A DNA stretch of 64,000 nt from Roseateles oligotrophus (GTDB lineage: Bacteria; Pseudomonadota; Gammaproteobacteria; Burkholderiales; Burkholderiaceae_C): NCBI RefSeq assembly GCF_014204525.1, contig NZ_JACHLP010000001.1, positions 1 through 64,000 of the forward strand, given 5' to 3'. Under the pieces are notes generated by a model. That model was not told the origin of the DNA and did not search any database. It saw nothing but the letters and a program-made list of their open reading frames with translations. Every line of letters begins with the position of its first letter. Position 1 is the first letter of the stretch. The translations under genes and the position numbers were made by a program. Of the stretch, positions 1-64,000 are shown in pieces.

Positions 1-323
1 CCCATGGCGGTGATCAAGGGTGCCAGGCGCGGGGCATTGCGCAGCGGCCGGTAGGCGATCTTCTCGACCACGAAGTTCAACGTCACGCAGACCACGACGG
101 CGCAGACCAGGGCGATCAGCATCAGCGCCCAGCCCGGCAGGCCCGAGTCGGCCAGGGCCGAGACCACGGTCCAACTCACCAAGGCCCCCACCATCAGGAT
201 CTCGCCATGCGCGAAATTGATCAGATTGATGATGCCGTACACCATCGTGTAGCCCAGCGCCACCAGGGCGTACATGCTGCCGAGCACCAGACCATTGATG
301 ATCTGTTGCAAAAAAGTTTCCAT
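1..323 (-). CDS. livH: LivH-type branched-chain amino acid ABC transporter permease (partial, N-terminal part)
   Basis: This is the first ~107 codons of an inner-membrane permease of the high-affinity branched-chain amino acid (or related amide) ABC importer; the rest lies beyond the window edge. The N-terminus begins METFLQQIINGL and continues GSMYALVALGYTMVYGI and INFAHGE, the characteristic LivH opening, with long hydrophobic segments. A purine-rich AGGAAG ribosome site sits about 6 bases before the start. The gene is read leftward and diverges from the DctB-type kinase. The partner genes (livM, livG, livF, livK) are not visible. Family assignment is firm; the substrate is known only at family level. 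Confidence 0.9.
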   Translation of the reverse strand, partial: METFLQQIINGLVLGSMYALVALGYTMVYGIINLINFAHGEILMVGALVSWTVVSALADSGLPGWALMLIALVCAVVVCVTLNFVVEKIAYRPLRNAPRLAPLITAM

Positions 324-668
324 GGCCTGTCTTCCTAAAAAATATTTGCGGATGACTACGACGCCTCCAGCGAGCCGGAAGACGCGGGTCTGTGCCTGAA
401 CAGTCGCAAGCCACATGCCAAAAATCACGCTTTGCGGGTATTCACCGAGAGCTCCCCATGGGAGCGAAGGCGATGCGGCCCGGCGTGCGGGCCTGCGCGT
501 GTGGAAATCGGCACCAGGCCGCCGCGGCGCGTGTGAAGTTCGGCACGAAGCGGCCCTGCCCCGGACAGGCTGGCTGCGCCAGGCCGGGCGGCGCAGCGGC
601 GAAGCCTGGCGCGGCTCAGCCTGCTTGAGGCCACAGCGCGCGCAGCTTTGGGCACACTAGCGGCCTGT
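324..668. other. Divergent intergenic region between livH and the DctB-type kinase gene
   Basis: This 345-base GC-rich stretch has no convincing gene; the short open frames in it show no family features. It must hold the leftward livH promoter and the rightward kinase promoter. An AT-rich patch (about 338-348) lies just behind the livH ribosome site. A CACACT hexamer at 653-658 sits 10 bases before the kinase ATG at 669 and could be a -10 element for a leaderless or very short-leader transcript. No intrinsic terminator or clear operator was seen. Confidence 0.4.
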
Positions 669-2610
669 ATGCATGCCAGCAACGCCAGCCCGCCCTCCTC
701 CGCATCCTCCGATATGGCCGAATCATCACGTCTGCGTGAGCTGGGCTGGCGCGAGCGGGCGGTGCGTTACTGGAGCCAGCCCAGCATCCTGGCCAGCCTG
801 ACCCTGGTGCTGATGGCCCTGGGCCTGGCCCTGGGTCACCGCCTGAGCGAGCGCGCCGGCATGGAGCAATTGGCCGCCGTGGCGGCCGAGCGCCTGGAGC
901 TTTACGCCGCCAGCCTGGAGGCGCAGTTGGCCCGCTACGACTACCTGCCCAGCCTGATCGCCATCGACCAGGACATGATGGCCGTGCTGAACGCCCCGCA
1001 GGACGCCGCCCTGCGCCAGCGCAGCAGCCGCAAGCTGGCCCGCATCAATGTGCGCGCCGGCCTGGGCCTGATCTTCATCATCGACGCCCAGAACCGGGTG
1101 GTGGCCTCCAGCGCGGACTATCCCGCCAAGAGCGGCGCCCCGGCGGACGCCTTGATGCAGCGCCTGGGGACGCATATCAGCTCGGGTGCCGGCCAGTTCT
1201 TTGCCGCCGACGCGAGCAATGGCAGCATCGACTACTTCCTGATCCAAAGCCTGCAGCGCGAGGGCCGCGATCTGGGCCGGGTGGTGGCCAAGCTGAATCT
1301 GGCGCCGCTGGAGGCCATCTGGGTGGACCAGGGCCTGCGCTCCCAGGGCGAACGCCTGCTGGTGGTAGACAGCCATGATGTGGTCATCATGTCCTCGGTG
1401 CCGGAATGGAAGTACCACCTGCTGGGTCACAGCAGGCCCGAGCTGCGCCAGGAGTTGCTGGCCAGCGGCCGCTACGCCGGCCCCATGCTGGCCGGACTGG
1501 GCATCGCCATCGAAGGCCTGGTGCGCAGCGAGACCAGCCTGGTGCAGGTGCAGGACCCGGTGGCCGAGGGCTCGGCCAAGCCGGGCGCGCGCCATCTGCT
1601 GCTGGCCCAGGAGCGCGCCGTCGTGCCCCTGGCCCTGCGCCTGGTGACGCTGTCGGACCCCAGCGAGGTCTGGCGCCATGCACGCTATGCCGCCTGGGGC
1701 GGCGCGGCGGTGGGCACCTCCATCGGCCTGGTGGCGCTCTATCTGGCCTTCAGGCGGCGGGCGGTGCAGCAGCTGTTCCGCGCCAGCGAGGCCTTGCAGC
1801 GCGCCCATGCCGAGCTGGAGCGCCAGGTCAGCGAACGCACGCATGAGCTGCGCGGCACCAACGAGGAACTCAAGCACCAGATCAGCCAGCGCCTGAAGGC
1901 CGAGGACGAGCTGATCCAGGCCGGCAAGCTGGCCGTGCTGGGCCAGATGTCGGCCGGCCTGGCGCACGAGATCAACCAGCCGCTGACGGCCATGCGCGCC
2001 CTCTCCCGCAACAGCCTGCTGCTGCTGGAGAAAGGCCGCGGCGCCACGGTGGCCGAGAATCTGCGCGCCATCGACGCGATGGTGGAGCGCATGGGCAGCA
2101 TCACCCGCCAGCTCAAAAGCTTTGCCCGCAAGGCCGAGGCCGCGCAGGCACCGGTCTCGCTGCTGGCCGCCATCAAGGGCGCGCGCCTGCTGCTGGAGCA
2201 CCGCATCCAGGCCGAGCAGATCCAGCTGCACATCGAGGTCGACGAGAGCCTGCGCGTGCTCTGCGATGGCAACCGCCTGGAGCAGGTGCTGGTCAATCTG
2301 CTGGGCAATGCCCTGGACGCCATGCAGGCCGGCAGCGCCAAGCAGCTGCGGCTCAGCACCGAGAGGACCGGCACGCGCCTGACCGTGCGCATCAGCGACA
2401 GCGGCGCCGGCATCCCAGCCGCCCTGCTGCCGCGCCTGTTCGAGCCCTTCTTCACCACCAAGCCGGCCGGCCAGGGCCTGGGCCTGGGCCTGGTGATTTC
2501 GTCGAAAATCGTGCACGAGTTCGGCGGCCATCTGCGCGCCCGCCCCAATCCGCCGCCCGCCACGGGCATGACGTTTGAATTTGATCTGGAAGCAATCCCC
2601 CGAGACCCCC

Positions 2611-2618
<8 letters not shown>
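669..2618 (+). CDS. dctB: DctB-type membrane sensor histidine kinase
   Basis: Encodes a ~649-residue inner-membrane sensor kinase of the DctB family, which in relatives senses C4-dicarboxylates through a periplasmic double-PAS domain. A first membrane segment lies at about residues 30-55, followed by a ~250-residue periplasmic region, a second membrane segment, a coiled coil (ELERQVSERTHEL), and the kinase core. That core has the phosphorylated His in AHEINQP (about residue 433), the N box NLLGNALDAM, and the G box GLGLGLV after FEPFFTTK. An upstream TTG at 648 is also in frame; ATG 669 or ATG 714 is more plausible, and none has a strong ribosome site. The stop overlaps the start of the regulator gene, so the pair is coupled. 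The ligand is unknown because no dctP/Q/M gene is adjacent. Confidence 0.85.
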
Positions 2619-3963
<1,345 letters not shown>

Positions 3964-3979
3964 AGCGCGGCGTTTGCGT

Positions 3980-5038
3980 TCAGCGGTAATGTGCCGGATC
4001 GGGCGAATCCGTGGGCTTGGCAATGACTTTTTTGAAGGCCTCGCTCATCGCCAGCTGCAGATTGATGCCGCGCGGCGGGATGGGTGAGAGAAACCACTTC
4101 TTGTAGATGGCCTGGATCTCGCCGCGCTGGTAGAGGCCGGCGATGACACCGTCCACCAAGGCCTTGTAGACCGCATCATCCCGCGGCAGGCCGATGGCAT
4201 AGGGCTCGACCGAATAGGCCTCGTCCGAGATCACGAACTCGGACGGGTTCGGCGCCGTCAGCAGCAGCATGCGCAGCAGCACATCGTCCATGGCGTAGGC
4301 GGCGGCGCGGTCGGTCTGCAGCAAGCGGAAGGCATCGCGGTCATCCAGGCCGACCAGGATGCGCAAGTCCAGCTTGTGGGCCTGATTCGCCAGGTGCAGG
4401 AACTGGATGCTGGTGGTGGCGATGGTGGAGGCCACCGCCTTGCCGCGCAGGTCTTCCAGCGTGCGCACCTCGGCCACGCGCTTGGACAGCAAACGGCTCT
4501 CGGCCACAAAAGTGGTCAGGGAGAAGGCCTGGGTCTTCTGCCGCTCGCTGGTATTGGTGGTGACGCCGCACTCCAGGTCCACCGAGCCATTGCCCACCAG
4601 CGGCATGCGGGTGGCCGAGCTGACGGGCAGGAGCTTGACCTCCAGCTCCGGCATGTCCAGGCGCTTCTTCAGCGCCGCGATCACCTGCTGGCACAGATCG
4701 ATGGAATAGCCCTGCGGCCGCAGCTTGGCGTCGAGATAGGAAAACGGCGCCGAGGCGACCCGGAAGCCCAGCACGATCAGGCCGGTGTCGCGGATCTTGC
4801 GCAAGGTGGGCGAATCCTGCTCGGACGCGGAGTTGCTGGTCGCCGCCGACCCTGCATTGGCGCTGGCACTCGCCCCGGCCGAGCCGGTCGCCCAGCTGCT
4901 GCCGGCCCCCAAGCAGGCCGCCGACAAGATCAGCGCCAAGCGAGCAGCAGCGCAAGAGGGGCGTGTGAATAAAGGGCGAGGCAGCGGCAAGATGGGATCC
5001 AAGGGCGCGGGCAGCGCGACGCCGGCCATTGTCCTCAT
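3980..5038 (-). CDS. Periplasmic amino-acid-binding protein, GltI-like (family 3 solute-binding)
   Basis: A ~352-residue extracytoplasmic solute-binding protein resembling the glutamate/aspartate-binding protein of amino-acid ABC importers. The N-terminus is long; the likely signal segment is RLALILSAACLGAG at about residues 33-46, followed by an Ala/Ser/Asn-rich linker. The family 3 fold starts at LRKIRDTGLIVLGFR, and the ligand-site signature VDLECGVTTNT is present. Starts at 5038 or 5029 are both possible. No permease or ATPase gene is adjacent, so it is either an orphan component or a sensor partner. It converges on dctD with a 16-base gap, hence the possibility that the DctB/DctD pair responds to an amino acid as AauS/AauR does in pseudomonads (inference). 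Confidence 0.8.
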   Translation of the reverse strand: MRTMAGVALPAPLDPILPLPRPLFTRPSCAAARLALILSAACLGAGSSWATGSAGASASANAGSAATSNSASEQDSPTLRKIRDTGLIVLGFRVASAPFSYLDAKLRPQGYSIDLCQQVIAALKKRLDMPELEVKLLPVSSATRMPLVGNGSVDLECGVTTNTSERQKTQAFSLTTFVAESRLLSKRVAEVRTLEDLRGKAVASTIATTSIQFLHLANQAHKLDLRILVGLDDRDAFRLLQTDRAAAYAMDDVLLRMLLLTAPNPSEFVISDEAYSVEPYAIGLPRDDAVYKALVDGVIAGLYQRGEIQAIYKKWFLSPIPPRGINLQLAMSEAFKKVIAKPTDSPDPAHYR

Positions 5039-5120
5039 GCAACAGATCCCCACAAGCGGCCTAACCCCGCTTGCCAACACGGGGCGATCTGAGGCAGGCG
5101 CCGGGCTGGCGCGGCAGGCC

Positions 5121-5789
5121 TCAGACCTTTTGGCTGCGCAGCCGGTCCAGGTCTTCGACCGTGTCCACGTCCACCAGGATGCCGGGGTCGTCCAGCTCCA
5201 CCGCCTGCGAGGGGTAGCGGGCCAGGATGCGGCGCGCACCCTCGTCGCCCTGCAGGTCCAGCAGCTCGGAATACAGCTCGGGGCTGAAGCCCACCGGGTG
5301 GCCCTGGCGGCCCTTGTACTGGGCGAACGCCGCCGGGTATTGCTCGATGGCCGCGGCCACCGCCAGGATGCTGCTGGGACGCAGCAAGGGCATATCGGCC
5401 GGCATGATGAGCCAGCCATCGGCATCGCCGCTGGCACTGACGCCGGCCGCGATGGAATAACCCATGCCCACCGGCGTGGGCCGGCCCTGGGCGTCGAAAT
5501 CGGGGCGCACCACCACATCGGCACTGGCCACCCAGCGCTGCACCAGCGGCGCCAGCTTGGGCGTGGTCACCACCACCACGGGCAGGCCGCTGTCGATGGC
5601 ATGGCGCAGGCTGCGCGAGAGCACGGTGTCCTGGCTGAGATCGGCGAAGTCGGCAGCGCCCTCGGGCTCCAGCCCGGCCATAGTCTCCGCCGGCTGCCCC
5701 AGCCTTTGCGCCAGTTTGTGGCCGGAGCCGTGAAATCGTATGCCGCGCCCTGCCGCCAGCACGACCACAGCAGGTCGCCTTTTAGTCAT
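5121..5789 (-). CDS. MobA/MocA-like nucleotidyltransferase
   Basis: A 222-residue cytoplasmic protein of the MobA-like NTP transferase family, whose members add GMP or CMP to molybdenum cofactor or activate small sugars. The nucleotide-binding start VVLAAGRGIRF matches the LAAGxGxR signature. MPADMPLL matches the metal-binding P-x-D-M-P motif, and HPVGFSPEL is the usual substrate-side motif. MocA (cytidylyl transfer to molybdopterin) is the closest functional guess, but no xanthine dehydrogenase or xdhC gene is nearby to support it. It lies upstream of, and in line with, the solute-binding protein gene with an 82-base gap, so the two could be co-transcribed. Confidence 0.75.
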   Translation of the reverse strand: MTKRRPAVVVLAAGRGIRFHGSGHKLAQRLGQPAETMAGLEPEGAADFADLSQDTVLSRSLRHAIDSGLPVVVVTTPKLAPLVQRWVASADVVVRPDFDAQGRPTPVGMGYSIAAGVSASGDADGWLIMPADMPLLRPSSILAVAAAIEQYPAAFAQYKGRQGHPVGFSPELYSELLDLQGDEGARRILARYPSQAVELDDPGILVDVDTVEDLDRLRSQKV

Positions 5790-5974
5790 CAGCCTGAACT
5801 CACTTTTAGAAATCCCTCACTCTGGCCCGGTCTCTTGCCGGGCTAACTCTTGAGTCCACAGCATGCCGCCCAGGGCCTGGGCGCGGAACTGGGGCCAACA
5901 CCTAAGGTGTTCTACGAGCCAGCAGGACATCCGCCCCGGGCTCTGCGGCAGGCCCTCGCAAACATCGCATACTT

Positions 5975-6619
5975 ATGCCCATGAGCAAATTATCCGATCT
6001 GCGTAAAAGCTATGAGCAGGGCGAGCTGGACGAAAGCGTCGCCGCCGATCAACCCCTGAGCCAATTCAGGCAATGGCTGGACCAGGCCCTGGCTGCCGAG
6101 ATTCCCGAGCCCAATGCCATGACCCTGGCCACGGTGAACGCACAAGGCCGGCCCTCGACCCGCATCGTGCTGATCAAGGGCTTTGACGAGCGCGGCATTG
6201 TCTGGTTCACCAATTACGACAGCCGCAAGGGCCAGGAGCTGGCCGGCAACCCGCACGCCGCCCTGCAGTTCCACTGGGTGGAGCTGGAGCGGGTGGTGCG
6301 CATCGAGGGCGTGGTGAGCCAGGTGGATGCCGCCGAATCTGACGCTTACTACCACTCCCGCCCGCTGGACTCCCGCCTGGGCGCCTGGGCCTCGCCGCAA
6401 AGCCAGGTGATCGCCTCGCGCGGCGTGCTGGTGGCCAATGCCGCCAAGGCCGCGCTACAGCATGGCCTGAGCCCGCAGCGGCCACCGCACTGGGGCGGCT
6501 TCCGTCTGCTGCCGCAGCGCTGGGAGTTCTGGCAGGGCCGCAAATCGCGCCTGCATGACCGCATCAGCTACCGCCAGGATGAGGCCGGCCACTGGCTCAA
6601 GGAGCGCTTGGCCCCCTGA
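5975..6619 (+). CDS. pdxH: Pyridoxamine 5'-phosphate oxidase
   Basis: A 214-residue FMN enzyme that oxidises pyridoxamine/pyridoxine 5'-phosphate to pyridoxal 5'-phosphate, the last step of vitamin B6 synthesis and salvage. Family blocks are easy to see: [22 protein letters not shown], split as AMTLATVN and [10 protein letters not shown], then [26 protein letters not shown], and the C-terminal [14 protein letters not shown] with RLHDR. Length is normal. ATG 5975 or ATG 5981 could start it; a CATACT hexamer at 5968-5973 lies so close that the ATG at 5981 could be used on a leaderless message. PLP made here serves GlyA and the aminotransferase further along. Confidence 0.95.
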
Positions 6620-6625
6620 GCCGCC

Positions 6626-6657
6626 CAGCGGGGGTCAGGTCTTGCCTGCCCCCGCTG
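6626..6657. terminator. Strong hairpin between convergent pdxH and the TonB receptor gene
   Basis: CAGCGGGGG at 6626-6634 pairs with CCCCCGCTG at 6649-6657, and CAGG (6636-6639) pairs with CCTG (6645-6648), leaving one unpaired T and a 5-base loop. The 13-bp GC-rich stem lies exactly between two convergent genes, so it can act in both directions. No T tract follows on either strand, so its efficiency as an intrinsic terminator is uncertain. Confidence 0.6.
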
Positions 6658-6662
6658 ATCGC

Positions 6663-8774
6663 TCAGAAGCGAACCTGCACCCCGGTGTGCAGCGAGCGCC
6701 CGGCCAAGGGGCTCAGGTCCCGGATGGTGGCCACCGAGGCAGCGCTGTACGCCAGCTTATTGGTCAGATTGTCCAGCTTCAGATACCACAGCGCGTCGCT
6801 ACTACCCAGCATGAACTGGCGCGCCAGGCTCAGCTTGACGATGCCGTAGCCGGCGGTGGGCTTGTCCAGCACCGGCACGCGGTCCTGGCGCGCGGCCAGG
6901 CGCCATTCCAGCCGGCCCGACCAGGCACCCTGCTGAGCGTCCAGGCCGAAGGTGGCGCGCAAGGGCGCCAGGCGCGGCAAGGCCTCGCCGGTGGCGCGGT
7001 TCTCGCCGCGCACGCCGTCGAGCTGGGCCGAGAGATTCAACAAGGCGCCCGGCAGCCACTGCGCCGGCAAGGTCCAGCGCCCTTCCAGCTCAAAGCCCTT
7101 GAGCAAGGCCGGCACCGATTTGAAGGCGTAAACCGGCAGCGCCTCGGCGCCCGGCTCGGCATGCGTCTCGCCGGTGGCATCGAGGGCGATATAGCTGGAA
7201 AAACGGGTCTGGTAGACGTTCAGGCGCAGCAACTGACCGGCCGTCTTCCACTGCAGACCCAGGTCCAGGCCCCTGGCTTTCTCCAGGCCCAGATTGGCAT
7301 CGCCACGCTCAAAAGCGCCGCTGGCCACATGCACGCCCTTGGCATGCAGCTCGTAGAACATGGGCGCCCGCTCGCTGCTATTGAGATTGAGGTTGAGGCT
7401 CAGGCCCGGGGCCACGCTGTTCAAGGCGTAGCTGCCGCTGAGCGAGAAGCTGCGCGGCTTGAATTCGCGCCGACTGGCGGCGCCGAACTTGGGCTCGGCC
7501 GCGTCGGCGGCATCGCCATCGCTGTCAACGCGCACCGCCTCGGCCCGCGCACCGGCCGACAGGCTCAAGGGGCCGGCCTCGTACTGTTCCAGCAGGAAGA
7601 CGGCGCTGTTCTGCGTGCGTGAGCTGGGCACCAGGGCCTCTTCGCCCAGGGCCGAGAAGTCCGACTTCTCCCACTGCAAGCCGAGCACACCGCGCACCGG
7701 GCCGAAGGCGCGGTGCTCGGCCTCCAGGCGCAGATCATTGCCCCGGCTCTTGAACACCGTGCCGACCTCGCCCGTGCCCTCGATCTCCTTGTGCTCGTAA
7801 TCGCTGCGGCTGAGCTGCCAGCCCAGACGCTGCAGCAAGGCGCTCTTGTCCTCGCCCGCACGCCACTCACCGGCAGCAGCCAGGCGCTGGCGCTGCATCT
7901 TGATCTTGATATCGGGCTCCACCGTCACGCCGTACTCGCTGCGGTAGTCGTCCAGCGAGAGGCCGGCAAAGCCATTGGCAAACACATAGGAGGCGCCGAG
8001 CGCGCCGCCATGGCTGTCCGAGGCCGAGTTGCGCACATGGCGGCTGCTGCCGTCCACGCTGCTGAAGCGCGGCGTAAGCTGGTCGCCGGCACGACGGCCC
8101 GACAGATCGGCATGCCAGGCCAGGCCGTCCCGGCCCTCGCCCGTACCGCCTTCCAGCAGCAGGGCGGCATTGCGCTCACCGGATGCGCCGCCCAGGCGCA
8201 GCTCGGCCGCACCGCCGAAGCTGCCCAAGGCCTTGCGCGGGATGCGGTTGTCCAGGGTGTTGACCACCCCGCCCACCGCATTGCCGCCGTAGAGCAAGGC
8301 GGCCGCGCCGCGCAAGACCTCGACCTTTTCCACCAGCAGCGGGTCCAGGGGTACGGCGTGGTCAAAGCTCAGGCTGGAGGCATCGACCGAGCTGCCGGAA
8401 TTGCTCAGCATGCGCACCCGGTCGCCGTCCAGGCCGCGGATGGTGGGCCGATTGCTGTTCGGGCCGAAGTAACTGGCGCCCACACCGGGCAGACCGTCCA
8501 GGGTCTCGCCCAGGGTGGCGCCGCGGCGCAGGATCAAGGCATCACCCGACAGCACATCGGCCGGCTGGGCCAGGTCGGCGCTGCGCAAGGGATTGCCGGT
8601 GGTGATGACGCGCTCCAGCTTTGAGGTCCCGGCCGAAGTGGCCTCGGCCGGCAATACGGCCGGGCTGGCGGCGCTTTGCTGCGCCGCGCTGATCAAGGGC
8701 AAGGTGGCCAGGCTCAAGCAGAGCAGATGGGCGCCCAGGGCCAGGGGCCGGCGCGCGAAAAAAGTCGTTTGCAT
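6663..8774 (-). CDS. znuD: TonB-dependent outer-membrane receptor, ZnuD-type
   Basis: A 703-residue outer-membrane gated porin. A signal peptide (LLCLSLATLPLISAAQ) precedes a plug domain with TLGETLDGLPGV, FGPNSNRPTIRGLDGDRVR, DHAVPLDP and VEVLRGAAALLYGGNAVGGVVN. This pattern is that of ZnuD, the zinc receptor of Neisseria and relatives. The last residue is Phe (GVQVRF), as needed for barrel insertion. The start is ATG 8774, because upstream in-frame codons lie before any signal peptide. It is the last gene of a five-gene leftward cluster with periplasmic and ABC components. Zinc is the most likely substrate from family resemblance; another divalent metal is possible. No Zur-box-like AT-rich palindrome was found before it. 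Confidence 0.82.
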   Translation of the reverse strand: MQTTFFARRPLALGAHLLCLSLATLPLISAAQQSAASPAVLPAEATSAGTSKLERVITTGNPLRSADLAQPADVLSGDALILRRGATLGETLDGLPGVGASYFGPNSNRPTIRGLDGDRVRMLSNSGSSVDASSLSFDHAVPLDPLLVEKVEVLRGAAALLYGGNAVGGVVNTLDNRIPRKALGSFGGAAELRLGGASGERNAALLLEGGTGEGRDGLAWHADLSGRRAGDQLTPRFSSVDGSSRHVRNSASDSHGGALGASYVFANGFAGLSLDDYRSEYGVTVEPDIKIKMQRQRLAAAGEWRAGEDKSALLQRLGWQLSRSDYEHKEIEGTGEVGTVFKSRGNDLRLEAEHRAFGPVRGVLGLQWEKSDFSALGEEALVPSSRTQNSAVFLLEQYEAGPLSLSAGARAEAVRVDSDGDAADAAEPKFGAASRREFKPRSFSLSGSYALNSVAPGLSLNLNLNSSERAPMFYELHAKGVHVASGAFERGDANLGLEKARGLDLGLQWKTAGQLLRLNVYQTRFSSYIALDATGETHAEPGAEALPVYAFKSVPALLKGFELEGRWTLPAQWLPGALLNLSAQLDGVRGENRATGEALPRLAPLRATFGLDAQQGAWSGRLEWRLAARQDRVPVLDKPTAGYGIVKLSLARQFMLGSSDALWYLKLDNLTNKLAYSAASVATIRDLSPLAGRSLHTGVQVRF

Positions 8775-8885
8775 GGAAATCTCGTGCAGGCGCGCGACGG
8801 CTCCGGGCCGACAGCGCGACAAATGATGGGGAGGATGGAGCCGGGCACCGAGCCGCAACAAGCGCGCTCGGCCGAGGCCTCAGGT

Positions 8886-9284
8886 TCAAGCCATCAATCG
8901 AGAGGGGGGCGCACGCGCACCGCGCTTCCAGAACAGCTGCGCCGCCGCGCTGGAGGGCTGCAGGCCGGGGGCATCGCCCTGCGCCATTTGCAGCAGGCCG
9001 AGCGCGCAGCCGGCCGTGGGCAGCTGATGCTGGCCCAGTTGATCCAGCAGATGACAGGCGGCATCACCGGCCTGGTGGCCCCAGAAGCTGCCATCGGGCG
9101 AGGCCAGCGATGCGCTGCCGCCCTGGCCCAGGGCCAGCGTCGCGAGCGCCGGCTTGCTGTGCACCATGCGGTGCCATTGACCCAGGGCCTGCATGCTCAG
9201 CAAGCACAGCGCCAGCAGCAAAGCGAGCCAGAACCTGAGGTTCAAGCTTGAGCCTGTGGCTGAAGGCGGCGCGGCGCGATGCAT
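8886..9284 (-). CDS. DUF2946-like small secreted/membrane protein
   Basis: A 132-residue protein with one N-terminal hydrophobic segment (LRFWLALLLALCLLSMQALG) followed by GQWHRMVHS and a His/Cys-containing region (DAACHLLDQLG). It ends in the ARAPPS motif typical of short DUF2946-type proteins found beside metal TonB receptors. Its biochemical role is not known. Position between the DUF3299 gene and the ZnuD-type receptor, all in one direction with short gaps, implies a part in the same metal-uptake system. The family call rests on the GQWHRxxH block, the C-terminal ARAPPS motif and context only. Confidence 0.6.
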   Translation of the reverse strand: MHRAAPPSATGSSLNLRFWLALLLALCLLSMQALGQWHRMVHSKPALATLALGQGGSASLASPDGSFWGHQAGDAACHLLDQLGQHQLPTAGCALGLLQMAQGDAPGLQPSSAAAQLFWKRGARAPPSRLMA

Positions 9285-9295
9285 GGCTTGGAAAT

Positions 9296-9829
9296 TCAGG
9301 GCTTGTAGGCCAGGGCCTGGCCCTCGGCGAGGCGGTAGAACAGGCCGTAAGCGTCGTCACTCAAGACCGCCAGAACGCCCTCGACCAGCACCGGCTCCAG
9401 GCTGTAGCGCACCGGCTGCTTGCTGCGCACCTCGATCAAGCCCTCGGGTCCGGCCGGCACGCAGAAAGAACAGCTGGTGGGCACGGAAGACAAGAGGAAA
9501 TGACGCTGCTTATCGCCCGGCTCCAGCGGCATCATGAAGCCCTGGACCCTGACGGTTTTTTTGTCCAGCGCCCGCACGGCGGCCGGGAAGATGGGGATCA
9601 GCCGGGTCTTGTCGGCCTTGGTCGTCACCGAGGACAGCAAGCTCCAGCTCAGCACGCCCTCCTGCTCCTGCAGCGGCTTGAACGGGCTGCGGGGGTCGTG
9701 ATAACCAGGGCCCTGGCCCAGCACCGGCGCGGGCTGGGCCCAGGCCAGGCCGGGCCAACTACCCGCCAAGGCGCAGCTCAGCAGCAAGGCGCGCAGGGCT
9801 GGCAGGCAAATGGAGGGCAGGTGATTCAT
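9296..9829 (-). CDS. DUF3299 family periplasmic protein
   Basis: A 177-residue protein with a Sec signal peptide (ALLLSCALAGSWPGLAWA). Its mature part contains VRVQGFMMPLE and then SVPTSCSFCVPAGP, a C-x-x-C pair embedded in the DUF3299 signature. Proteins of this family recur next to MacB-like ABC transporters in zinc-repressed loci, for example the PA4063-PA4066 region of Pseudomonas aeruginosa. The exact function is unknown; metal binding or delivery through the CxxC pair is an inference. The gene follows the permease gene after 65 bases and precedes the DUF2946-like gene by 11 bases, so it is probably in one transcript with them. Confidence 0.8.
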   Translation of the reverse strand: MNHLPSICLPALRALLLSCALAGSWPGLAWAQPAPVLGQGPGYHDPRSPFKPLQEQEGVLSWSLLSSVTTKADKTRLIPIFPAAVRALDKKTVRVQGFMMPLEPGDKQRHFLLSSVPTSCSFCVPAGPEGLIEVRSKQPVRYSLEPVLVEGVLAVLSDDAYGLFYRLAEGQALAYKP

Positions 9830-9894
9830 GCGCGCGGTTTCAAGTCAAAGGCTGCGTCGGGCCGCCATTGTGCCTGCTCTCCCTTAACGAAGCA

Positions 9895-11136
9895 TCAACG
9901 CGGCGCCTGCAGCAACTCGGTCACATCAAGTCGATAGGCCCGCCAGGCCGGCCAAGCGGCCGCCAGCAAGGCCAGACCCAGGGCGAGGGGCAGGAGCAGC
10001 CACTCCCCGTCCGCCCACCACAGGCCGCTGACAGGCAGAGATTGCTGCGCCGCCAGCAACTGGCCCAGAGCCGCCGCCAGCCCATGACCCAGGGCCAGGC
10101 CCAGCGCAGCGGCCAAGCCGGCCAGGCTGATGGCCTCCAGGCTCAGCAAGGCCGCCACCCGCCAGGGTGGCGCCCCCAACATGCGCAGCATGGCCAGATC
10201 GCCCTGCCTTGCCCGCAGCGCATGCAACAAGGTCACGAATACCGAGAGCGCGGCCGAAAGCAGCATCAGCGCCGCAAAGCCCCGCAAGACCTCCTCACCC
10301 ACCCCCACCATGCGCAGCAGGCGGGCCGTCTCCAGCGCCGGCGCGCTGGCCTGCAAACCCGGCTGGGCATTGACCCAGCGCGGCAGGCTGATGGCGGCCA
10401 GCGGACTGCGGTAGCTGAGCAGCAGCAAGGTGATTTCACGCGCCGGCTCGGCCGCAGGATCGCCGTGTTCGCCATGATCCTCATGCTCATCGTGCGGGTC
10501 CTCGGCCCCGGCCGGGTGATGCGACTCATGCGCGGCCCAGACGGAGCGCAGATCGGTCAGGACCAGGCGATCCAGCACGCCGCCACCGGCCTGCAAGATG
10601 CCCACCACCGTGTAGGGCTGGCCGGCATGGGCATCGCCCTGCCCGCCCAGGCCATGGCTGCTGGCGAAGTGGTCGCCCAGGCGCAAACCCAGCTCGCGTG
10701 CCACCTCGGCCCCCAGCACGGCCTGCATGGGCGCCTCCCACAAGCGACCCTGGGCCAAGGAGGCTCCACTCAAGTCCAGATATTGCGGTGTCGTGCCCAC
10801 CAGGCGGTAGCCGCGCAGGCTGTCACCCAGAGACAGGGGCACGGCCCGCGCCACCAGCGGATGGGCACGCAAGCTCTCCAGCGCGGCCAAGGGAATATTG
10901 CCGGTGGGCACATCCAGATGGAACACGCCCGACAAGAGAATCTGCATCGGGCTGCCCTTGGCGCCCACCACCAGATCGATGCCCTGCAGATCGCGCTTGG
11001 CCCCGGCCTCGATCTGCTCGGACACCAGCATCACAAACGTGATCGCCCCCAGGCCCAGGCTCAGCAGCAGCAGATTCAGGGCCGCCGTCAGGGGCTGCGA
11101 CCAGAGATAAGTCCAGGCCAGACGCCACAGCCTCAT
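9895..11136 (-). CDS. FtsX/MacB-type ABC transporter permease with a His-rich insert
   Basis: A 413-residue inner-membrane protein with an N-terminal membrane segment, a large periplasmic domain (GIDLVVGAKGSPMQ onward) and three C-terminal membrane segments. This is the topology of MacB/FtsX/LolC permeases, which act as mechanotransducers rather than classical importers. A His/Asp/Glu-rich stretch lies at about residues 200-228 (HESHHP, then DPHDEHEDHGEHGD), which is an obvious metal-binding feature. ATG 11136 overlaps the ATPase stop (ATGA), fixing the start. With the ATPase, the DUF3299 protein and the ZnuD-type receptor it forms a plausible trans-envelope metal system. Confidence 0.85.
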   Translation of the reverse strand: MRLWRLAWTYLWSQPLTAALNLLLLSLGLGAITFVMLVSEQIEAGAKRDLQGIDLVVGAKGSPMQILLSGVFHLDVPTGNIPLAALESLRAHPLVARAVPLSLGDSLRGYRLVGTTPQYLDLSGASLAQGRLWEAPMQAVLGAEVARELGLRLGDHFASSHGLGGQGDAHAGQPYTVVGILQAGGGVLDRLVLTDLRSVWAAHESHHPAGAEDPHDEHEDHGEHGDPAAEPAREITLLLLSYRSPLAAISLPRWVNAQPGLQASAPALETARLLRMVGVGEEVLRGFAALMLLSAALSVFVTLLHALRARQGDLAMLRMLGAPPWRVAALLSLEAISLAGLAAALGLALGHGLAAALGQLLAAQQSLPVSGLWWADGEWLLLPLALGLALLAAAWPAWRAYRLDVTELLQAPR

Positions 11137-11813
11137 GCCGCACCCCCGGCCAGGTCCGGCAAGACGAGGCTGCGGGCCGACCATTGCGCGGCGATGCGGC
11201 CATCGTGGGTGGCGAGCAACAGGCTGGCGCCCTGCTCCGCCGCCGCTTCCTGCAGCAGGCGCAAGACCTGGGCGGTGTTGGCATCGTCCAGGCTGGCACT
11301 GGGTTCATCGGCCATGAGCAGGCGCGGCCGGCGCATCAAGGCCCGTGCCAGAGCGACCCGCTGGGCCTGGCCCACGCTGAGCTGATGGGGGTGGCGTCCA
11401 GCCATCTCGGCCAGGCCCAGCCGCTGCAGCAAGGCCTGGGCCCGCGGCAGATCGGCTGCCAGGCCCACGCTGAGAAAGGGCAGTTGCAGGCTCTGCATCA
11501 CCGTCAAGGCCGGGCTGAGATGCAGGCGCTGCGGCACAAAGCCCAGAAACTCGCCCCGCCAGGCATCCCGCTGACGCTGGCTCAAGCCGCTCAAGGCGCG
11601 GCCCTGCACCCGGACCTCCCCGCTGGCCGGCGTCAGCAGGCCGGCCAGCAAGGCCAGCAGCGTGGATTTGCCGCTGCCGGAATTGCCGCGCAAGAGCAGA
11701 TGCTGGCCGGCTGCCAGCTCGAAATCGGCGAAACGCAGGCTGCGCTGAGATCCGGGGTAATGATGGCTGAGGCCTTGCACCTGCAGCAGGGGGGGAGATC
11801 CGGTGTCACTCAT
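11133..11813 (-). CDS. LolD/MacB-type ABC transporter ATP-binding protein
   Basis: A 226-residue cytoplasmic ATPase that should energise the overlapping FtsX-type permease. Walker A is GNSGSGKS at about residues 43-50, the signature reads LSVGQAQRVALARAL (VG in place of the usual GG), Walker B is LLMADEPSASLDD, and LLLATHDGR is the H-loop. It is first in the leftward metal cluster; 51 bases separate it from the upstream DUF748 gene, with no clear promoter or terminator between them. It is not a LolD proper because no LolC/LolE partner is present. Confidence 0.87.
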   Translation of the reverse strand: MSDTGSPPLLQVQGLSHHYPGSQRSLRFADFELAAGQHLLLRGNSGSGKSTLLALLAGLLTPASGEVRVQGRALSGLSQRQRDAWRGEFLGFVPQRLHLSPALTVMQSLQLPFLSVGLAADLPRAQALLQRLGLAEMAGRHPHQLSVGQAQRVALARALMRRPRLLMADEPSASLDDANTAQVLRLLQEAAAEQGASLLLATHDGRIAAQWSARSLVLPDLAGGAA

Positions 11814-11864
11814 CAGGCTTGGGCTGCGGGCTGCTTGAAAAACAAGGCGCAGAGCATAGCCGCC

Positions 11865-14800
11865 TCAATCGGTGGCCAGCTTGAGTTCCACCGCCGGTGT
11901 CCAGGCCTCGCCCTTGCCTGCGGCCTCGCTGTGGTGCAGCTTGGGGCTGGCCAGGAAGATGCGGCTGTTCGGCAGACCTTTGGCGATCAAGGCGTCGCGC
12001 ACGGCCACGCCGCGGGCCAGGCTGAGGGCGCGCACGCCGGCCTCGTCCACCGGGTAGCTGGCCAGCAGCAGACCGCGCATCTCGGCCGCCGGCAAATCCT
12101 TGGCCAAGCCCAGCATATTGCGCGGCTTGCCCGGCAGCTTGGTGGCTTCGTACACCGCCTTCAGCAAGCGCGTGCGATCGGCCTCGCTGAGGCTGAGATC
12201 GGCCGCGGCCGCCTCGGCATCGGCGCTGGCCGTCTGGCGGCGCTGCAACTCCAAGCGGCGCTGCGCCAGCATGGCGCGCTTCAGCTGCGCTTGTTGGATG
12301 GCATCGCGCTCCTGCTCCAGATCGGCCGAACCGGTGATGGTCAGATTCAGGCCTGGCCTGTCCAGCAAGGCCTTGGCCACCTTGTCCAGGGCCTGGGGCG
12401 AGCTGGGCGTGGCGCTGCCGGGGGCAAAGGCGATGCGGCTGTGATCATCGCCACCGCCACCTCTCAACAGCGAAAACGGCGAGGTCAAGGCCTTGCCGAT
12501 CAGGTTCAGCACCAGCTTCCAGACCACGGCCCCGACGCTGAACTGCGGGTCGTTGATGGAGCCGGACACCGGCAGATCCACATCGATCACGCCGTTGCGG
12601 TCCTTCATCAAGGCCACGGCCAGCAACACGGGCAGCTTGGTCGCGTCGGGGCTGGCCACGGCCTCGCCAAAGGTCAGCTGATTCAGGATCAGCTGGTTGC
12701 TGGCCTGCAAGGCGCCGCCGGCCTCGATCTTGTACTGCAGCTTGGTGGACAGCTTGCCGCGTTCGATCGCATAACCCGCGTATTTGGCGGCATAGGGCGA
12801 GAGCGGCGCCAGCTCGATATCGCTGGCACTGGCACGCACATCCAGCTGCAAGGGCGAGCCCAGGGGGTTGAGCTGGCCATCGATCTCCAGCAGCCCCGTC
12901 CCGGCCACCTTGCCGCGCAGTTGCAGGGGCGCCAAGCCAGCTTGGCCGCTCTTCACCGCACCCAAGCTGCCCTCCAGCTCGGACAGCTGGGCGCTGTAAT
13001 TGGGGCGCACAAAGTGGTCGGTGAAATCCACCCTGCCCTTGCTGATGCGGGTCTGCTCGACGCTGATCTGCAGGGGCAGCGCTGCGGCGGCCGAAGCAGC
13101 GGCCGCCGGAGCCACCGCCTTGGCCTCTTTCTCGGCTCCCAGGCTGCTGAGGTTGAAGCGGCCCTGCTCATCGATCAGCAAGCGGGCGAAGAAGTCGCTC
13201 AAACGCAGTTCGGCAATCGCCAGCTGCGGCGTTTGACTGGGCTTCATCTCGAAGCGCAGGCCGTCGAGATTCAGGGCCTGCCAGTTCAGCAAGTCCTCGC
13301 CCAGCACCCGCTGGCCGTCCTGCAGCCGGGTTTGCTGCAAGCGCAGATCGGTCAGCAGCACATCGGCCTGGGCCTCGCCCAGCCAGTCGCTGCCCTGCTG
13401 TTTGCCCTTGAACTCGCCGCGCAAGCCCAGCTCGGCCCGCTGCAGAGAAAGGCCCAGGGCCGGATCCAGATAGGGGGCCAGCAGATGCAGGGGCAGGCGC
13501 TCGGCCCGCAGCTTGCCGCTGGCGCTCAGCGGCTGCAGCACCAGCCGGCCCCGCCAGTCAAAACTACCGGCCGGCACGGCAGCGGCGGCGATTTGGGTCT
13601 GCACGCGACGGCCGGCACGGCGCCCTTCCTGCTGCGCCGCCTGCACCCCGCCCAGGCGGAAACTCAGTTGCGCGGCGCTGCCGGCCGATGCGCCCGGCCA
13701 GGCCAAGGCGTCCAGGCGCAGGCGCAGCTGATCGGCCTTCAACGAAGCCACCCCGGCCGGCGCGGCCGCGTCCTGCAGGCGCAGCTGGCCGCCGTCGACC
13801 TTGAGCGCTTGCAGGTTCAGCTGCCAGTCGGCGGACGCGGGCTTTGCCTTGGGCCGGGCCTCGCCTTCGGGGGCCGACAGCTTCAGGACCGGCCGCCCTG
13901 AGGCCAGGGTGGCAGGGGACTTTTTCGCGCCCCCTGCGGCCGAGGCCGCTGGCAGCAGCGCCGCGAAATTCCAGTCGGCACCCTTGGCCCGGGCCAGCAG
14001 CAGATCGGGTTTGGCCAGGCTCAGCTCACCGGCCTTGATCGCCTGGCTGCCCAGGTCCAACTCGGCCTTGTCCAGCTTCAACTCGGCCAGCTTGAACAGC
14101 GCGTCGGCGGATTTGGCGCCTTGGGCAGAGACCGTCAGCTGCCCGACTTGCAGGTCTTGCAGGCCCAGGCTCAGGCGCGCCAGCGGGTCCTCGTCCAGGG
14201 GCTGGGCCAGCTTCAGACTGGCGCGGCCCGCGGCACTGGCCATGAATCTGAGCGGGGTCTGCGCCGCCCAATAGGGCTCAAACCACTGCAAGGGCAGTTG
14301 CTCCCAGGCCAGACCGGCCGTCAACTCGGCCGGGTCGATCTGGCCCTCGCCCTTGAGCTGGGCAGCGGCTTGCGCCTGCCCCGCCCCCCTGCCTGTTACG
14401 GGCCGCAGCTGCGCAGAAAAAGCCAGGCGGCTGGCCGTCTTCATCGGCCACTGGACGGCGCCTAACTCCAATTCCATTTGGCTCAGGTTCAAGGCCATAT
14501 GCCCGGGCACGCCGGCATCGCGCCAGGCCAGCGTCGAGTCGCTCAGCTTGAACCGATCCAGGCTGAACCGCCAGGGCGAGGCCGCGCCCGCGCTCTTGCT
14601 TGGGGCAGGCTTGGCGGGCGCAGCGCCGGTCGGCAACCAGATATGGCCGGCCGCGTCACGGTCCAGCTGCAGGTCCAGACCCTGCCAGTGCAATTCACCC
14701 AGGGCGATGTGCTGCTGCAAGGGCTGCAGCTGTTTCAGGCCCAGGCTCAAGGACTGCCAGGCCAACCAGGGACTTTGGTCGGGTTTTTGCAAGGCGAAGT

Positions 14801-15662
14801 CGGCCAGTTTGATCTGCCCCGACACCGTCAGCTGCGGCTTTTGCTTGGCCGGCTGTTGAAACTGCAGGGCCAGCTCGGCCTGCACCTTGCCCTTGGCCAG
14901 GCGCAGGGGCAAGGCCGCGGGCAGATAGCCCAGATAGGGCGCCAGATCCAGCTCGTCCAGCTTGAAATTGAGCTTGGCTTCGGGCTGGGCGGCAAAGGGC
15001 AAGACCTCCCCCTGGCTGCCGAAATGCACCCCGTTCAGGGCGCCGGCCAGCGCCGGCTGCACCCAGACCTTGACATCGGCATTGGCGGTGGACAGAAATG
15101 GCAGGGCCAGGCGCAGCTGGCTCAGCTCATGGCGGCGCTGCATAGGCTGGTCGTCCAGCAAGATCTGCCCGTCTTGCAGCTCAATGTTGTAGAGCGCCAG
15201 CGCCAAGGGTTCGCTCTTGGCCTTTGCAGGCCTGGGCGCGCTGAATTTGGCGATCAAGTCATCGATGTCGTAATGCCCTTCGGCCGTACGCGTCAGGCGC
15301 AGCACCGGCTTTTGGAGGCTCAGGGCGTCCACCACGGGGCTGAAATGCCATAGCGAACTGAGGGACAAGTCCAGCTCCAGCCGCTCCAAGGTCAACAAAG
15401 GGTCGCGCTGATCGGGCAGGCCGGCCACCCGCACATCCTGCAGGCTGAGCCCCAGGCGCCAGGGCGCAAACTCGACCCGGCCTATGCTGAGTTCACGCCC
15501 CAGCGCCTCGCTGCCCGCCTTGGCTCCCAGGGATTGGACCAGCCGGGGCAGCACGAGGTAGCTGACAATCATCAGCAACAAAACACTGGCAACAACAAAT
15601 AGCAGCCAGCGTTGCCAGGATTTCAAACGCGGGCGGGAGCTCGGGGATTCGGATTTGGACAC
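11865..15662 (-). CDS. AsmA-like DUF748 envelope protein (1265 residues)
   Basis: A very long protein with one N-terminal membrane anchor (LLFVVASVLLLMIVSYLVLP, about residues 19-38). The rest is a repetitive, periplasmic, beta-rich body with many DLxLxxLxLxxGxL-type strands, the DUF748/AsmA-like architecture. The C-terminal ~200 residues carry VALMKDRNGVIDVDLPVSG and FSVGAVVWKLVLNLIGKA, the strongest family block. AsmA-like proteins are thought to form hydrophobic bridges moving phospholipids between membranes; DUF748 members are less studied. Upstream lies the divergent ElyC-like gene with an 80-base gap. It has no evident functional tie to the metal cluster downstream. Confidence 0.85.
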   Translation of the reverse strand: MSKSESPSSRPRLKSWQRWLLFVVASVLLLMIVSYLVLPRLVQSLGAKAGSEALGRELSIGRVEFAPWRLGLSLQDVRVAGLPDQRDPLLTLERLELDLSLSSLWHFSPVVDALSLQKPVLRLTRTAEGHYDIDDLIAKFSAPRPAKAKSEPLALALYNIELQDGQILLDDQPMQRRHELSQLRLALPFLSTANADVKVWVQPALAGALNGVHFGSQGEVLPFAAQPEAKLNFKLDELDLAPYLGYLPAALPLRLAKGKVQAELALQFQQPAKQKPQLTVSGQIKLADFALQKPDQSPWLAWQSLSLGLKQLQPLQQHIALGELHWQGLDLQLDRDAAGHIWLPTGAAPAKPAPSKSAGAASPWRFSLDRFKLSDSTLAWRDAGVPGHMALNLSQMELELGAVQWPMKTASRLAFSAQLRPVTGRGAGQAQAAAQLKGEGQIDPAELTAGLAWEQLPLQWFEPYWAAQTPLRFMASAAGRASLKLAQPLDEDPLARLSLGLQDLQVGQLTVSAQGAKSADALFKLAELKLDKAELDLGSQAIKAGELSLAKPDLLLARAKGADWNFAALLPAASAAGGAKKSPATLASGRPVLKLSAPEGEARPKAKPASADWQLNLQALKVDGGQLRLQDAAAPAGVASLKADQLRLRLDALAWPGASAGSAAQLSFRLGGVQAAQQEGRRAGRRVQTQIAAAAVPAGSFDWRGRLVLQPLSASGKLRAERLPLHLLAPYLDPALGLSLQRAELGLRGEFKGKQQGSDWLGEAQADVLLTDLRLQQTRLQDGQRVLGEDLLNWQALNLDGLRFEMKPSQTPQLAIAELRLSDFFARLLIDEQGRFNLSSLGAEKEAKAVAPAAAASAAAALPLQISVEQTRISKGRVDFTDHFVRPNYSAQLSELEGSLGAVKSGQAGLAPLQLRGKVAGTGLLEIDGQLNPLGSPLQLDVRASASDIELAPLSPYAAKYAGYAIERGKLSTKLQYKIEAGGALQASNQLILNQLTFGEAVASPDATKLPVLLAVALMKDRNGVIDVDLPVSGSINDPQFSVGAVVWKLVLNLIGKALTSPFSLLRGGGGDDHSRIAFAPGSATPSSPQALDKVAKALLDRPGLNLTITGSADLEQERDAIQQAQLKRAMLAQRRLELQRRQTASADAEAAAADLSLSEADRTRLLKAVYEATKLPGKPRNMLGLAKDLPAAEMRGLLLASYPVDEAGVRALSLARGVAVRDALIAKGLPNSRIFLASPKLHHSEAAGKGEAWTPAVELKLATD

Positions 15663-15742
15663 GTTGGGCGCTTTGCGGAAAACCGGCTCGACCGGCCAGG
15701 ACAGATGCCCTCATTTTCAATCGAATATGCGCAGAAAACGCC

Positions 15743-16537
15743 ATGACCGCCCATGATTTGAAACCTTTTGTCCTGGCGCTCCTGCTGCCGCCCACACCCT
15801 TCTTGCTGCTCGCCCTGCTGGGCCTGGTTCTGCAGGGGCGGCAAGGCCCTTGGGGCCGAGGTCTGGTGCTGACCGGCCTGCTCGGCGTCTGGCTGAGTTG
15901 CAGCGACGCGGCCGGGCAAGCACTGGCCCGCCATGTCTTGCAACTGCCGCCCGGCCTGAGTGGGGCACAGCTGATGGCCTTGAAGAGCGAATCCCAGCAA
16001 AACCAGGACGTCGCCATTCTGGTGCTGGGGGCGGGAGCCCGCCGGATGGTGCCTGAATACCTCGGCCCCCGGCTGAAAACTCGCAGCCTGGAGCGGCTTC
16101 AATACGGGGTTTGGCTGTCCCGCCAGTTGCAGGCACCGCTGGGCTTTTCGGGTGGCATAGGCTGGAACGCCAGGCAAGGCGAGCTCAGCGAAGGCGAATT
16201 GGCCCAAGCAGCCGTTCAAAAAGAGTATCTAAGCCAGTTTCGCTGGCTTGAGAGCAAGTCCAGGGACACGGTGGAGAACGCCAGGCTGAGCCTGCCCCTG
16301 CTCAAGGCCGAGGGCATTCACAAGGTGCTGCTGGTCACCCACGATATGCATATGCCACGGGCTCTGCGGGCCTTTCAAGCCGAAAGCCAGGGCCAGCTCG
16401 AAATCATTGCCGCTCCGCTGGGCTTGGCCGCCGAAGGCGGGCAGACCGACTGGGAAGACTGGATTCCGAGCTGGGAGGGCCTGCAGCGCGTGCAGTACGC
16501 GGTGTACGAGGGCTTGGGGCTGCTGGCGGGTCGCTGA
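15743..16537 (+). CDS. ElyC/SanA/YdcF family membrane protein (DUF218)
   Basis: A 264-residue protein with two N-terminal membrane segments (about 8-30 and 38-50) and a DUF218 domain. VAILVLGAGARR opens the fold, GFSGGIGWNARQGELSEGE is the ligand loop (as two blocks GFSGGIG and GELSEGE), SRDTVENA is the conserved signature, and VLLVTHDMHMPRALRAF closes it. ElyC is needed for lipid-carrier-dependent envelope polysaccharide synthesis in E. coli; the enzymatic reaction is not settled. It is divergent from the DUF748 gene and convergent with ubiD. ATG 15743 is the first start compatible with the membrane segment. Confidence 0.82.
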   Translation: MTAHDLKPFVLALLLPPTPFLLLALLGLVLQGRQGPWGRGLVLTGLLGVWLSCSDAAGQALARHVLQLPPGLSGAQLMALKSESQQNQDVAILVLGAGARRMVPEYLGPRLKTRSLERLQYGVWLSRQLQAPLGFSGGIGWNARQGELSEGELAQAAVQKEYLSQFRWLESKSRDTVENARLSLPLLKAEGIHKVLLVTHDMHMPRALRAFQAESQGQLEIIAAPLGLAAEGGQTDWEDWIPSWEGLQRVQYAVYEGLGLLAGR

Positions 16538-16558
16538 AGTGAAACCCCAAATGAGAAA

Positions 16559-16586
16559 CCCCTCTCGACCCGAAGGTCCAGAGGGG
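16559..16586 (-). terminator. Intrinsic terminator downstream of ubiD
   Basis: Read leftward, the RNA folds as CCCCTCT-G-GACC-TTCG-GGTC-G-AGAGGGG, an 11-bp stem with one G/G mismatch and a stable UUCG loop. It is followed by TTTCTCATTTGG. This is a good Rho-independent terminator for leftward transcription, though it lies ~137 bases past the ubiD stop. In the rightward direction it has no T tract but could still slow transcription leaving the ElyC-like gene. Confidence 0.7.
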
Positions 16587-16722
16587 CGGGTGGCTGACGC
16601 CACCGATGGGGCTCTCGGGCGATTTGCTCGAGGGCTCCTGGCGCGCAATGATTGCGCCAGAGGGTTTGCCTTGCACAGGCCTCCAAAATCTAGGTGAGGC
16701 CAACAGGCAATTCAAGGACGAA

Positions 16723-18282
16723 TCAAGGCTTGTTCGAAAAAAGACGGTCAAACATCTGATCGGCCTTGCTCTGCACCTCGGGCCTCATCTCGATGGCGCG
16801 CCCCCATTCCCGTGTGGTTTCGCCCGGCCATTTGTTGGTGGCGTCCAGCCCCATCTTGCCGCCCAGGCCGCTGATGGGCGAGGCGAAGTCCAGGTAGTCG
16901 ATCGGCGTGCTGTCCACCAGGGTGCAGTCGCGCACCGGGTCCATGCGGGTGGTGATGGCCCAGACCACCTCCTTCCAGTCCCGCACATCGATGTCCTCGT
17001 CCACCACGACGATGAACTTGGTGTACATGAACTGGCGCAGATAGCTCCACAGGCCGAACATCAGGCGCTTGCCATGGCCGGGGTAGGCCTTTTTGATGGA
17101 AATCACCGCCATGCGGTAGCTGCAGCCCTCGGGCGGCAGATAGAAGTCCACGATCTCGCTGAACTGCTTTTGCAGAATGGGCACAAACACCTCGTTCAGC
17201 GCCACGCCCAGAATCGCCGGCTCATCCGGCGGCTTGCCGGTGTAAGTGGAGTGGTAGATGGGCTCGGGCCGCTGGGTCAGGCGGCTGACCTCAAACACCG
17301 GGAACCAGTCCTGCTCGTTGTAATAGCCGGTGTGATCGCCGTAAGGGCCTTCCAGCGCGTGCAGATAGCCGCCTTTTTCCTTCAGCGGCACGCCGTCTTC
17401 GCTGACCCCGGTGAAGCCCGGCGCGGCCACCGGGATATGGCCCTCCAGCACGATCTCCGCGCTGGCCGGCACCTGCAGCATGCGGCCGCCCTCGCCCACG
17501 CCGCTGTCCACCAGCTCGGTGCGCGAGCCGCGCAAGAGGCCGGCGAACTGGTATTCGGACAGGCTGTCCGGCACCGGCGTCACCGCGCCCAGAATGGTGG
17601 CCGGGTCGGCGCCCAGGGCCACGGCGATGGGAAAGGGCTGGCCGGGATTGGCCAGGACAAAGTCCCGGAAGTCCAGCGCCCCACCCCGGTGGGCCAGCCA
17701 GCGCATGATCAGCTGCTTGCGGCCTATCAGCTGCTGGCGGTAAATGCCCAGGTTTTGCCGCAGCCGCGGCTGGGCCACGCTTTGCGGGCCGCGCGTCACC
17801 ACCAGGCCCCAGGTCAGCAAGGGCGCCACATCACCGGGCCAGCAGGTCTGGATGGGCAGCTTCTTCAGATCGACCTCGCTGCCCTCCAACACCTCTTCCT
17901 GGCAGGCCGCCTTGCGGACCAGGCTGGGCTTCATATCCCACAAGGCCTTGGCCATGCTCAACAGGCGGCCGGCATCCTTCAGGCCCTTGGGCGGCTCGGG
18001 CTCCTTGAGGCTGGCCAGCACATGGCCGACATCGCGCAGCTCCTGCAAGCTGTCGGCCCCCATGCCCAGGGCGACGCGGCGCGGCGTGCCAAACAAATTG
18101 GTCAGCGCCGGGGTCTTGTAGCCCGTGGGCCGCTCGAACAACAGGGCCGGGCCTTCGGCACGCAGCACACGGTCGCTCAGGGCCGTCATCTCCAGCACGG
18201 GCGAGACCGGCTCGGCAATGCGCCGCAACTCCTGAATCTCCTCCAGGCGGCGGATAAAGTCACGCAAATCTCTGTACTTCAT
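16723..18282 (-). CDS. ubiD: UbiD 4-hydroxy-3-polyprenylbenzoate decarboxylase
   Basis: A 519-residue prenyl-FMN-dependent decarboxylase that removes the carboxyl group from 4-hydroxy-3-polyprenylbenzoate in ubiquinone synthesis. Family hallmarks are [10 protein letters not shown] at the start, [40 protein letters not shown] (as GIYRQQ and MRWLAHRG), [29 protein letters not shown] and [11 protein letters not shown]. Length fits the E. coli enzyme (497) with a slightly longer C-terminus. The partner UbiX, which makes the cofactor, is not in the window. The start at 18282 is followed upstream by an AT-rich promoter-like stretch and is divergent from the transglycosylase gene. Confidence 0.95.
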
Positions 18283-18553
18283 ATCTTTTGGTAATATAAA
18301 AGCATTATCTAAAGCTTGACGAGTTATTTTTGCTCCCTAGAATTTCCGAAACTTTGGGAATCCAAGGGTTAACCCGTGCCTTCAGCGAAAGCGCTTGAAG
18401 GCAGCCCGCTGCCGATGAAGGTCGACCACTTGACGTCAAGGCTCTTGCCTCCTGGCGAGGGCGTTCAAGTGGATGGATCGGCCGATTATCACTGTCGCGC
18501 CTCGAAGGCCGGACCTCGGTCCAGCCCCGGACGCAGCAGAACGAAGGAGTCGC
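18283..18553. promoter_or_regulatory. Divergent ubiD / transglycosylase control region rich in palindromes
   Basis: A 271-base gene-free region. Next to ubiD it is AT-rich (18283-18340), suited to a leftward promoter. Further right are GGGTTAACCC (18366-18375, perfect palindrome), a hairpin GCCTTCAGCG / CGCTTGAAGGC (18378-18402), CTTGACGTCAAG (18429-18440, perfect 12-bp palindrome), and CCACTTGA / TCAAGTGG (18426-18433 with 18465-18472). The density of symmetric sites suggests regulator binding or a structured leader, but no known motif was recognised. GAAGGAG at 18542-18548 is the ribosome site of the next gene. Confidence 0.45.
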
Positions 18554-19423
18554 ATGACAGCACGTCGTGATCTTTTATCCCTGGCTCGTGGCACTCGTGC
18601 CACCCTGTCCTTGTTCATCAAGGACATAGGCCAAGGCTTGTTGGTCGTCAGTCATAACAGTTTGGCCCTGGTAGGTCTGGCCGTCGTGGCCCTGGGCCTG
18701 GTGTTTGCCAGCCAGGCCGATCTGCGCAAGAACGTCGAAGAGCAAGCCCTGGGCTGGCTCAATGCCCGCGAGGAAGCGCGCGCCCAGGCCGACGGCAGCG
18801 CCCCGCTGTCGGCCGCCGAGCCCAGTGCCGTCGAGCGCGCCACCGCGGCCGACCCCAAGGATCTGCCGCGCCAGCAGGCGGCCGTGGCCATGTGGCTGTC
18901 ACGCCGCTACAAGGTAGCGCCCGAGCCCATCAGCCGCCTGGTCCAGGAAGCCTGGGCGATCGGCCAGAAAGCGCAGGTCGAACCCACGCTGATCCTGGCC
19001 ATCATGGCCGTGGAATCCAGCTTCAACCCCTTTGCGCAAAGCCCCGTGGGCGCGCAAGGCTTGATGCAGGTGATGACCAGCGTGCACAACGACAAATACG
19101 AGGCCTTTGGCGGCAATCTGGCCGCCTTTGATCCCATCACCAATTTGCGTGTCGGCGTGCAGGTGCTGCGGGAATGCATACAGCGCGCGGGCAGTGTCGA
19201 GGAAGGCCTGCGTTACTACGTCGGCGCGGCCAACCTGCCGGATGACGCAGGCTATGCCGCACGGGTCATGGAGATCCACGGCCAGATGAAGAGCGTGGCC
19301 ACCGGCCGCCCCGTGCCGCCCAAGCCCATGCGCGACACCCCGCCCGTGCCCCTGGCCAGTGCCAGCCCCCTGGCAAGCGGCGACAGCCCGGTGCAGACCG
19401 AAAAGGTCGCCTTGGTTCAGTAA
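18554..19423 (+). CDS. Membrane-anchored lytic transglycosylase (SLT domain)
   Basis: A 289-residue protein that should cleave peptidoglycan glycan strands in the periplasm. One membrane segment (LALVGLAVVALGLVFAS, about residues 37-53) is followed by a linker. The SLT domain has catalytic Glu154 in AVESSFNPFAQSPVGAQGLMQVM (as AVESSFNP and GAQGLMQVM), NLRVGVQVL and GLRYYVGAAN. The Pro-rich tail may be disordered. A start at 18473 is in frame, but the GAAGGAG ribosome site 5 bases before ATG 18554 fixes that codon. It is divergent from ubiD and upstream of the glyA leader. Its specific cell-wall role is unknown. Confidence 0.87.
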   Translation: MTARRDLLSLARGTRATLSLFIKDIGQGLLVVSHNSLALVGLAVVALGLVFASQADLRKNVEEQALGWLNAREEARAQADGSAPLSAAEPSAVERATAADPKDLPRQQAAVAMWLSRRYKVAPEPISRLVQEAWAIGQKAQVEPTLILAIMAVESSFNPFAQSPVGAQGLMQVMTSVHNDKYEAFGGNLAAFDPITNLRVGVQVLRECIQRAGSVEEGLRYYVGAANLPDDAGYAARVMEIHGQMKSVATGRPVPPKPMRDTPPVPLASASPLASGDSPVQTEKVALVQ

Positions 19424-19453
19424 GAGCTGGTGCGACGAGGCCTCGGCTGAGGC

Positions 19454-19459
19454 TACACT
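19454..19459 (+). promoter_or_regulatory. Candidate -10 element for the glyA leader transcript
   Basis: TACACT lies 7 bases before the first paired base of the riboswitch P1 stem (TTCGCGC at 19466), so transcription would start right at the aptamer. No convincing -35 hexamer was found, which is common in this kind of GC-rich genome. Position relative to the aptamer is the main support. Confidence 0.5.
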
Positions 19460-19463
19460 GCAC

Positions 19464-19602
19464 GCTTCGCGCGACTGGCGATAGAGGGTCGAGCGGCTTC
19501 TAGCCAAGCTACTCGACCCGAGGTGGTGGACCACCGGGAAGCGCGAACGATCCAGGAGCCAAATCCTGGCCCGCATCAAGCCGTTCGCCTGGGCAGTTCT
19601 GC
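19464..19602 (+). promoter_or_regulatory. ZTP (pfl) riboswitch upstream of glyA
   Basis: The 249-base glyA leader holds the conserved blocks of the pfl/ZTP aptamer in order: GCGACTGGCGATA (19471-19483), a P2-type helix GGGTCGAG (19486-19493) with CTCGACCC (19512-19519), then GGTGGACCACCGGGAAGCG (19524-19542), and finally CGCCTGGGCA (19585-19594). P1 forms from TTCGCGC (19466-19472) and GCGCGAA (19541-19547). The class binds ZTP/ZMP, which accumulate when 10-formyl-THF is short, and turns on one-carbon genes such as glyA. The expression platform probably involves GGGCAG/TTCTGC just after the aptamer or the ribosome site. Identification is from memory of the consensus, not a covariance search. 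Confidence 0.85.
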
Positions 19603-19672
19603 AGCGTATTTCCGGGTTCAAGCCTGGGTTTGCGCTCGCCAGAGACTCCACTTCAACAGCACCGCCACCATC

Positions 19673-20923
19673 ATGTTTGATCGCAGCACCTCTACTCTTG
19701 CCCAAGTTGACCCCGATCTGTGGGCCGCTGTTCAGAACGAGAACCAGCGTCAAGAAGACCATATCGAGCTGATCGCCTCCGAGAACTACACCTCGCCGGC
19801 CGTGATGCAGGCCCAAGGCAGCCAGCTCACCAATAAGTACGCCGAAGGCTACCCAGGCAAGCGCTACTACGGCGGCTGCGAATACGTGGACGTGGTCGAG
19901 CAACTGGCCATCGACCGTCTGAAGCAGCTCTACGGCGCCAACTTCGCCAATGTGCAGCCCAATTCGGGCTCGCAAGCCAATCAGGGCGTGTTCTTTGCTC
20001 TGCTGCAACCCGGCGACACCATCATGGGCATGAGCCTGGCCGAAGGCGGCCACCTGACCCATGGCATGGCGCTGAATATGAGCGGCAAGTGGTTCAACGT
20101 CATCTCCTACGGCCTGAATGCCAAGGAAGAGATCGACTACGAAGCCATGGAAGCCCTGGCGCGCGAGAAAAAGCCCAAGCTCATCATCGCCGGCGCCTCG
20201 GCCTATAGCCTGCGCATCGACTTCGAGCGCTTTGGCAAGATCGCCAAGGAAATCGGCGCCTACTTCATGGTGGACATGGCCCATTACGCCGGCCTGATCG
20301 CCGCCGGCGTCTACCCCAACCCGGTGCCCCATGCCGATGTGGTGACCTCCACCACCCACAAGAGCCTGCGCGGCCCGCGCGGCGGCATCATCCTGTGCAA
20401 TGACGAAGCGATCGCCAAGAAGATCAACTCGGCCATCTTCCCCGGCATCCAGGGCGGCCCGCTGATGCACGTCATCGCCGGCAAGGCCGTGGCCTTCAAG
20501 GAAGCGCTGACGCCCGAGTTCAAGGCCTATCAGGCGCAAGTCGTCAAGAACGCCAAGGTGCTGGCCGACACCCTGATCGAGCGCGGCCTGCGCATCGTCT
20601 CGGGCGGCACCGAAAGCCATGTGATGCTGGTCGACCTGCGCCCCAAGAACCTGACCGGCAAGGAAGCCGAGGCCATCCTGGGCGCGGCCCACATGACCTG
20701 CAACAAGAACGGCATCCCCAACGACCCGCAAAAGCCCATGGTCACCAGCGGCATCCGCCTGGGCACACCGGCCATGACCACGCGTGGCTTCAAGGAAGAA
20801 CAAGTGCGCCTGACCGCCCACCTGATCGCCGACGTGCTGGACAAGCCGCATGACGAAGCCAATCTCGAAGCCGTGCGCGCCAAGGTGGCCGCATTGACCC
20901 GCGATTTCCCCGTCTACCGCTAA
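19673..20923 (+). CDS. glyA: Serine hydroxymethyltransferase
   Basis: A 416-residue PLP enzyme converting serine plus tetrahydrofolate to glycine plus 5,10-methylene-THF, the main cellular source of one-carbon units. Blocks include [48 protein letters not shown], the PLP lysine K230 in [12 protein letters not shown], and [16 protein letters not shown]. Length is standard. The protein begins [10 protein letters not shown], a start shared by betaproteobacterial homologues. Expression should respond to folate one-carbon status through the upstream ZTP riboswitch. nrdR follows after 21 bases, probably in the same transcript. Confidence 0.98.
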
Positions 20924-20944
20924 CCGTCAAAGGCCAGCCCGGCG

Positions 20945-21388
20945 ATGCGTTGCCCCTTTTGCAGTCATACCGAAACCCAGGTCGCCGAGACACGTGAGTC
21001 GGATGAAGGCGATGTGGTGCGGCGGCGTCGCCGTTGCCTGGCCTGCGACAAACGCTTCACCACCTACGAGCGGGCTGAAATCGCCCTGCCCGTGGTGGTC
21101 AAAAAGGACGGTACCCGCGCCGACTTCGATGCCAAGAAGCTGCGCGCCTCCATGCAACTGGCCCTGCGCAAGCGGCCGGTGAGCATCGAACAGATCGACG
21201 CCGCCCTGGCCAAGATCGAAGAAACCCTGCTGACCAGCGGCGCCCGCGAGCTGCCCTCCACCCGCCTGGGTGAGTTGGTCATGCGCGAACTCAAGCGCAT
21301 AGACAAAGTCGCCTATGTGCGCTTCGCCTCGGTCTACCGCAGCTTTGAAGACGTGGACGAATTCCACAAGCTGATCCGGGAAATTTAA
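20945..21388 (+). CDS. nrdR: NrdR transcriptional repressor of ribonucleotide reductase genes
   Basis: A 147-residue zinc-ribbon/ATP-cone regulator that senses ATP/dATP and represses nrd operons at NrdR boxes. The ribbon cysteines are C3, C6, C31 and C34 (MRCPFC and [14 protein letters not shown]), and the ATP-cone runs from [13 protein letters not shown] to [11 protein letters not shown]. Length is typical. The glyA-nrdR pairing is common in beta- and gammaproteobacteria and links one-carbon supply with deoxynucleotide synthesis. Confidence 0.97.
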
Positions 21389-21401
21389 CCCCCCGGCTTC
21401 C

Positions 21402-21422
21402 CCCTCCTCCCCCATCGGAGGG
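21402..21422 (+). terminator. Weak hairpin after nrdR
   Basis: CCCTCC (21402-21407) and GGAGGG (21417-21422) can form a 6-bp GC stem with a 9-base loop 13 bases after the nrdR stop. No T run follows, so this is at best a weak or Rho-assisted terminator separating glyA-nrdR from the pilin genes. Confidence 0.35.
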
Positions 21423-21512
21423 AGCCCCTGCCCCCATCAGCAGGACAGAAGTCGCCGCATCGAACGCCTAGATTTTGCTCATCGCACCGAGCAAGTTCTA
21501 CAGGAGTCCGAA

Positions 21513-22070
21513 ATGCGCGCCATCAAGTTCAGCCAAAGGTCCAGCAAGCAGCACAGCCGAGGTCTGAGCCTGATCGAGCTGCTGACCTGCTTGTGCATCA
21601 GCGCCGTGCTGCTATCGCAAGCCGTCCCGTCCCTGGAGCGCATGAAGCAGCGGCAACGCCTGAACCTGCTGGCCCAGACCTTGATGCTGGACTTGAAGCA
21701 GGCCCGCCATGAGGCCTTGCTCAGCACCAACAGCGTCCATCTGGACTTTGACCAACAAAGCCAGGGCGCCTGCTACATCATCTACAGCGGTCCGGCCAAG
21801 CAATGCCAATGCGATGCCAGCGGAGCGCCCGTCTGCACCGGTGGCGCCAAGGCCATCAAATCCCAGTGGCTGCCCAGCCAGCAGAAGATAGGCCTGAAAA
21901 CCAAGTCCAGCCACCTGAGTTTCAGCGCCAAGCAAGGCGCCGTCACACCCGCCGCCAGCATCGACCTCAGCACCCAGGACGGCGACAGCGTTCGGCAAAT
22001 CATCAGCATTGCAGGCCGGGTACGCAGCTGCAGCCCCAACGCCAGCATGGGCCAGTACCCGACATGCTGA
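21513..22070 (+). CDS. fimT: FimT/GspH-family minor pilin
   Basis: A 185-residue type IV prepilin. The class III signal is RG followed by LSLIELLTCL, with Glu at +5 after the predicted cut, a hydrophobic helix, then the FimT/GspH pattern LLAQTLMLDLKQARHEALL. Several Cys residues (QCQCDASG and the C-terminal pair) could form disulfides. AGGAG lies 7 bases before ATG 21513. In related organisms these minor pilins start pilus assembly at the inner membrane and can influence DNA uptake or adhesion. It is first of six consecutive minor pilin genes. Confidence 0.85.
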   Translation: MRAIKFSQRSSKQHSRGLSLIELLTCLCISAVLLSQAVPSLERMKQRQRLNLLAQTLMLDLKQARHEALLSTNSVHLDFDQQSQGACYIIYSGPAKQCQCDASGAPVCTGGAKAIKSQWLPSQQKIGLKTKSSHLSFSAKQGAVTPAASIDLSTQDGDSVRQIISIAGRVRSCSPNASMGQYPTC

Positions 22071-22252
22071 CCCATATCCGCAAGAGTCACCCCGGCCAGC
22101 TCATGCGGACATGTCCAGACCAAGCGACAAATCAAGCTTCAAGCTTGGGGATGTCACGGGTTTGCTTAGCATGCGATCAGCGGTTGTTTTGGAGCGATGA
22201 GCGGCGCAAACTACTGACAGCCAATTCGCAGACGCCTTTCCATAATCCGGCC

Positions 22253-22774
22253 ATGAAGCCTGCCTGCAGTCAGTCGCCAAATACACGGCCCAAGCAATGG
22301 CGGCCGGGCAAGGCAAGGGCTTGGCCCAAAACTCGCGGCTTCACCTTGATTGAGCTGATGTTCGTCCTGGTGATCGTGGGCATCTTGATGGCCGTGGCCC
22401 TGCCCAGCTATCAAAAGCAAGTGGCCAAGAGCCGGCGCTCGGACGCCATCAGCGCACTCAGCGCCATTGCCCAGGCACAGGAGCGCATGCGCAGTAATCG
22501 CAGCAACTACCTCAGCGTTCTGGACGACTTGAAGCTGGGCCTGAACAATGGCTTGTCGCCCGGCGGGCACTACCAGCTGAGCCTGAGCGGTGTCGGCGAC
22601 CCGCCCAGCTACAGCTTCGGCTTTATTGCAAAGGCACAGGCCGTTTCCGGTAGCCCCCAGGCCCATGACAGCGATTGCGCCCAGATGTCGGTAGAAATGA
22701 GCGGGGGCAATCTGAAATACCAGGCGCAGGACAGCGCCGGCAACGACAGCAAATCCAAATGCTGGCCCAGCTGA
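22253..22774 (+). CDS. PilE-like type IV minor pilin
   Basis: A 173-residue prepilin with an unusually long basic leader (~28 residues) before RG and FTLIELMFVLVIVGILMAVALPSY, the classic pilin helix with Glu at +5. The rest has the PilE/ComP-like pattern RSDAISALSAIAQAQERMRSNR and two Cys near the C-terminus (DCAQMSV and SKCWPS), spaced as a pilin D-loop. It may be a minor pilin or a ComP-like DNA-binding pilin. ATG 22253 is chosen because the reading frame upstream lacks a leader-like sequence. Its 3' end overlaps the next gene by 16 bases. Confidence 0.82.
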   Translation: MKPACSQSPNTRPKQWRPGKARAWPKTRGFTLIELMFVLVIVGILMAVALPSYQKQVAKSRRSDAISALSAIAQAQERMRSNRSNYLSVLDDLKLGLNNGLSPGGHYQLSLSGVGDPPSYSFGFIAKAQAVSGSPQAHDSDCAQMSVEMSGGNLKYQAQDSAGNDSKSKCWPS

Positions 22775-23355
22775 ACATCAGTCACCGTGACCCCCGGGGC
22801 CTGTCCCTGGTGGAACTGATGGTGGTCATCGCCGTGCTGGGCATTGTGCTGGCCGTGGCCATCCCGTCCTTCGGCGACATGCTTGCACGCAAGCGAGTTC
22901 AGCTGATTGCGGCCGAGTTGGTCAGCGATCTGGCCTTTGCTAGGTCCGAGTCGGGCCTGAAATCCTATGGCATCCACACCTACTTTCAGCAAAGCCCGGT
23001 GATGAGCTGCTATCTGATCGTTCAACGCACCGGCCCGATTGACCGCTGCGACTGCAGCCGCGAAGTGGGCAGCGCCTGTGCAGGCACCATCGGGCTGACC
23101 GAGATCAAAACCGCCCAGATCCCCAGCAGCACCGGCGTCACGATCAAGGTGCTAGCACCTCTGGCGATTTCCAGCGGCCTCACCGGGCTACAGTTTTCCC
23201 CGCTGCACATGGTCCCCTCGGCGCCCGAGCTGAAGGTCCTGGTTGCGAGCAGCCGAGGCAGCCAGCCCAAGCTGCAGATCGAACTCAATGGCATGGGACG
23301 GGTCAAGCTCTGCTGTCCGGACGGCAGCTTCACCGGAGTTCAGCCATGCGTCTGA
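22759..23355 (+). CDS. Second FimT/GspH-family minor pilin
   Basis: A 198-residue prepilin: RG then LSLVELMVVIAVLGIVLAVAIPS with Glu at +5, followed by AAELVSDLAFARSESGLKS, the FimT/GspH signature. Cysteine-rich elements (RCDCSREVGSAC, VKLCCPDGS) resemble those of the first FimT gene, suggesting an old duplication. ATG 22759 overlaps the previous gene's end, giving translational coupling. Having two FimT paralogues in one minor pilin cluster is not unusual in Burkholderiales. Confidence 0.83.
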   Translation: MLAQLNISHRDPRGLSLVELMVVIAVLGIVLAVAIPSFGDMLARKRVQLIAAELVSDLAFARSESGLKSYGIHTYFQQSPVMSCYLIVQRTGPIDRCDCSREVGSACAGTIGLTEIKTAQIPSSTGVTIKVLAPLAISSGLTGLQFSPLHMVPSAPELKVLVASSRGSQPKLQIELNGMGRVKLCCPDGSFTGVQPCV

Positions 23356-24053
23356 AACACCCCCCGCGCGCCGGCGCCGCCCTCACCCAGCAAGGCCTGA
23401 GCCTGATCGAGATGATGGTGGGCATCACGGTCGGCATGATTGTGGTGGCGGGCGCCAGCCTGATGATGACCCAGCAACTGTCCGAACACCGCCGCTTGCT
23501 GCTGGAAACCCAGGTGCAGCAGGACTTGCGGGCGGCAGCGGACTTGATATTGCGCGAGTTGCGCCGGGCGGGGGCGATGCGGCAGTCGGCACAGTTTGTT
23601 TGGGCCGCCGGTTCACCGGCGCCCCTGCAAGAAAACGACTACGCCAAGCGCACCTCCGTCAGTCCAAATCAAAACCAGGTGAGCTACAGCTATTCCGTCG
23701 ACAGCGCTGCCGCCGAAGACAATAAATCCAGTGACCAGGAACGCTTTGGCTTCCGTGTCGCCAACAAGGTCCTGCAATTTGAGTTCACCAACAACAACTG
23801 GCAGCCCCTGACCGACCCCGAAGTCTTGCTGGTCACCCAGTTCAGCGTCGTGCTCAAACCGCAAGTCCTGCCCCTGCCCGAACTTTGCGAGCGGCCCTGC
23901 GCCGGCCTGGCCAACTGCCCACCGCAGCTGACGATCAACTACTTTGAAATCACCCTCAGCGCCCAAGCCAAGCATGACCCGCAAGTTGTGCGCAGCTTGA
24001 AGGTCAACGACCGCATGCGCAACGAGCTCGTCACCGGGGTTTGCGCGCCATGA
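23346..24053 (+). CDS. pilW: PilW-family minor pilin
   Basis: A 235-residue prepilin with QG then LSLIEMMVGITVGMIVVAGASL, Glu at +5. It continues LLLETQVQQDLRAAADLILRELRRAGAM and ends with a large globular domain, matching PilW/GspJ-like proteins. It starts 10 bases before the end of the preceding gene and overlaps pilX by 4 bases (ATGA). In model systems PilV, PilW and PilX form the priming complex at the pilus base together with FimU and PilE. Confidence 0.87.
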   Translation: MRLKHPPRAGAALTQQGLSLIEMMVGITVGMIVVAGASLMMTQQLSEHRRLLLETQVQQDLRAAADLILRELRRAGAMRQSAQFVWAAGSPAPLQENDYAKRTSVSPNQNQVSYSYSVDSAAAEDNKSSDQERFGFRVANKVLQFEFTNNNWQPLTDPEVLLVTQFSVVLKPQVLPLPELCERPCAGLANCPPQLTINYFEITLSAQAKHDPQVVRSLKVNDRMRNELVTGVCAP

Positions 24054-25378
24054 AGCCCGGCACGGCCCGGCAGCAGCAAGGTACGGCCACCCTGGTCGTG
24101 GTGATGGTGCTGTTTCTCATCATGGCCATGATGGCGGCCTATGGCAGCCGCAATCTGATCTTTGAACAAAAGATCGCCAGCAATTATTTTCGCGCCGGGG
24201 TTTCGCAGGAGGCGGCCGAGGCGGGCATTGAATGGGCGATCGCCCTGCTCAATGGCGTCAAGATAGACGCCACCTGCCAAGCGGATGCCGCCGGTGCCAA
24301 CGGCTTTCGCGAACGCTATCTGACGATCCAGGCCGGCGACCGGACCGTGGTCGCACCCGTGACCTACAAGAAACAAGTCGCCGACTGCGTCCGCAATGAG
24401 GCTACCGGCTGGACTTGCCGCTGCCCGAATGGCGCCCTCCCCGCCCAGGCGGCCTTGAATGACGCACCAAACCTGCAACCCCGCTTCGCCCTGTCCTTCA
24501 CCTCCGCCACACCCGGCCCGCTGCCCGCCACCATTCCTCGCCCCGGCGTCATTCGCCTGATTTCCACCGGCTGCTCCAGCAGCGGCAGCGCGGAATGTAA
24601 CGAACAAGGCAATTTCGCCGTCCAAGCCTCTGTTGGAGTCAGCACGGCATCGGTAGACCTGGCCCTGCTCAGCGCCCTGAAAAATCCGCCCGCAGCGCCC
24701 CTGACGATCACCGGCGCGATGAATCTGGGCGGCGCGGGGCTGGGCCTGCACAGCAGCGCGCCGCGCAGCAATGGCCTCTTGCTCAGCTCGGCCCTGGGCA
24801 GCGGCCAGATCAGCGGCCTCGATGAAAACCGCCTGGAAAGCCTGCCCGGCACACCGGGCCGCCAGGCCCTGCTCCTCGACGACCCCAGTCTGAAAAACGC
24901 CGACGGCATGGCAAAAAAAGGCCCGGCCTTATTCGGCATGTATTTCGGCATGGGCATGGAGAGCTACCGCGATCAGGCGGCCCTGCGCCGCATCCTCTGC
25001 CCGGCCGGCGATTGCGGCCCGGCGTTGCAGCAAGCCTATGACGCCGGCGTGCGCATGGCCTGGATTGCCGGCCCGCTCACCATCAATAGCAATGTCAGCC
25101 TGGGCACGGACAGCCGCCCCATGCTGATCGTGGCCGATGGCGCCGTGCAGCTGAACGGCCCCATGCGCCTCACCGGCCTGCTGTTCGCCAACGGCAATCT
25201 TGACTGGGCCAATGGCAGCGCCATGCCGGCCCAACTCCGGGGCGCGATGCTGGTGGCCGGGGCGCTCAGTACCAGCGGAGTCATTGACCTTTGGTACGAG
25301 GGCGCGGTGATGGATGAACTGAGCAATCGAACGGGCAGCTTTATCCGCGTGCCCGGCAGTTGGTTTGACTCGCCATGA
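24050..25378 (+). CDS. pilX: PilX-family minor pilin, unusually long
   Basis: A 442-residue protein with QG then TATLVVVMVLFLIMAMMAAYGSRNL; the usual Glu at +5 is absent, as expected for the PilX/GspK tip-initiating subunit. FEQKIASNYFRAGVSQEAAEAGIEWA is the PilX N-domain signature (as NYFRAG and AEAGIEWA). Usual PilX proteins are near 150-200 residues; here ~230 extra residues form a Gly/Ala/Leu-rich region (LNGPMRLTGLLFANGNLDW) resembling a beta-helix. ATG 24050 overlaps the pilW stop. The extra domain may serve as an adhesive or capping module in the absence of pilY1 (inference). Confidence 0.8.
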   Translation: MKPGTARQQQGTATLVVVMVLFLIMAMMAAYGSRNLIFEQKIASNYFRAGVSQEAAEAGIEWAIALLNGVKIDATCQADAAGANGFRERYLTIQAGDRTVVAPVTYKKQVADCVRNEATGWTCRCPNGALPAQAALNDAPNLQPRFALSFTSATPGPLPATIPRPGVIRLISTGCSSSGSAECNEQGNFAVQASVGVSTASVDLALLSALKNPPAAPLTITGAMNLGGAGLGLHSSAPRSNGLLLSSALGSGQISGLDENRLESLPGTPGRQALLLDDPSLKNADGMAKKGPALFGMYFGMGMESYRDQAALRRILCPAGDCGPALQQAYDAGVRMAWIAGPLTINSNVSLGTDSRPMLIVADGAVQLNGPMRLTGLLFANGNLDWANGSAMPAQLRGAMLVAGALSTSGVIDLWYEGAVMDELSNRTGSFIRVPGSWFDSP

Positions 25379-26586
25379 ACAAGCGCCCTAACCCGCCCTC
25401 TCATCGACCGGCCCGGCAGCCGCGTGGCGTGGCCCTGCTCGAAGCCCTGCTCGCCTTGCTCATCATGGCCTTTGGCATGCTGGCCCTGGCAGGCCTGCAA
25501 AACAGCATGCGGCGCAGCGCCGACCTGGCCAAGCAAAGAGGGGAGGCCGTGCGCCTGGCCCAGCAGGAAATGGAGTGGCTGCGCAGCTTTTCGCTGGCAA
25601 CGCCCCCTGTCAACGCAGACCCCAATGTCCTGGCCTTTGACGATATCCTCGCCAGAACCCTCAACACCGATGCCGGTAGCAACACCAACTTCACCGTCGT
25701 GCGCACGATCGACTCGCCGCTCGATCTGCTGGAGACGCAGAGAAAAGACATACGGGTCAGCGTGACTTGGACCGACCGCAGCGAGGGCGCGCAAATCGTC
25801 ACGCTGGACAGCATTTTGTCGCGCAGCCCGCCCTCGCTAGGCGTCGCCCTGGGCCTGGCCCCGGACGCCACGCCGGTGCGCCGCCCCGGCGGCCGCGACG
25901 GCGCCATCCCCCTGAACGCCAAAGACCTGGGCGACAAGAGCAGCGTCTTCCGCCCCTCACCCAGCACCGCCACGGTCTGGGTCTTCAACAATCTGACGGG
26001 CGTGATCACCGGCGTCTGCAATCTGCCCAACACCCCGGTTGCCGACATCTCGCCCATCGATATCGAGGCCTGCCGGGACAACGCACTGGGCTTTTTGCTG
26101 AGTGGTTTTGTCCGCTTCTCGGCCGCCTCGCCCAGCGACCCCGGCAAGCCGGTGGGCACGGCCCTGCCCATGAATCTGGAACTGCTGCGCAGCGACGAAC
26201 CCACGCTGCTGCCCAGCTACCAATGCTTCCACGACGCCCCCTACAGCCTGCCGAGCACCCAGACCTTTGTGGCCTATTACTGCATCGTCTACCCCAAGAT
26301 CAGCACCAGCACGCTCTGGAGCGGCCGCCTCAACATCGTGGATATTCCCCTGAGCGGCCCCAGCGCCAAGACCATCTGCCGCTACAGCGCCGACTATGAC
26401 GGCGACAACAAGATCGGCAATGCCGAACACCCCGCCGACTACGTCTCGGTCGGCGCCGCGCTGAGCCGCCAGAACTTCCTGGTCATCCCCAGCGGCGAGC
26501 AATGCCCCAGCGGCCATGCCGTCGACCCCAGCCAGGGCTGGTTCAGCAATACCGCCACCGAGCCCCACCAGACCGCAAGCCCCTGA
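25375..26586 (+). CDS. pilV: PilV-family minor pilin, unusually long
   Basis: A 403-residue prepilin: RG then VALLEALLALLIMAFGMLALAG with Glu at +5 and the PilV pattern LQNSMRRSADLAKQRGEAVRLAQQ (as LQNSMRRSAD and EAVRLAQQ). PilV proteins are normally ~150-200 residues, so the C-terminal ~220 residues (with Cys pairs and CRYSADYDGDNKIGN, a possible Ca-binding DxDxD-like loop) are an extension. It overlaps pilX by 4 bases and ends the cluster. No PilY1 gene follows, unlike many related loci. Confidence 0.8.
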   Translation: MNKRPNPPSHRPARQPRGVALLEALLALLIMAFGMLALAGLQNSMRRSADLAKQRGEAVRLAQQEMEWLRSFSLATPPVNADPNVLAFDDILARTLNTDAGSNTNFTVVRTIDSPLDLLETQRKDIRVSVTWTDRSEGAQIVTLDSILSRSPPSLGVALGLAPDATPVRRPGGRDGAIPLNAKDLGDKSSVFRPSPSTATVWVFNNLTGVITGVCNLPNTPVADISPIDIEACRDNALGFLLSGFVRFSAASPSDPGKPVGTALPMNLELLRSDEPTLLPSYQCFHDAPYSLPSTQTFVAYYCIVYPKISTSTLWSGRLNIVDIPLSGPSAKTICRYSADYDGDNKIGNAEHPADYVSVGAALSRQNFLVIPSGEQCPSGHAVDPSQGWFSNTATEPHQTASP

Positions 26587-26689
26587 AGTACCGGCGCGGC
26601 CCATCAAATCCAAACCGCCCGCCAAGCCTGAGACAATCGCCGCTTTTCCGGCACGAACCCGGACCATGAAAGCGCAAAGGATTGCAGCA

Positions 26690-27673
26690 GTGTTCAAAAA
26701 CCTGATGGTTTACCGCATCGGCCCGAACTGGCAGGCCACCGTCCCGCAGATTGAAGAAGCCCTCGAGAAGACCGTCTTCGTCGAGTGCGGCGCCACCCAG
26801 GCCCAGTCCATGGGCTGGGCTCCGCCGCGCGACATCCCCCACGCCCCCCTGGTCGAAGACATCGGCGGCCACTGGCTGATGAAGCTCAAGCTGGAGCAGC
26901 GGGTGCTGCCCGGCTCGGTGGTCAAGCGTCGCGTCGATGAAATGGCCGCCCGGGTCGAGCTGGAGACCGGCCGCAAGCCCGGCAAAAAGCAGAGCAAGGA
27001 ATTGAAGGAACAGGCCACGCTGGAGCTGCTGCCCATGGCCTTCACCAAGCAGTCCAGCATCAAGGTCTGGATCGCCCCGGCCCTGCAACTGCTGATGATT
27101 GACGCCAGCAGTGCCAGCCGCGCCGAAGAGGTGGTCACCCTGCTGATCAAGGAATTGCCCGGCCTGAATCTGCACCTGCTGCAAACCGCCGAGTCCCCCG
27201 CCGTCTGCATGACGGCCTGGCTGATGGACGGCGTGCCGCCCGCCGGCTTCAGCATAGACCGCGAGTGCGAACTCAAGAGCGGCGACGAGATGAAGTCCGT
27301 GGTGCGCTACGCCCGCCATGCCCTGGACATCGAGGAAGTGCGTCAGCATCTGGCCGGCGGCAAAGCCCCCACCCGCCTGGCCATGAGCTGGAAGGACCGC
27401 GTCTCCTTCATGCTCACCGACACCTTGCAGATCAAGAAGATCGCCTTCCTGGACCTGGCTTTCGAAGGCCGCGACTCGCCCGAAAAAGACGAAGCCTTCG
27501 ACGCCGATGCCGCCCTGGCCACCGGCGAGCTGAGCAAGCTGATCCCCGAACTGCTGGAAGGCCTGGGCGGCGAGCACGACTTCCTGGCCGCCGGCGCCGC
27601 CCTGGCCGCCCTGCCCGTGCCTGGCGCCGCCGCCCTTGAACCCGTGGCCGCCGAAGCCGCCCCCTGGGACTGA
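26690..27673 (+). CDS. rdgC: Recombination-associated protein RdgC
   Basis: A 327-residue nucleoid-associated protein that forms a ring around double-stranded DNA and limits RecA activity. It opens FKNLMVYRI, carries FVECGATQAQSMGWAPP, WLMKLKLEQRVLPGSVVKR, KKQSKELKEQA and IDRECELK, all standard RdgC blocks. GTG 26690 is chosen: CAAAGG lies ~10 bases upstream and the protein then starts exactly where homologues do. ATG 26666 would add eight residues. The C-terminal Ala-rich tail is variable in the family. ribD follows after 5 bases. Confidence 0.93.
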   Translation: MFKNLMVYRIGPNWQATVPQIEEALEKTVFVECGATQAQSMGWAPPRDIPHAPLVEDIGGHWLMKLKLEQRVLPGSVVKRRVDEMAARVELETGRKPGKKQSKELKEQATLELLPMAFTKQSSIKVWIAPALQLLMIDASSASRAEEVVTLLIKELPGLNLHLLQTAESPAVCMTAWLMDGVPPAGFSIDRECELKSGDEMKSVVRYARHALDIEEVRQHLAGGKAPTRLAMSWKDRVSFMLTDTLQIKKIAFLDLAFEGRDSPEKDEAFDADAALATGELSKLIPELLEGLGGEHDFLAAGAALAALPVPGAAALEPVAAEAAPWD

Positions 27674-27678
27674 CGCGC

Positions 27679-28818
27679 ATGACCGGCAAGCCCCTCTGGC
27701 CCGAACAGCATGCCGATGACCTCAGCGCCATGCAGCATGCCCTGGCCCTGGCCGAGCAGGCCATAGGCCTCAGCGAGCCCAACCCCAGGGTCGGCTGCGT
27801 CATCACCGACGCCCGGGGCCGGGTGCTGGGCAGTGGCCACACCCAGGCCGCCGGCCAGGCCCATGCCGAGGTGATGGCCTTGCGCGACGCCCAGGCCCGC
27901 GGCGCGGACCTGCGCGGCGCTACCGCCTACGTCACGCTGGAGCCCTGCGCCCACCACGGCCGCACACCGCCCTGCTGCGAGGCCCTGGTCGCCGCCGGCT
28001 TGGGCCGGGTGGTGGCCGCCCTGGTGGACCCCAACCCGCTGGTGGCGGGCCAGGGCATGGCCCGGCTCGCCGCCGCCGGCATCCAGACCGAGACCGGCCT
28101 GCTGGCCGAGGCCGCGCGCGAACTCAATATCGGCTTTTTCTCCCGCATGCAGCGCGGTCAGCCCTTTGTGCGCCTGAAGATCGCCGCCTCGCTGGACGGC
28201 CAGACCGCCTTGCGCAACGGCCAGAGCCAGTGGATCACCGCTAGCGCCGCGCGCAGCGACGGCCACGCCTGGCGCCGCCGCGCCGGCGCCGTGCTGACCG
28301 GCTACGGCACGCTGCGCGACGACGACCCGCGCCTGGATGTGCGCCTGCTGCCCACGGCCCGGCAACCCATGCGGGTGGTGATCGACTCGCGCCTGCAAAC
28401 CCCGCCCCAGGCCAGGATTTTCGAGGCCGAGGGCCAGGTCCTGATCTACTGCGCCGTCGATCCCGACACGCAGCCCAACGCCGCCGCCCTGCAAGCCGCC
28501 GGCGCCGAACTCAGCCGCCTGCCCAATGCCCAGGGCAAGGTCGAGCTGGCGGACGTGCTCAAGGACCTGGGCCGGCGCGGCATCAACGAGCTGCACGTCG
28601 AAGCCGGCGCCAAGCTCAATGGCTCCCTGCTGCGCGAGGGCCTGGTGGACGAATTGCTGCTCTATCTGGCGCCCAAAATGCTGGGCGCCGGCTTGGGGCT
28701 GGCCGAGATCGGTGAATTCCAAAGCCTGGACCAGGCCCTGCAATGGCGCTGGCTTGAATGCTCGCCCATCGGCGCCGACCTGCGCCTACGAGCCAGGCGA
28801 GCAGCAAGCTCGGCCTGA
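27679..28818 (+). CDS. ribD: Bifunctional riboflavin deaminase/reductase RibD
   Basis: A 379-residue enzyme for two early riboflavin steps: deamination of the pyrimidine ring and reduction of the ribosyl side chain. The deaminase zinc site is H62-A-E (catalytic Glu64), C90 in EPCAHHGRTPP, and C99. NPRVGCVI and GANPNPLV-like DPNPLVAGQG blocks are present. The reductase half starts at VRLKIAASLDG and has GTLRDDDPRLDVR, VIDSRLQTP and NELHVEAGAKLNGSLL. No FMN riboswitch precedes it; the 5-base gap implies expression with rdgC. Confidence 0.96.
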   Translation: MTGKPLWPEQHADDLSAMQHALALAEQAIGLSEPNPRVGCVITDARGRVLGSGHTQAAGQAHAEVMALRDAQARGADLRGATAYVTLEPCAHHGRTPPCCEALVAAGLGRVVAALVDPNPLVAGQGMARLAAAGIQTETGLLAEAARELNIGFFSRMQRGQPFVRLKIAASLDGQTALRNGQSQWITASAARSDGHAWRRRAGAVLTGYGTLRDDDPRLDVRLLPTARQPMRVVIDSRLQTPPQARIFEAEGQVLIYCAVDPDTQPNAAALQAAGAELSRLPNAQGKVELADVLKDLGRRGINELHVEAGAKLNGSLLREGLVDELLLYLAPKMLGAGLGLAEIGEFQSLDQALQWRWLECSPIGADLRLRARRAASSA

Positions 28819-28889
28819 GCCGCAAGCAAAAGCTGCTGGGATTGAGCACGGGGTCTAGGGTTTAAACCCAGAGCAGGCTCGCGCCCGCC

Positions 28890-28895
28890 TACAAT
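28890..28895 (+). promoter_or_regulatory. Candidate -10 element giving a leaderless ribB transcript
   Basis: TACAAT ends 6 bases before the ATG at 28902, so initiation would fall on or next to the start codon. No ribosome site exists between them. A perfect palindrome GGGTTTAAACCC lies just upstream at 28858-28869 and could be an operator. No good -35 match is visible. Confidence 0.5.
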
Positions 28896-28901
28896 CGCGG
28901 G

Positions 28902-30005
28902 ATGCCCATCTCACCCGTACACGAGCTCGTTGCCGAGCTGGCCGCTGGCCGCATGGTTATCCTGGTTGACGAAGAGGACCGCGAAAACGAGGGCGACCTC
29001 GTCCTCGCGGCCGACCACGTCACCCCCGAGGCGATCAATTTCATGGCCAGGTTCGGCCGCGGCCTGATCTGCCTGACCCTCACCCGCGAACGCTGCGAGC
29101 GGCTCAATCTGCCGCCCATGGCCAGCCGCAACGGCACCAAGCATGCGACGGCCTTCACGGTCTCCATCGAGGCCGCCACCGGCGTCAGCACCGGCATCTC
29201 CGCCGCCGACCGCGCCCGCACCGTGCAGGCCGCCGTGGCCCGCGACGCCCAGGCCCGTGACCTGGTCCAGCCCGGCCACATCTTCCCCCTGCAAGCCCAG
29301 GACGGCGGCGTGCTGATGCGCGCCGGCCATACCGAAGCCGGCTGCGATCTGTCCAAGATGGCCGGCCTGACGCCCGCCGCCGTGATCTGCGAGATCATGA
29401 AGGACGACGGCACCATGGCCCGCCTGCCCGATCTGGTCGAATTCGCCAAGGAGCATGGCCTGAAGATCGGCACCATCGCCGACCTGATCGAACACCGCAG
29501 CCGCAACGAGACCTTGGTCCAACGCGTCGGCGAGCGCAAATTGCAGACCGCCCAGGGCGAGTTCGATTGCAGCGTCTTCCAGGACCGCACCGGTGCCACC
29601 CATCTGGCCCTGAGCCACGGTGCTTGGGAACCCAGCGACGAGGTGCTGGTGCGTGTGCACGAACCTCTTTCGGTACTGGACCTGCTGGACACGCAGGCCG
29701 GCGGCCATTCCTGGCCCCTGCCCGCCGCCCTGGCCGAGCTGAAGAAGAGCAGCGGCGGCGTCGCCGTCTTGCTCAACTGCGGCGACGACGCCGCCAGCCT
29801 GCTCGGCCGCCTGCTGCCCGAGCAAGCCAGCGAAGCCGCCCCGGCCAAGATCATGGACCTGCGCACCTACGGCGTCGGCGCCCAGATCCTGCGCGAGTTG
29901 GGCGTGCAGCGCATGCGCCTGCTGGGCAGCCCGCGCCGCATGCCCAGCATGACCGGCTACGGCCTGGAAGTCACCGGCTTTGTGGCCGCCGACGCGCAAG
30001 CCTGA
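28902..30005 (+). CDS. ribB: DHBP synthase RibB with a degenerate GTP cyclohydrolase II domain (RibBX type)
   Basis: A 367-residue protein. Residues 1-200 are 3,4-dihydroxy-2-butanone 4-phosphate synthase, making the four-carbon unit of riboflavin: [52 protein letters not shown] and [11 protein letters not shown] are intact. The C-terminal half has the GCHII length, but where active RibA has the C...C-D-C zinc site it reads [17 protein letters not shown] (about 252-268), with no cysteines. The GTP-binding lysine/arginine motifs are also eroded. It is therefore probably inactive as a cyclohydrolase, and a separate ribA must exist elsewhere. It is followed by ribH after 36 bases. Confidence 0.93.
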
Positions 30006-30041
30006 ACACCCCATCCCCCAAAAAGAAGAGAGCAAGCGAAT

Positions 30042-30512
30042 ATGCAAGGATCCGACAAAGGCATGGCCACGGCGGCCTCCCTCCAAGGTGAGGACCTGCG
30101 CATTGGCATCGTGCAAGCGCGCTTCAACCAGGCCATCACCCAGGCCCTGGCCGAGGCCTGCGTGGCCGAGTTGCGGGCCCTGGGCGTGAGCGAGAACCAT
30201 ATCCGCCACGTGACGGTGCCCGGCGCGCTGGAAGTGCCGGTGGCCCTGCAAGCCATGGCCGATAGCGAGGACTACGACGCCCTGGTCGCCCTGGGCTGCA
30301 TCATCCGCGGCGAGACCTATCACTTCGAACTGGTCGCCAACGAAAGCGGCGCCGCCGTGACCCGCATCGCCCTGGATTTCCAGACCCCGATTGCCAACGC
30401 AATCCTGACGGTCGAAAACGAAGAACAAGCTTGGGCGCGAGCCGAAGAAAAAGGCCGCGACGCGGCCCGAGTAGCGGTCGAGATGGCCAATTTGATGGAA
30501 GAACTTCAGTGA
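30042..30512 (+). CDS. ribH: 6,7-dimethyl-8-ribityllumazine synthase
   Basis: A 156-residue lumazine synthase that condenses the ribityl-pyrimidine with the four-carbon unit made by RibB. Blocks are [53 protein letters not shown] (as [10 protein letters not shown] and HFELVANE) and [12 protein letters not shown]. Subunits assemble into pentamers or 60-mers. It overlaps nusB by 4 bases (GTGA), the usual ribH-nusB coupling in proteobacteria. Confidence 0.97.
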
Positions 30513-31021
30513 GCACGAACGACAGCGCCACCAGCCCCACGCCTGCCCCGGCCAAGAAAACCGCGAGCAAACGCGCCCAGCCCAAATCGGCCCGCCGCCG
30601 CTCGCGCGAACTGGCCCTGCAAGGTCTCTACCAATGGCTGATCACCGGTGACGACGTCGCCACCATCGACGCCCATATGCGCGAGCAAGAGGACTTCGAC
30701 AAGGCCGACCGCAGCCATTTCGACGCCTTGCTGAACGGCTGCATCCTCGAAGCCGCCGATCTGGACGCCGTGCTGGCCCGCCATGTGGATCGCAAGACTA
30801 CCGAACTCTCACCCATCGAACATGGTGTGCTGATGATTGGCGCCTACGAACTCAAGCACTGTATCGACATCCCCTACAAGGTGGCGATCAACGAGGCGGT
30901 GGAGCTGGCCAAGTCCTTCGGCGGCACCGACGGCCACAAATACGTCAACGGCGTGCTGGACCGCTCGGCCACCGATCTGCGCCCTCGCGAGGTCGCGGCC
31001 GTGCCCAAGCGCAAGGTCTGA
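30509..31021 (+). CDS. nusB: Transcription antitermination factor NusB
   Basis: A 170-residue RNA-binding protein that with NusE/S10 promotes antitermination on rRNA operons. [60 protein letters not shown] (as [11 protein letters not shown] and KYVNGVLD) identify it. The start is GTG 30509, overlapping the ribH stop; this leaves a ~30-residue Ser/Thr/Pro/Lys-rich N-terminal tail before the fold, longer than in E. coli. Confidence 0.95.
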
Positions 31022-31038
31022 GACCGACCGTCCTAGCG

Positions 31039-32253
31039 ATGAAACTGGCCGCCAGGCTCGACCAGATCGAGCCCTTTTACGTGATGGAATGTGCCAAGGC
31101 CGCCGCCGAGATCGCGCGCGGCCCGCTGTGCGACCCGGCCCAGGGCGGCCGGCGCATGATTTACCTGAACATCGGCGAGCCGGATTTTGGCGCAACGCCC
31201 ATGGTGCAAGCCGCCGCACAGCGCTGCATCGAGGGCGGCCAGACCCAGTACACCCCGGCCCTGGGCCTGCCCGCCCTGCGGCAAGCCCTGTCTCACTGGT
31301 ATTTGCAGCGCTACGGGCTGAACATCGCGCCCGAGCGCATCGCCATCACGGCCGGCGCCTCGGCCGGCCTGCAACTCGTCTGCCAGGCCTTGTTCGAGGC
31401 CGGCGACGAGGTGCTGATGCCCGACCCCTGCTACCCCTGCAACCGCCATTTCGTGGCCGCCACCGATGCCACGCCGGTCTTGCTGCCCACCGGGCCCGAG
31501 CAGCGCTTCCAGCCCAGCAGCGCGCAGATCCGCCAGGCCTGGAACGCGCACACACGCGGCGTGCTGCTGGCCTCGCCCAGCAACCCCACCGGCACCTCGA
31601 TTGAACCGGCCGAGCTGCGCGCCATCGTGGCGGCGGTGCGCGAGCGCGGCGGCCTCACCATCGTCGACGAGATCTATCTGGGCCTCAGCTACGACCCACG
31701 CTTTGCGGCCTCGGCCTTAGAGCTGGGCGAGGATGTGGTCTCGGTCAACAGCTTCTCCAAATACTTCGGCATGACGGGCTGGCGCCTGGGCTGGCTGGTG
31801 CTGCCGCCGGCCCTGGTGGCGCCGATCGAAAAGCTGGCGCAGAACTTCTTCATCTGCCCCTCCAGCATCGCCCAGCATGCCGCCCTGGCCTGCTTCGAAC
31901 CCGCAGCATTGGCGATTTACGAGCAGCGCCGCGAGGAGTTCCGCACCCGCCGCGACTTCATCGTGCCGGCCTTGCAAGCCCTGGGCCTGCGGGTACCGGT
32001 CCAGCCCGACGGCGCCTTCTACGTCTGGATCGATTGCAGCGAGTTCTGCGCCAATAGCTGGGACCTCGCCTTCGAGCTGATGCGTAGCGCCCAGATTGCA
32101 CTGACCCCGGGCCGCGACTTTGGCCGCCAGGGCGTGGAGCGCTGGCTGCGCCTGTCCTTCGCCAGCAGCATGCTTGACCTGCAGGAAACCGTCGCCCGCC
32201 TGGCTCAGCTGCTGCCCCGCTACCGCCGCTCCCACGCCGCCCGTCCTTCATGA
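31039..32253 (+). CDS. PLP-dependent class I/II aminotransferase
   Basis: A 404-residue fold-type I aminotransferase of the AspC/AlaA-like group. Blocks are YLNIGEPDFGATP, QYTPALGLPALRQAL, ASPSNPTGT, and the PLP lysine K241 in SFSKYFGMTGWRLGW; Arg in the C-terminal LRLSFASS should bind the substrate carboxylate. The precise amino donor cannot be read from sequence. It begins 17 bases after nusB and overlaps ybgC by 4 bases, so it is transcribed into the Tol genes. Note the FGM instead of the more common aromatic motif after the lysine. Confidence 0.87.
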   Translation: MKLAARLDQIEPFYVMECAKAAAEIARGPLCDPAQGGRRMIYLNIGEPDFGATPMVQAAAQRCIEGGQTQYTPALGLPALRQALSHWYLQRYGLNIAPERIAITAGASAGLQLVCQALFEAGDEVLMPDPCYPCNRHFVAATDATPVLLPTGPEQRFQPSSAQIRQAWNAHTRGVLLASPSNPTGTSIEPAELRAIVAAVRERGGLTIVDEIYLGLSYDPRFAASALELGEDVVSVNSFSKYFGMTGWRLGWLVLPPALVAPIEKLAQNFFICPSSIAQHAALACFEPAALAIYEQRREEFRTRRDFIVPALQALGLRVPVQPDGAFYVWIDCSEFCANSWDLAFELMRSAQIALTPGRDFGRQGVERWLRLSFASSMLDLQETVARLAQLLPRYRRSHAARPS

Positions 32254-32705
32254 GTCTTCTGTTCCAGCATTCCCTGCGCATCTACTGGGAAGACACCGAC
32301 GCCGGTGGCGTGGTCTTCTATGCCAACTACCTCAAGTTCTTCGAACGCGCCCGCACCGAGTGGCTGCGCGGCCTGGGCTTCGAGCAAGAAGCCATGCGGC
32401 ATCGCGAGCGGGTGATGTTCATCGTCGGCAGCACGCAAATGAAGTATCTGCGCCCGGCCCGGCTGGACGACTGGCTGCGCATCACGGTCGAGGCGCGCGA
32501 GCTGGGCCGGGCCAGCATGGTCTTGTTCCAGCAGGCCTGGCGGGGCGAGACCCTGCTGGCCGAGGGCGAGATCCGCATCGGCTGCGTGCGCAGCAATGTG
32601 GACGACGACAGCCCTCGCACAAGCCCGGCCAGCGAGCCACTAGACTTCAAACCCTGCCGCATTCCCGCCTCCTTGATCGAGGCGATCGAGAACCAAAAGT
32701 CCTAG
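32250..32705 (+). CDS. ybgC: Tol-Pal associated acyl-CoA thioesterase YbgC
   Basis: A 151-residue hot-dog-fold thioesterase. WEDTDAGGVVFYANYLKFFERARTEWLR (key parts DTDAGGVV and YANYLKFFERARTEWL) is the diagnostic active-site block with its catalytic Asp. YbgC hydrolyses short-chain or ACP-linked acyl groups at the inner membrane and almost always opens the tol operon. ATGA overlap with the aminotransferase and a 2-base gap to tolQ support one transcript. The C-terminal ~25 residues (after GCVRSN) are variable. Confidence 0.95.
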   Translation: MSLLFQHSLRIYWEDTDAGGVVFYANYLKFFERARTEWLRGLGFEQEAMRHRERVMFIVGSTQMKYLRPARLDDWLRITVEARELGRASMVLFQQAWRGETLLAEGEIRIGCVRSNVDDDSPRTSPASEPLDFKPCRIPASLIEAIENQKS

Positions 32706-32707
32706 CA

Positions 32708-33406
32708 ATGAACCAAGATCTCTCCATCGTCGCCCTGATCCTGCATGCCAGCCTGCCCGTGCAGCTGGTGATTGCCGCCCTGCTCTTCATGTCCCTGGCC
32801 AGCTGGAGCGTGATCTTCAGCAAGTTCACCGCCATCTCGCGCATCAACAGCGGCAACGAGGCCTTCGAGCAGGAGTTCTGGTCGGGCAAAAACCTCAACG
32901 ATCTGTACAACGGCGTGGCCAACAAGACCGAGGGCGCACCGCTGGAGCGCATCTTCGCCTCCGGCATGCGTGAATTTTTGAAGTTACGTGAGCGGCGTGT
33001 CAGCGAGCCCACGGCCTTGCTGGACGGCGCCCGCCGCGCCATGCGCGCCAGCTTCCAGCGCGAGCTGGACGCGATGGAAAGCCATCTCTCCTTCCTCGCC
33101 TCGGTCGGCTCGGTCTCGCCCTATGTGGGTCTGTTCGGCACCATCTGGGGCATCATGCACGCCTTCGTCGGCCTGTCCAATCTGCAGCAGGTGACCCTGG
33201 CCACGGTGGCCCCCGGCATCGCCGAAGCCCTGGTGGCCACGGCCATCGGCCTGTTCGCCGCCATCCCCGCCGTGCTGGCCTACAACCGCTTCGCCCGCCA
33301 GATCGACCGCAGCGCCATCACGCTGGAGTCCTTCATCGAGGAGTTCAGCAACATCCTGCAGCGCAACGCCAGCCAGCCCGTGACCACGGCCGGCCAAAGC
33401 CGCTAA
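32708..33406 (+). CDS. tolQ: TolQ proton-channel protein
   Basis: A 232-residue inner-membrane protein of the ExbB/MotA family. It forms the proton-driven motor TolQ-TolR that energises TolA during outer-membrane constriction. One N-terminal membrane segment (VQLVIAALLFMSLASWSVIF) precedes a cytoplasmic region, then FLASVGSVSPYVGLFGTIWGIMHAF (as SVSPYVGLFGTIWGIMHAF) and the third segment AEALVATAIGLFAAIPAVLAYN. ATG 32708 follows ybgC directly; the in-frame stretch upstream belongs to ybgC in another frame. Confidence 0.97.
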   Translation: MNQDLSIVALILHASLPVQLVIAALLFMSLASWSVIFSKFTAISRINSGNEAFEQEFWSGKNLNDLYNGVANKTEGAPLERIFASGMREFLKLRERRVSEPTALLDGARRAMRASFQRELDAMESHLSFLASVGSVSPYVGLFGTIWGIMHAFVGLSNLQQVTLATVAPGIAEALVATAIGLFAAIPAVLAYNRFARQIDRSAITLESFIEEFSNILQRNASQPVTTAGQSR

Positions 33407-33409
33407 GCC

Positions 33410-33859
33410 ATGGCTGCCATCAGCTCGCGCGGTTCGCGGCGCCGCCGCACCATCAATGAAATCAATATGGTGCCCTTCATCGACGTGATGTTGGTGCTGC
33501 TCATCATCTTCATGGTCAGCGCCCCGCTGATCACCACCGGCCTGGTCGACCTGCCCAGCGTGGGCCGCAGCAAGACCCAGCCCCAGCATGTGATCCACGT
33601 CATCGTCGGCGCCGACGAAAAGCTCAAGCTCAAGCTGGACAAGCAGGAGCCCGAGTCCCTGCAGATCAGCCGTTTGGCCGAGCGCGTCAAGGCGGCCCAA
33701 GCCGGTGATGCGACGACCCCAGTGGTGATCTCGGCCGACAAAAGCGTCAAGTACGAGGCCGTGGTCAAGGTGATGGACATTCTGCAGAGCGCCGGCATCC
33801 AGCGCGTCGGCCTGGCCGTGCGCAATGGCTCGGCGGAAAGCAGCGAGCACAAGCCCTGA
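33410..33859 (+). CDS. tolR: TolR motor protein
   Basis: A 149-residue ExbD-family protein. After a basic, Arg-rich start it has NEINMVPFIDVMLVLLIIFMV (as NMVPFIDVMLVLLIIFM) with the proton-pathway Asp in FIDVMLVLL, then the periplasmic domain with LKLDKQEP and a conserved VVISADKSVKYEAVVKVMD (as VVISADKSVKYE). It partners TolQ and regulates peptidoglycan contact. It sits 3 bases after tolQ and 5 before tolA. Confidence 0.97.
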   Translation: MAAISSRGSRRRRTINEINMVPFIDVMLVLLIIFMVSAPLITTGLVDLPSVGRSKTQPQHVIHVIVGADEKLKLKLDKQEPESLQISRLAERVKAAQAGDATTPVVISADKSVKYEAVVKVMDILQSAGIQRVGLAVRNGSAESSEHKP

Positions 33860-33864
33860 TCGTC

Positions 33865-34803
33865 ATGACTGGCAGCCTGAGCCCCGCCCTGCCCTTCGAC
33901 CCCCTGCGCCCGCCGGACAATCCCGGCATGGGCCGCGGCTTCGCCATTGCCGCCATCGCCCACGCCGCCCTGCTGGCCGCGCTGAGCGCCGGCGTGCACT
34001 GGCGCACGGAGACCCCACCCGCCTTCGAGGCCGAGCTGTGGTCGGCCCTGCCGCAGGCCGCCGCGCCCAAGGAGCAGTTGCCGCCCGAGCCTGAACCCGA
34101 ACCCACGCCGCCCCCCAAGCCCGTGCAGGCGCCCCCGCCGCCCCCGCCCGCCGAAGACCTGCAGGCCGAGCGCGAGGCGGAGATCGCCATCGCCAAGGCC
34201 AAGGAGAAAAAGAAGCAGGAGCTGCTGGAAGCCAAGCGCGAGGCCGAACGCGAGGCCCAGCGCAAAAAGGACGAGCTGGCCAAAAAGGAAAAGGAACGCG
34301 AGAAGGCCGAGAAGAAGGCGGCGGAAGAAAAAGAAAAGCAGAAACAGGAAAAGCTGGACAAGCTCGAGAAGCAAAAGCAGGACAAGCTGGCCAAGGACGC
34401 CGCCGCCAAAAAAGACGCCGCCCGCGAGGCCAAGGCCGAGGCGCAGCGCCAGGAAAACCTGCGCCGCATCCAGGGCATGGCCGGCGCCAGCGGCGCCCCC
34501 AACGCCAGCGGCTCGGCCCTGCAGTCCTCCGGCCCCTCGGCCAATTACGCCGGCCGCATCAAGGCCCGCGTGCGCCCCAACATCATCTACCCCGACACCG
34601 GCAGCGCCAACCCGGTGGCCGAGGTCGAGGTGCGCACCGCGCCGGACGGCAATATCATCGCCCGCAAAATCCTCAAGGCCAGCGGCGACAACGAATGGGA
34701 TAACGCCGTGCTGCGTGCCATCGACAAGACGGCCGTGCTGCCGCGTGATACCGACGGCCGCGTGCCCTCGGTGCTCATCATCAGCTTCAAACCGCGCGAG
34801 TAG
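33865..34803 (+). CDS. tolA: TolA cell-envelope linking protein
   Basis: A 312-residue protein that spans the periplasm. A membrane anchor lies at about residues 24-44 (GFAIAAIAHAALLAALSAG). A Pro-rich segment (PPPPPPAEDL) is followed by a long Lys/Glu/Ala coiled-coil (about 95-205), and a C-terminal TolA/TonB-like domain runs from NYAGRIKARVRPNIIYPD to SVLIISFKP. Length is within the beta-proteobacterial range. Its usual downstream partners tolB, pal and cpoB do not follow; a palindromic repeat and a convergent operon come next. Confidence 0.95.
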   Translation: MTGSLSPALPFDPLRPPDNPGMGRGFAIAAIAHAALLAALSAGVHWRTETPPAFEAELWSALPQAAAPKEQLPPEPEPEPTPPPKPVQAPPPPPPAEDLQAEREAEIAIAKAKEKKKQELLEAKREAEREAQRKKDELAKKEKEREKAEKKAAEEKEKQKQEKLDKLEKQKQDKLAKDAAAKKDAAREAKAEAQRQENLRRIQGMAGASGAPNASGSALQSSGPSANYAGRIKARVRPNIIYPDTGSANPVAEVEVRTAPDGNIIARKILKASGDNEWDNAVLRAIDKTAVLPRDTDGRVPSVLIISFKPRE

Positions 34804-34808
34804 GCCTG

Positions 34809-34951
34809 AGAGGGTGAGAACTTTTTACTGCGCGGCCGCCATGCGTCGTTGGGCGGTGCTCGGAATCCTCACGTACAGGAAGTACGTTCCGGCATCCGCA
34901 GCTCCGTCCGCCTAGCCTGGCAGCCGCTCGCTACAAAAGTTCACACCCTCT
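34809..34951. repeat. 143-bp imperfect palindromic repeat element after tolA
   Basis: The two ends are near mirror copies: AGAGGGTGAGAACTTTT at 34809 onward and, on the other strand from 34951, AGAGGGTGTGAACTTTT, followed in each arm by a GCGCGGCCGCCATGC / GCGAGCGGCTGCCAGGC match. The centre is a perfect ACGTAC-AGGAA-GTACGT palindrome at 34871-34887, exactly midway. The element thus folds into one long hairpin, like REP/MITE-type intergenic repeats. It carries no gene of its own and could end transcription of both tolA and the convergent operon. A genome-wide copy number would tell whether it is mobile. Confidence 0.75.
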
Positions 34952-35448
34952 GACCTGACGCGAAAGATCAGCGCATCCACCGAGAAGCGCCCCGCCCCGA
35001 ACAAGGCCACCGCCAGCAGCAAAACGCCCCAGAGCTGATGGCCAGCCAAGGCGGCCGGGGCGATTTCGCTGAGACTCGCCACCGCCACCAGATTGACCAC
35101 GCTGAGGCCCAGGGCGGCAAAACGCCCGCCCAGACCCAGCACCAGCAAGACGGGCAGGGCCAGCTCCCCGGCCGTGCCCAGATACGCCGCCAGCTCGGGC
35201 GGCAAGAACGGCACCTGGTATTCATCCTCGAACAAGGCCAGGGTGCTGGACCAGTCGCGCAGCTTGCTCAGGCCCGAGAGGAAAAAAACCTGGGCCAGAT
35301 AAAACCTGGCCAGCAGGAGCGCCAGTGATTGGGCCTGGGCCAAGACCCAGTTCAGCCAGACCGGGGCCGCGTGTGAACGCAGCGAAGAGCGGCCTGGATC
35401 GCAGAGCAGACGCAGCAGCACGGTGAAAGCATTGAGAGCGATATTCAT
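34912..35448 (-). CDS. DoxX-family membrane protein (GigT/BufD-like)
   Basis: A 178-residue inner-membrane protein with four hydrophobic segments and the DoxX signature LLLARFYLAQVFFLSGLSKLRDW (as RFYLAQVFFLSGLSKL). TAGELALPVLLVLGLGGRFAALGL and FGAGRFSVDAL are further DoxX blocks. It is the last gene of the bufferin-type operon and overlaps the DUF2063 gene by 4 bases. DoxX proteins of such loci (GigT in Cupriavidus) are proposed to act in redox or thiol chemistry at the membrane. The last 12 codons and the stop lie inside the palindromic repeat, so the original C-terminus has been replaced. Confidence 0.85.
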   Translation of the reverse strand: MNIALNAFTVLLRLLCDPGRSSLRSHAAPVWLNWVLAQAQSLALLLARFYLAQVFFLSGLSKLRDWSSTLALFEDEYQVPFLPPELAAYLGTAGELALPVLLVLGLGGRFAALGLSVVNLVAVASLSEIAPAALAGHQLWGVLLLAVALFGAGRFSVDALIFRVRSEGVNFCSERLPG

Positions 35449-36254
35449 GGCGATTCCTGTGCATTGATTTCAAGCGCAGCCCAAAGGCATTCCTCGCGCA
35501 GCCAGCGCTGCAAGACGACGCCAAAGTCGTAGTCGGGCTGCATGAGCAAGGCGCTTTGCAAGGCGGTGTCCAGATCCAAGCCGGCCAGCAAGGCCTGCAA
35601 CAAAACAGCTTCAGCGGGGTCCGGAAAACGCGCCTGCACCGTCCAGGCTTGGCGCCAGACCAGCAGGGGCTGCGGCACCCAGCTCAGCATCCGGGCCGCG
35701 GCGATGAGGTCCTCATCGGCCGCCGCCCCGCCCCGCCACAGCAGCAAGGCGGCGGGCGAAATCTGCTGCAGGCTCAGGCCGGGCCGCATGCGCAGGCCCA
35801 GGCGCGCCGGCTCAAGCTGCGCCAGCAGATGCAGGGATGGGCCGTCCAAGACCCCATCGGCACAGCCTTCGGCCCGGTGGGCGGCCCAGCACAGCCGGGC
35901 CAGCTGGCAGGGCAAGGCCTCCATCTGCGGCTGCCGCGCCAGAAAGTCCGCCAAGTCCGCGCCCCACTCGGCCAAATCGCCGCGCTGCGGCGGGCTGGCC
36001 CGCCAGAAGGCCCAGGCCATGGCCGCGAACGAGGCCTCGCCCAGCCATGCATGCAGCGGGCCGTAGACGGCGGCCAGGGCGCGCGCCGCCAGGGCCTGGG
36101 CGTTGCTGCGGTAGGCCTGGAGCCCACGCTGCAAGCCAGCCGACCCCAGGCCGCACAGGCCAGGCACCGCGCCCCTGCCGCTAGCCAGCGCGGCCAGCAA
36201 GGCCGCCTGCCGAGCCTGCAGCTCGGCCCGTCCATCCAGCTCAAGCGGGCTCAT
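35445..36254 (-). CDS. DUF2063 protein (BufC/GigB/HvfC-like), partner of the MNIO enzyme
   Basis: A 269-residue protein with the DUF2063 N-domain: [40 protein letters not shown] (read as GLQAYRSN and [11 protein letters not shown]), and [15 protein letters not shown]. In characterised systems the DUF2063 protein binds the precursor peptide and forms a complex with the DUF692 oxidase, so it acts as the recognition component. It overlaps the DUF692 gene by 14 bases and doxX by 4, so production is stoichiometric. The C-terminal half is more variable, ending in a WLREECLW segment. Confidence 0.88.
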
Positions 36255-37125
36255 AACAAACCTCCTCCATGCATTGCGCGGCCAGCCGCGCCTCGTCCAG
36301 CAGCAAGGCCAGCGGCGGCAGATGGCTGTCCCACTCGATCAAGCTCGGCAGCGGGCCGAAGCGCGTCAGCGCGTGGGCATAGAGCTGCCAGACCTCGGCG
36401 CAGACGCGGCTGCCATGGTCATCGATCACCAGGCCCTCCAGCTCGGCATGGCCGGCCAGATGGATCTCGGCCACGCTGTCGCGGCGCAGGCCGTCCATCC
36501 AGCGGCAGGCCTGGGCTTGAGCCTCGGCCTTGTCGGCGCCACGGTTGCGCGCATTGACGAAGAGATTGTTGACATCGAGCAGCAGGCCGCAGCCGCTGCG
36601 CTGGGCCAGGGCATTGAAGAACTCGGGCTCGCTCATCTCCTCGTCCCCGGCACTCTCGGCCCAGCCCAGATAGGCGCTGAGGTTTTCCACCAGCAAGGGC
36701 CGGCGCAGCCGCTCCTGCACCTGCTGCACATGGGTCACCATCAGGTCCAGGCTGGCGCGGCTGAAGGCGATGGGCAGCAGATCGCTGGCATGCTGAAAGC
36801 CGGCCCCACCGGGCTGGGGCACGCGGGCGAAGCTGGCGTGGTCGGAGACCCGGCAGGGCTGGATGCGCTCCACCAGCCGCGCCAGCTTGTCCAGATGCCA
36901 GGCGTCCAGGCCGCAGGCCGAACCCAGGGACAGGCCCACGCCATGCAGGCTGATCTCGTAATGCTCGCGCGCCTGGCTCAGCAGGGCCAGACCGGCGCCG
37001 CCCTCGGCAAAGAAGTTCTCGGAATGCACTTCCAGAAAACCCAGGGCCGGCCGCTGCTGCATCAGTTGCCGGTAATGCGGCTGGCGCCAGCCTATGCCCA
37101 CCGGGCTTGCTGGAGTGCGCAGCAT
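36241..37125 (-). CDS. DUF692 / MNIO multinuclear non-heme iron oxidase (BufB/GigA/HvfB-like)
   Basis: A 294-residue TIM-barrel enzyme of the DUF692 family. The iron ligands are in family motifs: [74 protein letters not shown] and IEWDSHLP. Family members (MbnB, TglH, BufB) oxidatively convert cysteine residues in a bound peptide, for example to thiooxazole or related groups. The precursor gene lies 1 base upstream and the partner DUF2063 gene overlaps downstream, so its substrate is almost certainly the DUF2282 peptide. Length is usual (~280-300). Confidence 0.92.
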
Positions 37126-37126
37126 G

Positions 37127-37426
37127 TCAGGACTTCTTGGGCTTCGCAGCCGCCAGCGCGGCCTTGGCCTCGGCGGCGCTCAAGCCCTGCTGGCTCTTGC
37201 AGCTGCCCTTGGCCACGTACTGCCATTCATCCGGCGTCATCGCGGCCGTGGCCTGGCCGGCACAGGAGTGGCTGCCGCTCAGATTGGCGCAGTCGTTCTG
37301 GCCGGCCTTGCTGATGCCATAACATTTTTCCTTGGCGGCCTTGGCCTCGGCCGCCGTGGCGGGCGTCAACAAGCCCAGGGCCAGCACGGAGGCCAGGGCG
37401 GAAGAAACAATAGCGCTCGTTTTCAT
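37127..37426 (-). CDS. bufA: DUF2282 bufferin-type precursor peptide (copper/gold-binding RiPP)
   Basis: A 99-residue secreted peptide. A Sec signal ([19 protein letters not shown]) precedes a core with four cysteines: C35 ([11 protein letters not shown]), C46 (QNDCANLSG), C55 (HSCAGQ) and C76 (KGSCKS), then a Lys/Ala-rich tail. This is the DUF2282/bufferin-1 pattern. In recently described systems the MNIO enzyme modifies the inner cysteines and the exported peptide binds copper; the Cupriavidus gig homologue is induced by gold. GGAG (37434-37437) is its ribosome site. It leads the four-gene leftward operon. Confidence 0.9.
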
Positions 37427-37528
37427 CGGGTAACTCCATCAAAAGCGGCACAAGCCGTGCCTGCTCTTGCGTCGGGGCAGGCGCCGCAGTCCTTACACTG
37501 CGCGCAGAGAAATCTCGAAAGCGAGCGC
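37427..37528. promoter_or_regulatory. Divergent promoter region between bufA and the ECF sigma gene
   Basis: A 102-base region that must serve both operons. For the leftward bufA transcript, TGTAAGGA (complement of 37490-37497) and CCGACG (complement of 37470-37475), 14 bases apart, resemble an ECF-type -35/-10 pair, with the bufA ribosome site further on. In the rightward direction TACACT at 37495-37500 could be a -10 for the sigma gene. The ECF promoter is a guess from spacing and the location beside a sigma factor gene. Confidence 0.4.
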
Positions 37529-38137
37529 ATGACCGAGACCGCCCAGGGGACGACCGGCCCCGCCATGGCCAAGCAGTTGGAACAGTTGCGGCCGCAGCTG
37601 CTCAAGTACGCCACCCTGCAGCTGCGCAACCCCGCCTGGGCGGAGGACGCGGTGTCCGAAACCCTGCTGGCCGCGCTGGAGCGACCGCAGAACTTTGCCG
37701 GCCAGTCCCAGCTGAAGACCTGGTTGATCGGCATCCTCAAGCACAAGCTGGTCGACCAGATCCGCCGCAATAGCAAGGAAATGTCGGCCACGGCCGAAGA
37801 CGGTCAGAGCGTGGACGAGGAGCTCTTCCACCCCAACGGCCATTGGCGCGAGATGCCGCAGGACTGGGGCGACCCCGAGCACTGCCTGCGCCAGCTGGAC
37901 TTCATGCGGGTGCTGGAGGCCTGCGTCGAACATCTGCCCGGCCAGCAGGGGCGCTTGTTCATGATGCGCGAGTGGCTGGAGCTGGACACCGAAGAAATCT
38001 GTAAGGCCCTGGGCATCAGCGCGACCAATCTCTGGGTCATGCTGCATCGGGCCCGGCTGCGCCTGCGCGAATGCCTGCAGCTCAACTGGTTCGGGGCACA
38101 GGCCTCGCACACCCAAGAACAAGGAGGAGTGCTGTGA
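37529..38137 (+). CDS. ECF-like RNA polymerase sigma factor
   Basis: A 202-residue sigma factor. Region 2 is QLRPQLLKYATLQLRNPAWAEDAVSETLL (as LRNPAWAEDAVSETLLAALE) with LKTWLIGILKHKLVDQIRR binding the -10 region; region 4 is ACVEHLPGQQGRLFMMREWLELDTEEIC with NLWVMLHRARLRLRE. It resembles the sigma group often linked to a short zinc-finger anti-sigma and to bufferin/gig operons (as in the Neisseria ecf locus, from memory). It is divergent from bufA by 102 bases and translationally coupled to the anti-sigma gene. ATG 37529 is the first start that gives the fold without unrelated N-terminal sequence. Confidence 0.88.
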   Translation: MTETAQGTTGPAMAKQLEQLRPQLLKYATLQLRNPAWAEDAVSETLLAALERPQNFAGQSQLKTWLIGILKHKLVDQIRRNSKEMSATAEDGQSVDEELFHPNGHWREMPQDWGDPEHCLRQLDFMRVLEACVEHLPGQQGRLFMMREWLELDTEEICKALGISATNLWVMLHRARLRLRECLQLNWFGAQASHTQEQGGVL

Positions 38138-38325
38138 AGCTCAGGCCCAATTGCCGCGAAGTGACCGAGATGGTCTTGCTGGCCCAGGAAAAGCCGCTGT
38201 CGCTGAGCGAGCGCCTGGCCGTGCGCCTGCATCTGCTGATCTGCAAGGCCTGCCCGCGTTTTCTCAAGCAGGTCGAACTGATGCGCCGGGCCAGCGAACG
38301 CTGGCGCCACTACAGTGAAGAGTGA
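38134..38325 (+). CDS. Small zinc-finger anti-sigma factor
   Basis: A 63-residue protein starting at GTG 38134, four bases inside the sigma gene, with an excellent AAGGAGGAG ribosome site at 38121-38129. RLHLLICKACPRFLKQ contains the H-x3-C-x2-C cluster of zf-HC2/ZAS anti-sigma factors, where zinc or a thiol switch controls sigma binding. No membrane segment is present, so it is a soluble anti-sigma, which fits cytoplasmic sensing of metal or oxidant. Its partner is surely the upstream sigma factor. Confidence 0.82.
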   Translation: MKLRPNCREVTEMVLLAQEKPLSLSERLAVRLHLLICKACPRFLKQVELMRRASERWRHYSEE

Positions 38326-38447
38326 AGCTGCGGGCTCTGTGCCCGCCAATTCGGCGCTTTGAACCGGTCTCCGCGCATTAGCATCGGTGGGGCGTAGAGC
38401 CAGGCCGTCGCTGAAGCGTCCGGCTCCAACCCTGTTTGGAGGAATGA

Positions 38448-40979
38448 ATGCCCGATTTGTCTGCCCCGCTGAGCTGGCCCCACGGCGAAGCCCCTGCCGA
38501 TGCCAACACAGCCCCGGGCAAGCTCAACTTCGTCTGGCCCATGCCGCCCTTCGCAGCCTACCCGCGCGCCAAGGCACAGAACGCACCCGAACCCTGCGAG
38601 GTGCTGGGCCTGAACGGCAGCCGCAACCCCGGCCACCTGATCCTGATGGCCGCGCACGAGCGCATCGCCCAGGTGCTGGTGCCGCCGGCCCGCAATGCCA
38701 TGCCGCTGAAGTTCGGGCAGTTCCGCGCGCTCAAGCTGCTGCGCCCCATCGTCGCGGCACCACGCGAGAGCAATCAGGCCGACGATGTGCTCAAGCTGGA
38801 CTCGCGCCCGCGCAGTGAATTCAAGCTCTTCTTTGTCGGCGGCGGCGAGCTCAGGGGCCGCACCATCGGCCATTGCCAGGACGAGCTGGGGCTTTTCCTC
38901 TTCCCGCCCATCAGCGATGCGGATGACTCGGTCTACCGCGTCTTCATCCCCCGCGAGGTGCTGGACCATTTCGAGATCGGCGAGCGCATCGGCGATGTGC
39001 TGGTGAAGGAAAACCTGGCCACCGCCGCCCAGATCAACGAGGCCGCCAGCGAGCAGCAAAGCCTGCGCTCGCGCCGCGTCGGCGACATCCTGGTGGCCGA
39101 GAGCATCGTCAGCGCCGAGCAGCTGATGCTGGCCATCGAGCAGCAGGCCCGCATGCCCATGGTGCGCATCGGCGAGGCCTTGCTGGCCCTGGAGCTGATC
39201 ACCGAGGCCCAGTTGGAGCATGCGCTGGAGCTGCAGCGCGGCGACCGCTCCGTGCCCCTGGGCGAGCTGCTGGTGCGCCGCGGCATCGTCAGCCGCCAGG
39301 CCCTGCAATCGGCGCTGGCGCGCAAGATGGGCTACCCCATCGTCGATGTGGCCAGCTTTGCCATCGAGCCCGATGCGGTCAAGAAGATCCCCTATGCCGT
39401 GGCCAAGCGCCTGGACGTGCTGCCCCTGCTGCTGCGCGACGGCCGCCTGATCGTGGCCATGGAGGACCCGACCCGGCGCGAGGCCCTGGACGAGATCGAA
39501 TTCATCGCCCAGCTCAAGGTCACGCCCACGCTGACCAAGGTCGGCACCTTGCTGAGCGCCATCCCGGCCACTTACGAGCGCTATGGCGGCGACGCCATCG
39601 CACGCAGCGAATTGCTCCCCGGCGCCCATCCCTCGCAGGATTTTTCCCTCGACAAGGCCGATCAGCTGATCGAAACCCTGGAGCGCGAGGTGCAGGACCG
39701 CGGCGGCCGCGACGACGAAGTGCCGCTGGAACAAAGCGACAACTCCCTGGTACGCCTGATCAACAGCATGATCATCGAGGCCAGCAGCCAGGGCGTGTCC
39801 GACATCCATATCGAGACCTATCCGGGCAAGGAAAAGCTCAAGATCCGCTTCCGCAAGGACGGCGTGCTCAAGCCCTATCTGGAGCTGCCCAACACCTACC
39901 GTAACGCCATGATCGCGCGCATCAAGATCATGTGCGAACTCGATATCTCCGAGCGCCGCAAGCCGCAGGACGGCAAGATCAACTTCGCCCGCTTCTCGCC
40001 CCAGCACAAGCTGGAGCTGCGGGTCGCCACCATCCCGACCAATAACGGCCTGGAAGACGTGGTGATGCGCTTGCTGGCCTCCTCCAAACCCATCCCGCTG
40101 GAAAAGCTGGGCCTGACCGCGCGCAATCTGAGCGAGCTGAAAAAGGCCGTCAGCCGCCCCTACGGCATGGTGCTCTGCGTGGGCCCCACCGGCTCGGGCA
40201 AGACCACCACCCTGCACTCGGCGATGAGCTATATCAACACGCCGGACCGCAAGATCTGGACCGCCGAGGACCCGGTGGAAATCACCCAGGCCGGCCTGCG
40301 CCAGGTACAGGTCAACCCCAAGATCGACTGGACCTTTGCCAAGGCCTTGCGCGCCTTTTTGCGCGCCGACCCGGACGTGATCATGGTGGGTGAAATCCGC
40401 GACGAGGAGACCGGCGAGATCGCCGTCGAAGCCTCGCTGACCGGCCACCTGGTGATGTCCACCCTGCACACCAATAGCGCGGCCGAGACCATCACCCGGC
40501 TCTTGGACATGGGCATGGACCCCTTCAACTTCGCCGACTCCCTGCTGGCCGTGCTGGCCCAGCGCCTGGTGCGACGGCTCTGCCCCAATTGCCGCAGCGC
40601 CAAGCCGATTGCCGAGGCCGATCTGCAGGAGTGGCTGGACGACTATCTGCACATCTACCCCGAGCACCAGGGCCCGGCGCGCCAAAGCGTGCTGGACGAC
40701 TGGGTCAAGAGCTACGGCCACAAGGGCCAGCTCCTGCACTACCACAGCCCCGGCTGCGAGGCCTGCGACCACAGCGGCTACAAGGGCCGGGCCGGCCTGC
40801 ACGAGCTGCTGGCCGTCTCCAAGGTCTTGCGCCGCCAGATCCAGACCGGCGCCCGCGCCGAGGAGCTGCTGCAGACCGCCCTGACCGAGGGCATGCAAAC
40901 CCTGCGTCAAGACGGCATATTGAAAGTCCTGCAGGGCGTGACCACCATGGCCGAAGTCCGCGCCACCAGCAATGCATAA
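38448..40979 (+). CDS. GspE/PilB-type secretion ATPase with four MshEN-type motifs
   Basis: An 843-residue cytoplasmic hexameric ATPase for pilus or secretion machinery. The first ~130 residues are a divergent domain. Four tandem 24-residue MshEN-type motifs follow (RIGDVLVKEN from about 180, RVGDILVAES from 210, RIGEALLALE from 240, PLGELLVRRG from 270), each with the conserved G and L pattern. The catalytic part has Walker A GPTGSGKT at about 579-586, the Asp box TAEDPVEI, Walker B PDVIMVGEIRDEET, HLVMSTLHTNSA, and a zinc knuckle formed by CPNC and CEAC. One MshEN unit (two motifs) binds cyclic di-GMP in MshE, so this protein could bind two. GGAGG precedes ATG 38448. It is the first gene of the msh locus, upstream of mshE. 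Confidence 0.88.
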   Translation: MPDLSAPLSWPHGEAPADANTAPGKLNFVWPMPPFAAYPRAKAQNAPEPCEVLGLNGSRNPGHLILMAAHERIAQVLVPPARNAMPLKFGQFRALKLLRPIVAAPRESNQADDVLKLDSRPRSEFKLFFVGGGELRGRTIGHCQDELGLFLFPPISDADDSVYRVFIPREVLDHFEIGERIGDVLVKENLATAAQINEAASEQQSLRSRRVGDILVAESIVSAEQLMLAIEQQARMPMVRIGEALLALELITEAQLEHALELQRGDRSVPLGELLVRRGIVSRQALQSALARKMGYPIVDVASFAIEPDAVKKIPYAVAKRLDVLPLLLRDGRLIVAMEDPTRREALDEIEFIAQLKVTPTLTKVGTLLSAIPATYERYGGDAIARSELLPGAHPSQDFSLDKADQLIETLEREVQDRGGRDDEVPLEQSDNSLVRLINSMIIEASSQGVSDIHIETYPGKEKLKIRFRKDGVLKPYLELPNTYRNAMIARIKIMCELDISERRKPQDGKINFARFSPQHKLELRVATIPTNNGLEDVVMRLLASSKPIPLEKLGLTARNLSELKKAVSRPYGMVLCVGPTGSGKTTTLHSAMSYINTPDRKIWTAEDPVEITQAGLRQVQVNPKIDWTFAKALRAFLRADPDVIMVGEIRDEETGEIAVEASLTGHLVMSTLHTNSAAETITRLLDMGMDPFNFADSLLAVLAQRLVRRLCPNCRSAKPIAEADLQEWLDDYLHIYPEHQGPARQSVLDDWVKSYGHKGQLLHYHSPGCEACDHSGYKGRAGLHELLAVSKVLRRQIQTGARAEELLQTALTEGMQTLRQDGILKVLQGVTTMAEVRATSNA

Positions 40980-40987
40980 GCCACACG

Positions 40988-42733
40988 ATGGATACTGAAC
41001 CAAGCAGCAACAACGGCTCAAGCGACCCCGGCTCCGGCCCGCCACAAAAAATGCGCCTGGGCGATGTGCTGGTGCAGCAGCAGCTGATCTCGGAGGCCCA
41101 GCTGCTGCAGGCCCTGGATCTGCAGCGCAGCAGCGGCAAGAAGCTGGGCCGCTTGCTGATCGAGGCCGGCCTGATCACCGAGGAGGCGCTGGCCCATGTG
41201 CTGGCGCGCCAGCTGCGCATTCCCTTCGTCAATCTGAAGAGCTTTCCGCTGAAGAGCGATCTGGTGCGCCTGCTGTCCGAGACGCCGGCGCGGCGCTTTC
41301 GCGCCATCGTGCTGGAGGATCGCGGCGAGGCCTTGCTGGTGGCCATGGCCGACCCGCTGGACCTGTTCGCCTACGACGAGCTGAGCCGCCTGCTCAAGCG
41401 CCGCATCAACATGGCCGTGGTGGCCGAGAGCCAACTGCCCACGGCGTTTGACCGCCACTACCGCCGCAGCGAAGAGATCAGCGGCCTAGCCAAGGCGCTG
41501 GAAAAAGACATCGGCGACGCGGTGGACTTCGGCGCCCTGCAGGCCAGCGTGGGCCAGGAGGGCGCGCCGGTCGTGCGCCTGCTGCAAAGCGTGTTCGAGG
41601 ACGCCACCCAGGCCGGCGCCTCCGACGTGCACATCGAGCCGCAGGAGGGCGAGCTGCTGATACGCACCCGCATCGACGGCGTGCTGCAGACCCAGACGCA
41701 GGCCGACAAGCGCATCGCCGCCGCCCTCTCGCAGCGCCTCAAGCTGATGGCGGGCCTGGACATTTCCGAGAAGCGCCTGCCGCAGGACGGCCGCTTCACG
41801 CTGCGCCTGCGCGAACGCACCATCGACGTGCGCCTGTCCACCCTGCCCGGCCAGTACGGCGAATCGGTGGTGATGCGCTTGCTGGGCCAGGGCACGGCCA
41901 TACGCCGCCTGCACCAGATCGAAATGCCGGCGGACATGCTGGCGCGCTTTCGCGAAATCCTGTCCCAGCAGTCCGGCATGGTGCTGGTCACCGGCCCCAC
42001 CGGCTCGGGCAAGACCACCACGCTCTACGCCGCGCTCAGCGAGATCGACGCCGAGCAGCACAAAATCATCACCGTCGAAGACCCGGTGGAATACCGCCTG
42101 CCCGGCCTGACCCAGGTGCAGGTGAACGAGAAGATCGAACTGGACTTCGCCCGCGTGCTGCGCGCCACGCTGCGGCAGGACCCGGACGTGATCCTGGTCG
42201 GCGAGATGCGCGACCCGCAGACGGTGGAGATCGGCCTGCGCGCCGCCATCACCGGCCATATGGTGCTGTCCACCCTGCACACCCGCGACGCCATGAGCAC
42301 GCCCTTCCGCCTGCTGGACATGGGCGCCCCGCCCTTTATGGTGGCCACCTCGCTGCAGGCCGTGATCGCGCAACGCCTCTTGCGCGCCCTGTGCGAGAAC
42401 TGCGCCGAACCCCACACGCCGACGCCGCAGGAAGCGGCCTGGCTGGGCGCCATCGCGGGCGCGGATGGCGCGGGCATCCGACCCAAACGCGGCGTCGGCT
42501 GCTCGGCCTGCAATGGCTCGGGCTATGCCGGCCGGCGCGGCATCTACGAGATGCTGGAAATGAATGCCGATATGGCCCTGGCCGTGCAAGCCAGCGACGC
42601 CGCCGGCTTTATGCAGGCCGCCCGCTTGGCCCTGAAGGGCAAGACCCTGGCCGACCGCGGCCTGGCCCTGGTCAAGGCCGGCAAGACCTCGCTGGCCGAG
42701 GCCATGCGCATCAGCATCGACACCGACGTCTAG
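40988..42733 (+). CDS. mshE: MSHA pilus extension ATPase MshE
   Basis: A 581-residue GspE-family ATPase. Residues 23-75 are a textbook MshEN domain: RLGDVLVQQQLISEAQLLQALDLQ in two parts (RLGDVLVQQQ, then ISEAQLLQALDLQ), spacer RSSGK, then KLGRLLIEAGLITEEALAHVLARQ (KLGRLLIEAG, ITEEALAHVLARQ); such a domain binds cyclic di-GMP and activates pilus extension. Walker A is GPTGSGKTTTLY, Walker B PDVILVGEMRDPQT, with HMVLSTLHTRDA and a CENC/CSAC zinc knuckle. It lies 8 bases after the four-motif ATPase and 2 bases before mshG. The acid/gene call relies on the locus; by itself it could be a PilB homologue. Confidence 0.9.
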   Translation: MDTEPSSNNGSSDPGSGPPQKMRLGDVLVQQQLISEAQLLQALDLQRSSGKKLGRLLIEAGLITEEALAHVLARQLRIPFVNLKSFPLKSDLVRLLSETPARRFRAIVLEDRGEALLVAMADPLDLFAYDELSRLLKRRINMAVVAESQLPTAFDRHYRRSEEISGLAKALEKDIGDAVDFGALQASVGQEGAPVVRLLQSVFEDATQAGASDVHIEPQEGELLIRTRIDGVLQTQTQADKRIAAALSQRLKLMAGLDISEKRLPQDGRFTLRLRERTIDVRLSTLPGQYGESVVMRLLGQGTAIRRLHQIEMPADMLARFREILSQQSGMVLVTGPTGSGKTTTLYAALSEIDAEQHKIITVEDPVEYRLPGLTQVQVNEKIELDFARVLRATLRQDPDVILVGEMRDPQTVEIGLRAAITGHMVLSTLHTRDAMSTPFRLLDMGAPPFMVATSLQAVIAQRLLRALCENCAEPHTPTPQEAAWLGAIAGADGAGIRPKRGVGCSACNGSGYAGRRGIYEMLEMNADMALAVQASDAAGFMQAARLALKGKTLADRGLALVKAGKTSLAEAMRISIDTDV

Positions 42734-42735
42734 CC

Positions 42736-43974
42736 ATGCAAGCCTTTGCCTGGCGAGGACGCAATAACCGCGGCGAGTTGCTGGAGGGCGTGATCGACGC
42801 CGACAGCGCCGACGCCGTGGCCGCCCAGCTGATGGCCGGTGGCGTCGTGCCCACCGGTATTGAACTCGGCGGCAGCAGCCTGTCCGCCCCCAAGCAGGAC
42901 TTCTGGCAAAGGCTGCAGGCCCGGCCGGTCGGCATGGAGGACTGCCTGGTGATGACGCGCCAGCTCTACACCTTGCAAAAAGCCGGCGTGCCGATTCTGC
43001 GCGCCCTGGCCGGCCTGGAGGCCTCGACCGCCCAGGCCGCCATGGTGGAGATGCTGCAAGACCTGCGCGCCAGCCTGGACCAAGGCCGCGAGCTGTCCAC
43101 CGCCATGGCCCGCCACCCCAAGGTCTTCAGCCCCTTCTACATCGCCATGATCCGGGTCGGTGAGATGACGGGCCGGCTGACCGAGGTGCTGCTGCGCCTG
43201 TCCCAGCATCTGGAATTCGAGCTGGACATCCGTGCCCGCATCAAGCAGGCCTTGCGCTACCCCGCGATGGTGGTGGTGGCCATGATCATCGCCATCATCG
43301 TCATCAATATCTTTGTGCTGCCCACCTTTGCCACGGTGTTCGCCGGCTTCAAGGCCGAGCTGCCGCTGATGACGCGCATGCTGCTGGGTTTCTCGGCCTG
43401 GACCCTGCACTGGTGGCCCATGGTCTTGATAGGCGCGGCCGGCGGGGTCATGGCGGTGCGCGCCTGGCTGGCCACGCCGACGGGCCGCTACCGCTGGGAC
43501 CGCCGCAAGCTGCGCCTGCCCATCGCCGGCGAGATCGTGCTCAAGGCCACGCTGGCGCGCTTCTCGCGCAGCTTTGCCCTGGCCTATAGCTCGGGCGTGC
43601 CCATCAGCCAGACCATGACCGTGGTGGCACAGACCGTGGACAACGCCTATATCGGCAACCGCATCGAGCAGATGCGGGACGGGGTGGAGCGCGGCGAGAG
43701 CATCTCGCGCTGCGCCGCCGCCGCCGGCGTGTTCACCCCCATCGTGCTGCAGATGATTGCCGTCGGCGAGGAGACCGGTGAGCTGGACGGTTTGATGATG
43801 GAGATCGCGCAGATGTATGAGCGCGAGACCGACTACAGCATCAAGGGCTTGTCGGCCTCCATCGAGCCGGTGCTGCTGCTCATCATCGGCGTGCTGGTGC
43901 TGATCCTGGCGCTGGGTGTCTTCCTGCCTTTGTGGAATCTGGGTCAGGCCGCCATGGGCCGCGGCGGTGGCTGA
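42736..43974 (+). CDS. mshG: MSHA biogenesis platform protein MshG (PilC/GspF family)
   Basis: A 412-residue inner-membrane platform protein. Two GspF domains are visible: MTRQLYTLQKAGVPILRALAGLE and RFSRSFALAYSSGVPISQTM, each followed by a repeat of the MIRVGEMTGRLTEVL / MIAVGEETGELDGLM type. Three membrane segments lie at about 170-195, 215-240 and near the C-terminus (LLLIIGVLVLILALGVFLPLW). It transmits ATPase motion to pilin subunits. MSHA is preferred to type II secretion because the neighbouring genes encode MshA-like pilins and MshL. Confidence 0.9.
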   Translation: MQAFAWRGRNNRGELLEGVIDADSADAVAAQLMAGGVVPTGIELGGSSLSAPKQDFWQRLQARPVGMEDCLVMTRQLYTLQKAGVPILRALAGLEASTAQAAMVEMLQDLRASLDQGRELSTAMARHPKVFSPFYIAMIRVGEMTGRLTEVLLRLSQHLEFELDIRARIKQALRYPAMVVVAMIIAIIVINIFVLPTFATVFAGFKAELPLMTRMLLGFSAWTLHWWPMVLIGAAGGVMAVRAWLATPTGRYRWDRRKLRLPIAGEIVLKATLARFSRSFALAYSSGVPISQTMTVVAQTVDNAYIGNRIEQMRDGVERGESISRCAAAAGVFTPIVLQMIAVGEETGELDGLMMEIAQMYERETDYSIKGLSASIEPVLLLIIGVLVLILALGVFLPLWNLGQAAMGRGGG

Positions 43975-44186
43975 ACAACACGGGCCGCGGCAAGACGGGA
44001 CTATTTCACAAGGCCCGGGAGAAAGGCCTGGAAACACCCGCTTGTTCTCAAGTCGCCGGGCCAGGCCCCGATATACAGTTTGTGCGAATGGCCGATGAGT
44101 TGTGACGTCATGCCCCTTGTGCAAGCGCGTCACGGCCCCGTCCGAAATGTATTGAATCCCTCTCTCGCCTGAAAAAAAGGAACATC
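43975..44186 (+). promoter_or_regulatory. Leader and probable promoter region of the major pilin gene
   Basis: A 212-base region before mshA, suited to the separate strong promoter usually found for a major pilin. TATACA at about 44071-44076 is a possible -10. TGACGTCA (44103-44110) is a perfect 8-bp palindrome, and GTGACG (44102-44107) is mirrored by CGTCAC (44128-44133), so a dimeric regulator or a hairpin may act here. AAGGA close to ATG 44187 is the ribosome site. No sigma-54 GG-N10-GC match of good quality was found. Confidence 0.4.
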
Positions 44187-44579
44187 ATGAAGAAGCAAGC
44201 CGGTTTTACCTTGATCGAACTGGTGATGGTGATCGTGATCCTGGGCATCCTGGCCGCCGTGGCCCTGCCCAAATTCGTCGATCTCAAGAGCGATGCCAAA
44301 CAAGCCGCCGTCGCCGGCGTGGCCGGCGCGCTGAGCAGCGCCTCGGCGGTCAACTATGCGGCGCGCAAGGCCAAGGGCGCGACCAGCGCAACCACCGCCA
44401 TCACCAATTGCGGCGACGTTAGCAAGGCCTTGCAAGGCGGCATGCCCGCCACCGTCGTGATCACCCCGGCCATTGCCGCCTCGGGCGTGCCTGCCGACAC
44501 CTCGGTCGCCACCTGCACGGTGCAGGACTCCGTCGACAGCACCATCACGGCCAGCTACACGGCCATCGGCATCCTGTAA
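44187..44579 (+). CDS. mshA: MshA-type major pilin
   Basis: A 130-residue prepilin with a very short leader (MKKQAG) and [27 protein letters not shown], Glu at +5 after cleavage; FVDLKSDA is typical of MshA proteins. Two cysteines, C75 and C110, would form the D-loop disulfide. It is the only pilin in the locus with a clear strong ribosome site (AAAGGA) and its own upstream region, as expected for the main fibre subunit. Processing needs a PilD-type peptidase not in the window. Confidence 0.88.
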
Positions 44580-44612
44580 TCGGCGGGCTCGCCCGGCCAG
44601 CCCCAAGCCCCT

Positions 44613-45074
44613 GTGTTCCTGCCTTCGCAAGACCGGACCAGGGGCTTTACGCTGATCGAACTGGTCATCGTCATGACGATGATTGGCGCCCTGGCCGTCT
44701 TCGCCCTGCCGCGCCTGGTCGACACCGAGATGTGGCGGCTGCGCGCCTTCAGCGACGATCTGCAAAGCCAGATGCAAGCCATGCTGCGCCTGTCCCTGGT
44801 ACAGCGCCGGCCCATCATCGCCACCGTCAGCGGCAGCGGCGCCACCTTCGCTTACGTGGGCGGCGGCCCGGCGCTCGCCAGCGTCAGCTGCCCCGCCACG
44901 TCCAGCCCCTGCATTGCCGAATCGGGCAGCCGCAGCATCACCTTCAACAGCGGCAATAGCGGTTCCAGCCTGACCTCCACCGGCGCGGCCATGGCCGTCA
45001 CCGTCAGCTCGGGCAACTACAGCCAGGGCTATGTGCTGGAAAACGAAACCGGCCTGTTCTACGCCACGCCATGA
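44613..45074 (+). CDS. mshC: MshC-like minor pilin
   Basis: A 153-residue prepilin: RG then FTLIELVIVMTMIGALAVFALPRL, Glu at +5, followed by FSDDLQSQMQAMLRLSLVQRRP, the GspH/MshC pattern. It starts at GTG 44613, 33 bases after mshA, and overlaps mshD by 4 bases. The C-terminal domain is small and Gly/Ser-rich with two Cys (VSCPATSSPC). MshC is a minor component that supports pilus assembly in Vibrio. Confidence 0.78.
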   Translation: MFLPSQDRTRGFTLIELVIVMTMIGALAVFALPRLVDTEMWRLRAFSDDLQSQMQAMLRLSLVQRRPIIATVSGSGATFAYVGGGPALASVSCPATSSPCIAESGSRSITFNSGNSGSSLTSTGAAMAVTVSSGNYSQGYVLENETGLFYATP

Positions 45075-45637
45075 ACGCCGTCTGCCCTCCACGCCGACAG
45101 CTAGGCCTGTCCCTGATCGAGCTGATCCTCTTCATCGTCGTCATCAGCGCGGCCCTGGCCGGCGTCTTGCGCGTCTTTCTGCAGGCCGGCAGCAGCAGCG
45201 CCGACCCGCAGATCCAGCGCCAGGCCCTGGCCATCGCCGAGTCCCTGATGGAAGAGGTGCAGCTGATGCCCTACTCCTTTTGCGACGGCGACGACGCCAA
45301 TCTGGAGAGCGCCGACGACGCCTCGGGCTGCGCCAGCCAGGCCGAGGCCATGGGCCCCGAGGCCGGCGAGAACCGCTACAGCACGCCGCAGTTCGACAAT
45401 GTCAACGACTACCACGGCTTCGCCATGACGGGCGGCATCCGCGACATCGGCAACACCCTGATCCCCGGCCTGGCGGGCTATAGCGCCACGGTGCAGGTCG
45501 TGGCCGCCGGCCTGGGCAGCATCAGCCAGGCCAGCGGCGATGCGCTGATGATTACCGTCAGCGTCAGCGGCCCCAACGGCAGCCAGGTCCAGCTCAGCGG
45601 CTGGCGTACCCGCTATGCGCCCAAAGCCGGTATCTGA
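45071..45637 (+). CDS. mshD: MshD-like minor pilin
   Basis: A 188-residue prepilin: LG then LSLIELILFIVVISAALAGVLRVF with Glu at +5, and IQRQALAIAESLMEEVQLMPYSFCDGDDAN (as ALAIAESLMEEVQLMPY) which is the MshD/PilV-like block containing SFCDGDD. It overlaps mshC by 4 bases and mshO by 23, so all three are coupled. The central DNVNDYHGF motif is shared by MshD homologues. Confidence 0.82.
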   Translation: MNAVCPPRRQLGLSLIELILFIVVISAALAGVLRVFLQAGSSSADPQIQRQALAIAESLMEEVQLMPYSFCDGDDANLESADDASGCASQAEAMGPEAGENRYSTPQFDNVNDYHGFAMTGGIRDIGNTLIPGLAGYSATVQVVAAGLGSISQASGDALMITVSVSGPNGSQVQLSGWRTRYAPKAGI

Positions 45638-46478
45638 CTCCCCCTGCCGCAAGGGCCAGCAAGGCTTCACCCTGGTCGAGGCGGTGATCGTCATCGTGCT
45701 CACCGGCATTCTGGCGGCCATCGTCAGCGTCTTCATCGTCGGCCCGGTACAGGCCTATATCGCCAGCAGCGAGCGGGTCCGCCTGGCCGACAACGCCGAC
45801 ACGGCGCTGCGCCGCATGGGCCGCGATCTGGCTCGGGCCCTGCCCAATAGCGTGCGGGTGACGGCCAGCGGGCAAAGCCTGGAGCTCATCCCCACCACCG
45901 ATGCGGCGCGTTACGCGACCCAGGGCAGCAATGCCCTGCAGTTCGGCGTCGTCGATGCCAGCTTTGACCTGGTCGGCCCGGGCCTGAATCTGGCCAGCGG
46001 CCAGCAACTGGTGTTCTACAACCTGGGCGTGGACGTGCCCGACGCCAACGCCTATGCCGATAACAGCAGCGCGGCGGCTCAGGCGGTGTCCAACCGGCGC
46101 GGTTTCAGCAATGGGCCGGGCCTGGCCAGCAGCATCAATCTCAATGCCCTGGGCCCCCTGCCGACCGGCTTGCTCGCGCCCCCTTACCGCGTCTACGCGG
46201 TGGGCAGCCCCATCAGCTACCGCTGCGACCCCATCAACAAGACCTTGCTGCGCTACCAGGGCTATGGCTTTCTGCTCACCCAGCCCGACCCGCCCAGCGG
46301 CGGCAGCAGCAATGTTTTGGCCAGGGGCGTGGCCGCCTGCAGCTTCAGCTACAACCCCGCCTCGGTGGCGGCAAGAGCCGCTCTGATTACCCTCAGATTG
46401 ACTCTCGCCAGCAACGCCGACGGCACGGGCGAAACCATCACCCTCTACCATGCCCTGCATGTCGACAACCTGCCCTGA
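45615..46478 (+). CDS. mshO: MshO-like minor pilin
   Basis: A 287-residue prepilin with QG then FTLVEAVIVIVLTGILAAIVSVFIVGP, Glu at +5, then RVRLADNADTALRRMGRDLARALPNSVR (as ALRRMGRDLARALPNSVRV), the MshO signature. The middle contains YNLGVDVPDANAY and the C-terminus LRLTLASNADGTGETITLYHALHVDN, both typical. Overlaps with both neighbours imply tight coupling. Related to PilW/GspJ. Confidence 0.85.
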   Translation: MRPKPVSDSPCRKGQQGFTLVEAVIVIVLTGILAAIVSVFIVGPVQAYIASSERVRLADNADTALRRMGRDLARALPNSVRVTASGQSLELIPTTDAARYATQGSNALQFGVVDASFDLVGPGLNLASGQQLVFYNLGVDVPDANAYADNSSAAAQAVSNRRGFSNGPGLASSINLNALGPLPTGLLAPPYRVYAVGSPISYRCDPINKTLLRYQGYGFLLTQPDPPSGGSSNVLARGVAACSFSYNPASVAARAALITLRLTLASNADGTGETITLYHALHVDNLP

Positions 46479-46956
46479 ACGCTTTCAGGCAAGACCTGAC
46501 CCCATACACCGGAGCCGCTCACCGCAGGCGGGCTTCACCCTGGTGTCCATGCTCTTTATCCTGGTCGTGCTGGCCGTGCTGGGCGCGGCCATGGCCAAGT
46601 TCAGCATGCGCCAGCAACTGGGCTCCAGCAGCGAACTGGCCGCGGCCAAGGCCATGCAGGCGGCGATCGCCGGCCTGGAGTGGGCCAGCTTCCAGCTGCT
46701 GCGCAACCCGCCGCCACCCGCCGCCGCACCCGCCTGCTTTGGCAAGACCAGTATTGCCCTGCCCGGCGGTCTGAGTGATTTCGTCGTCACCGTCAGCTGC
46801 AGCCTCAGCAGCAGCAGCGATGGCGGCGACAACTTCAACTTCTACCAAATCACCGCGACCGCCTGCAATGCGCCCAGCGCCGGCGCCTGCCCCAGCACGG
46901 CCCCGCTCAACCCCAGCTATGTGGAGCGCCAGCTGAGCCGGCGCCTGGTGCGATGA
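46450..46956 (+). CDS. mshP: MshP-like minor pilin
   Basis: A 168-residue prepilin-like protein with a long basic leader and AG then FTLVSMLFILVVLAVLGAAMAKFS. Position +5 is Ser (FTLVS) rather than Glu, as in PilX/GspK-type tip subunits and MshP. AIAGLEWASFQLLRNP matches the PilX/MshP N-domain. ATG 46450 or ATG 46459 may be used; both overlap mshO. It overlaps mshQ by 4 bases. Confidence 0.82.
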   Translation: MPCMSTTCPERFQARPDPIHRSRSPQAGFTLVSMLFILVVLAVLGAAMAKFSMRQQLGSSSELAAAKAMQAAIAGLEWASFQLLRNPPPPAAAPACFGKTSIALPGGLSDFVVTVSCSLSSSSDGGDNFNFYQITATACNAPSAGACPSTAPLNPSYVERQLSRRLVR

Positions 46957-49900
46957 AATTATTCAAACCCTGCTCTCTCCCGGCCGGCCTGGCTTGGCTG
47001 GCCCTGCTCTTGCTGCTGGGCCTGCCCAGCCCGGCCGCCTGGGCCGCCGCCTACAGCTTTCCCGGCAATCTACCGGCCGGCTGCACGGCCGCCGGCGCCA
47101 CCTATACCTGCGGCCCCCTGGTGCTGGCACAAGGCGATACGGTCAGCATAGGCTCGCCCAAGCCGGCCACGATCCGAATCAACGGCTCTCTGGACGTCGG
47201 CAACAACGTCATCTTCAACGGCGGCAGCAGCAGCGACCTCACACTCTTCGTCAGCGGCACGCTGAGCCTGGGCTACCAAAGCCTTTTGCGCGGCAAGGTC
47301 GAGGCCGCCAGCGTCCTGGCCTACGGCGCCGGCACGCTCACCGCGGGTTCGCTGAGCACCACCGGCAACGGCAGCATCCAGTTGCTGGACAGCTGCTCCT
47401 CGGAGCTCGTCAGCAGCGTTGGCGGCGCCATCAATGTGGGTGCGCGCTGCACCATCACCGGCAATCTGGTCAGCAATAGCGGCGCCATCACCGTCGGCTA
47501 TATCGGCCAGGTCAAGGGCAGTATCAGCAGCGCGGGCGCCATCAATCTGGACCAGGCCGCCGTGATCACCGGCGATGTCAGCAGCTCGGCCAGCACCGTG
47601 GACCTGGGCTACCAGACCTCGGTCAGCGGAAACATCAGCGCCGCCGCACGCATCACCCTGGGCCAAGCCAGCCAGACGGGCGGCAATGTCAGCAGCAGCG
47701 GCGGCGGCGCCGTCAATCTCGGCTACCAAACCCAGGTAAACGGCAATATCAGCAGCAGCGGCACCATCACCGTGGGGCAGGCCGCCCTCATCGGCGGCAA
47801 GGTCACGGGCGGCAGCGGGGCCATCAGTTTCGACTTTGCCGCCAAGGTCAGCGGCGAGGTCAGCAGCAGCAGCGGCAGCATCAGCTTCGCCCAGTCCTCG
47901 ATCGCCCAGGCCTGCGTGCGCTCCACCGGCTCGGCCAGCATCAGCCTGGGCTATCTGGCCAGCATCAACAGCGTCTGCTGCGGCAGCAGCTGCGGCAATA
48001 GCTGTGTCAGCAACAACACCGGCTCCGCCATGCCGCCGGCCTGCCTGCCCACGCCCATCGCCGAATACCGCTTCGACGAGTGCAGCTATAACGGCACATC
48101 GAGCGAGGTCAAGGACGCACGCGGCAGCTACCCCGCCACCGCCGTGCTGGGCGCCACCACCGCCGGCGCCAGCCCCGTCGTGGTGGACCGTTATGCCGAT
48201 CTGAGTGCCTCCACCGGCCGGCGCTATATCTCGCCGAACAGCAGCATCCCGATCCCCACGAACTGGAGCATCAGCAGCTGGCTGCGCCTGCCCTTTTCCA
48301 GCGGCGGCAGCCGCTACCACGTGCTGGCCGCCGTCAGCGGCGGCGGCGACCTGCTCTATCTGGACGGCAATAACGGCTTTCTCTGGGGCAGTTACACCCC
48401 CGGCACTACCGTCAACGGCAGCTTCAAGTTCAACACCTTGAGCAATGGCTGGCACCATGTGGGCCTGGTCGGCACCGGCAACAAGACCTCGCTCTACATC
48501 GACGGTGTTTTCAAGGAGACCGTCAATCTGCAGGCCAAGGGCAATCTGGCCTTTGTCGGCGCCTCCTGGGATGCCGACCAAGGCACGCAGGAGGGCATCA
48601 ACACGCAGATGGACGAGTTCCTGGTCTTCAACAGCGCCCTCGGCGCGGCCCAGATCAGCGCCATCTACAACAACCAGTTGGCGGGCAAGAACCACGACGG
48701 CAGCGCCCGCAACCCCAGTGCCTGCAACCCGGCCGTGGCCAGCTTTGTCGTGACGGCCACGGCGGCCGCCTCCACCTGCAGCCCCAAGAACTTCAGCGTC
48801 ACGGCCAAGGACGCCTCGGGCAACACCCTCAGCAGCTATATCGGCAGCATCAATCTGGCCACCTCCACCAACCGCGGCGATTTCTCCGCCGGCAGCGGCC
48901 CCAGCCCCAGCGGCACCCTGCTGCCCGGCACGGCCAACACCGGGCGGGCCAGCTACACCTTCGCGGCGGGCGACGCCGGCGTCGTCAATCTGCGGCTCAG
49001 CCACGGCCTGGCCCAGGACCTCAGCATCAGCGTGCAGGACAGCGTGCTTGCCAGCGCCACCGGCAGCTCCGGCACCCTGCAGTTCCGCGACACCGCCTTT
49101 GTCTGGTCCGAGGATCTGGGCAACAAGATCGCCGGCAGCAATATCGCCGTGGCCGGCCGCAACCACGATCTGCAAGTAGCCTTGTGGAAGAAGGACAGCG
49201 TCACCGGCAACTGCGCCATCGCCACCGACTACAGCGGCAGCCGCAATCTCAAGCTCTGGCGCAGCGATAGCGCGGGCCCCTGGACGGCACCGGCCATCAG
49301 CTCGCCCGCGCTGACGATTCCCGCGGCCCGCCCGGCCAGCAACAATCTGCTCAACACCAGCTTCAGCAACGGCGTGGCCAGCCTGACGCTGACGACGAGC
49401 GATATCGGCAAATACGCGCTGAACCTGGATGACGACAGCCTGCTCTACGCCGCCACCACCATCAGCGGTGGCCTGGGGCCCTTGACCGTGCGCCCCTTTG
49501 CCCTGGTCGTCAACGGCCTGAGCCTGGGCGGGGTGAGCAATCCGGCCGGCAGCCTGGCAACGGACGCCAAGTTCGGCGTGGCCGGCGCCAGCTTCAGCGC
49601 CACCTTGGGCGCGTATCGCTGGAGCAGCACGGCCGATGCCGGCAATGACGGCCAGGTCGACAGCGGCGCCAGCCTGAGCCAGGTCACGGCCGGCGGCCTG
49701 GCACCCTCGTACAGCACGGCGATTACCTTGAGCCCGCTCAGCGGCAGCCAGACGCCCAGCATCGGCGTGCTGGGCAGCCTCAGCAATAGCGGTGGCAGCA
49801 ATCCGGCCATCGGCGGCTTCAGCGGCGGCCAGGTCACGGTCAGCGACCTCAGGTACAGCGAGGTCGGCAGCTTTGCGCTCAATACCAGCGCCGTGGTGCA

Positions 49901-50957
49901 GAACTTCCTGGGCACGGCCGGCCTCAATCTGGATGCCAGCGTCTTCGCCGGCACGGCGCAGAACAATCGCATCGGCCGCTTCGTGCCGGCCGGTTTTGTG
50001 GCCAGCAATGCGGTGCTCACCCAGCGTCAGGCGGCCGCTTGCAGCCCGGCCTCCACCTTCAGCTATCTGGGCGAGGACTTCCGCATTGCCTTCACGCTGA
50101 CGGCGCAGAACGCCCAGGGTGCGACCACACAGAACTACACCGATGTCTTCGCCAAGCAAGACCTGAGCGCCCTGAATCCGGCCGGGATCCAGGGCAGCAC
50201 GCCCTTCAAGAGCGGCGGCCGCCTGCTCGCCAGCAGCACGGGCGGCTGGTCGCTGGGCCAGGCCAGCCCCGTCTTGACGGCGCGGGTCAGCCGCCTGAGC
50301 ACGCCGGACGGCCCCTTCGCCAGCGCCAATTTCGGCATCGCGCCGGTCGATGCCGATGGCGTGGCCATGCGCAGCCTGGATCTGGACACTGACAGCCCCG
50401 CCAACGGCAATGATCGCAGCTCGCTCAAGACCGCCGCCGCCCCGACGCTTGCCCTGCCCGTGCCTCTGCGCTTCGGCCAGCTGCGCCTGCAAAACGCCAT
50501 CGGCCCGGCCACCCGCGACCTCAATCTGCCGGTACAGGCCCAGTACTGGAACGGCACGAACTTCATAACTAACACCGATGACAGCTGTACTTCCATCGAT
50601 TCCAAAGCCGTGAATTTCGGAAACTACCGGAAAACATTGGCGGTAGGAGACGGCAGCCTGATCTCAAAGACTTATCAACTCAAGCGCGGGGAAAGCAGCT
50701 TGACCCTGAGCCGGCCCGGCGGCGGACGCAGCGGCAGCCTGGATGTGGCGCTGAGCCTGAACAGCTTGAGCGACCAGAGCTGCCTGCAGACCTGGAGCCC
50801 CAGCCCCGCCGCCACGGCCAGCGCCTCGCTGGCGTATCTGCAGGGCGCCTGGTGTGGCGTGGGTACACCGAGTTATGTCAAAGATCCATCGGCGCGTGCC
50901 AGCTTCGGTTTGTTCCGGGGCTCCGACAACATGATTTATCAGCGCGAAAACTACTAA
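46953..50957 (+). CDS. mshQ: MshQ-like secreted adhesin-like protein with DUF6701 region
   Basis: A 1334-residue exported protein. After a signal peptide (LAWLALLLLLGLPSPAAWAA), residues ~60-330 are a repetitive region of ~20-residue units such as ITVGYIGQVKGSISSAG and VNLGYQTQVNGNISSSG, predicted to stack like a bactofilin or beta-solenoid. A Cys cluster (VCCGSSCGNSCVSN) separates it from a LamG/concanavalin-like domain (IAEYRFDECSYNG to MDEFLVFNSALGAAQISAIYNNQ, in parts). The C-terminal ~750 residues match MshQ/DUF6701. Such proteins may cap or decorate the pilus and bind glycans. An antisense frame of 1140 codons exists but is a shadow of codon bias. Confidence 0.83.
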   Translation: MKLFKPCSLPAGLAWLALLLLLGLPSPAAWAAAYSFPGNLPAGCTAAGATYTCGPLVLAQGDTVSIGSPKPATIRINGSLDVGNNVIFNGGSSSDLTLFVSGTLSLGYQSLLRGKVEAASVLAYGAGTLTAGSLSTTGNGSIQLLDSCSSELVSSVGGAINVGARCTITGNLVSNSGAITVGYIGQVKGSISSAGAINLDQAAVITGDVSSSASTVDLGYQTSVSGNISAAARITLGQASQTGGNVSSSGGGAVNLGYQTQVNGNISSSGTITVGQAALIGGKVTGGSGAISFDFAAKVSGEVSSSSGSISFAQSSIAQACVRSTGSASISLGYLASINSVCCGSSCGNSCVSNNTGSAMPPACLPTPIAEYRFDECSYNGTSSEVKDARGSYPATAVLGATTAGASPVVVDRYADLSASTGRRYISPNSSIPIPTNWSISSWLRLPFSSGGSRYHVLAAVSGGGDLLYLDGNNGFLWGSYTPGTTVNGSFKFNTLSNGWHHVGLVGTGNKTSLYIDGVFKETVNLQAKGNLAFVGASWDADQGTQEGINTQMDEFLVFNSALGAAQISAIYNNQLAGKNHDGSARNPSACNPAVASFVVTATAAASTCSPKNFSVTAKDASGNTLSSYIGSINLATSTNRGDFSAGSGPSPSGTLLPGTANTGRASYTFAAGDAGVVNLRLSHGLAQDLSISVQDSVLASATGSSGTLQFRDTAFVWSEDLGNKIAGSNIAVAGRNHDLQVALWKKDSVTGNCAIATDYSGSRNLKLWRSDSAGPWTAPAISSPALTIPAARPASNNLLNTSFSNGVASLTLTTSDIGKYALNLDDDSLLYAATTISGGLGPLTVRPFALVVNGLSLGGVSNPAGSLATDAKFGVAGASFSATLGAYRWSSTADAGNDGQVDSGASLSQVTAGGLAPSYSTAITLSPLSGSQTPSIGVLGSLSNSGGSNPAIGGFSGGQVTVSDLRYSEVGSFALNTSAVVQNFLGTAGLNLDASVFAGTAQNNRIGRFVPAGFVASNAVLTQRQAAACSPASTFSYLGEDFRIAFTLTAQNAQGATTQNYTDVFAKQDLSALNPAGIQGSTPFKSGGRLLASSTGGWSLGQASPVLTARVSRLSTPDGPFASANFGIAPVDADGVAMRSLDLDTDSPANGNDRSSLKTAAAPTLALPVPLRFGQLRLQNAIGPATRDLNLPVQAQYWNGTNFITNTDDSCTSIDSKAVNFGNYRKTLAVGDGSLISKTYQLKRGESSLTLSRPGGGRSGSLDVALSLNSLSDQSCLQTWSPSPAATASASLAYLQGAWCGVGTPSYVKDPSARASFGLFRGSDNMIYQRENY

Positions 50958-50972
50958 GAAAGCAATGCCCAG

Positions 50973-52025
50973 ATGAAGTGGCCCTGGTTGAAAGGACGTG
51001 GCAGCAGGAACAAGCTGCGCCTGAGCTTGCGCTGCAACGGCCGGCAGATCGCCTATGTGCTGAGCGAGCCCGGCCTGAACCAGAACCTGCCCTGCCCGCT
51101 GCTGCGCTGGGGCGCCATCGCCCTGGACCCCGAGCTGGCCTTCGAGCCGGCCGTGGACCAGGCCTTGCAAGCCTTGAATCTGAACGCGGGGGAGGTCATC
51201 GGCCTGCTGGAGCCGGAGGAATACCAGATCCTCAAGGTCGACACGCCCAATGTGCCCAATGAGGAGCTGAAGGCCGCGGCCCGCTGGCAGATCAAGGAGC
51301 TGGTGGAAAAACATCTGGACGACCTGACCCTGGACGTGATGCATGTGGGCGGCGATGTGCCGCGGGTGCAGCGCCAACTCTTTGTGGTCGCCGCCCGCAG
51401 CACGGCGGTGGAGCTGCGCAGCAAGCATTGCGCCGCCGCCGGCCTGGCCCTGCAGGTGGTGGACACCTGGGAGACCGCGCTGCGCAATCTGCAAACCCTC
51501 AAGGCCCGCTCCGAGGGCCTGCAGGAGCGTGCCTGCGCCGCGCTGCTGATGATGGAAAACCATTGCCTGCTGACCATCAGCGCCGGCGGCGAACTCTTCT
51601 ACACCCGCCGCCTCGACCATGACCCCCGCCTGGCGGCCCGCGCCACCGGGCAGCTGGTGGTCAAAGCCCAGCAGGAGGCTCCGCTGGGTTTCGAATACAC
51701 CCCGGGCGCCGACTACCTGAGCCCGCAGGACGATAGCGAGGAGTCGGTGCTCATCATCGAGTTGCAGCGCTCCATCGATCTGTGGGAACGCAGCTGGCCC
51801 GAGCTGCCCCTGGCCCGGCTCTACCTGCTCTCTGCGGAGCATGGCGAGGCCGTGGCCGCCCTGATGCAGCGCGAGCTGGGCTTGCGCACCCTGGCCATGG
51901 GCCCGGCCCAGCTGTTCAGCGGCATCGATGAGGCCGAGCTCAGCGAACCCGCCCGCCTGCGTGAGCTGGAGGCCTGCCTGCCCTTGCTGGGCGCGGCCCT
52001 GCGCCAGGAATCGCGCGCCCTCTGA
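50973..52025 (+). CDS. mshI: MshI-like biogenesis protein
   Basis: A 350-residue cytoplasmic protein of the MSHA biogenesis MshI family, distantly related to PilM/GspL actin-like folds. Recognisable parts are VIGLLEPEEYQILKVDTPNVPNEELKAAARWQIKELV (as YQILKVDTPNVPNEEL and AARWQIKELV) and LDVMHVG, plus a Glu-rich C-terminal half with LFYTRRLD. It should link the inner-membrane MshI2/J proteins to the motor. It begins 15 bases after mshQ and 34 bases before the next gene. Confidence 0.8.
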   Translation: MKWPWLKGRGSRNKLRLSLRCNGRQIAYVLSEPGLNQNLPCPLLRWGAIALDPELAFEPAVDQALQALNLNAGEVIGLLEPEEYQILKVDTPNVPNEELKAAARWQIKELVEKHLDDLTLDVMHVGGDVPRVQRQLFVVAARSTAVELRSKHCAAAGLALQVVDTWETALRNLQTLKARSEGLQERACAALLMMENHCLLTISAGGELFYTRRLDHDPRLAARATGQLVVKAQQEAPLGFEYTPGADYLSPQDDSEESVLIIELQRSIDLWERSWPELPLARLYLLSAEHGEAVAALMQRELGLRTLAMGPAQLFSGIDEAELSEPARLRELEACLPLLGAALRQESRAL

Positions 52026-52059
52026 AGCCGAACCAGGACAGAACAAAAACACCCCAACC

Positions 52060-52788
52060 ATGGTTCAGCAAGTCAATCTCCTCACCCCCATTCTGCTGAC
52101 GCCCAAGCGCCTGCTCTCGGCCGCGACGATGCTGCAGGCCTTTGCCCTGTTGCTGGCCGCCACCCTGGCCCTGGGCCTGTGGTTGAGCCTGCAGGCCCAG
52201 GCCTCGCGCCAGGCCTTCAAGCAGACCCAGGAACGAGGCGCGGCCGAACTGCAAAGCCTCAGCCAGGCCCTGGCCAGCCTGCCCCCGCCGGTGGACCCCC
52301 AGCTGCTGGCTCAGCAGCTGAGCCAGCTGGAGCAGACCAACCAGGCCCAGGCCCGGCTGCTGAGCCTGCTCCGAGGCGGCCTGGCCGCCGAGGGCTGGCG
52401 CCATTCCGATCTGCTCAAATACCTGGCCCAGACCGTGCCACCCAGCGTCTGGCTGGCTTCGCTGCGCTGGCAAAGCGGCCATCTGGAGCTGCAGGGCGCC
52501 ACCCTGGATCCGGTAGCTCTGCGCACCTGGCTGGAACGCCTGGCCGGCAAGCCCTTGCTGGCCGGCCTGGAACTGGGCACGGTGCGGGTCGAGAAATGGT
52601 CGGCCGAGGGCCCGCCCGCCAGCGATGGCAACGAGGCCGCACCGGGCCATACGCTGGCGCCGCCCGGCGCCTTGCAAAGCGCTGGCCTGCCCAAGCCCCG
52701 CGCCGGCCAGGCGGTCTGGTCCTTCAGGGTCGTCAGCGAACTGCCCCTGCCTCCCACGCCCACGGCGCTGCCGGGGAGAACGCCATGA
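52060..52788 (+). CDS. PilN-like assembly protein
   Basis: A 242-residue bitopic inner-membrane protein. It opens MVQQVNLLTPILLTPKR, the PilN-type QQINLL motif that docks on PilM/MshI, followed by a membrane segment (MLQAFALLLAATLALGLWLSLQAQ) and a periplasmic coiled coil (about residues 45-105). The periplasmic fold contains VPPSVWLASLRWQSGHLELQG and WLERLAGKPLLAGLEL, typical of PilN. The tail is Pro-rich. In Vibrio loci the equivalent gene is often unnamed or called MshI2. ATG 52060 is chosen by the motif; the in-frame stretch upstream overlaps mshI. Confidence 0.8.
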   Translation: MVQQVNLLTPILLTPKRLLSAATMLQAFALLLAATLALGLWLSLQAQASRQAFKQTQERGAAELQSLSQALASLPPPVDPQLLAQQLSQLEQTNQAQARLLSLLRGGLAAEGWRHSDLLKYLAQTVPPSVWLASLRWQSGHLELQGATLDPVALRTWLERLAGKPLLAGLELGTVRVEKWSAEGPPASDGNEAAPGHTLAPPGALQSAGLPKPRAGQAVWSFRVVSELPLPPTPTALPGRTP

Positions 52789-53522
52789 GAGCCCTGAGCA
52801 CCGCAGGCCTGCAGCAACGCTGGCAGCTGTTTGCCAAACGGGTGGACGCCCTGAGCCTGCGCGAGCGGGTGTTCACCTTTCTCTGCCTGGCCGCCCTGCT
52901 GATCGCCGCCTTTGACAGCCTGCTGATCGCGCCGCTGAAGCAGGAAGCCCAGCAACAGTCCAAGACCCTGCAAAAGCAGAACCAGGATCTCAAGGCCTTG
53001 CGCGATCAGTTCAAGCTCAGCGCCGGCCAGGGAGCGACGGCCGCCTCGGCGCCGCTGGCGGGCGATTTGGGCCCGCCCTTGCAGCAGCGCCTGATCCTGG
53101 CCCAGCAACAGCGCGCCCAGCTGCGCCAAGCCATCACGGCCGGTATGCAGGGCATGGACCAAAACCAGCCGAGCCTGCCCGAGCTGCTGGCCACCTTGCT
53201 CAAACAGCATCCCGGCCTCAGCCTGCTCAAGCTCGGCACGCTCAAGAGCGGCAGCCAGCCGCCCCAGTTCGGCCAGGCCGCGGCAGACAAGCCGGCCACG
53301 CCAGCCAGCGGCCCTGCCGGCAACAGCCCCGCACCCGGCCTGGAATGGCTGGGCCTGGAGTTGCAGCTCTCGGGCGACTATCTGGAACAGTTGCGCTACC
53401 TGAGCCAGCTTGAAAAAGCCCTGCCCCAGCTGCACTGGGGCGAAATGCGCCTGTGGTCGCAAGGCGATGGCAAGCCCGTGCTGCTGCAGCTGCAAATCTT
53501 TTTGCCCAAGGTGAAGCCATGA
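52785..53522 (+). CDS. mshJ: MshJ-like (PilO-type) assembly protein
   Basis: A 245-residue bitopic protein: RVDALSLRERVFTFLCLAALLIAAFDSLLIAPL (as SLRERVFTFLCLAALLIAAFD) is the MshJ membrane-anchor signature. A coiled coil (about 50-85) and a periplasmic domain with LATLLKQHPGLSLLKLGTLK and LELQLSGDYLEQLRYLSQLEKALPQLHWGEM (as LSGDYLEQLRYLSQLE) follow, resembling MshJ/PilO. It overlaps both neighbours by 4 bases (ATGA), so production is matched to the PilN-like and MshK-like proteins. Confidence 0.85.
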   Translation: MRALSTAGLQQRWQLFAKRVDALSLRERVFTFLCLAALLIAAFDSLLIAPLKQEAQQQSKTLQKQNQDLKALRDQFKLSAGQGATAASAPLAGDLGPPLQQRLILAQQQRAQLRQAITAGMQGMDQNQPSLPELLATLLKQHPGLSLLKLGTLKSGSQPPQFGQAAADKPATPASGPAGNSPAPGLEWLGLELQLSGDYLEQLRYLSQLEKALPQLHWGEMRLWSQGDGKPVLLQLQIFLPKVKP

Positions 53523-53968
53523 GGCGCCCGCTCCTGCCAACCCTGCCGGCCCTGCTAACTCTGTTCTTGCTCGGCGCCCTGCCGGTCCATGGCGAAGAAC
53601 TGCGCGACCCCAGCAGCTGGCCCGCCGCCCTGCGCGGCCCGGCCGGCAGCACGGGCGAAGGCGAGGCCTCCGGCAACGCGGCAGAGCAGCAGATCAAGCA
53701 GATCGTGGTCCGCCATGGCAAACCCTTTGTCGTGGCCGGCGGCCGCGAATGGGGCGTCGGCGCCAAGCTGGGCACGGCCACCATCCTGCGCATCGAGGAA
53801 CAAGCCGTCTGGCTGCGCGATGCCCAGGGCAGCCGCCGCGTGGCCCTCTACCCCGGCATCGAGAAGAAAGCCGCCAGCGATGCGGGCGGCGGCAAGCCCC
53901 GGCCCACGGCCGCCAAGGCCAAGAAATCAAAACCCGAAGTCAGCGCCCCACTCCAGGAGACACCATGA
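53519..53968 (+). CDS. mshK: MshK-like (PilP-type) small periplasmic protein
   Basis: A 149-residue protein with a signal peptide (LLTLFLLGALPVHGEE), a region with RDPSSWPAALRG near the N-terminus (typical of MshK: L-x-DPx-x-P), and a small beta domain VRHGKPFVVAGGREWGVGAKLGTATILRIEEQAVWL (as KLGTATILRIEEQAVWLRD). It is the equivalent of PilP, coupling the MshI/J complex with the secretin. The Lys/Ala-rich C-terminus is likely unstructured. ATGA overlaps on both sides. Confidence 0.78.
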   Translation: MRRPLLPTLPALLTLFLLGALPVHGEELRDPSSWPAALRGPAGSTGEGEASGNAAEQQIKQIVVRHGKPFVVAGGREWGVGAKLGTATILRIEEQAVWLRDAQGSRRVALYPGIEKKAASDAGGGKPRPTAAKAKKSKPEVSAPLQETP

Positions 53969-55860
53969 AGCCAAGGCGCCATCTGCAAGCCTCGACCCCA
54001 CCCATGAATTCTTTTTTCATGCGCTCGCTGCCCAAGCCCCGCTGGGCGCTCCCGGCCGCCTCGCCGTTGCTGCTGCTGGCCCTGGCCGCCCTGCTCAGCG
54101 CCTGCGCCGACAAACCCCTGCAACTGGCCCAGCCGCGCCAGGAGTTGCGCCAGCAGCTGGAAGCCGCGCAGCAGGCGCAAGCCCAGCAGCGCTCGGCCGA
54201 GGCCGCGCGCGCGCAAGCCGCAGCGGCGGCGGCACCGGCGCCGGCTCAGTCCCCGCGCGAGGCGGCGCCGCCCGAACCGCGCTTTGACCTGATCGTCAAC
54301 GGCGCGCCGGTGCGCGACGTGTTTCTGTCCCTGGTCACCGACACCCGCTACAGCATGATGGTGCACCCGGCCGTCAGCGGCAGCCTATCGGTCACGCTGA
54401 AGAGCGTGACGCTGCGCGAGGCGCTGGAGTCGCTGCGCGATGTCTACGGCTTCGACTTCAAGATCGATGGCCGCCGCATCACCGTCTTCCCGCCCACCAT
54501 GCAGACCCGGGTCTTCACGGTCAACTATCTGCAGCAAACCCGCGTGGGCCGCAGCGAGCTGCGGGTCAGCTCGGGCGCCGGGCAAAGCACCAGCTCGGGC
54601 AGCGGCACGACGACGGGCAGCACCGGCAGCACCCCGGGCGCTAACGGCACACCTCAGCAGCGCGAAAGCACGCAGGTCTCCACCAGCAGCCTGAACGATT
54701 TCTGGGCCGACACCACGAGCGCCCTGCGCGCCCTGATCGGCACGGAAGGCGGCCGCGCCGTCATCGCCAGCCCGCAGGCCGGCACCGTGGCCGTGCGCGC
54801 CATGCCGGACGAGATGCGCCACGTCGAGGCCTTTCTGAAGTCCACCCGCCTGGCGGTGGAACGCCAGGTGATGCTGGAGGCCAAGATCGTCGAGGTGGAG
54901 TTGCGCGAAGGCTTCCAGAGCGGTATCGACTGGTCGGTACTGGGCAAGAACGGCGCCATCGGCCAGACCAGCGTCAACCCCTCCATCCCCAGCGGCGTCG
55001 GCACCGTCCTCAACCCCCTGGTCAGCAATAGCCAGGGCCTGCCGGTGCTGTCCACCGCCGCCCAGAGCCCGGCCTGGCCCGACCTGATCCCCATGGTCGC
55101 CTCCGGCAGCGGCGCCTTCGGCCTGGCGCTGACGCGCGGCGGCTTCCAGGGCCTGATCAGCTTTCTGGAAAGCCATGGCGACGCGCAAATCCTCTCCAGC
55201 CCGCGCGTGGCCACGCTGAACAACCAGAAGGCCGTGCTCAAGGTCGGCTCGGACGACTACTTCGTCACCGGCATCACCAGCGGCAACAACACCAACACCA
55301 GCAGCACGACGGGCAATACCACCAATAACGTCATCCCGACGCTGACGCTGACGCCCTTCTTCTCCGGCATCGCCCTGGACGTCACGCCCCAGATCGACGA
55401 AGAGAACATGATCACCCTGCACATCCATCCGGCCGTCACCGCGGTGACCGAGAAGATCAAGCAGATCGATCTGGGCACGCTGGGCAATTTCCGCCTGCCG
55501 CTGGCCTCCAACAGCATGAACGAGACCGACACGGTGGTGCGCATCCCCGACGGCAGCATCGTCGCCATCGGCGGCCTGATGCAGATGGAATCCAACCGCC
55601 GCGGCTCCGGCCTGCCGGGCGCCGACAGCAATGCGCTGACGGCCAATCTGTTCGGCAACCGCGCCAACTCGGGCCGCAAGCGCGAGCTGGTCGTGCTGAT
55701 CAAGCCCAGCATCATCCGCAGCGCCGAGGACTGGGAGCAGCACAACCGCAGCGCGGCTCAAGCCATGTCAGACATGGACGACAAGGCCCGCCGTGTCATC
55801 ACCATCAACGGCAGTGCGGCGCCGGCCGCAGCCGCCACCGCCAGCGGCGCCAAGCCCTGA
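53965..55860 (+). CDS. mshL: MshL secretin of the MSHA pilus
   Basis: A 631-residue outer-membrane secretin through which the pilus exits. The N-terminus has a lipobox LLSAC (signal LLLLALAALLSAC); N-domains follow, with LIVNGAPVRDVFLSLVTDT and MVHPAVSGSLSVTLKSVTLREALESL (as VSGSLSVTLKSVTLREAL). The secretin barrel includes QVMLEAKIVEVELREGFQSGIDW, LISFLESHGDAQILSSPRVATLNNQKAVLKVG (as SPRVATLNNQKAVLKVG), VTPQIDEENMITLHIHP and VVRIPDGSIVAIGGLM. Ser/Thr/Gly linkers at ~205-235 and ~445-460 are flexible inserts. ATG 53965 overlaps mshK; ATG 54004 is an alternative. It ends the msh locus. Confidence 0.93.
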   Translation: MKPRRHLQASTPPMNSFFMRSLPKPRWALPAASPLLLLALAALLSACADKPLQLAQPRQELRQQLEAAQQAQAQQRSAEAARAQAAAAAAPAPAQSPREAAPPEPRFDLIVNGAPVRDVFLSLVTDTRYSMMVHPAVSGSLSVTLKSVTLREALESLRDVYGFDFKIDGRRITVFPPTMQTRVFTVNYLQQTRVGRSELRVSSGAGQSTSSGSGTTTGSTGSTPGANGTPQQRESTQVSTSSLNDFWADTTSALRALIGTEGGRAVIASPQAGTVAVRAMPDEMRHVEAFLKSTRLAVERQVMLEAKIVEVELREGFQSGIDWSVLGKNGAIGQTSVNPSIPSGVGTVLNPLVSNSQGLPVLSTAAQSPAWPDLIPMVASGSGAFGLALTRGGFQGLISFLESHGDAQILSSPRVATLNNQKAVLKVGSDDYFVTGITSGNNTNTSSTTGNTTNNVIPTLTLTPFFSGIALDVTPQIDEENMITLHIHPAVTAVTEKIKQIDLGTLGNFRLPLASNSMNETDTVVRIPDGSIVAIGGLMQMESNRRGSGLPGADSNALTANLFGNRANSGRKRELVVLIKPSIIRSAEDWEQHNRSAAQAMSDMDDKARRVITINGSAAPAAAATASGAKP

Positions 55861-55959
55861 ACACTCAGCTTGGTGCAGTGTCTGACTTTTGAGAAAACTT
55901 ATAACGGCTTGTTCTTGGACTGGGTGATGCTGGTTGCTTGCTGCAGCACCCCCTGCCAA

Positions 55960-56552
55960 GGCCCAGCCGGGAGTTCGCCCCGGCGGGCGCCCTACTTTTT
56001 TGCTTCGCCAAAAAAGTAGGCAAAAAAGGCGACCCGAAGCCTGGCCCCTGACGGGGTACGTTGCGGTGCTCAGCTTCGCTGGGCCGCGCCCAACTCACTG
56101 CGCTACGCTCCGTTCAAACAAGGGGCGCGAGTCAGTTCACGAAGTCGCTTCGCGACGCCCGCCAAAGCCAAGCACCGCAGCCCAGGCAACACGGGGAACT
56201 CGAAAACCACACGGCTCGCTGCGCGTCGCCTCGGTCAAATACAAACAACCGCTGCTTGCGCTTGTGCAGCAGCCCGTCAAGCCGATGCGCAGCGAGGCGT
56301 GACGGTATTCAAGTCCCGTTGAGCCTGGGTGAGGAACGGAAGCTTCGCTGGGCGTCGCGAAGCGACTTCGTTGACTGACTCGCGCCCCCTGTTTGAACGG
56401 AGCGTAGCGCAGTGAGTTGGGCGCGGCCCAGCGAAGCTGAGTACCGCAACGCACCCCGAAGGGGCCAGGCGTCGGGTCGCCTTCTTTTGCTTACTTTTCT
56501 TGGCGAAGCAAGAAAAGTAAGTCGCCTGCGGGGGCGAAATCCCCGCTGGGCC
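55960..56552. repeat. ~590-bp giant inverted repeat (two head-to-head copies of one repeat) in a 776-bp gene-free region
   Basis: From 55861 to 56636 there is no supported gene. Within it, the left copy (55960 to about 56230) is mirrored by the right copy (about 56280 to 56552) at roughly 85% identity by eye over the outer 200 bases. Identical blocks include CAACTCACTGCGCTACGCTC, GCGCGAGTCAG, GAAGTCGCTTCGCGACGCCC and GGGCCGCGCCCAACTCAC. Each copy also has its own small hairpin, CTTTTTTGCTTCGCCAAAAAAG on the left (loop CTTCG) and the CTTTTCTTGCTTCGCCAAG type on the right. Open frames here are spurious. The short hairpins look like terminators, so the element could end both mshL and tupA transcription. 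Confidence 0.75.
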
Positions 56553-56636
56553 GTCGAACAACACAAAAGAGTAACGGCGCGACGCGCCGCCTCAACAGAA
56601 CACCAACTCAGGCTGAGTTGCGTCACCGGGCCAAAT

Positions 56637-57458
56637 TCAGCGGCCCGCCAGCGGGAAGAACAGCGCCTCGCCGCCTATCTTGTAGTCGGCAATGGCGCGC
56701 TGGCCGCGCGGCGAGACCAGCCAGTCGGCCAGGGCCTGCGCCTCTTTCTGCTTCACATGCGGATGCCTGGCCGGGTTCACCACGATCACCGCATAGGGGT
56801 TGTGGAGCCGGCCGTCGCCCTGCACCAGCAGGGCCAGCTCGCCACGGTTCTTGAAGGCGGCCCAGGTGCCGCGGTCGGCCAGCACATAGGCATTCAGCGC
56901 CGCGGCCATATTCAGGGCCGGGCCCATGCCGCAGCCGCATTCGCGGTAGCCCGCGGGCTTTTGCCTAGACAGATCCAGCTCGGCGGCCTGCCACAGGCGC
57001 AGCTCGGCCGCGTGGGTGCCGCTCTTGTCGCCGCGCGAGATAAAGGCCGCCGTGCCGGCGCCCAGCAGCTTCATCGCGCGCAAGGCATCGCTGCCGCGCA
57101 GGCCCAGCGGGTCGCTGGCCGGCCCCAGCAGCACAAAGTCGTTGAACATCACCGGCATGCGGCGCAGGCCAAAGCCCTCGGCCACAAATTTTTCCTCCGC
57201 CGCGGGGTCATGCACCAACAGCACATCGGCATCGCCGCGCCGCGCCAGCTCCAGGGCCTGGCCGGTGCCCAGGGCCAGGACCTTGACGGCGATGCCGGAC
57301 TCCTGGGTGAAGCGCGGCAGCAGATGGGCGAACAGGCCCGACTGCTCGGTAGAGGTGGTCGAGGCCAGCACCAAGGCCTCGGCGGCGGCCGCAGGCATGG
57401 CCGGGCCCGCCAGACACAAGAGCATGGCGGCGGCAGAAAAAAGACGTCTCATAGCCAT
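56637..57458 (-). CDS. tupA: Tungstate-binding periplasmic protein TupA
   Basis: A 273-residue oxyanion-binding protein of an ABC importer. After a signal peptide (MLLCLAGPAMPAAAA) it has LASTTSTEQSGLF, the TTS tungstate-binding signature of TupA, then GTGQALELARRGDADVLLVHDP, FISRGDKSGTHAAELRLW and a YADRGTW-like VLADRGTWAAF. These separate it from molybdate-binding ModA. AAAGGTGA is the ribosome site for ATG 57458, overlapping tupC by 10 bases. It is last in the leftward tup operon, which is unusual since tupA usually comes first. Confidence 0.9.
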   Translation of the reverse strand: MAMRRLFSAAAMLLCLAGPAMPAAAAEALVLASTTSTEQSGLFAHLLPRFTQESGIAVKVLALGTGQALELARRGDADVLLVHDPAAEEKFVAEGFGLRRMPVMFNDFVLLGPASDPLGLRGSDALRAMKLLGAGTAAFISRGDKSGTHAAELRLWQAAELDLSRQKPAGYRECGCGMGPALNMAAALNAYVLADRGTWAAFKNRGELALLVQGDGRLHNPYAVIVVNPARHPHVKQKEAQALADWLVSPRGQRAIADYKIGGEALFFPLAGR

Positions 57459-58162
57459 TCACCTTTCAAGAATTGATCCACCGCCCGCCCCTGGGGCTGC
57501 TGGAAGAAGGCCTGCACCGGCGCATCGGCCAGCACCCGGCCGGCCTCCAGATACAGCACCCGGCTGGCCAGGCGCTTGGCCTGGCCCAGATTGTGGGTGC
57601 TCATCACCCAAGTCATGCCCTCCTCGGCAAAGCTGGCGATCAGGCGCTCCACCTCGCGGCGGGCGCCCGGGTCCAGATGGGCCGTGGGTTCGTCCATGAA
57701 GAGCAGGTCCGGCCGCAAGGCCCAGGCGCGCGCCAGCGCCAGCCGTTGCCGCTGCCCACCGGACAGATGGCTGGCCAGCTGACCGGCCTGGTCCAGCAGG
57801 CCCACGCGGCGCAGGGCCGACTCCAGCATGGCCTCGTGCAGCCTCCAGGGCTGGCGCGCCAGCGCCAGGGCCAGACGCAGATTGCTGCGCACCGAGAGGT
57901 GCAGGAAAAACGGCTGCTGAAACACCATGGCCTGGCGCGGCGGGCGGCCGAGCTCGGGCAATACGTGCAGGACGCGGCCGGGCGCCGGCAGCAAGCCATG
58001 CATGAGGCGCAGCAAGCTGGTCTTGCCCGCGCCATTGCTGCCCAGCAAGGCCAGGCGTTCGCCGCGCCGCAGCGCCAGATCCAGCGGCGCCAGCACCTGC
58101 CGGCCGCCCAGCTCAAGCCGGCAGCCTCGCAGCTGCAGTAGCAAAGAGGAAGAGGAAGACAT
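57449..58162 (-). CDS. tupC: Tungstate ABC transporter ATP-binding protein TupC
   Basis: A 237-residue ATPase with Walker A GSNGAGKTS at about 41-49, Q-loop MVFQQPFFLHLSVRSNL, signature HLSGGQRQRLALARAW, Walker B LLFMDEPTAHLDP and H-loop WVMSTHNLGQAKRLA. ATG 58162 gives a compact protein (SSSSSLLLQLRG); the upstream in-frame ATG at 58210 would run into the inverted repeat and is rejected. The 169 bases before it hold the 25-bp inverted repeat. It partners TupB and TupA. Confidence 0.9.
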   Translation of the reverse strand: MSSSSSLLLQLRGCRLELGGRQVLAPLDLALRRGERLALLGSNGAGKTSLLRLMHGLLPAPGRVLHVLPELGRPPRQAMVFQQPFFLHLSVRSNLRLALALARQPWRLHEAMLESALRRVGLLDQAGQLASHLSGGQRQRLALARAWALRPDLLFMDEPTAHLDPGARREVERLIASFAEEGMTWVMSTHNLGQAKRLASRVLYLEAGRVLADAPVQAFFQQPQGRAVDQFLKGEWL

Positions 58163-58198
58163 GGCCGTGGCTCGTAAGAAAAAAACGCCAAAATTCAA

Positions 58199-58272
58199 CC
58201 ACAGAGACACAGAGACACAGAGGAATGCAAGCTAAAAGTTCGATTCACCTCTGTGTCTCTGTGTCTCTGTGG
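58199..58272. repeat. Perfect 25-bp inverted repeat inside the tup operon
   Basis: The arm 58199-58223 (CCACAGAGACACAGAG and onward) is exactly mirrored by 58248-58272 (ending CTCTGTGTCTCTGTGG) around a 24-base spacer. Weaker symmetry extends outward as AATTCAA on both sides. The arms are built from the units ACAGAG and ACACAG, so the repeat is also internally repetitive and lower in GC than its surroundings. It lies between tupB and tupC on the same transcript and would form a strong hairpin there, possibly damping tupC-tupA expression. Similar ACAGAGACACAGAG repeats are widespread in bacterial genomes. Confidence 0.85.
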
Positions 58273-58331
58273 TCGTATTTGAATTCCATAGTTCTCGGTG
58301 AACACCGGGCGCCGCCAGGGGCCTGGAATGC

Positions 58332-59042
58332 TCACAAGGCCAGCTCCAGCGGCTTGCCTGGGCGGGCAAAGACCTGTTGCAACCAGGCACTCAAGGCATT
58401 GAGCAGGCCGACCAGCAGCAAGAGCAGCAGACCCAGGGCGATGGCGCGGGGCAGATCGCCCTTGCTGGTTTCCAGGGCGATGCTGGTCGTCATCACGCGG
58501 GTAAAGCCTTCGATATTGCCGCCCACCACCATCACCGCCCCCACCTCGGCGATCGCACGGCCAAAGGCGCTGAGCAGGATCACCAGCAAGGCGCGGCGCA
58601 GATGCACCAGCATCAGCAGGGCCGCCAGCCAGGGGCTGGCGCCGAGCGAGCGCAACTGCTCGCCGCCCTCCTCCAGGCCCTCCACCAGGCGGGCACGCGC
58701 CAGCGCCGCCACCACGGGCAGCACCAGCATCGTCTGCGCCAGAATCATGGCCCAGGGCGTGAACAGCAAGCCCCAGCCACCCAGCGGCCCGGAGCGCGAC
58801 AGCAGCAGATAGACGCCCAGGCCCACCAGCACCGAGGGCAGGGCCAGGGCGGTATTGAGCAGCAAGACCCAGGCCCGCCGCCGCCCCGGCGCCAGCGCCA
58901 GCCAGGCCGCCAGGGGCAGGCCCAGCAGGCTGGCCAGCAGGGCCGCCGTGCCGCTGACGCTCAGGCTCAGGGCCAGTACCTGCAGCAGGCCGGGGTCGGC
59001 GCCCCACAACAGGGCCAGGGCCTGATCAAACGGTGCCCACAT
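58332..59042 (-). CDS. tupB: Tungstate ABC transporter permease TupB
   Basis: A 236-residue inner-membrane permease with five to six hydrophobic segments. The family pattern GTAALLASLLGLPLAAWLAL, ALPSVLVGLGVYLLLSRSGPLG and the ATPase-coupling loop EQLRSLGASPWLAALLMLVHLRRAL are present, with GRAIAEVGAVMVVGGNIEGFTRVMTTSIALETSKGD (as AIAEVGAVMVVGGNI and TSIALETSKG) near the end, the TupB hallmark. It lies 6 bases after the DMT transporter gene and 169 bases before tupC. Confidence 0.93.
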   Translation of the reverse strand: MWAPFDQALALLWGADPGLLQVLALSLSVSGTAALLASLLGLPLAAWLALAPGRRRAWVLLLNTALALPSVLVGLGVYLLLSRSGPLGGWGLLFTPWAMILAQTMLVLPVVAALARARLVEGLEEGGEQLRSLGASPWLAALLMLVHLRRALLVILLSAFGRAIAEVGAVMVVGGNIEGFTRVMTTSIALETSKGDLPRAIALGLLLLLLVGLLNALSAWLQQVFARPGKPLELAL

Positions 59043-59048
59043 CGGGAT

Positions 59049-59936
59049 TCAGGCCTTGGCGGCCGCGGCTTGCGGCCTATTGAGCAGGCCCAGGGCCAGG
59101 GCCGTGCCCAGCAGCACGATGGCGCAACCCAGGGCCATCTGCAGGTTCAGCGCCTCGCCGAGGAAGAGATAACCCCAGAGTACGGCGAACACCGGGATCA
59201 GAAAGGTCACGGCAATGGTATTGGTCGGCCCGATGCGGCTCATCAGGCGAAAGAAGAGCAGATAGGCCAGGGCCGAGCAGAGCAGGCCCAGCAGGATCAC
59301 CCCGCCCCAGGCCTGGGCGCTGGGCTGCACGGCCGGCCAGAACCACAAGGCCGGCAGCGCCAGCAGCAGCGCGGCGAAGACCTGGCTGCCGGTCGCCACC
59401 GTCAGGGGCTGGATGTGTACCGTGAACTTCTTGCTGAAATTGGCGGCCAGGCCGTAGCAAAAGGTCGCCGCCACACAGGCCAGCAAGGCCCAGCCGCTGC
59501 CGCCCGGCTTGAAGCTGGCCTTGTCCCAGGCCAGAAAGATCACGCCCGCAAAGCCCAGCAGCAGGCCGAAGCTGCGCAGCGGCGTCAGGCGCTGGTTCAG
59601 CCAGATCCAGGCGATGGCCGCCCCCCACAAGGGCGTGGTGGCGTTGAGGATGCTGGACAGGCCCGCCGTGATCGACAAGGCCGCATAGCTGAACAAGGCG
59701 AAAGGGATGGCGCTGTTGAGCAGGCCTATCACCATCAGCGGCCGCCACTCCCGGCGCAACTCGGCCAAGCCCTGGCGCATGGCCAGCAGGGGCAGCAAGG
59801 CCAGGCTGGCCACCGTCACCCGCAAGGCCGCCATGGCCATGGGGCCAAACTCATGGGCCCCCAGGCGCATGAATAAAAACGAGGCGCCCCAGATGGCGGC
59901 CAGGGAGACGAGTTCAAGCAGATCGATGGGTTTCAT
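59049..59936 (-). CDS. EamA/DMT-family membrane transporter
   Basis: A 295-residue integral membrane protein with ten hydrophobic segments arranged as two EamA repeats. AAIWGASFLFMRLGAHEFGPMAMAALRV (as ASFLFMRLGAHEFGP) opens the first, and GWALLACVAATFCYGLAANFSKKF begins the second. Family members export amino acids, purines or other metabolites, and the substrate cannot be read here. It ends 6 bases before tupB and may be co-transcribed, though function seems unrelated. Confidence 0.85.
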   Translation of the reverse strand: MKPIDLLELVSLAAIWGASFLFMRLGAHEFGPMAMAALRVTVASLALLPLLAMRQGLAELRREWRPLMVIGLLNSAIPFALFSYAALSITAGLSSILNATTPLWGAAIAWIWLNQRLTPLRSFGLLLGFAGVIFLAWDKASFKPGGSGWALLACVAATFCYGLAANFSKKFTVHIQPLTVATGSQVFAALLLALPALWFWPAVQPSAQAWGGVILLGLLCSALAYLLFFRLMSRIGPTNTIAVTFLIPVFAVLWGYLFLGEALNLQMALGCAIVLLGTALALGLLNRPQAAAAKA

Positions 59937-59981
59937 GCGGACAGGGCTCTTGGAATGAAGCCGAGCATACTGCCCGCCGCC

Positions 59982-60935
59982 TCAGTCTATTGGCGACCCG
60001 ATTCTTGCCTTCGCCTGCGCCAGGCTGGCCGCGCGCCACAAGCTCAGCACCGCATAGCTGCGAAAAGGCCTGAAGGCCTCGGCCGCCGCCAGATAGGCCT
60101 TGGGGCTCAGGGGCTTGTCCAGGCCCAGGCTCAGCTGCTTGAGCAAGACCACATCGCTGGGCGGAAAAGCGTCCGGCCAGGACCAGCCCCGCATCAGCAT
60201 GTAATGGGCCGTCCAAGGGCCGATGCCGGGGATGGCGCGCAGCTCGGCCATGGCCGCCTCGATGTGCGCGGCCTGTTCCGCCGCGGCCAGGCCGTCCAGG
60301 CTTTGCCTGGCATAGCGCAAATGGGGCCAGGCCCGGGCCAAGGCCAGCAGGCAGTCGGCGCGGCGGCGGATGATGCCCAGTTCGGCAATCTGCCCGGGCT
60401 GCAGGTCGGCGATGCGCTGCGGGCTGGGGAATAGGCGCAGGGGCCGCTCCAGCCCGGGCGGCAGTTCGCCCTCCAGCCGCGGCCCAAAGGCCTGGACAAA
60501 ACGCCCGGCCAAGGTGCGAGCCGCCGCCACCGTGATCTGCTGGCCCAGCACGGCGCGTACGGCCAGCTCAAACCGGTCCACGCAACCAGGCAAGCGCAGA
60601 CCAGGGAATGGAAGGGCCAGGCCGCCCAGGGCCTGGCTGATGCGCGAGGGCTCGGCCTGCAGGTCCAGCCAGCCGCTCAGCAAGCCCGAGAGCTGGGCTT
60701 GCTGGGACGCCAGGCTGGCCGAGCACAAAACCTCCAGCCTGGCCTGCCCGGGATCGAAGCGCACTTGCACCCAGCCCGGTGCCAGCGGCCCGGCCAGGCT
60801 GCGGCTGATCTGCAGGCGGGGCAGATCGACCGACTCGATGTCGGCGATGGCCCGGTCCGCCAGGAATTGCAGCATGGCCTCAACCTGGTAGGGCGGCCGG
60901 TACGCGAGGCGGAAGCCCCAGATGGCATCGGGCAT
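59982..60935 (-). CDS. alkA: DNA-3-methyladenine glycosylase II (AlkA-type)
   Basis: A 317-residue base-excision glycosylase for alkylated bases. The N-terminal AlkA_N domain (LAYRPPYQVEAMLQFLADRA) is followed by an HhH-GPD core: FELAVRAVLGQQITVAAART, LRAIPGIGPWTAHYMLMRGW with the helix-hairpin-helix IPGIGPW, and catalytic Asp in PPSDVVLLKQ. No Ada methyl-transfer domain is fused, unlike many AlkA genes in this order. ATG 60935 is chosen because homologues begin near WGFRLAYRPPY. It lies 4 bases downstream of the response regulator gene. Confidence 0.88.
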   Translation of the reverse strand: MPDAIWGFRLAYRPPYQVEAMLQFLADRAIADIESVDLPRLQISRSLAGPLAPGWVQVRFDPGQARLEVLCSASLASQQAQLSGLLSGWLDLQAEPSRISQALGGLALPFPGLRLPGCVDRFELAVRAVLGQQITVAAARTLAGRFVQAFGPRLEGELPPGLERPLRLFPSPQRIADLQPGQIAELGIIRRRADCLLALARAWPHLRYARQSLDGLAAAEQAAHIEAAMAELRAIPGIGPWTAHYMLMRGWSWPDAFPPSDVVLLKQLSLGLDKPLSPKAYLAAAEAFRPFRSYAVLSLWRAASLAQAKARIGSPID

Positions 60936-60939
60936 GGGC

Positions 60940-61710
60940 TCACATTGCCTTGAACAGATGGACGTAGGCGCGGCTAACCGGCAGCTCGCGCGCATGCTGC
61001 TTGAAGCGCAGGAACAGGCGGCTGGCTTCGTCGCGCCGGGTGCCGGCCAGATGGTTCAGATTGATCAGGGTGGAGCGATGCACCTGCCAGAACTGCTGCG
61101 GGTCCAGCTGCCCGGCCAGCTCGACGATGGGCGTGCGGATCAGGTGCTCGGCCGTGGCCGTCTGCACCACCGTGTATTTGTCGTCGGCCTGGAAGTACAA
61201 GACCTCGTCGACCGGGATCTGGTGCATCAGCTCGCCCTGGGCCGCCCGCACATAACGCAGCGGCGCGGCGGCAGGCACGGTCGGCGACGCCTGCTGCAGC
61301 TGCTGCAAGGCCTGGGCGAGCTGGCCGTCCGGCGGCATGGGGCTCTGGGCCAGGGCCGCTTTGAGGCGCTCCAGGCTGCGGGCCAGGCGCTCGGCCTTGA
61401 GGGGTTTGAGCAGATAGTCGAGCGCCGCCTGCTCAAAGGCCTCGACGGCGTACTCGTCAAAAGCGGTGACGAAGACCACTCGGGTCGCGCCTTCGATGCC
61501 CTGCGCCACCTCCAGGCCCGAGAGGCCGGGCATCTGGATGTCCAAAAAGGCCAGATCGGGTTGCAGGGCGGCGATGCGCTCGGCCGCCTCGAGGCCGTTG
61601 CGGGCCAGGGCCAGGATGTTCAGCTCGGGCCATAGCTGCTGCAACTGCTGCTGCAGATGCAGGGCCAGATGGGGTTCGTCGTCGGCGATCAGTGCGGTCG
61701 GGGCGCTCAT
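60940..61710 (-). CDS. LytTR-family response regulator (AlgR/LytR type)
   Basis: A 256-residue regulator. The receiver has phospho-Asp57 in LAFLDIQMPGLSG and VVFVTAFDEYAVEAFEQAALDYLLKP. A LytTR DNA-binding domain covers about 150-256 (IPVDEVLYFQADDKYTVV, FWQVHRSTLINLNHL, LPVSRAYVHLFKAM). LytTR regulators control surface structures, competence or virulence in other bacteria. It overlaps the kinase gene by 4 bases and precedes alkA. The target is unknown; the pilus loci here are candidates only by proximity. Confidence 0.92.
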   Translation of the reverse strand: MSAPTALIADDEPHLALHLQQQLQQLWPELNILALARNGLEAAERIAALQPDLAFLDIQMPGLSGLEVAQGIEGATRVVFVTAFDEYAVEAFEQAALDYLLKPLKAERLARSLERLKAALAQSPMPPDGQLAQALQQLQQASPTVPAAAPLRYVRAAQGELMHQIPVDEVLYFQADDKYTVVQTATAEHLIRTPIVELAGQLDPQQFWQVHRSTLINLNHLAGTRRDEASRLFLRFKQHARELPVSRAYVHLFKAM

Positions 61711-62891
61711 GGCTTGGCGGGGTTTGAGGTGAGAGGGCTTGGCAGGAGCAGGGGCAGGCGCAGCACGGCCCGCGTGCCCATCGGCAAGGCTTGCAAGGAC
61801 AGCGAGGCCTGCTCCCCGTAACGGGTCTGCAGGCGTGAACGGATATTGGCCAGGGCGATGCCATTGCCCGCCCTGCCCTTGCGGCGCGCGCCGGCCTTGC
61901 CGGACTCCAGGCCCAGGCCGTCATCATCCACGCAGATCTCCAGGAACTCGCCCTGGGCATCGCGCAGGGCGCTGACCCGCAGCACGATCTCGCCGCCCTC
62001 GATCTTGGGCTCCAGGCCGTGATGGATGGCGTTTTCGATCAGGGGCTGCAGCAGCAGGGGCGGCAGCAGGGCGCCGCGCAGCTCGGGCGCCAGCGCCAGG
62101 CGGAAGCGCAGGCGCTCGGCCATGCGGATCTGCAACAGGGTCAGATAGCTCTGCGCCATGTCCAGCTCGGCGCCCAGGCTGGTGTCGGCCAGGCGCATCT
62201 GGCTCATGCTGGCGCGCAGATAGTCGGTGAAGGCCTCCAGCATCTGCTTGGCCTTGGCCGTGTCCAGGTCAATCAGGCTCTGCACATTGGCCAGGGTGTT
62301 GAAGAGGAAATGCGGCTCGATCTGGGCCTGCAGCAGGCGCAGCTGGGCGTCGGAGGCTTGCAGTTGCAAGGTTTGGTGATGGATGCGGAACTTCCAGAAC
62401 ACCCAGTTCAGCGCGGTGATCACGAGGCTGATCAGCAGGAAGTTCCGCAGATGCTCGGCATTGCTGACGAATTCCCACAAGGCGTTCGATGCCGTGATCC
62501 AGCCCAGCACCAGCAAGGCCACCGACATGCCCAGGGCCGAACCAAAGAGCGAGAACAAGGGAAAGAAGACCCAGGCCCAGCCACCCCGTCGGCGCAAGGC
62601 CAGGGCTTGCAAAATGCGTTCGGGGGCCAGCAGTTCGAAGCTGCGGAACAGGGCGTGGAAGGTCAGCGAGATGCAGCCGGCCACGATCAGGCTGCCCGCA
62701 AAAGTGCGATTCAACCAATGCCAATCGCCCAATCTTTGCTGCAGCAGCGCCGGAATGACGGTAAACACCAGGGCAAAGCCCAGCGCAATCGCAAAGTCAA
62801 TCAGCAGCCTGGCCCAGGCCGGCTCCGGCCTGTGCTTTCGCAGCACAAAGAAATGCTTGAGCGCGTGGCTCATGGTGGTTCGAAAACTCAT
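61707..62891 (-). CDS. LytS/AlgZ-type membrane sensor histidine kinase
   Basis: A ~394-residue kinase with four to five N-terminal membrane segments (about 27-50, 65-85, 105-130, 150-168), a short coiled coil (LQLQASDAQLRLLQAQIEPHFLFNTL, in parts), the phosphorylated His194 in IEPHFLFNTLANVQ, and an ATPase domain LLLQPLIENAIHHGLEP with DDDGLGLE and GIALANIRSRLQTRYG. It lacks a periplasmic sensor domain, so it probably senses membrane state or a small ligand in its membrane region. Starts at 62891 or 62873 are both possible. The pair is typical of Burkholderiales AlgZ/AlgR-like systems. Confidence 0.88.
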   Translation of the reverse strand: MSFRTTMSHALKHFFVLRKHRPEPAWARLLIDFAIALGFALVFTVIPALLQQRLGDWHWLNRTFAGSLIVAGCISLTFHALFRSFELLAPERILQALALRRRGGWAWVFFPLFSLFGSALGMSVALLVLGWITASNALWEFVSNAEHLRNFLLISLVITALNWVFWKFRIHHQTLQLQASDAQLRLLQAQIEPHFLFNTLANVQSLIDLDTAKAKQMLEAFTDYLRASMSQMRLADTSLGAELDMAQSYLTLLQIRMAERLRFRLALAPELRGALLPPLLLQPLIENAIHHGLEPKIEGGEIVLRVSALRDAQGEFLEICVDDDGLGLESGKAGARRKGRAGNGIALANIRSRLQTRYGEQASLSLQALPMGTRAVLRLPLLLPSPLTSNPAKP

Positions 62892-62996
62892 GCGGGCAAG
62901 TGTAGAGAGGCATGGCCCGCCGCCGCCGACCCGGCGCGACGAATCGACAGCCTCGCTGACGGATGGCAAGCCGCTCAACTGACAGCGCCGACTGCA

Positions 62997-63002
62997 TACA
63001 AT
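62997..63002 (+). promoter_or_regulatory. Candidate -10 element for the phosphomannomutase gene
   Basis: TACAAT in the divergent region between the kinase gene and the mutase gene. The mutase has its own GGAG ribosome site (63064-63067), so its leader would be about 64 bases. The same TACAAT hexamer stands before ribB in this window, suggesting it is the local housekeeping -10. Confidence 0.4.
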
Positions 63003-63072
63003 CCGGCCTCGTCGCGCGGGCGCCTGTGCTGCCACAGGGCCAATCCAAGGCGCATCCCACTCTGGAGAATTC

Positions 63073-64000
63073 ATGCAAGTTCAAGCCTCGGCCTTCAAGG
63101 CCTATGACATCCGCGGCGTCGTGGGCACGGCCCTGACCGAGGAGTTGGCCGAACACCTGGGCCGCGCCTTCGGCACCGAAGCGCGCAAGCTGAAGGAAAA
63201 AGCCGTGGCCGTGGGCCGCGATGGCCGCCTGTCCGGCCCCGGCCTGGCCGCCGCCCTGATCCGTGGCCTGCAATCCACCGGTCTGGATGTGGTCGACCTG
63301 GGGGCCGTCACCACCCCCATGCTGTACTACGTGGCCGCCACCCGCGCCAAGCATGGCTGCAATAGCGGCATCATGGTCACCGGCAGCCACAACCCCAAGG
63401 ACTACAACGGCTTCAAGATGGTGCTGAAGGGCGCCGCCGTGTTCGGCGAGCAGATCCAGGACCTGCGCCGCCGCATCGAGGCCGAGGACTATGCCTCAGG
63501 CACGGGCCGCAGCGCCGCTATGGACATCGTGCCCGAGTACATCCACCGCATCGTCAAGGATTGCAAGCTCAAGCGCCGCATGAAGGTGGTGGTGGACAGC
63601 GGCAACGGCATTCCCGGCGCCACCGCCCCCGCCATCCTGCGCGCCCTGGGCTGCGAGGTGATCGACATCTACTCCAAGGTCGATGGCGACTTCCCCAACC
63701 ACCATCCCGACCCTTCGCGCCCCGAGAATCTGGAAGACCTGAAGCGCATCGTCCACGCCTGCGATGCCGAGCTGGGCCTGGCCTTCGACGGCGACGGCGA
63801 CCGCCTCGGCGTGGTCACCAAGGACGGCCAGATGATCATGCCGGACCGGCAGATCATGCTGTTCGCCGCCGACATCCTCAAGCGCAAGCCGGGCGCGGAA
63901 ATCATCTTCGACGTCAAGTGCAGCCAGCGCCTGGCGCCCTGGATCGTCCAGCACGGCGGCAAGCCCCTGATGTGGAAGACCGGCCACAGCTTCGCCAAGG
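63073..64000 (+). CDS. Phosphomannomutase/phosphoglucomutase (partial, N-terminal part)
   Basis: The first ~309 residues of an alpha-D-phosphohexomutase; the rest is beyond the window edge. It interconverts mannose- or glucose-6-phosphate and the 1-phosphate, feeding LPS, capsule and exopolysaccharide synthesis. Seen are KAYDIRGV, the catalytic Ser105 in MVTGSHNPKDYNGFK, the metal-binding loop FDGDGDRLG (from about 238), and CSQRLAPWI. It resembles AlgC/ManB-type bifunctional mutases. A GGAG ribosome site precedes ATG 63073. It diverges from the LytS-type kinase. Confidence 0.93.
   Translation, partial: MQVQASAFKAYDIRGVVGTALTEELAEHLGRAFGTEARKLKEKAVAVGRDGRLSGPGLAAALIRGLQSTGLDVVDLGAVTTPMLYYVAATRAKHGCNSGIMVTGSHNPKDYNGFKMVLKGAAVFGEQIQDLRRRIEAEDYASGTGRSAAMDIVPEYIHRIVKDCKLKRRMKVVVDSGNGIPGATAPAILRALGCEVIDIYSKVDGDFPNHHPDPSRPENLEDLKRIVHACDAELGLAFDGDGDRLGVVTKDGQMIMPDRQIMLFAADILKRKPGAEIIFDVKCSQRLAPWIVQHGGKPLMWKTGHSFAK

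Follow-up and report, generated by a model that had tools for sequence, protein, structure and literature searches.

The window analysed here is a stretch of 64,000 nucleotides from Roseateles oligotrophus. Positions 34912–38325 hold the full set of type-1 bufferin genes on the minus strand, an operon in the order bufA-bufB-bufC-doxX, and, divergent on the plus strand, the genes for an ECF sigma factor and its anti-sigma. The first gene, bufA (37127–37426, minus), encodes a type-1 bufferin precursor of 99 aa (DUF2282; Pfam PF10048, 1.2e-21) with a signal peptide read by eye. Its cysteines (Cys35, Cys46, Cys55, and Cys76) are invariant in 134/134 aligned entries, three of which are the window's own protein; a PDB sequence search returned no match. 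Next is bufB (36241–37125, minus), which encodes a multinuclear non-haem iron oxidase (MNIO, DUF692) of 294 aa, with a Pfam match of 3.1e-90 (PF05114, MbnB_TglH_ChrH), an NCBIfam NF050167 score of 305.4 bits, slightly below the cut-off of 310, and a relative in a PDB sequence search (3bww, 1.8e-28). The DUF2063 partner protein, bufC (35445–36254, minus, 269 aa), matches Pfam DUF2063 at 1.4e-14, with no match in an NCBIfam profile search at 0.01. The last gene, doxX (34912–35448, minus), encodes an HvfX-like membrane protein of 178 aa (Pfam DoxX, 3.1e-18) that scores 63.1 bits against the NCBIfam HvfX model, below its cut-off of 80. Genes are tightly packed, with a 1-nt gap between bufA and bufB, a 14-nt overlap between bufB and bufC, and a 4-nt overlap between bufC and doxX. 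The four-cysteine DUF2282 precursor, and the MNIO and DUF2063 partner in bufABC order, are those of a type-1 bufferin (Buf1) cluster.

On the opposite strand lies the gene for the ECF sigma factor (37529–38137, plus, 202 aa), which carries Pfam Sigma70_r2 and r4_2 domains and exceeds the cut-offs of two NCBIfam models: NF009173 (297.8 bits; cut-off 255) and TIGR02943 (240.8 bits; cut-off 162.2). The host genome has a single match above the cut-off of this family. The sigma gene overlaps by 4 nt with that of a zinc-type (ZAS) anti-sigma of 63 aa (38134–38325, plus, GTG start; Pfam zf-HC2, 7.5e-6; NF052368, 67.8 bits against a cut-off of 50). The anti-sigma is small, encoded 3' of its sigma gene, and has the spacing Cys-X25-His-X3-Cys-X2-Cys, a pattern that places it with the ZAS proteins of the MseR, HrsE, and RsrA type. 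Residues Cys7, His33, Cys37, and Cys40 are invariant in 115/115 aligned entries (the window's own protein again counted three times). A structure model has three helices, the last one charged, and a PDB sequence search gave weak, unrelated rows only. The original prediction had described this arrangement well. Its coordinates were exact and its bufferin-type identity is supported, and the four-cysteine DUF2282 precursor and the divergent sigma with a 63-residue anti-sigma were both recovered. As to the metal-ligand motifs that it ascribed to the MNIO, conserved His, Asp, Glu, and Asn residues are present in the alignment, and some of them may bind iron. The locus is a further example of a published kind, its genes and its sigma/anti-sigma class being known from Neisseria meningitidis and Haemophilus influenzae.

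A predicted sigma-dependent promoter precedes bufA at 37471–37496 (minus strand; GTAAGGACT ... CGAC), with 17 nt between GTAAG and CGAC. This motif resembles the meningococcal sigmaE consensus, reported as GTMAGBWTT and CGTCTAAH at 12–13 nt apart (PMC2893595). Comparison covered 81 loci, the window and the best 80 of 288 relatives, and bufA lay within the fetched stretch of 58 of them. Of these 58 loci, 57 carry GTAAG-N16/17-CGAC oriented towards bufA (spacer of 16 nt in 14 loci and 17 nt in 43), a count that holds for the near clade, since only the top 80 relatives entered the comparison. The remaining spacers between 8 and 29 nt yielded two matches in total. One motif count (40 matches at the right spacer, 0–2 at others, and a mean of 3.4 for scrambled motifs) is partly circular, since the motif was derived from the same loci, and matrix scoring of recodings was therefore added. 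A search for sigma-70 consensus promoters in 34700–38600 found none. The strict motif was also absent in the sigma direction from the intergenic region of the 58 linked loci, and autoregulation of the sigma gene from the divergent region was rejected on this ground.

In a broader sample of the order, reaching beyond the clade, bufA was preceded by the strict motif in 14 of 40 sigma-positive genomes and in 1 of 15 sigma-negative ones (Fisher p 0.045). The count was 8/18, by hand, for sigma-positive genomes with the anti-sigma gene in the same fetched stretch, and one genome of the same family, G049, was without the strict motif before bufA. Strict-motif counts vary with the definition of the motif, and those for bufA exclude matches inside sigma genes. 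In N. meningitidis, sigmaE is reported to drive the same genes and the cysteines of MseR to be essential (PMC2893595); in H. influenzae, RpoE2 is reported to drive the DoxX operon after HOCl (PMC7907618). Together, the clade promoter and these published genetics uphold the earlier proposal of sigma control over the operon. For this clade the support is good, with a predicted promoter before bufA at which transcription would begin.

Control would extend to other genes, and the description of the sigma pair as the operon's "own" is not supported if taken as exclusive, given that the motif also precedes other genes of the host genome. GTAAGGN{15,16}CGAC has nine matches in 5.34 Mb, two of which are the bufA site and a site within the sigma gene. 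There is no genome-wide enrichment (9 matches versus 24 for a reversed control; 4 versus 15 in a further count), and about half of the nine look like chance occurrences. One match lies 75 nt 5' of a second bufferin gene, BufA2 (NF050166, 91.6 bits; cut-off 60), and another directly 5' of a thioredoxin-CcdA pair. Within the family, the motif is upstream of thioredoxin-CcdA in 5 of 13 loci from 12 genomes and absent before the other eight; the window's genome supplies one of the five and the others are 4 of 12, with L320, at a contig end, placed by hand. A Sel1-repeat protein 3' of the match at C2:668920 is a possible target. The open reading frame 3' of the match at C3:398037, ferritin-like by eye, matched neither Pfam nor NCBIfam models at 0.001, and the matches L333, L335, and L337 were set aside as apparent chance. 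Buf2 clusters have been reported, as far as the published account describes them, without sigma genes (PMC12452194). The BufA2 precursor matches 12 plasmid records elsewhere. The one record inspected, a plasmid of Cupriavidus sp. KK10, has no matching promoter before the precursor gene, so the link between Buf2 and the sigma factor rests on one genome.

Zinc-thiolate sites are open to attack by thiophilic metals, and the anti-sigma could in principle be a direct metal sensor, with Cu(I) or Au displacing zinc from Cys7, Cys37, and Cys40 and so freeing the sigma factor. The operon belongs to a copper-linked family (PMC12452194) and in Cupriavidus the gig operon is Cu- and Au-inducible (PMC10304878), but direct metal sensing is nonetheless doubtful. 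The Cupriavidus anti-sigma, RsqA, is predicted to be membrane-bound, and control of gig by RpoQ is unproven there (PMC10304878). Characterised ZAS pairs are described as answering HOCl and H2O2, as in H. influenzae (PMC7907618), or nothing tried, as with N. meningitidis sigmaE and H2O2, diamide, and singlet oxygen (PMC2893595). Moreover, the predicted co-regulated genes of relatives and host include thiol and methionine-sulfoxide repair genes. Thiol oxidation is the likelier trigger, and the earlier suggestion of zinc-finger release on copper or gold is not supported. The accompanying remark that such systems were described only recently stands for the peptide chemistry; it fails for the link between sigma factor and operon, known in Neisseria since 2010.

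The site within the sigma gene is a predicted sigma-dependent promoter (38001–38025, plus; GTAAGGCCCTGGGCATCAGCGCGAC), located in region-4 codons from Cys158 on and 108 nt 5' of the anti-sigma gene. Positions cited as alignment columns (161, 162, 168, and 67–76) correspond to residues three lower in the window's sigma, as with Cys158. The comparison took in 115 sigma genes, 74 from the order and 41 more from the class. In the order, CG[AT]C stands at the exact spacing in 45/46 genes with GT[AC]AG, 1/3 with GC[AC]AG, and 5/25 others; in the class, the corresponding counts are 16/20, 4/5, and 4/16. Fisher tests on these genes ignore kinship among them. Carriers number 61 of 115, from about 39 families (27 in the order and 12 more in the class, by hand count). 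The cysteine codon before AAG or CAG is TGT in 46/49 genes of the order and 20/25 of the class, while a background of 901 genes gives 3/44 before AAG and 6/68 before CAG. With a matrix built from bufA promoters only, the intragenic site outscores 90% of its synonymous recodings in 62 out of the 77 genes with Cys-Lys or Cys-Gln; among 155 start columns, its own comes first. The codon choice of these 115 genes shows selection on the DNA at the intragenic site. The site is missing from L135 and L141, two sigma genes of Neisseria-like layout that presumably resemble neisserial sigmaE.

Selection on the DNA is possible without a promoter that fires, and the site might instead be one of binding or pausing, at which a stalled or blocking sigma-holoenzyme represses the sigma/anti-sigma operon. 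Such a role, for which the reported direct repressor role of sigmaE in Streptomyces coelicolor offers a parallel (PMC10771440), seems improbable: a working promoter fits better with a site directly 5' of the anti-sigma gene, at the right spacing, with both -35 and -10 elements kept, and has a precedent in Corynebacterium PrshA (PMC3489674). About equally improbable is a match without any role that simply follows from shared ancestry and a conserved peptide (C-K-x-L-x-I-x-x-T-N). The peptide is indeed conserved, related genes share codons, and the tree groups the carriers together (23 changes, where shuffling gives a mean of 38.6). A second codon block of the sigma gene is also equally constrained with no fit to the promoter motif, so at least one other cause of unusual codon conservation acts in this gene. 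All 11 of 11 genes without strict GT[AC]AG, too, retain the G that precedes the Thr codon. However, TGT is used despite a strong TGC bias, GT[AC]AG is retained through Lys/Gln swaps (10 changes on the tree), and serine codons TCN give CGTC. The third-base G is kept while its residue varies among Ala, Pro, Ser, and Thr, with 25 first-base changes on the tree among the 61 carriers; in that count the G is built in, CG[AT]C being what defines a carrier. The best reading of the intragenic site is a predicted promoter for sigma-driven feedback on the anti-sigma, comparable to PrshA; as judged from sequence and constraint, a motif of the sigma's own type is present inside the sigma gene and 5' of the anti-sigma gene. 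Among the open-licence papers retrieved on this sigma family and on bufferin regulation, none describes, as judged by title and abstract opening, such a promoter within a sigma gene of this family.

The type-1 bufferin operon is probably governed by a thiol/zinc redox switch. That bufA answers to another regulator and the sigma pair is a mere neighbour is very improbable: the strict motif is missing before bufA in 26 of the order's 40 sigma-positive genomes with this gene, but this is outweighed by the correctly spaced promoter in 57/58 linked clade loci and the Neisseria and Haemophilus genetics (PMC2893595, PMC7907618). Under the redox switch, sigma and anti-sigma would share one transcript, from a promoter of a type other than the sigma's own. 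While the cell rests, the anti-sigma would hold zinc through Cys7, His33, Cys37, and Cys40 and keep the sigma inactive. Thiol oxidation, by reactive chlorine or disulfide stress and possibly by a thiophilic metal, would free the sigma to fire GTAAG-N16/17-CG[AT]C promoters before bufABC-doxX, the BufA2 operon, and the periplasmic thioredoxin-CcdA pair. An exported, cysteine-modified peptide would then bind periplasmic copper, while partner genes would repair periplasmic thiols. Since the sigma gene contains a predicted promoter of this type shortly 5' of the anti-sigma gene, active sigma would boost the anti-sigma and so shut down the response.

The wider generalisation is somewhat more plausible than its negation: that in proteobacterial TIGR02943 sigmas the region-4 codons double as a self-read promoter placed for the zinc anti-sigma, a built-in off-switch, and that one such sigma serves Buf1 in cis, Buf2 in trans, and periplasmic thiol repair. 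Bufferin regulation, previously a guess, gains a promoter and a list of targets that can be tested, and the evidence on the trigger points towards thiol oxidation and away from copper and gold. The Buf2 family, whose clusters are reported without sigma genes (PMC12452194), would be tied to a sigma acting in trans. The sigma gene itself is a candidate case of one stretch of bases that seems to specify both the DNA-binding helix of a sigma and a promoter read by that sigma.

Several known systems share parts of this design. The N. meningitidis sigmaE/MseR locus (NMB2140-2145) has bufferin-type genes, matching promoter elements, and an anti-sigma with identical ZAS spacing (PMC2893595, PMC3240639). 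It is described as a single co-directional, autoregulated operon, whereas here there are two divergent units and no strict motif before the sigma gene. H. influenzae RpoE2/HrsE likewise combines a ZAS anti-sigma, of 67 aa, with control of a DoxX-DUF692-DUF2063 operon and a sigma gene that is autoregulated only to a very small extent, but its bufferin-type operon occupies a separate locus from the sigma, with msrAB nearby (PMC7907618). Cupriavidus metallidurans gigPABT-rpoQ-rsqA has the same four kinds of operon gene and a divergent sigma/anti-sigma pair (PMC10304878). Induction by copper and gold is shown there, with RpoQ control unproven, and RsqA is predicted to be membrane-bound, whereas the anti-sigma here is a 63-aa protein of the ZAS family. 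In Caulobacter crescentus, SigF/NrsF is also a case of one ECF sigma with two bufferin operons, though both are DUF2282 there, the anti-sigma NrsF is a membrane protein with six predicted helices, and the signal is chromium and cadmium (PMC3511200). Finally, Corynebacterium glutamicum SigH/RshA is actinobacterial, uses another promoter sequence, and is described without a bufferin link, yet it has the SigH-driven PrshA inside sigH, with sigH itself on other promoters (PMC3489674), as is proposed for the present sigma gene.

The original prediction had placed a bufferin operon and a divergent pair of sigma and anti-sigma genes within 34912..38325; the operon (bufA-bufB-bufC-doxX) occupies 34912-37426 on the minus strand, the sigma gene 37529-38137 and the anti-sigma gene 38134-38325 on the plus strand. 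Both the coordinates and the gene list proved correct when gene coordinates were checked and Pfam and NCBIfam profile searches were run. In the host genome (5.34 Mb, 30 contigs), profile searches returned one match each for DUF2282, the type-1 bufferin precursor family, and for NF052368, the ZAS anti-sigma model. The sigma family model TIGR02943 gave five matches at E 0.001, one of them above cut-off. Sequence similarity places the host genome near the Roseateles/Paucibacter group: among the best 80 of 288 relatives of the window sigma, the closest named one comes from Paucibacter sp. KBW04, at 89% identity. Relatives of this sigma at E 1e-30 are also carried in 65 plasmid records, every one below 60% identity; 49 of the 65 are from Burkholderia, and the others include Klebsiella, Enterobacter, Acinetobacter and Neisseria. 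The gap between tolA and doxX holds an odd stretch (34830-34950) with a CGTACAGGAAGTACG core, which extends into the last codons of doxX. Its reading as a repeated element is unsupported: the window contains a single copy of the core, one copy was seen in 942 kb of fetched loci (this stretch included), and no inverted repeat of at least 12 was found there.

A predicted promoter, GTAAGGACT-N13-CGACGCAA, lies upstream of bufA (37467-37496, minus strand). Neisseria meningitidis sigmaE promoters are described with a -35 element GTMAGBWTT, a -10 element CGTCTAAH and a spacing of 12-13 nt (PMC2893595). In a near-clade sample of 81 sigma loci (the window and the best 80 of 288 relatives), bufA falls inside the fetched stretch in 58, always on the strand opposite the sigma gene (58/58); it is absent from the fetched stretch in the remaining 23, part of which are short contigs. 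The strict motif, GTAAG-N16/17-CGAC, occurs in the bufA direction in 57 of the 58 bufA-linked loci, the exception being L218. Across spacers of 8 to 29 nt, 14 near-clade loci had the motif at 16, 43 at 17, two at 12, and none elsewhere.

Across 150 genomes of the order Burkholderiales, DUF2282 was present in 55, NF052368 in 73 at E 0.001 (65 above cut-off), and TIGR02943 in 72 at E 1e-40 (69 above cut-off). The strict motif preceded bufA in 14/40 sigma-positive versus 1/15 sigma-negative bufA genomes (75 bufA genes; Fisher p 0.045), and was absent before bufA in the other 26 sigma-positive genomes. Shuffled sequences gave a mean of 0.24 genomes (maximum 3), and scrambled or mis-spaced motifs gave 0 or 1. 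Given 57/58 near-clade loci against 14/40 sigma-positive genomes of the order, the predicted promoter link between sigma and bufA is tight in the near clade and patchy beyond. The explanation as a whole, a bufferin operon under a thiol/zinc redox sigma switch with sigma-driven anti-sigma feedback, is judged quite probable. It is rated a shade lower than otherwise because, in this wider draw, the strict motif was present in just 8/18 sigma-positive genomes with the anti-sigma gene in the same fetched stretch (hand count).

The pattern GTAAGGN{15,16}CGAC has 9 matches in the window's genome, compared with 24 for the reversed control. Two are the bufA site and a site within the sigma gene. A third (G000:C3:370652-370677) lies 75 nt upstream of a BufA2 precursor (NF050166, 91.6 bits, cut-off 60). 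Behind this precursor come an MNIO oxidase of its own (NF050167, 381.1 bits against a cut-off of 310) and a DUF2063 partner. By these profiles, the genome has a second bufferin operon, of BufA2 type (L338:2044-4077). A survey of MNIO clusters reports that sigma genes accompany Buf1 clusters and are missing from those of Buf2 (PMC12452194); control of Buf2 by the sigma factor in trans, based on one genome, would explain this. Another match directly precedes a periplasmic thioredoxin-CcdA/DsbD-like pair (G000:C3:393191-394361, L148), and the motif lies upstream of related thioredoxins in 5/13 loci of 12 genomes, the host's included (4/12 in other genomes of the family). The genome's sole MsrB is absent from the 9 matches. 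The motif was also seen upstream of genes for MsrB, a glutaredoxin, a radical-SAM/DUF3641 protein and thioredoxin-CcdA in loci fetched from the order. One relative has several motif-bearing genes close to its bufferin operon, including back-to-back pairs (L079:2575-2654, 7899, 13007-13064): glutaredoxin, radical-SAM/DUF3641, a methyltransferase-like protein (by eye) and thioredoxin-CcdA. Two other loci carry the motif at MsrB-like genes close to bufferin operons (L087:2754, minus strand, with a SelR domain match; L089:9406, plus strand), echoing MsrAB, a reported target in Neisseria (PMC2893595) and Haemophilus (PMC7907618). Since the motif precedes MsrB, glutaredoxin and thioredoxin-CcdA, in line with those MsrAB targets, it suggests a regulon for periplasmic thiol and methionine repair.

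The site within the sigma gene, GTAAGGCCCTGGGCATCAGCGCGAC (38001-38025, plus strand), spans region 4 codons C-K-A-L-G-I-S-A-T, from Cys158. Codon usage was compared in 115 distinct sigma genes, 74 from the order (window included) and 41 from the class Gammaproteobacteria. CG[AT]C follows GT[AC]AG at the exact spacing in 45/46 order and 16/20 class genes, and GC[AC]AG in 1/3 and 4/5; genes with neither have it in 5/25 and 4/16. The region-4 Cys codon is TGT in 46/49 order and 20/25 class genes when AAG or CAG comes next, and in 6/20 and 6/14 when neither does (Fisher 1.2e-7 and 0.033, kinship ignored). In a background of 901 genes, TGT stands before AAG in 3/44 cases and before CAG in 6/68. In a 114-gene set, this Cys is TGT in 87/111, and other Cys columns are so in 1/15, 20/113 and 28/113. 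Immediately before Thr, the codon has G as its third base in 57/58 GT[AC]AG genes regardless of residue (background 27-50%), and also in 11/11 genes without strict GT[AC]AG. Positions of the site rank 2, 3 and 5 of 184 columns in a synonymous-site scan, and 2 and 3 of 182 in a second set. With a matrix built from bufA promoters alone, 62/77 Cys-Lys/Gln sigma genes score above 90% of their synonymous recodings, and the site's start column ranks first of 155. Four sigma/anti-sigma pairs of the Paucibacter/Roseateles group, with bufA absent from the fetched stretch (L159, L166, L174, L184), do not carry the site; in these, the region-4 Cys is followed by Gln or Arg. Strong constraint on synonymous sites also marks another block, away from the site, at alignment columns 67-76 (TWLIGILKHK; 37718-37747), which holds ranks 1, 4, 6 and 8 of 184; the top rank is column 73, with third base C in 64/112 sigma genes. 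The promoter motif did not fit this block.

The genes themselves are of an already known kind, and their regulation is a variant. On the predicted sites, this variant combines a divergent layout, absence of a strict self-promoter, an embedded candidate anti-sigma promoter and a second bufferin operon that is a predicted member of the regulon. From the intragenic -10 to the codon for the anti-sigma's first zinc Cys, the median distance is 115 nt (94-198; 63 loci, the named ones and the window). The codon constraint, the matrix score, this distance and a precedent in Corynebacterium glutamicum incline us slightly towards the site acting as an anti-sigma promoter; that it is under selection at the DNA level appears likelier still. 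In C. glutamicum, a SigH-driven promoter for rshA lies within sigH (PMC3489674). The layout is the same as here, but the promoter is experimentally proven there and a candidate from sequence here.
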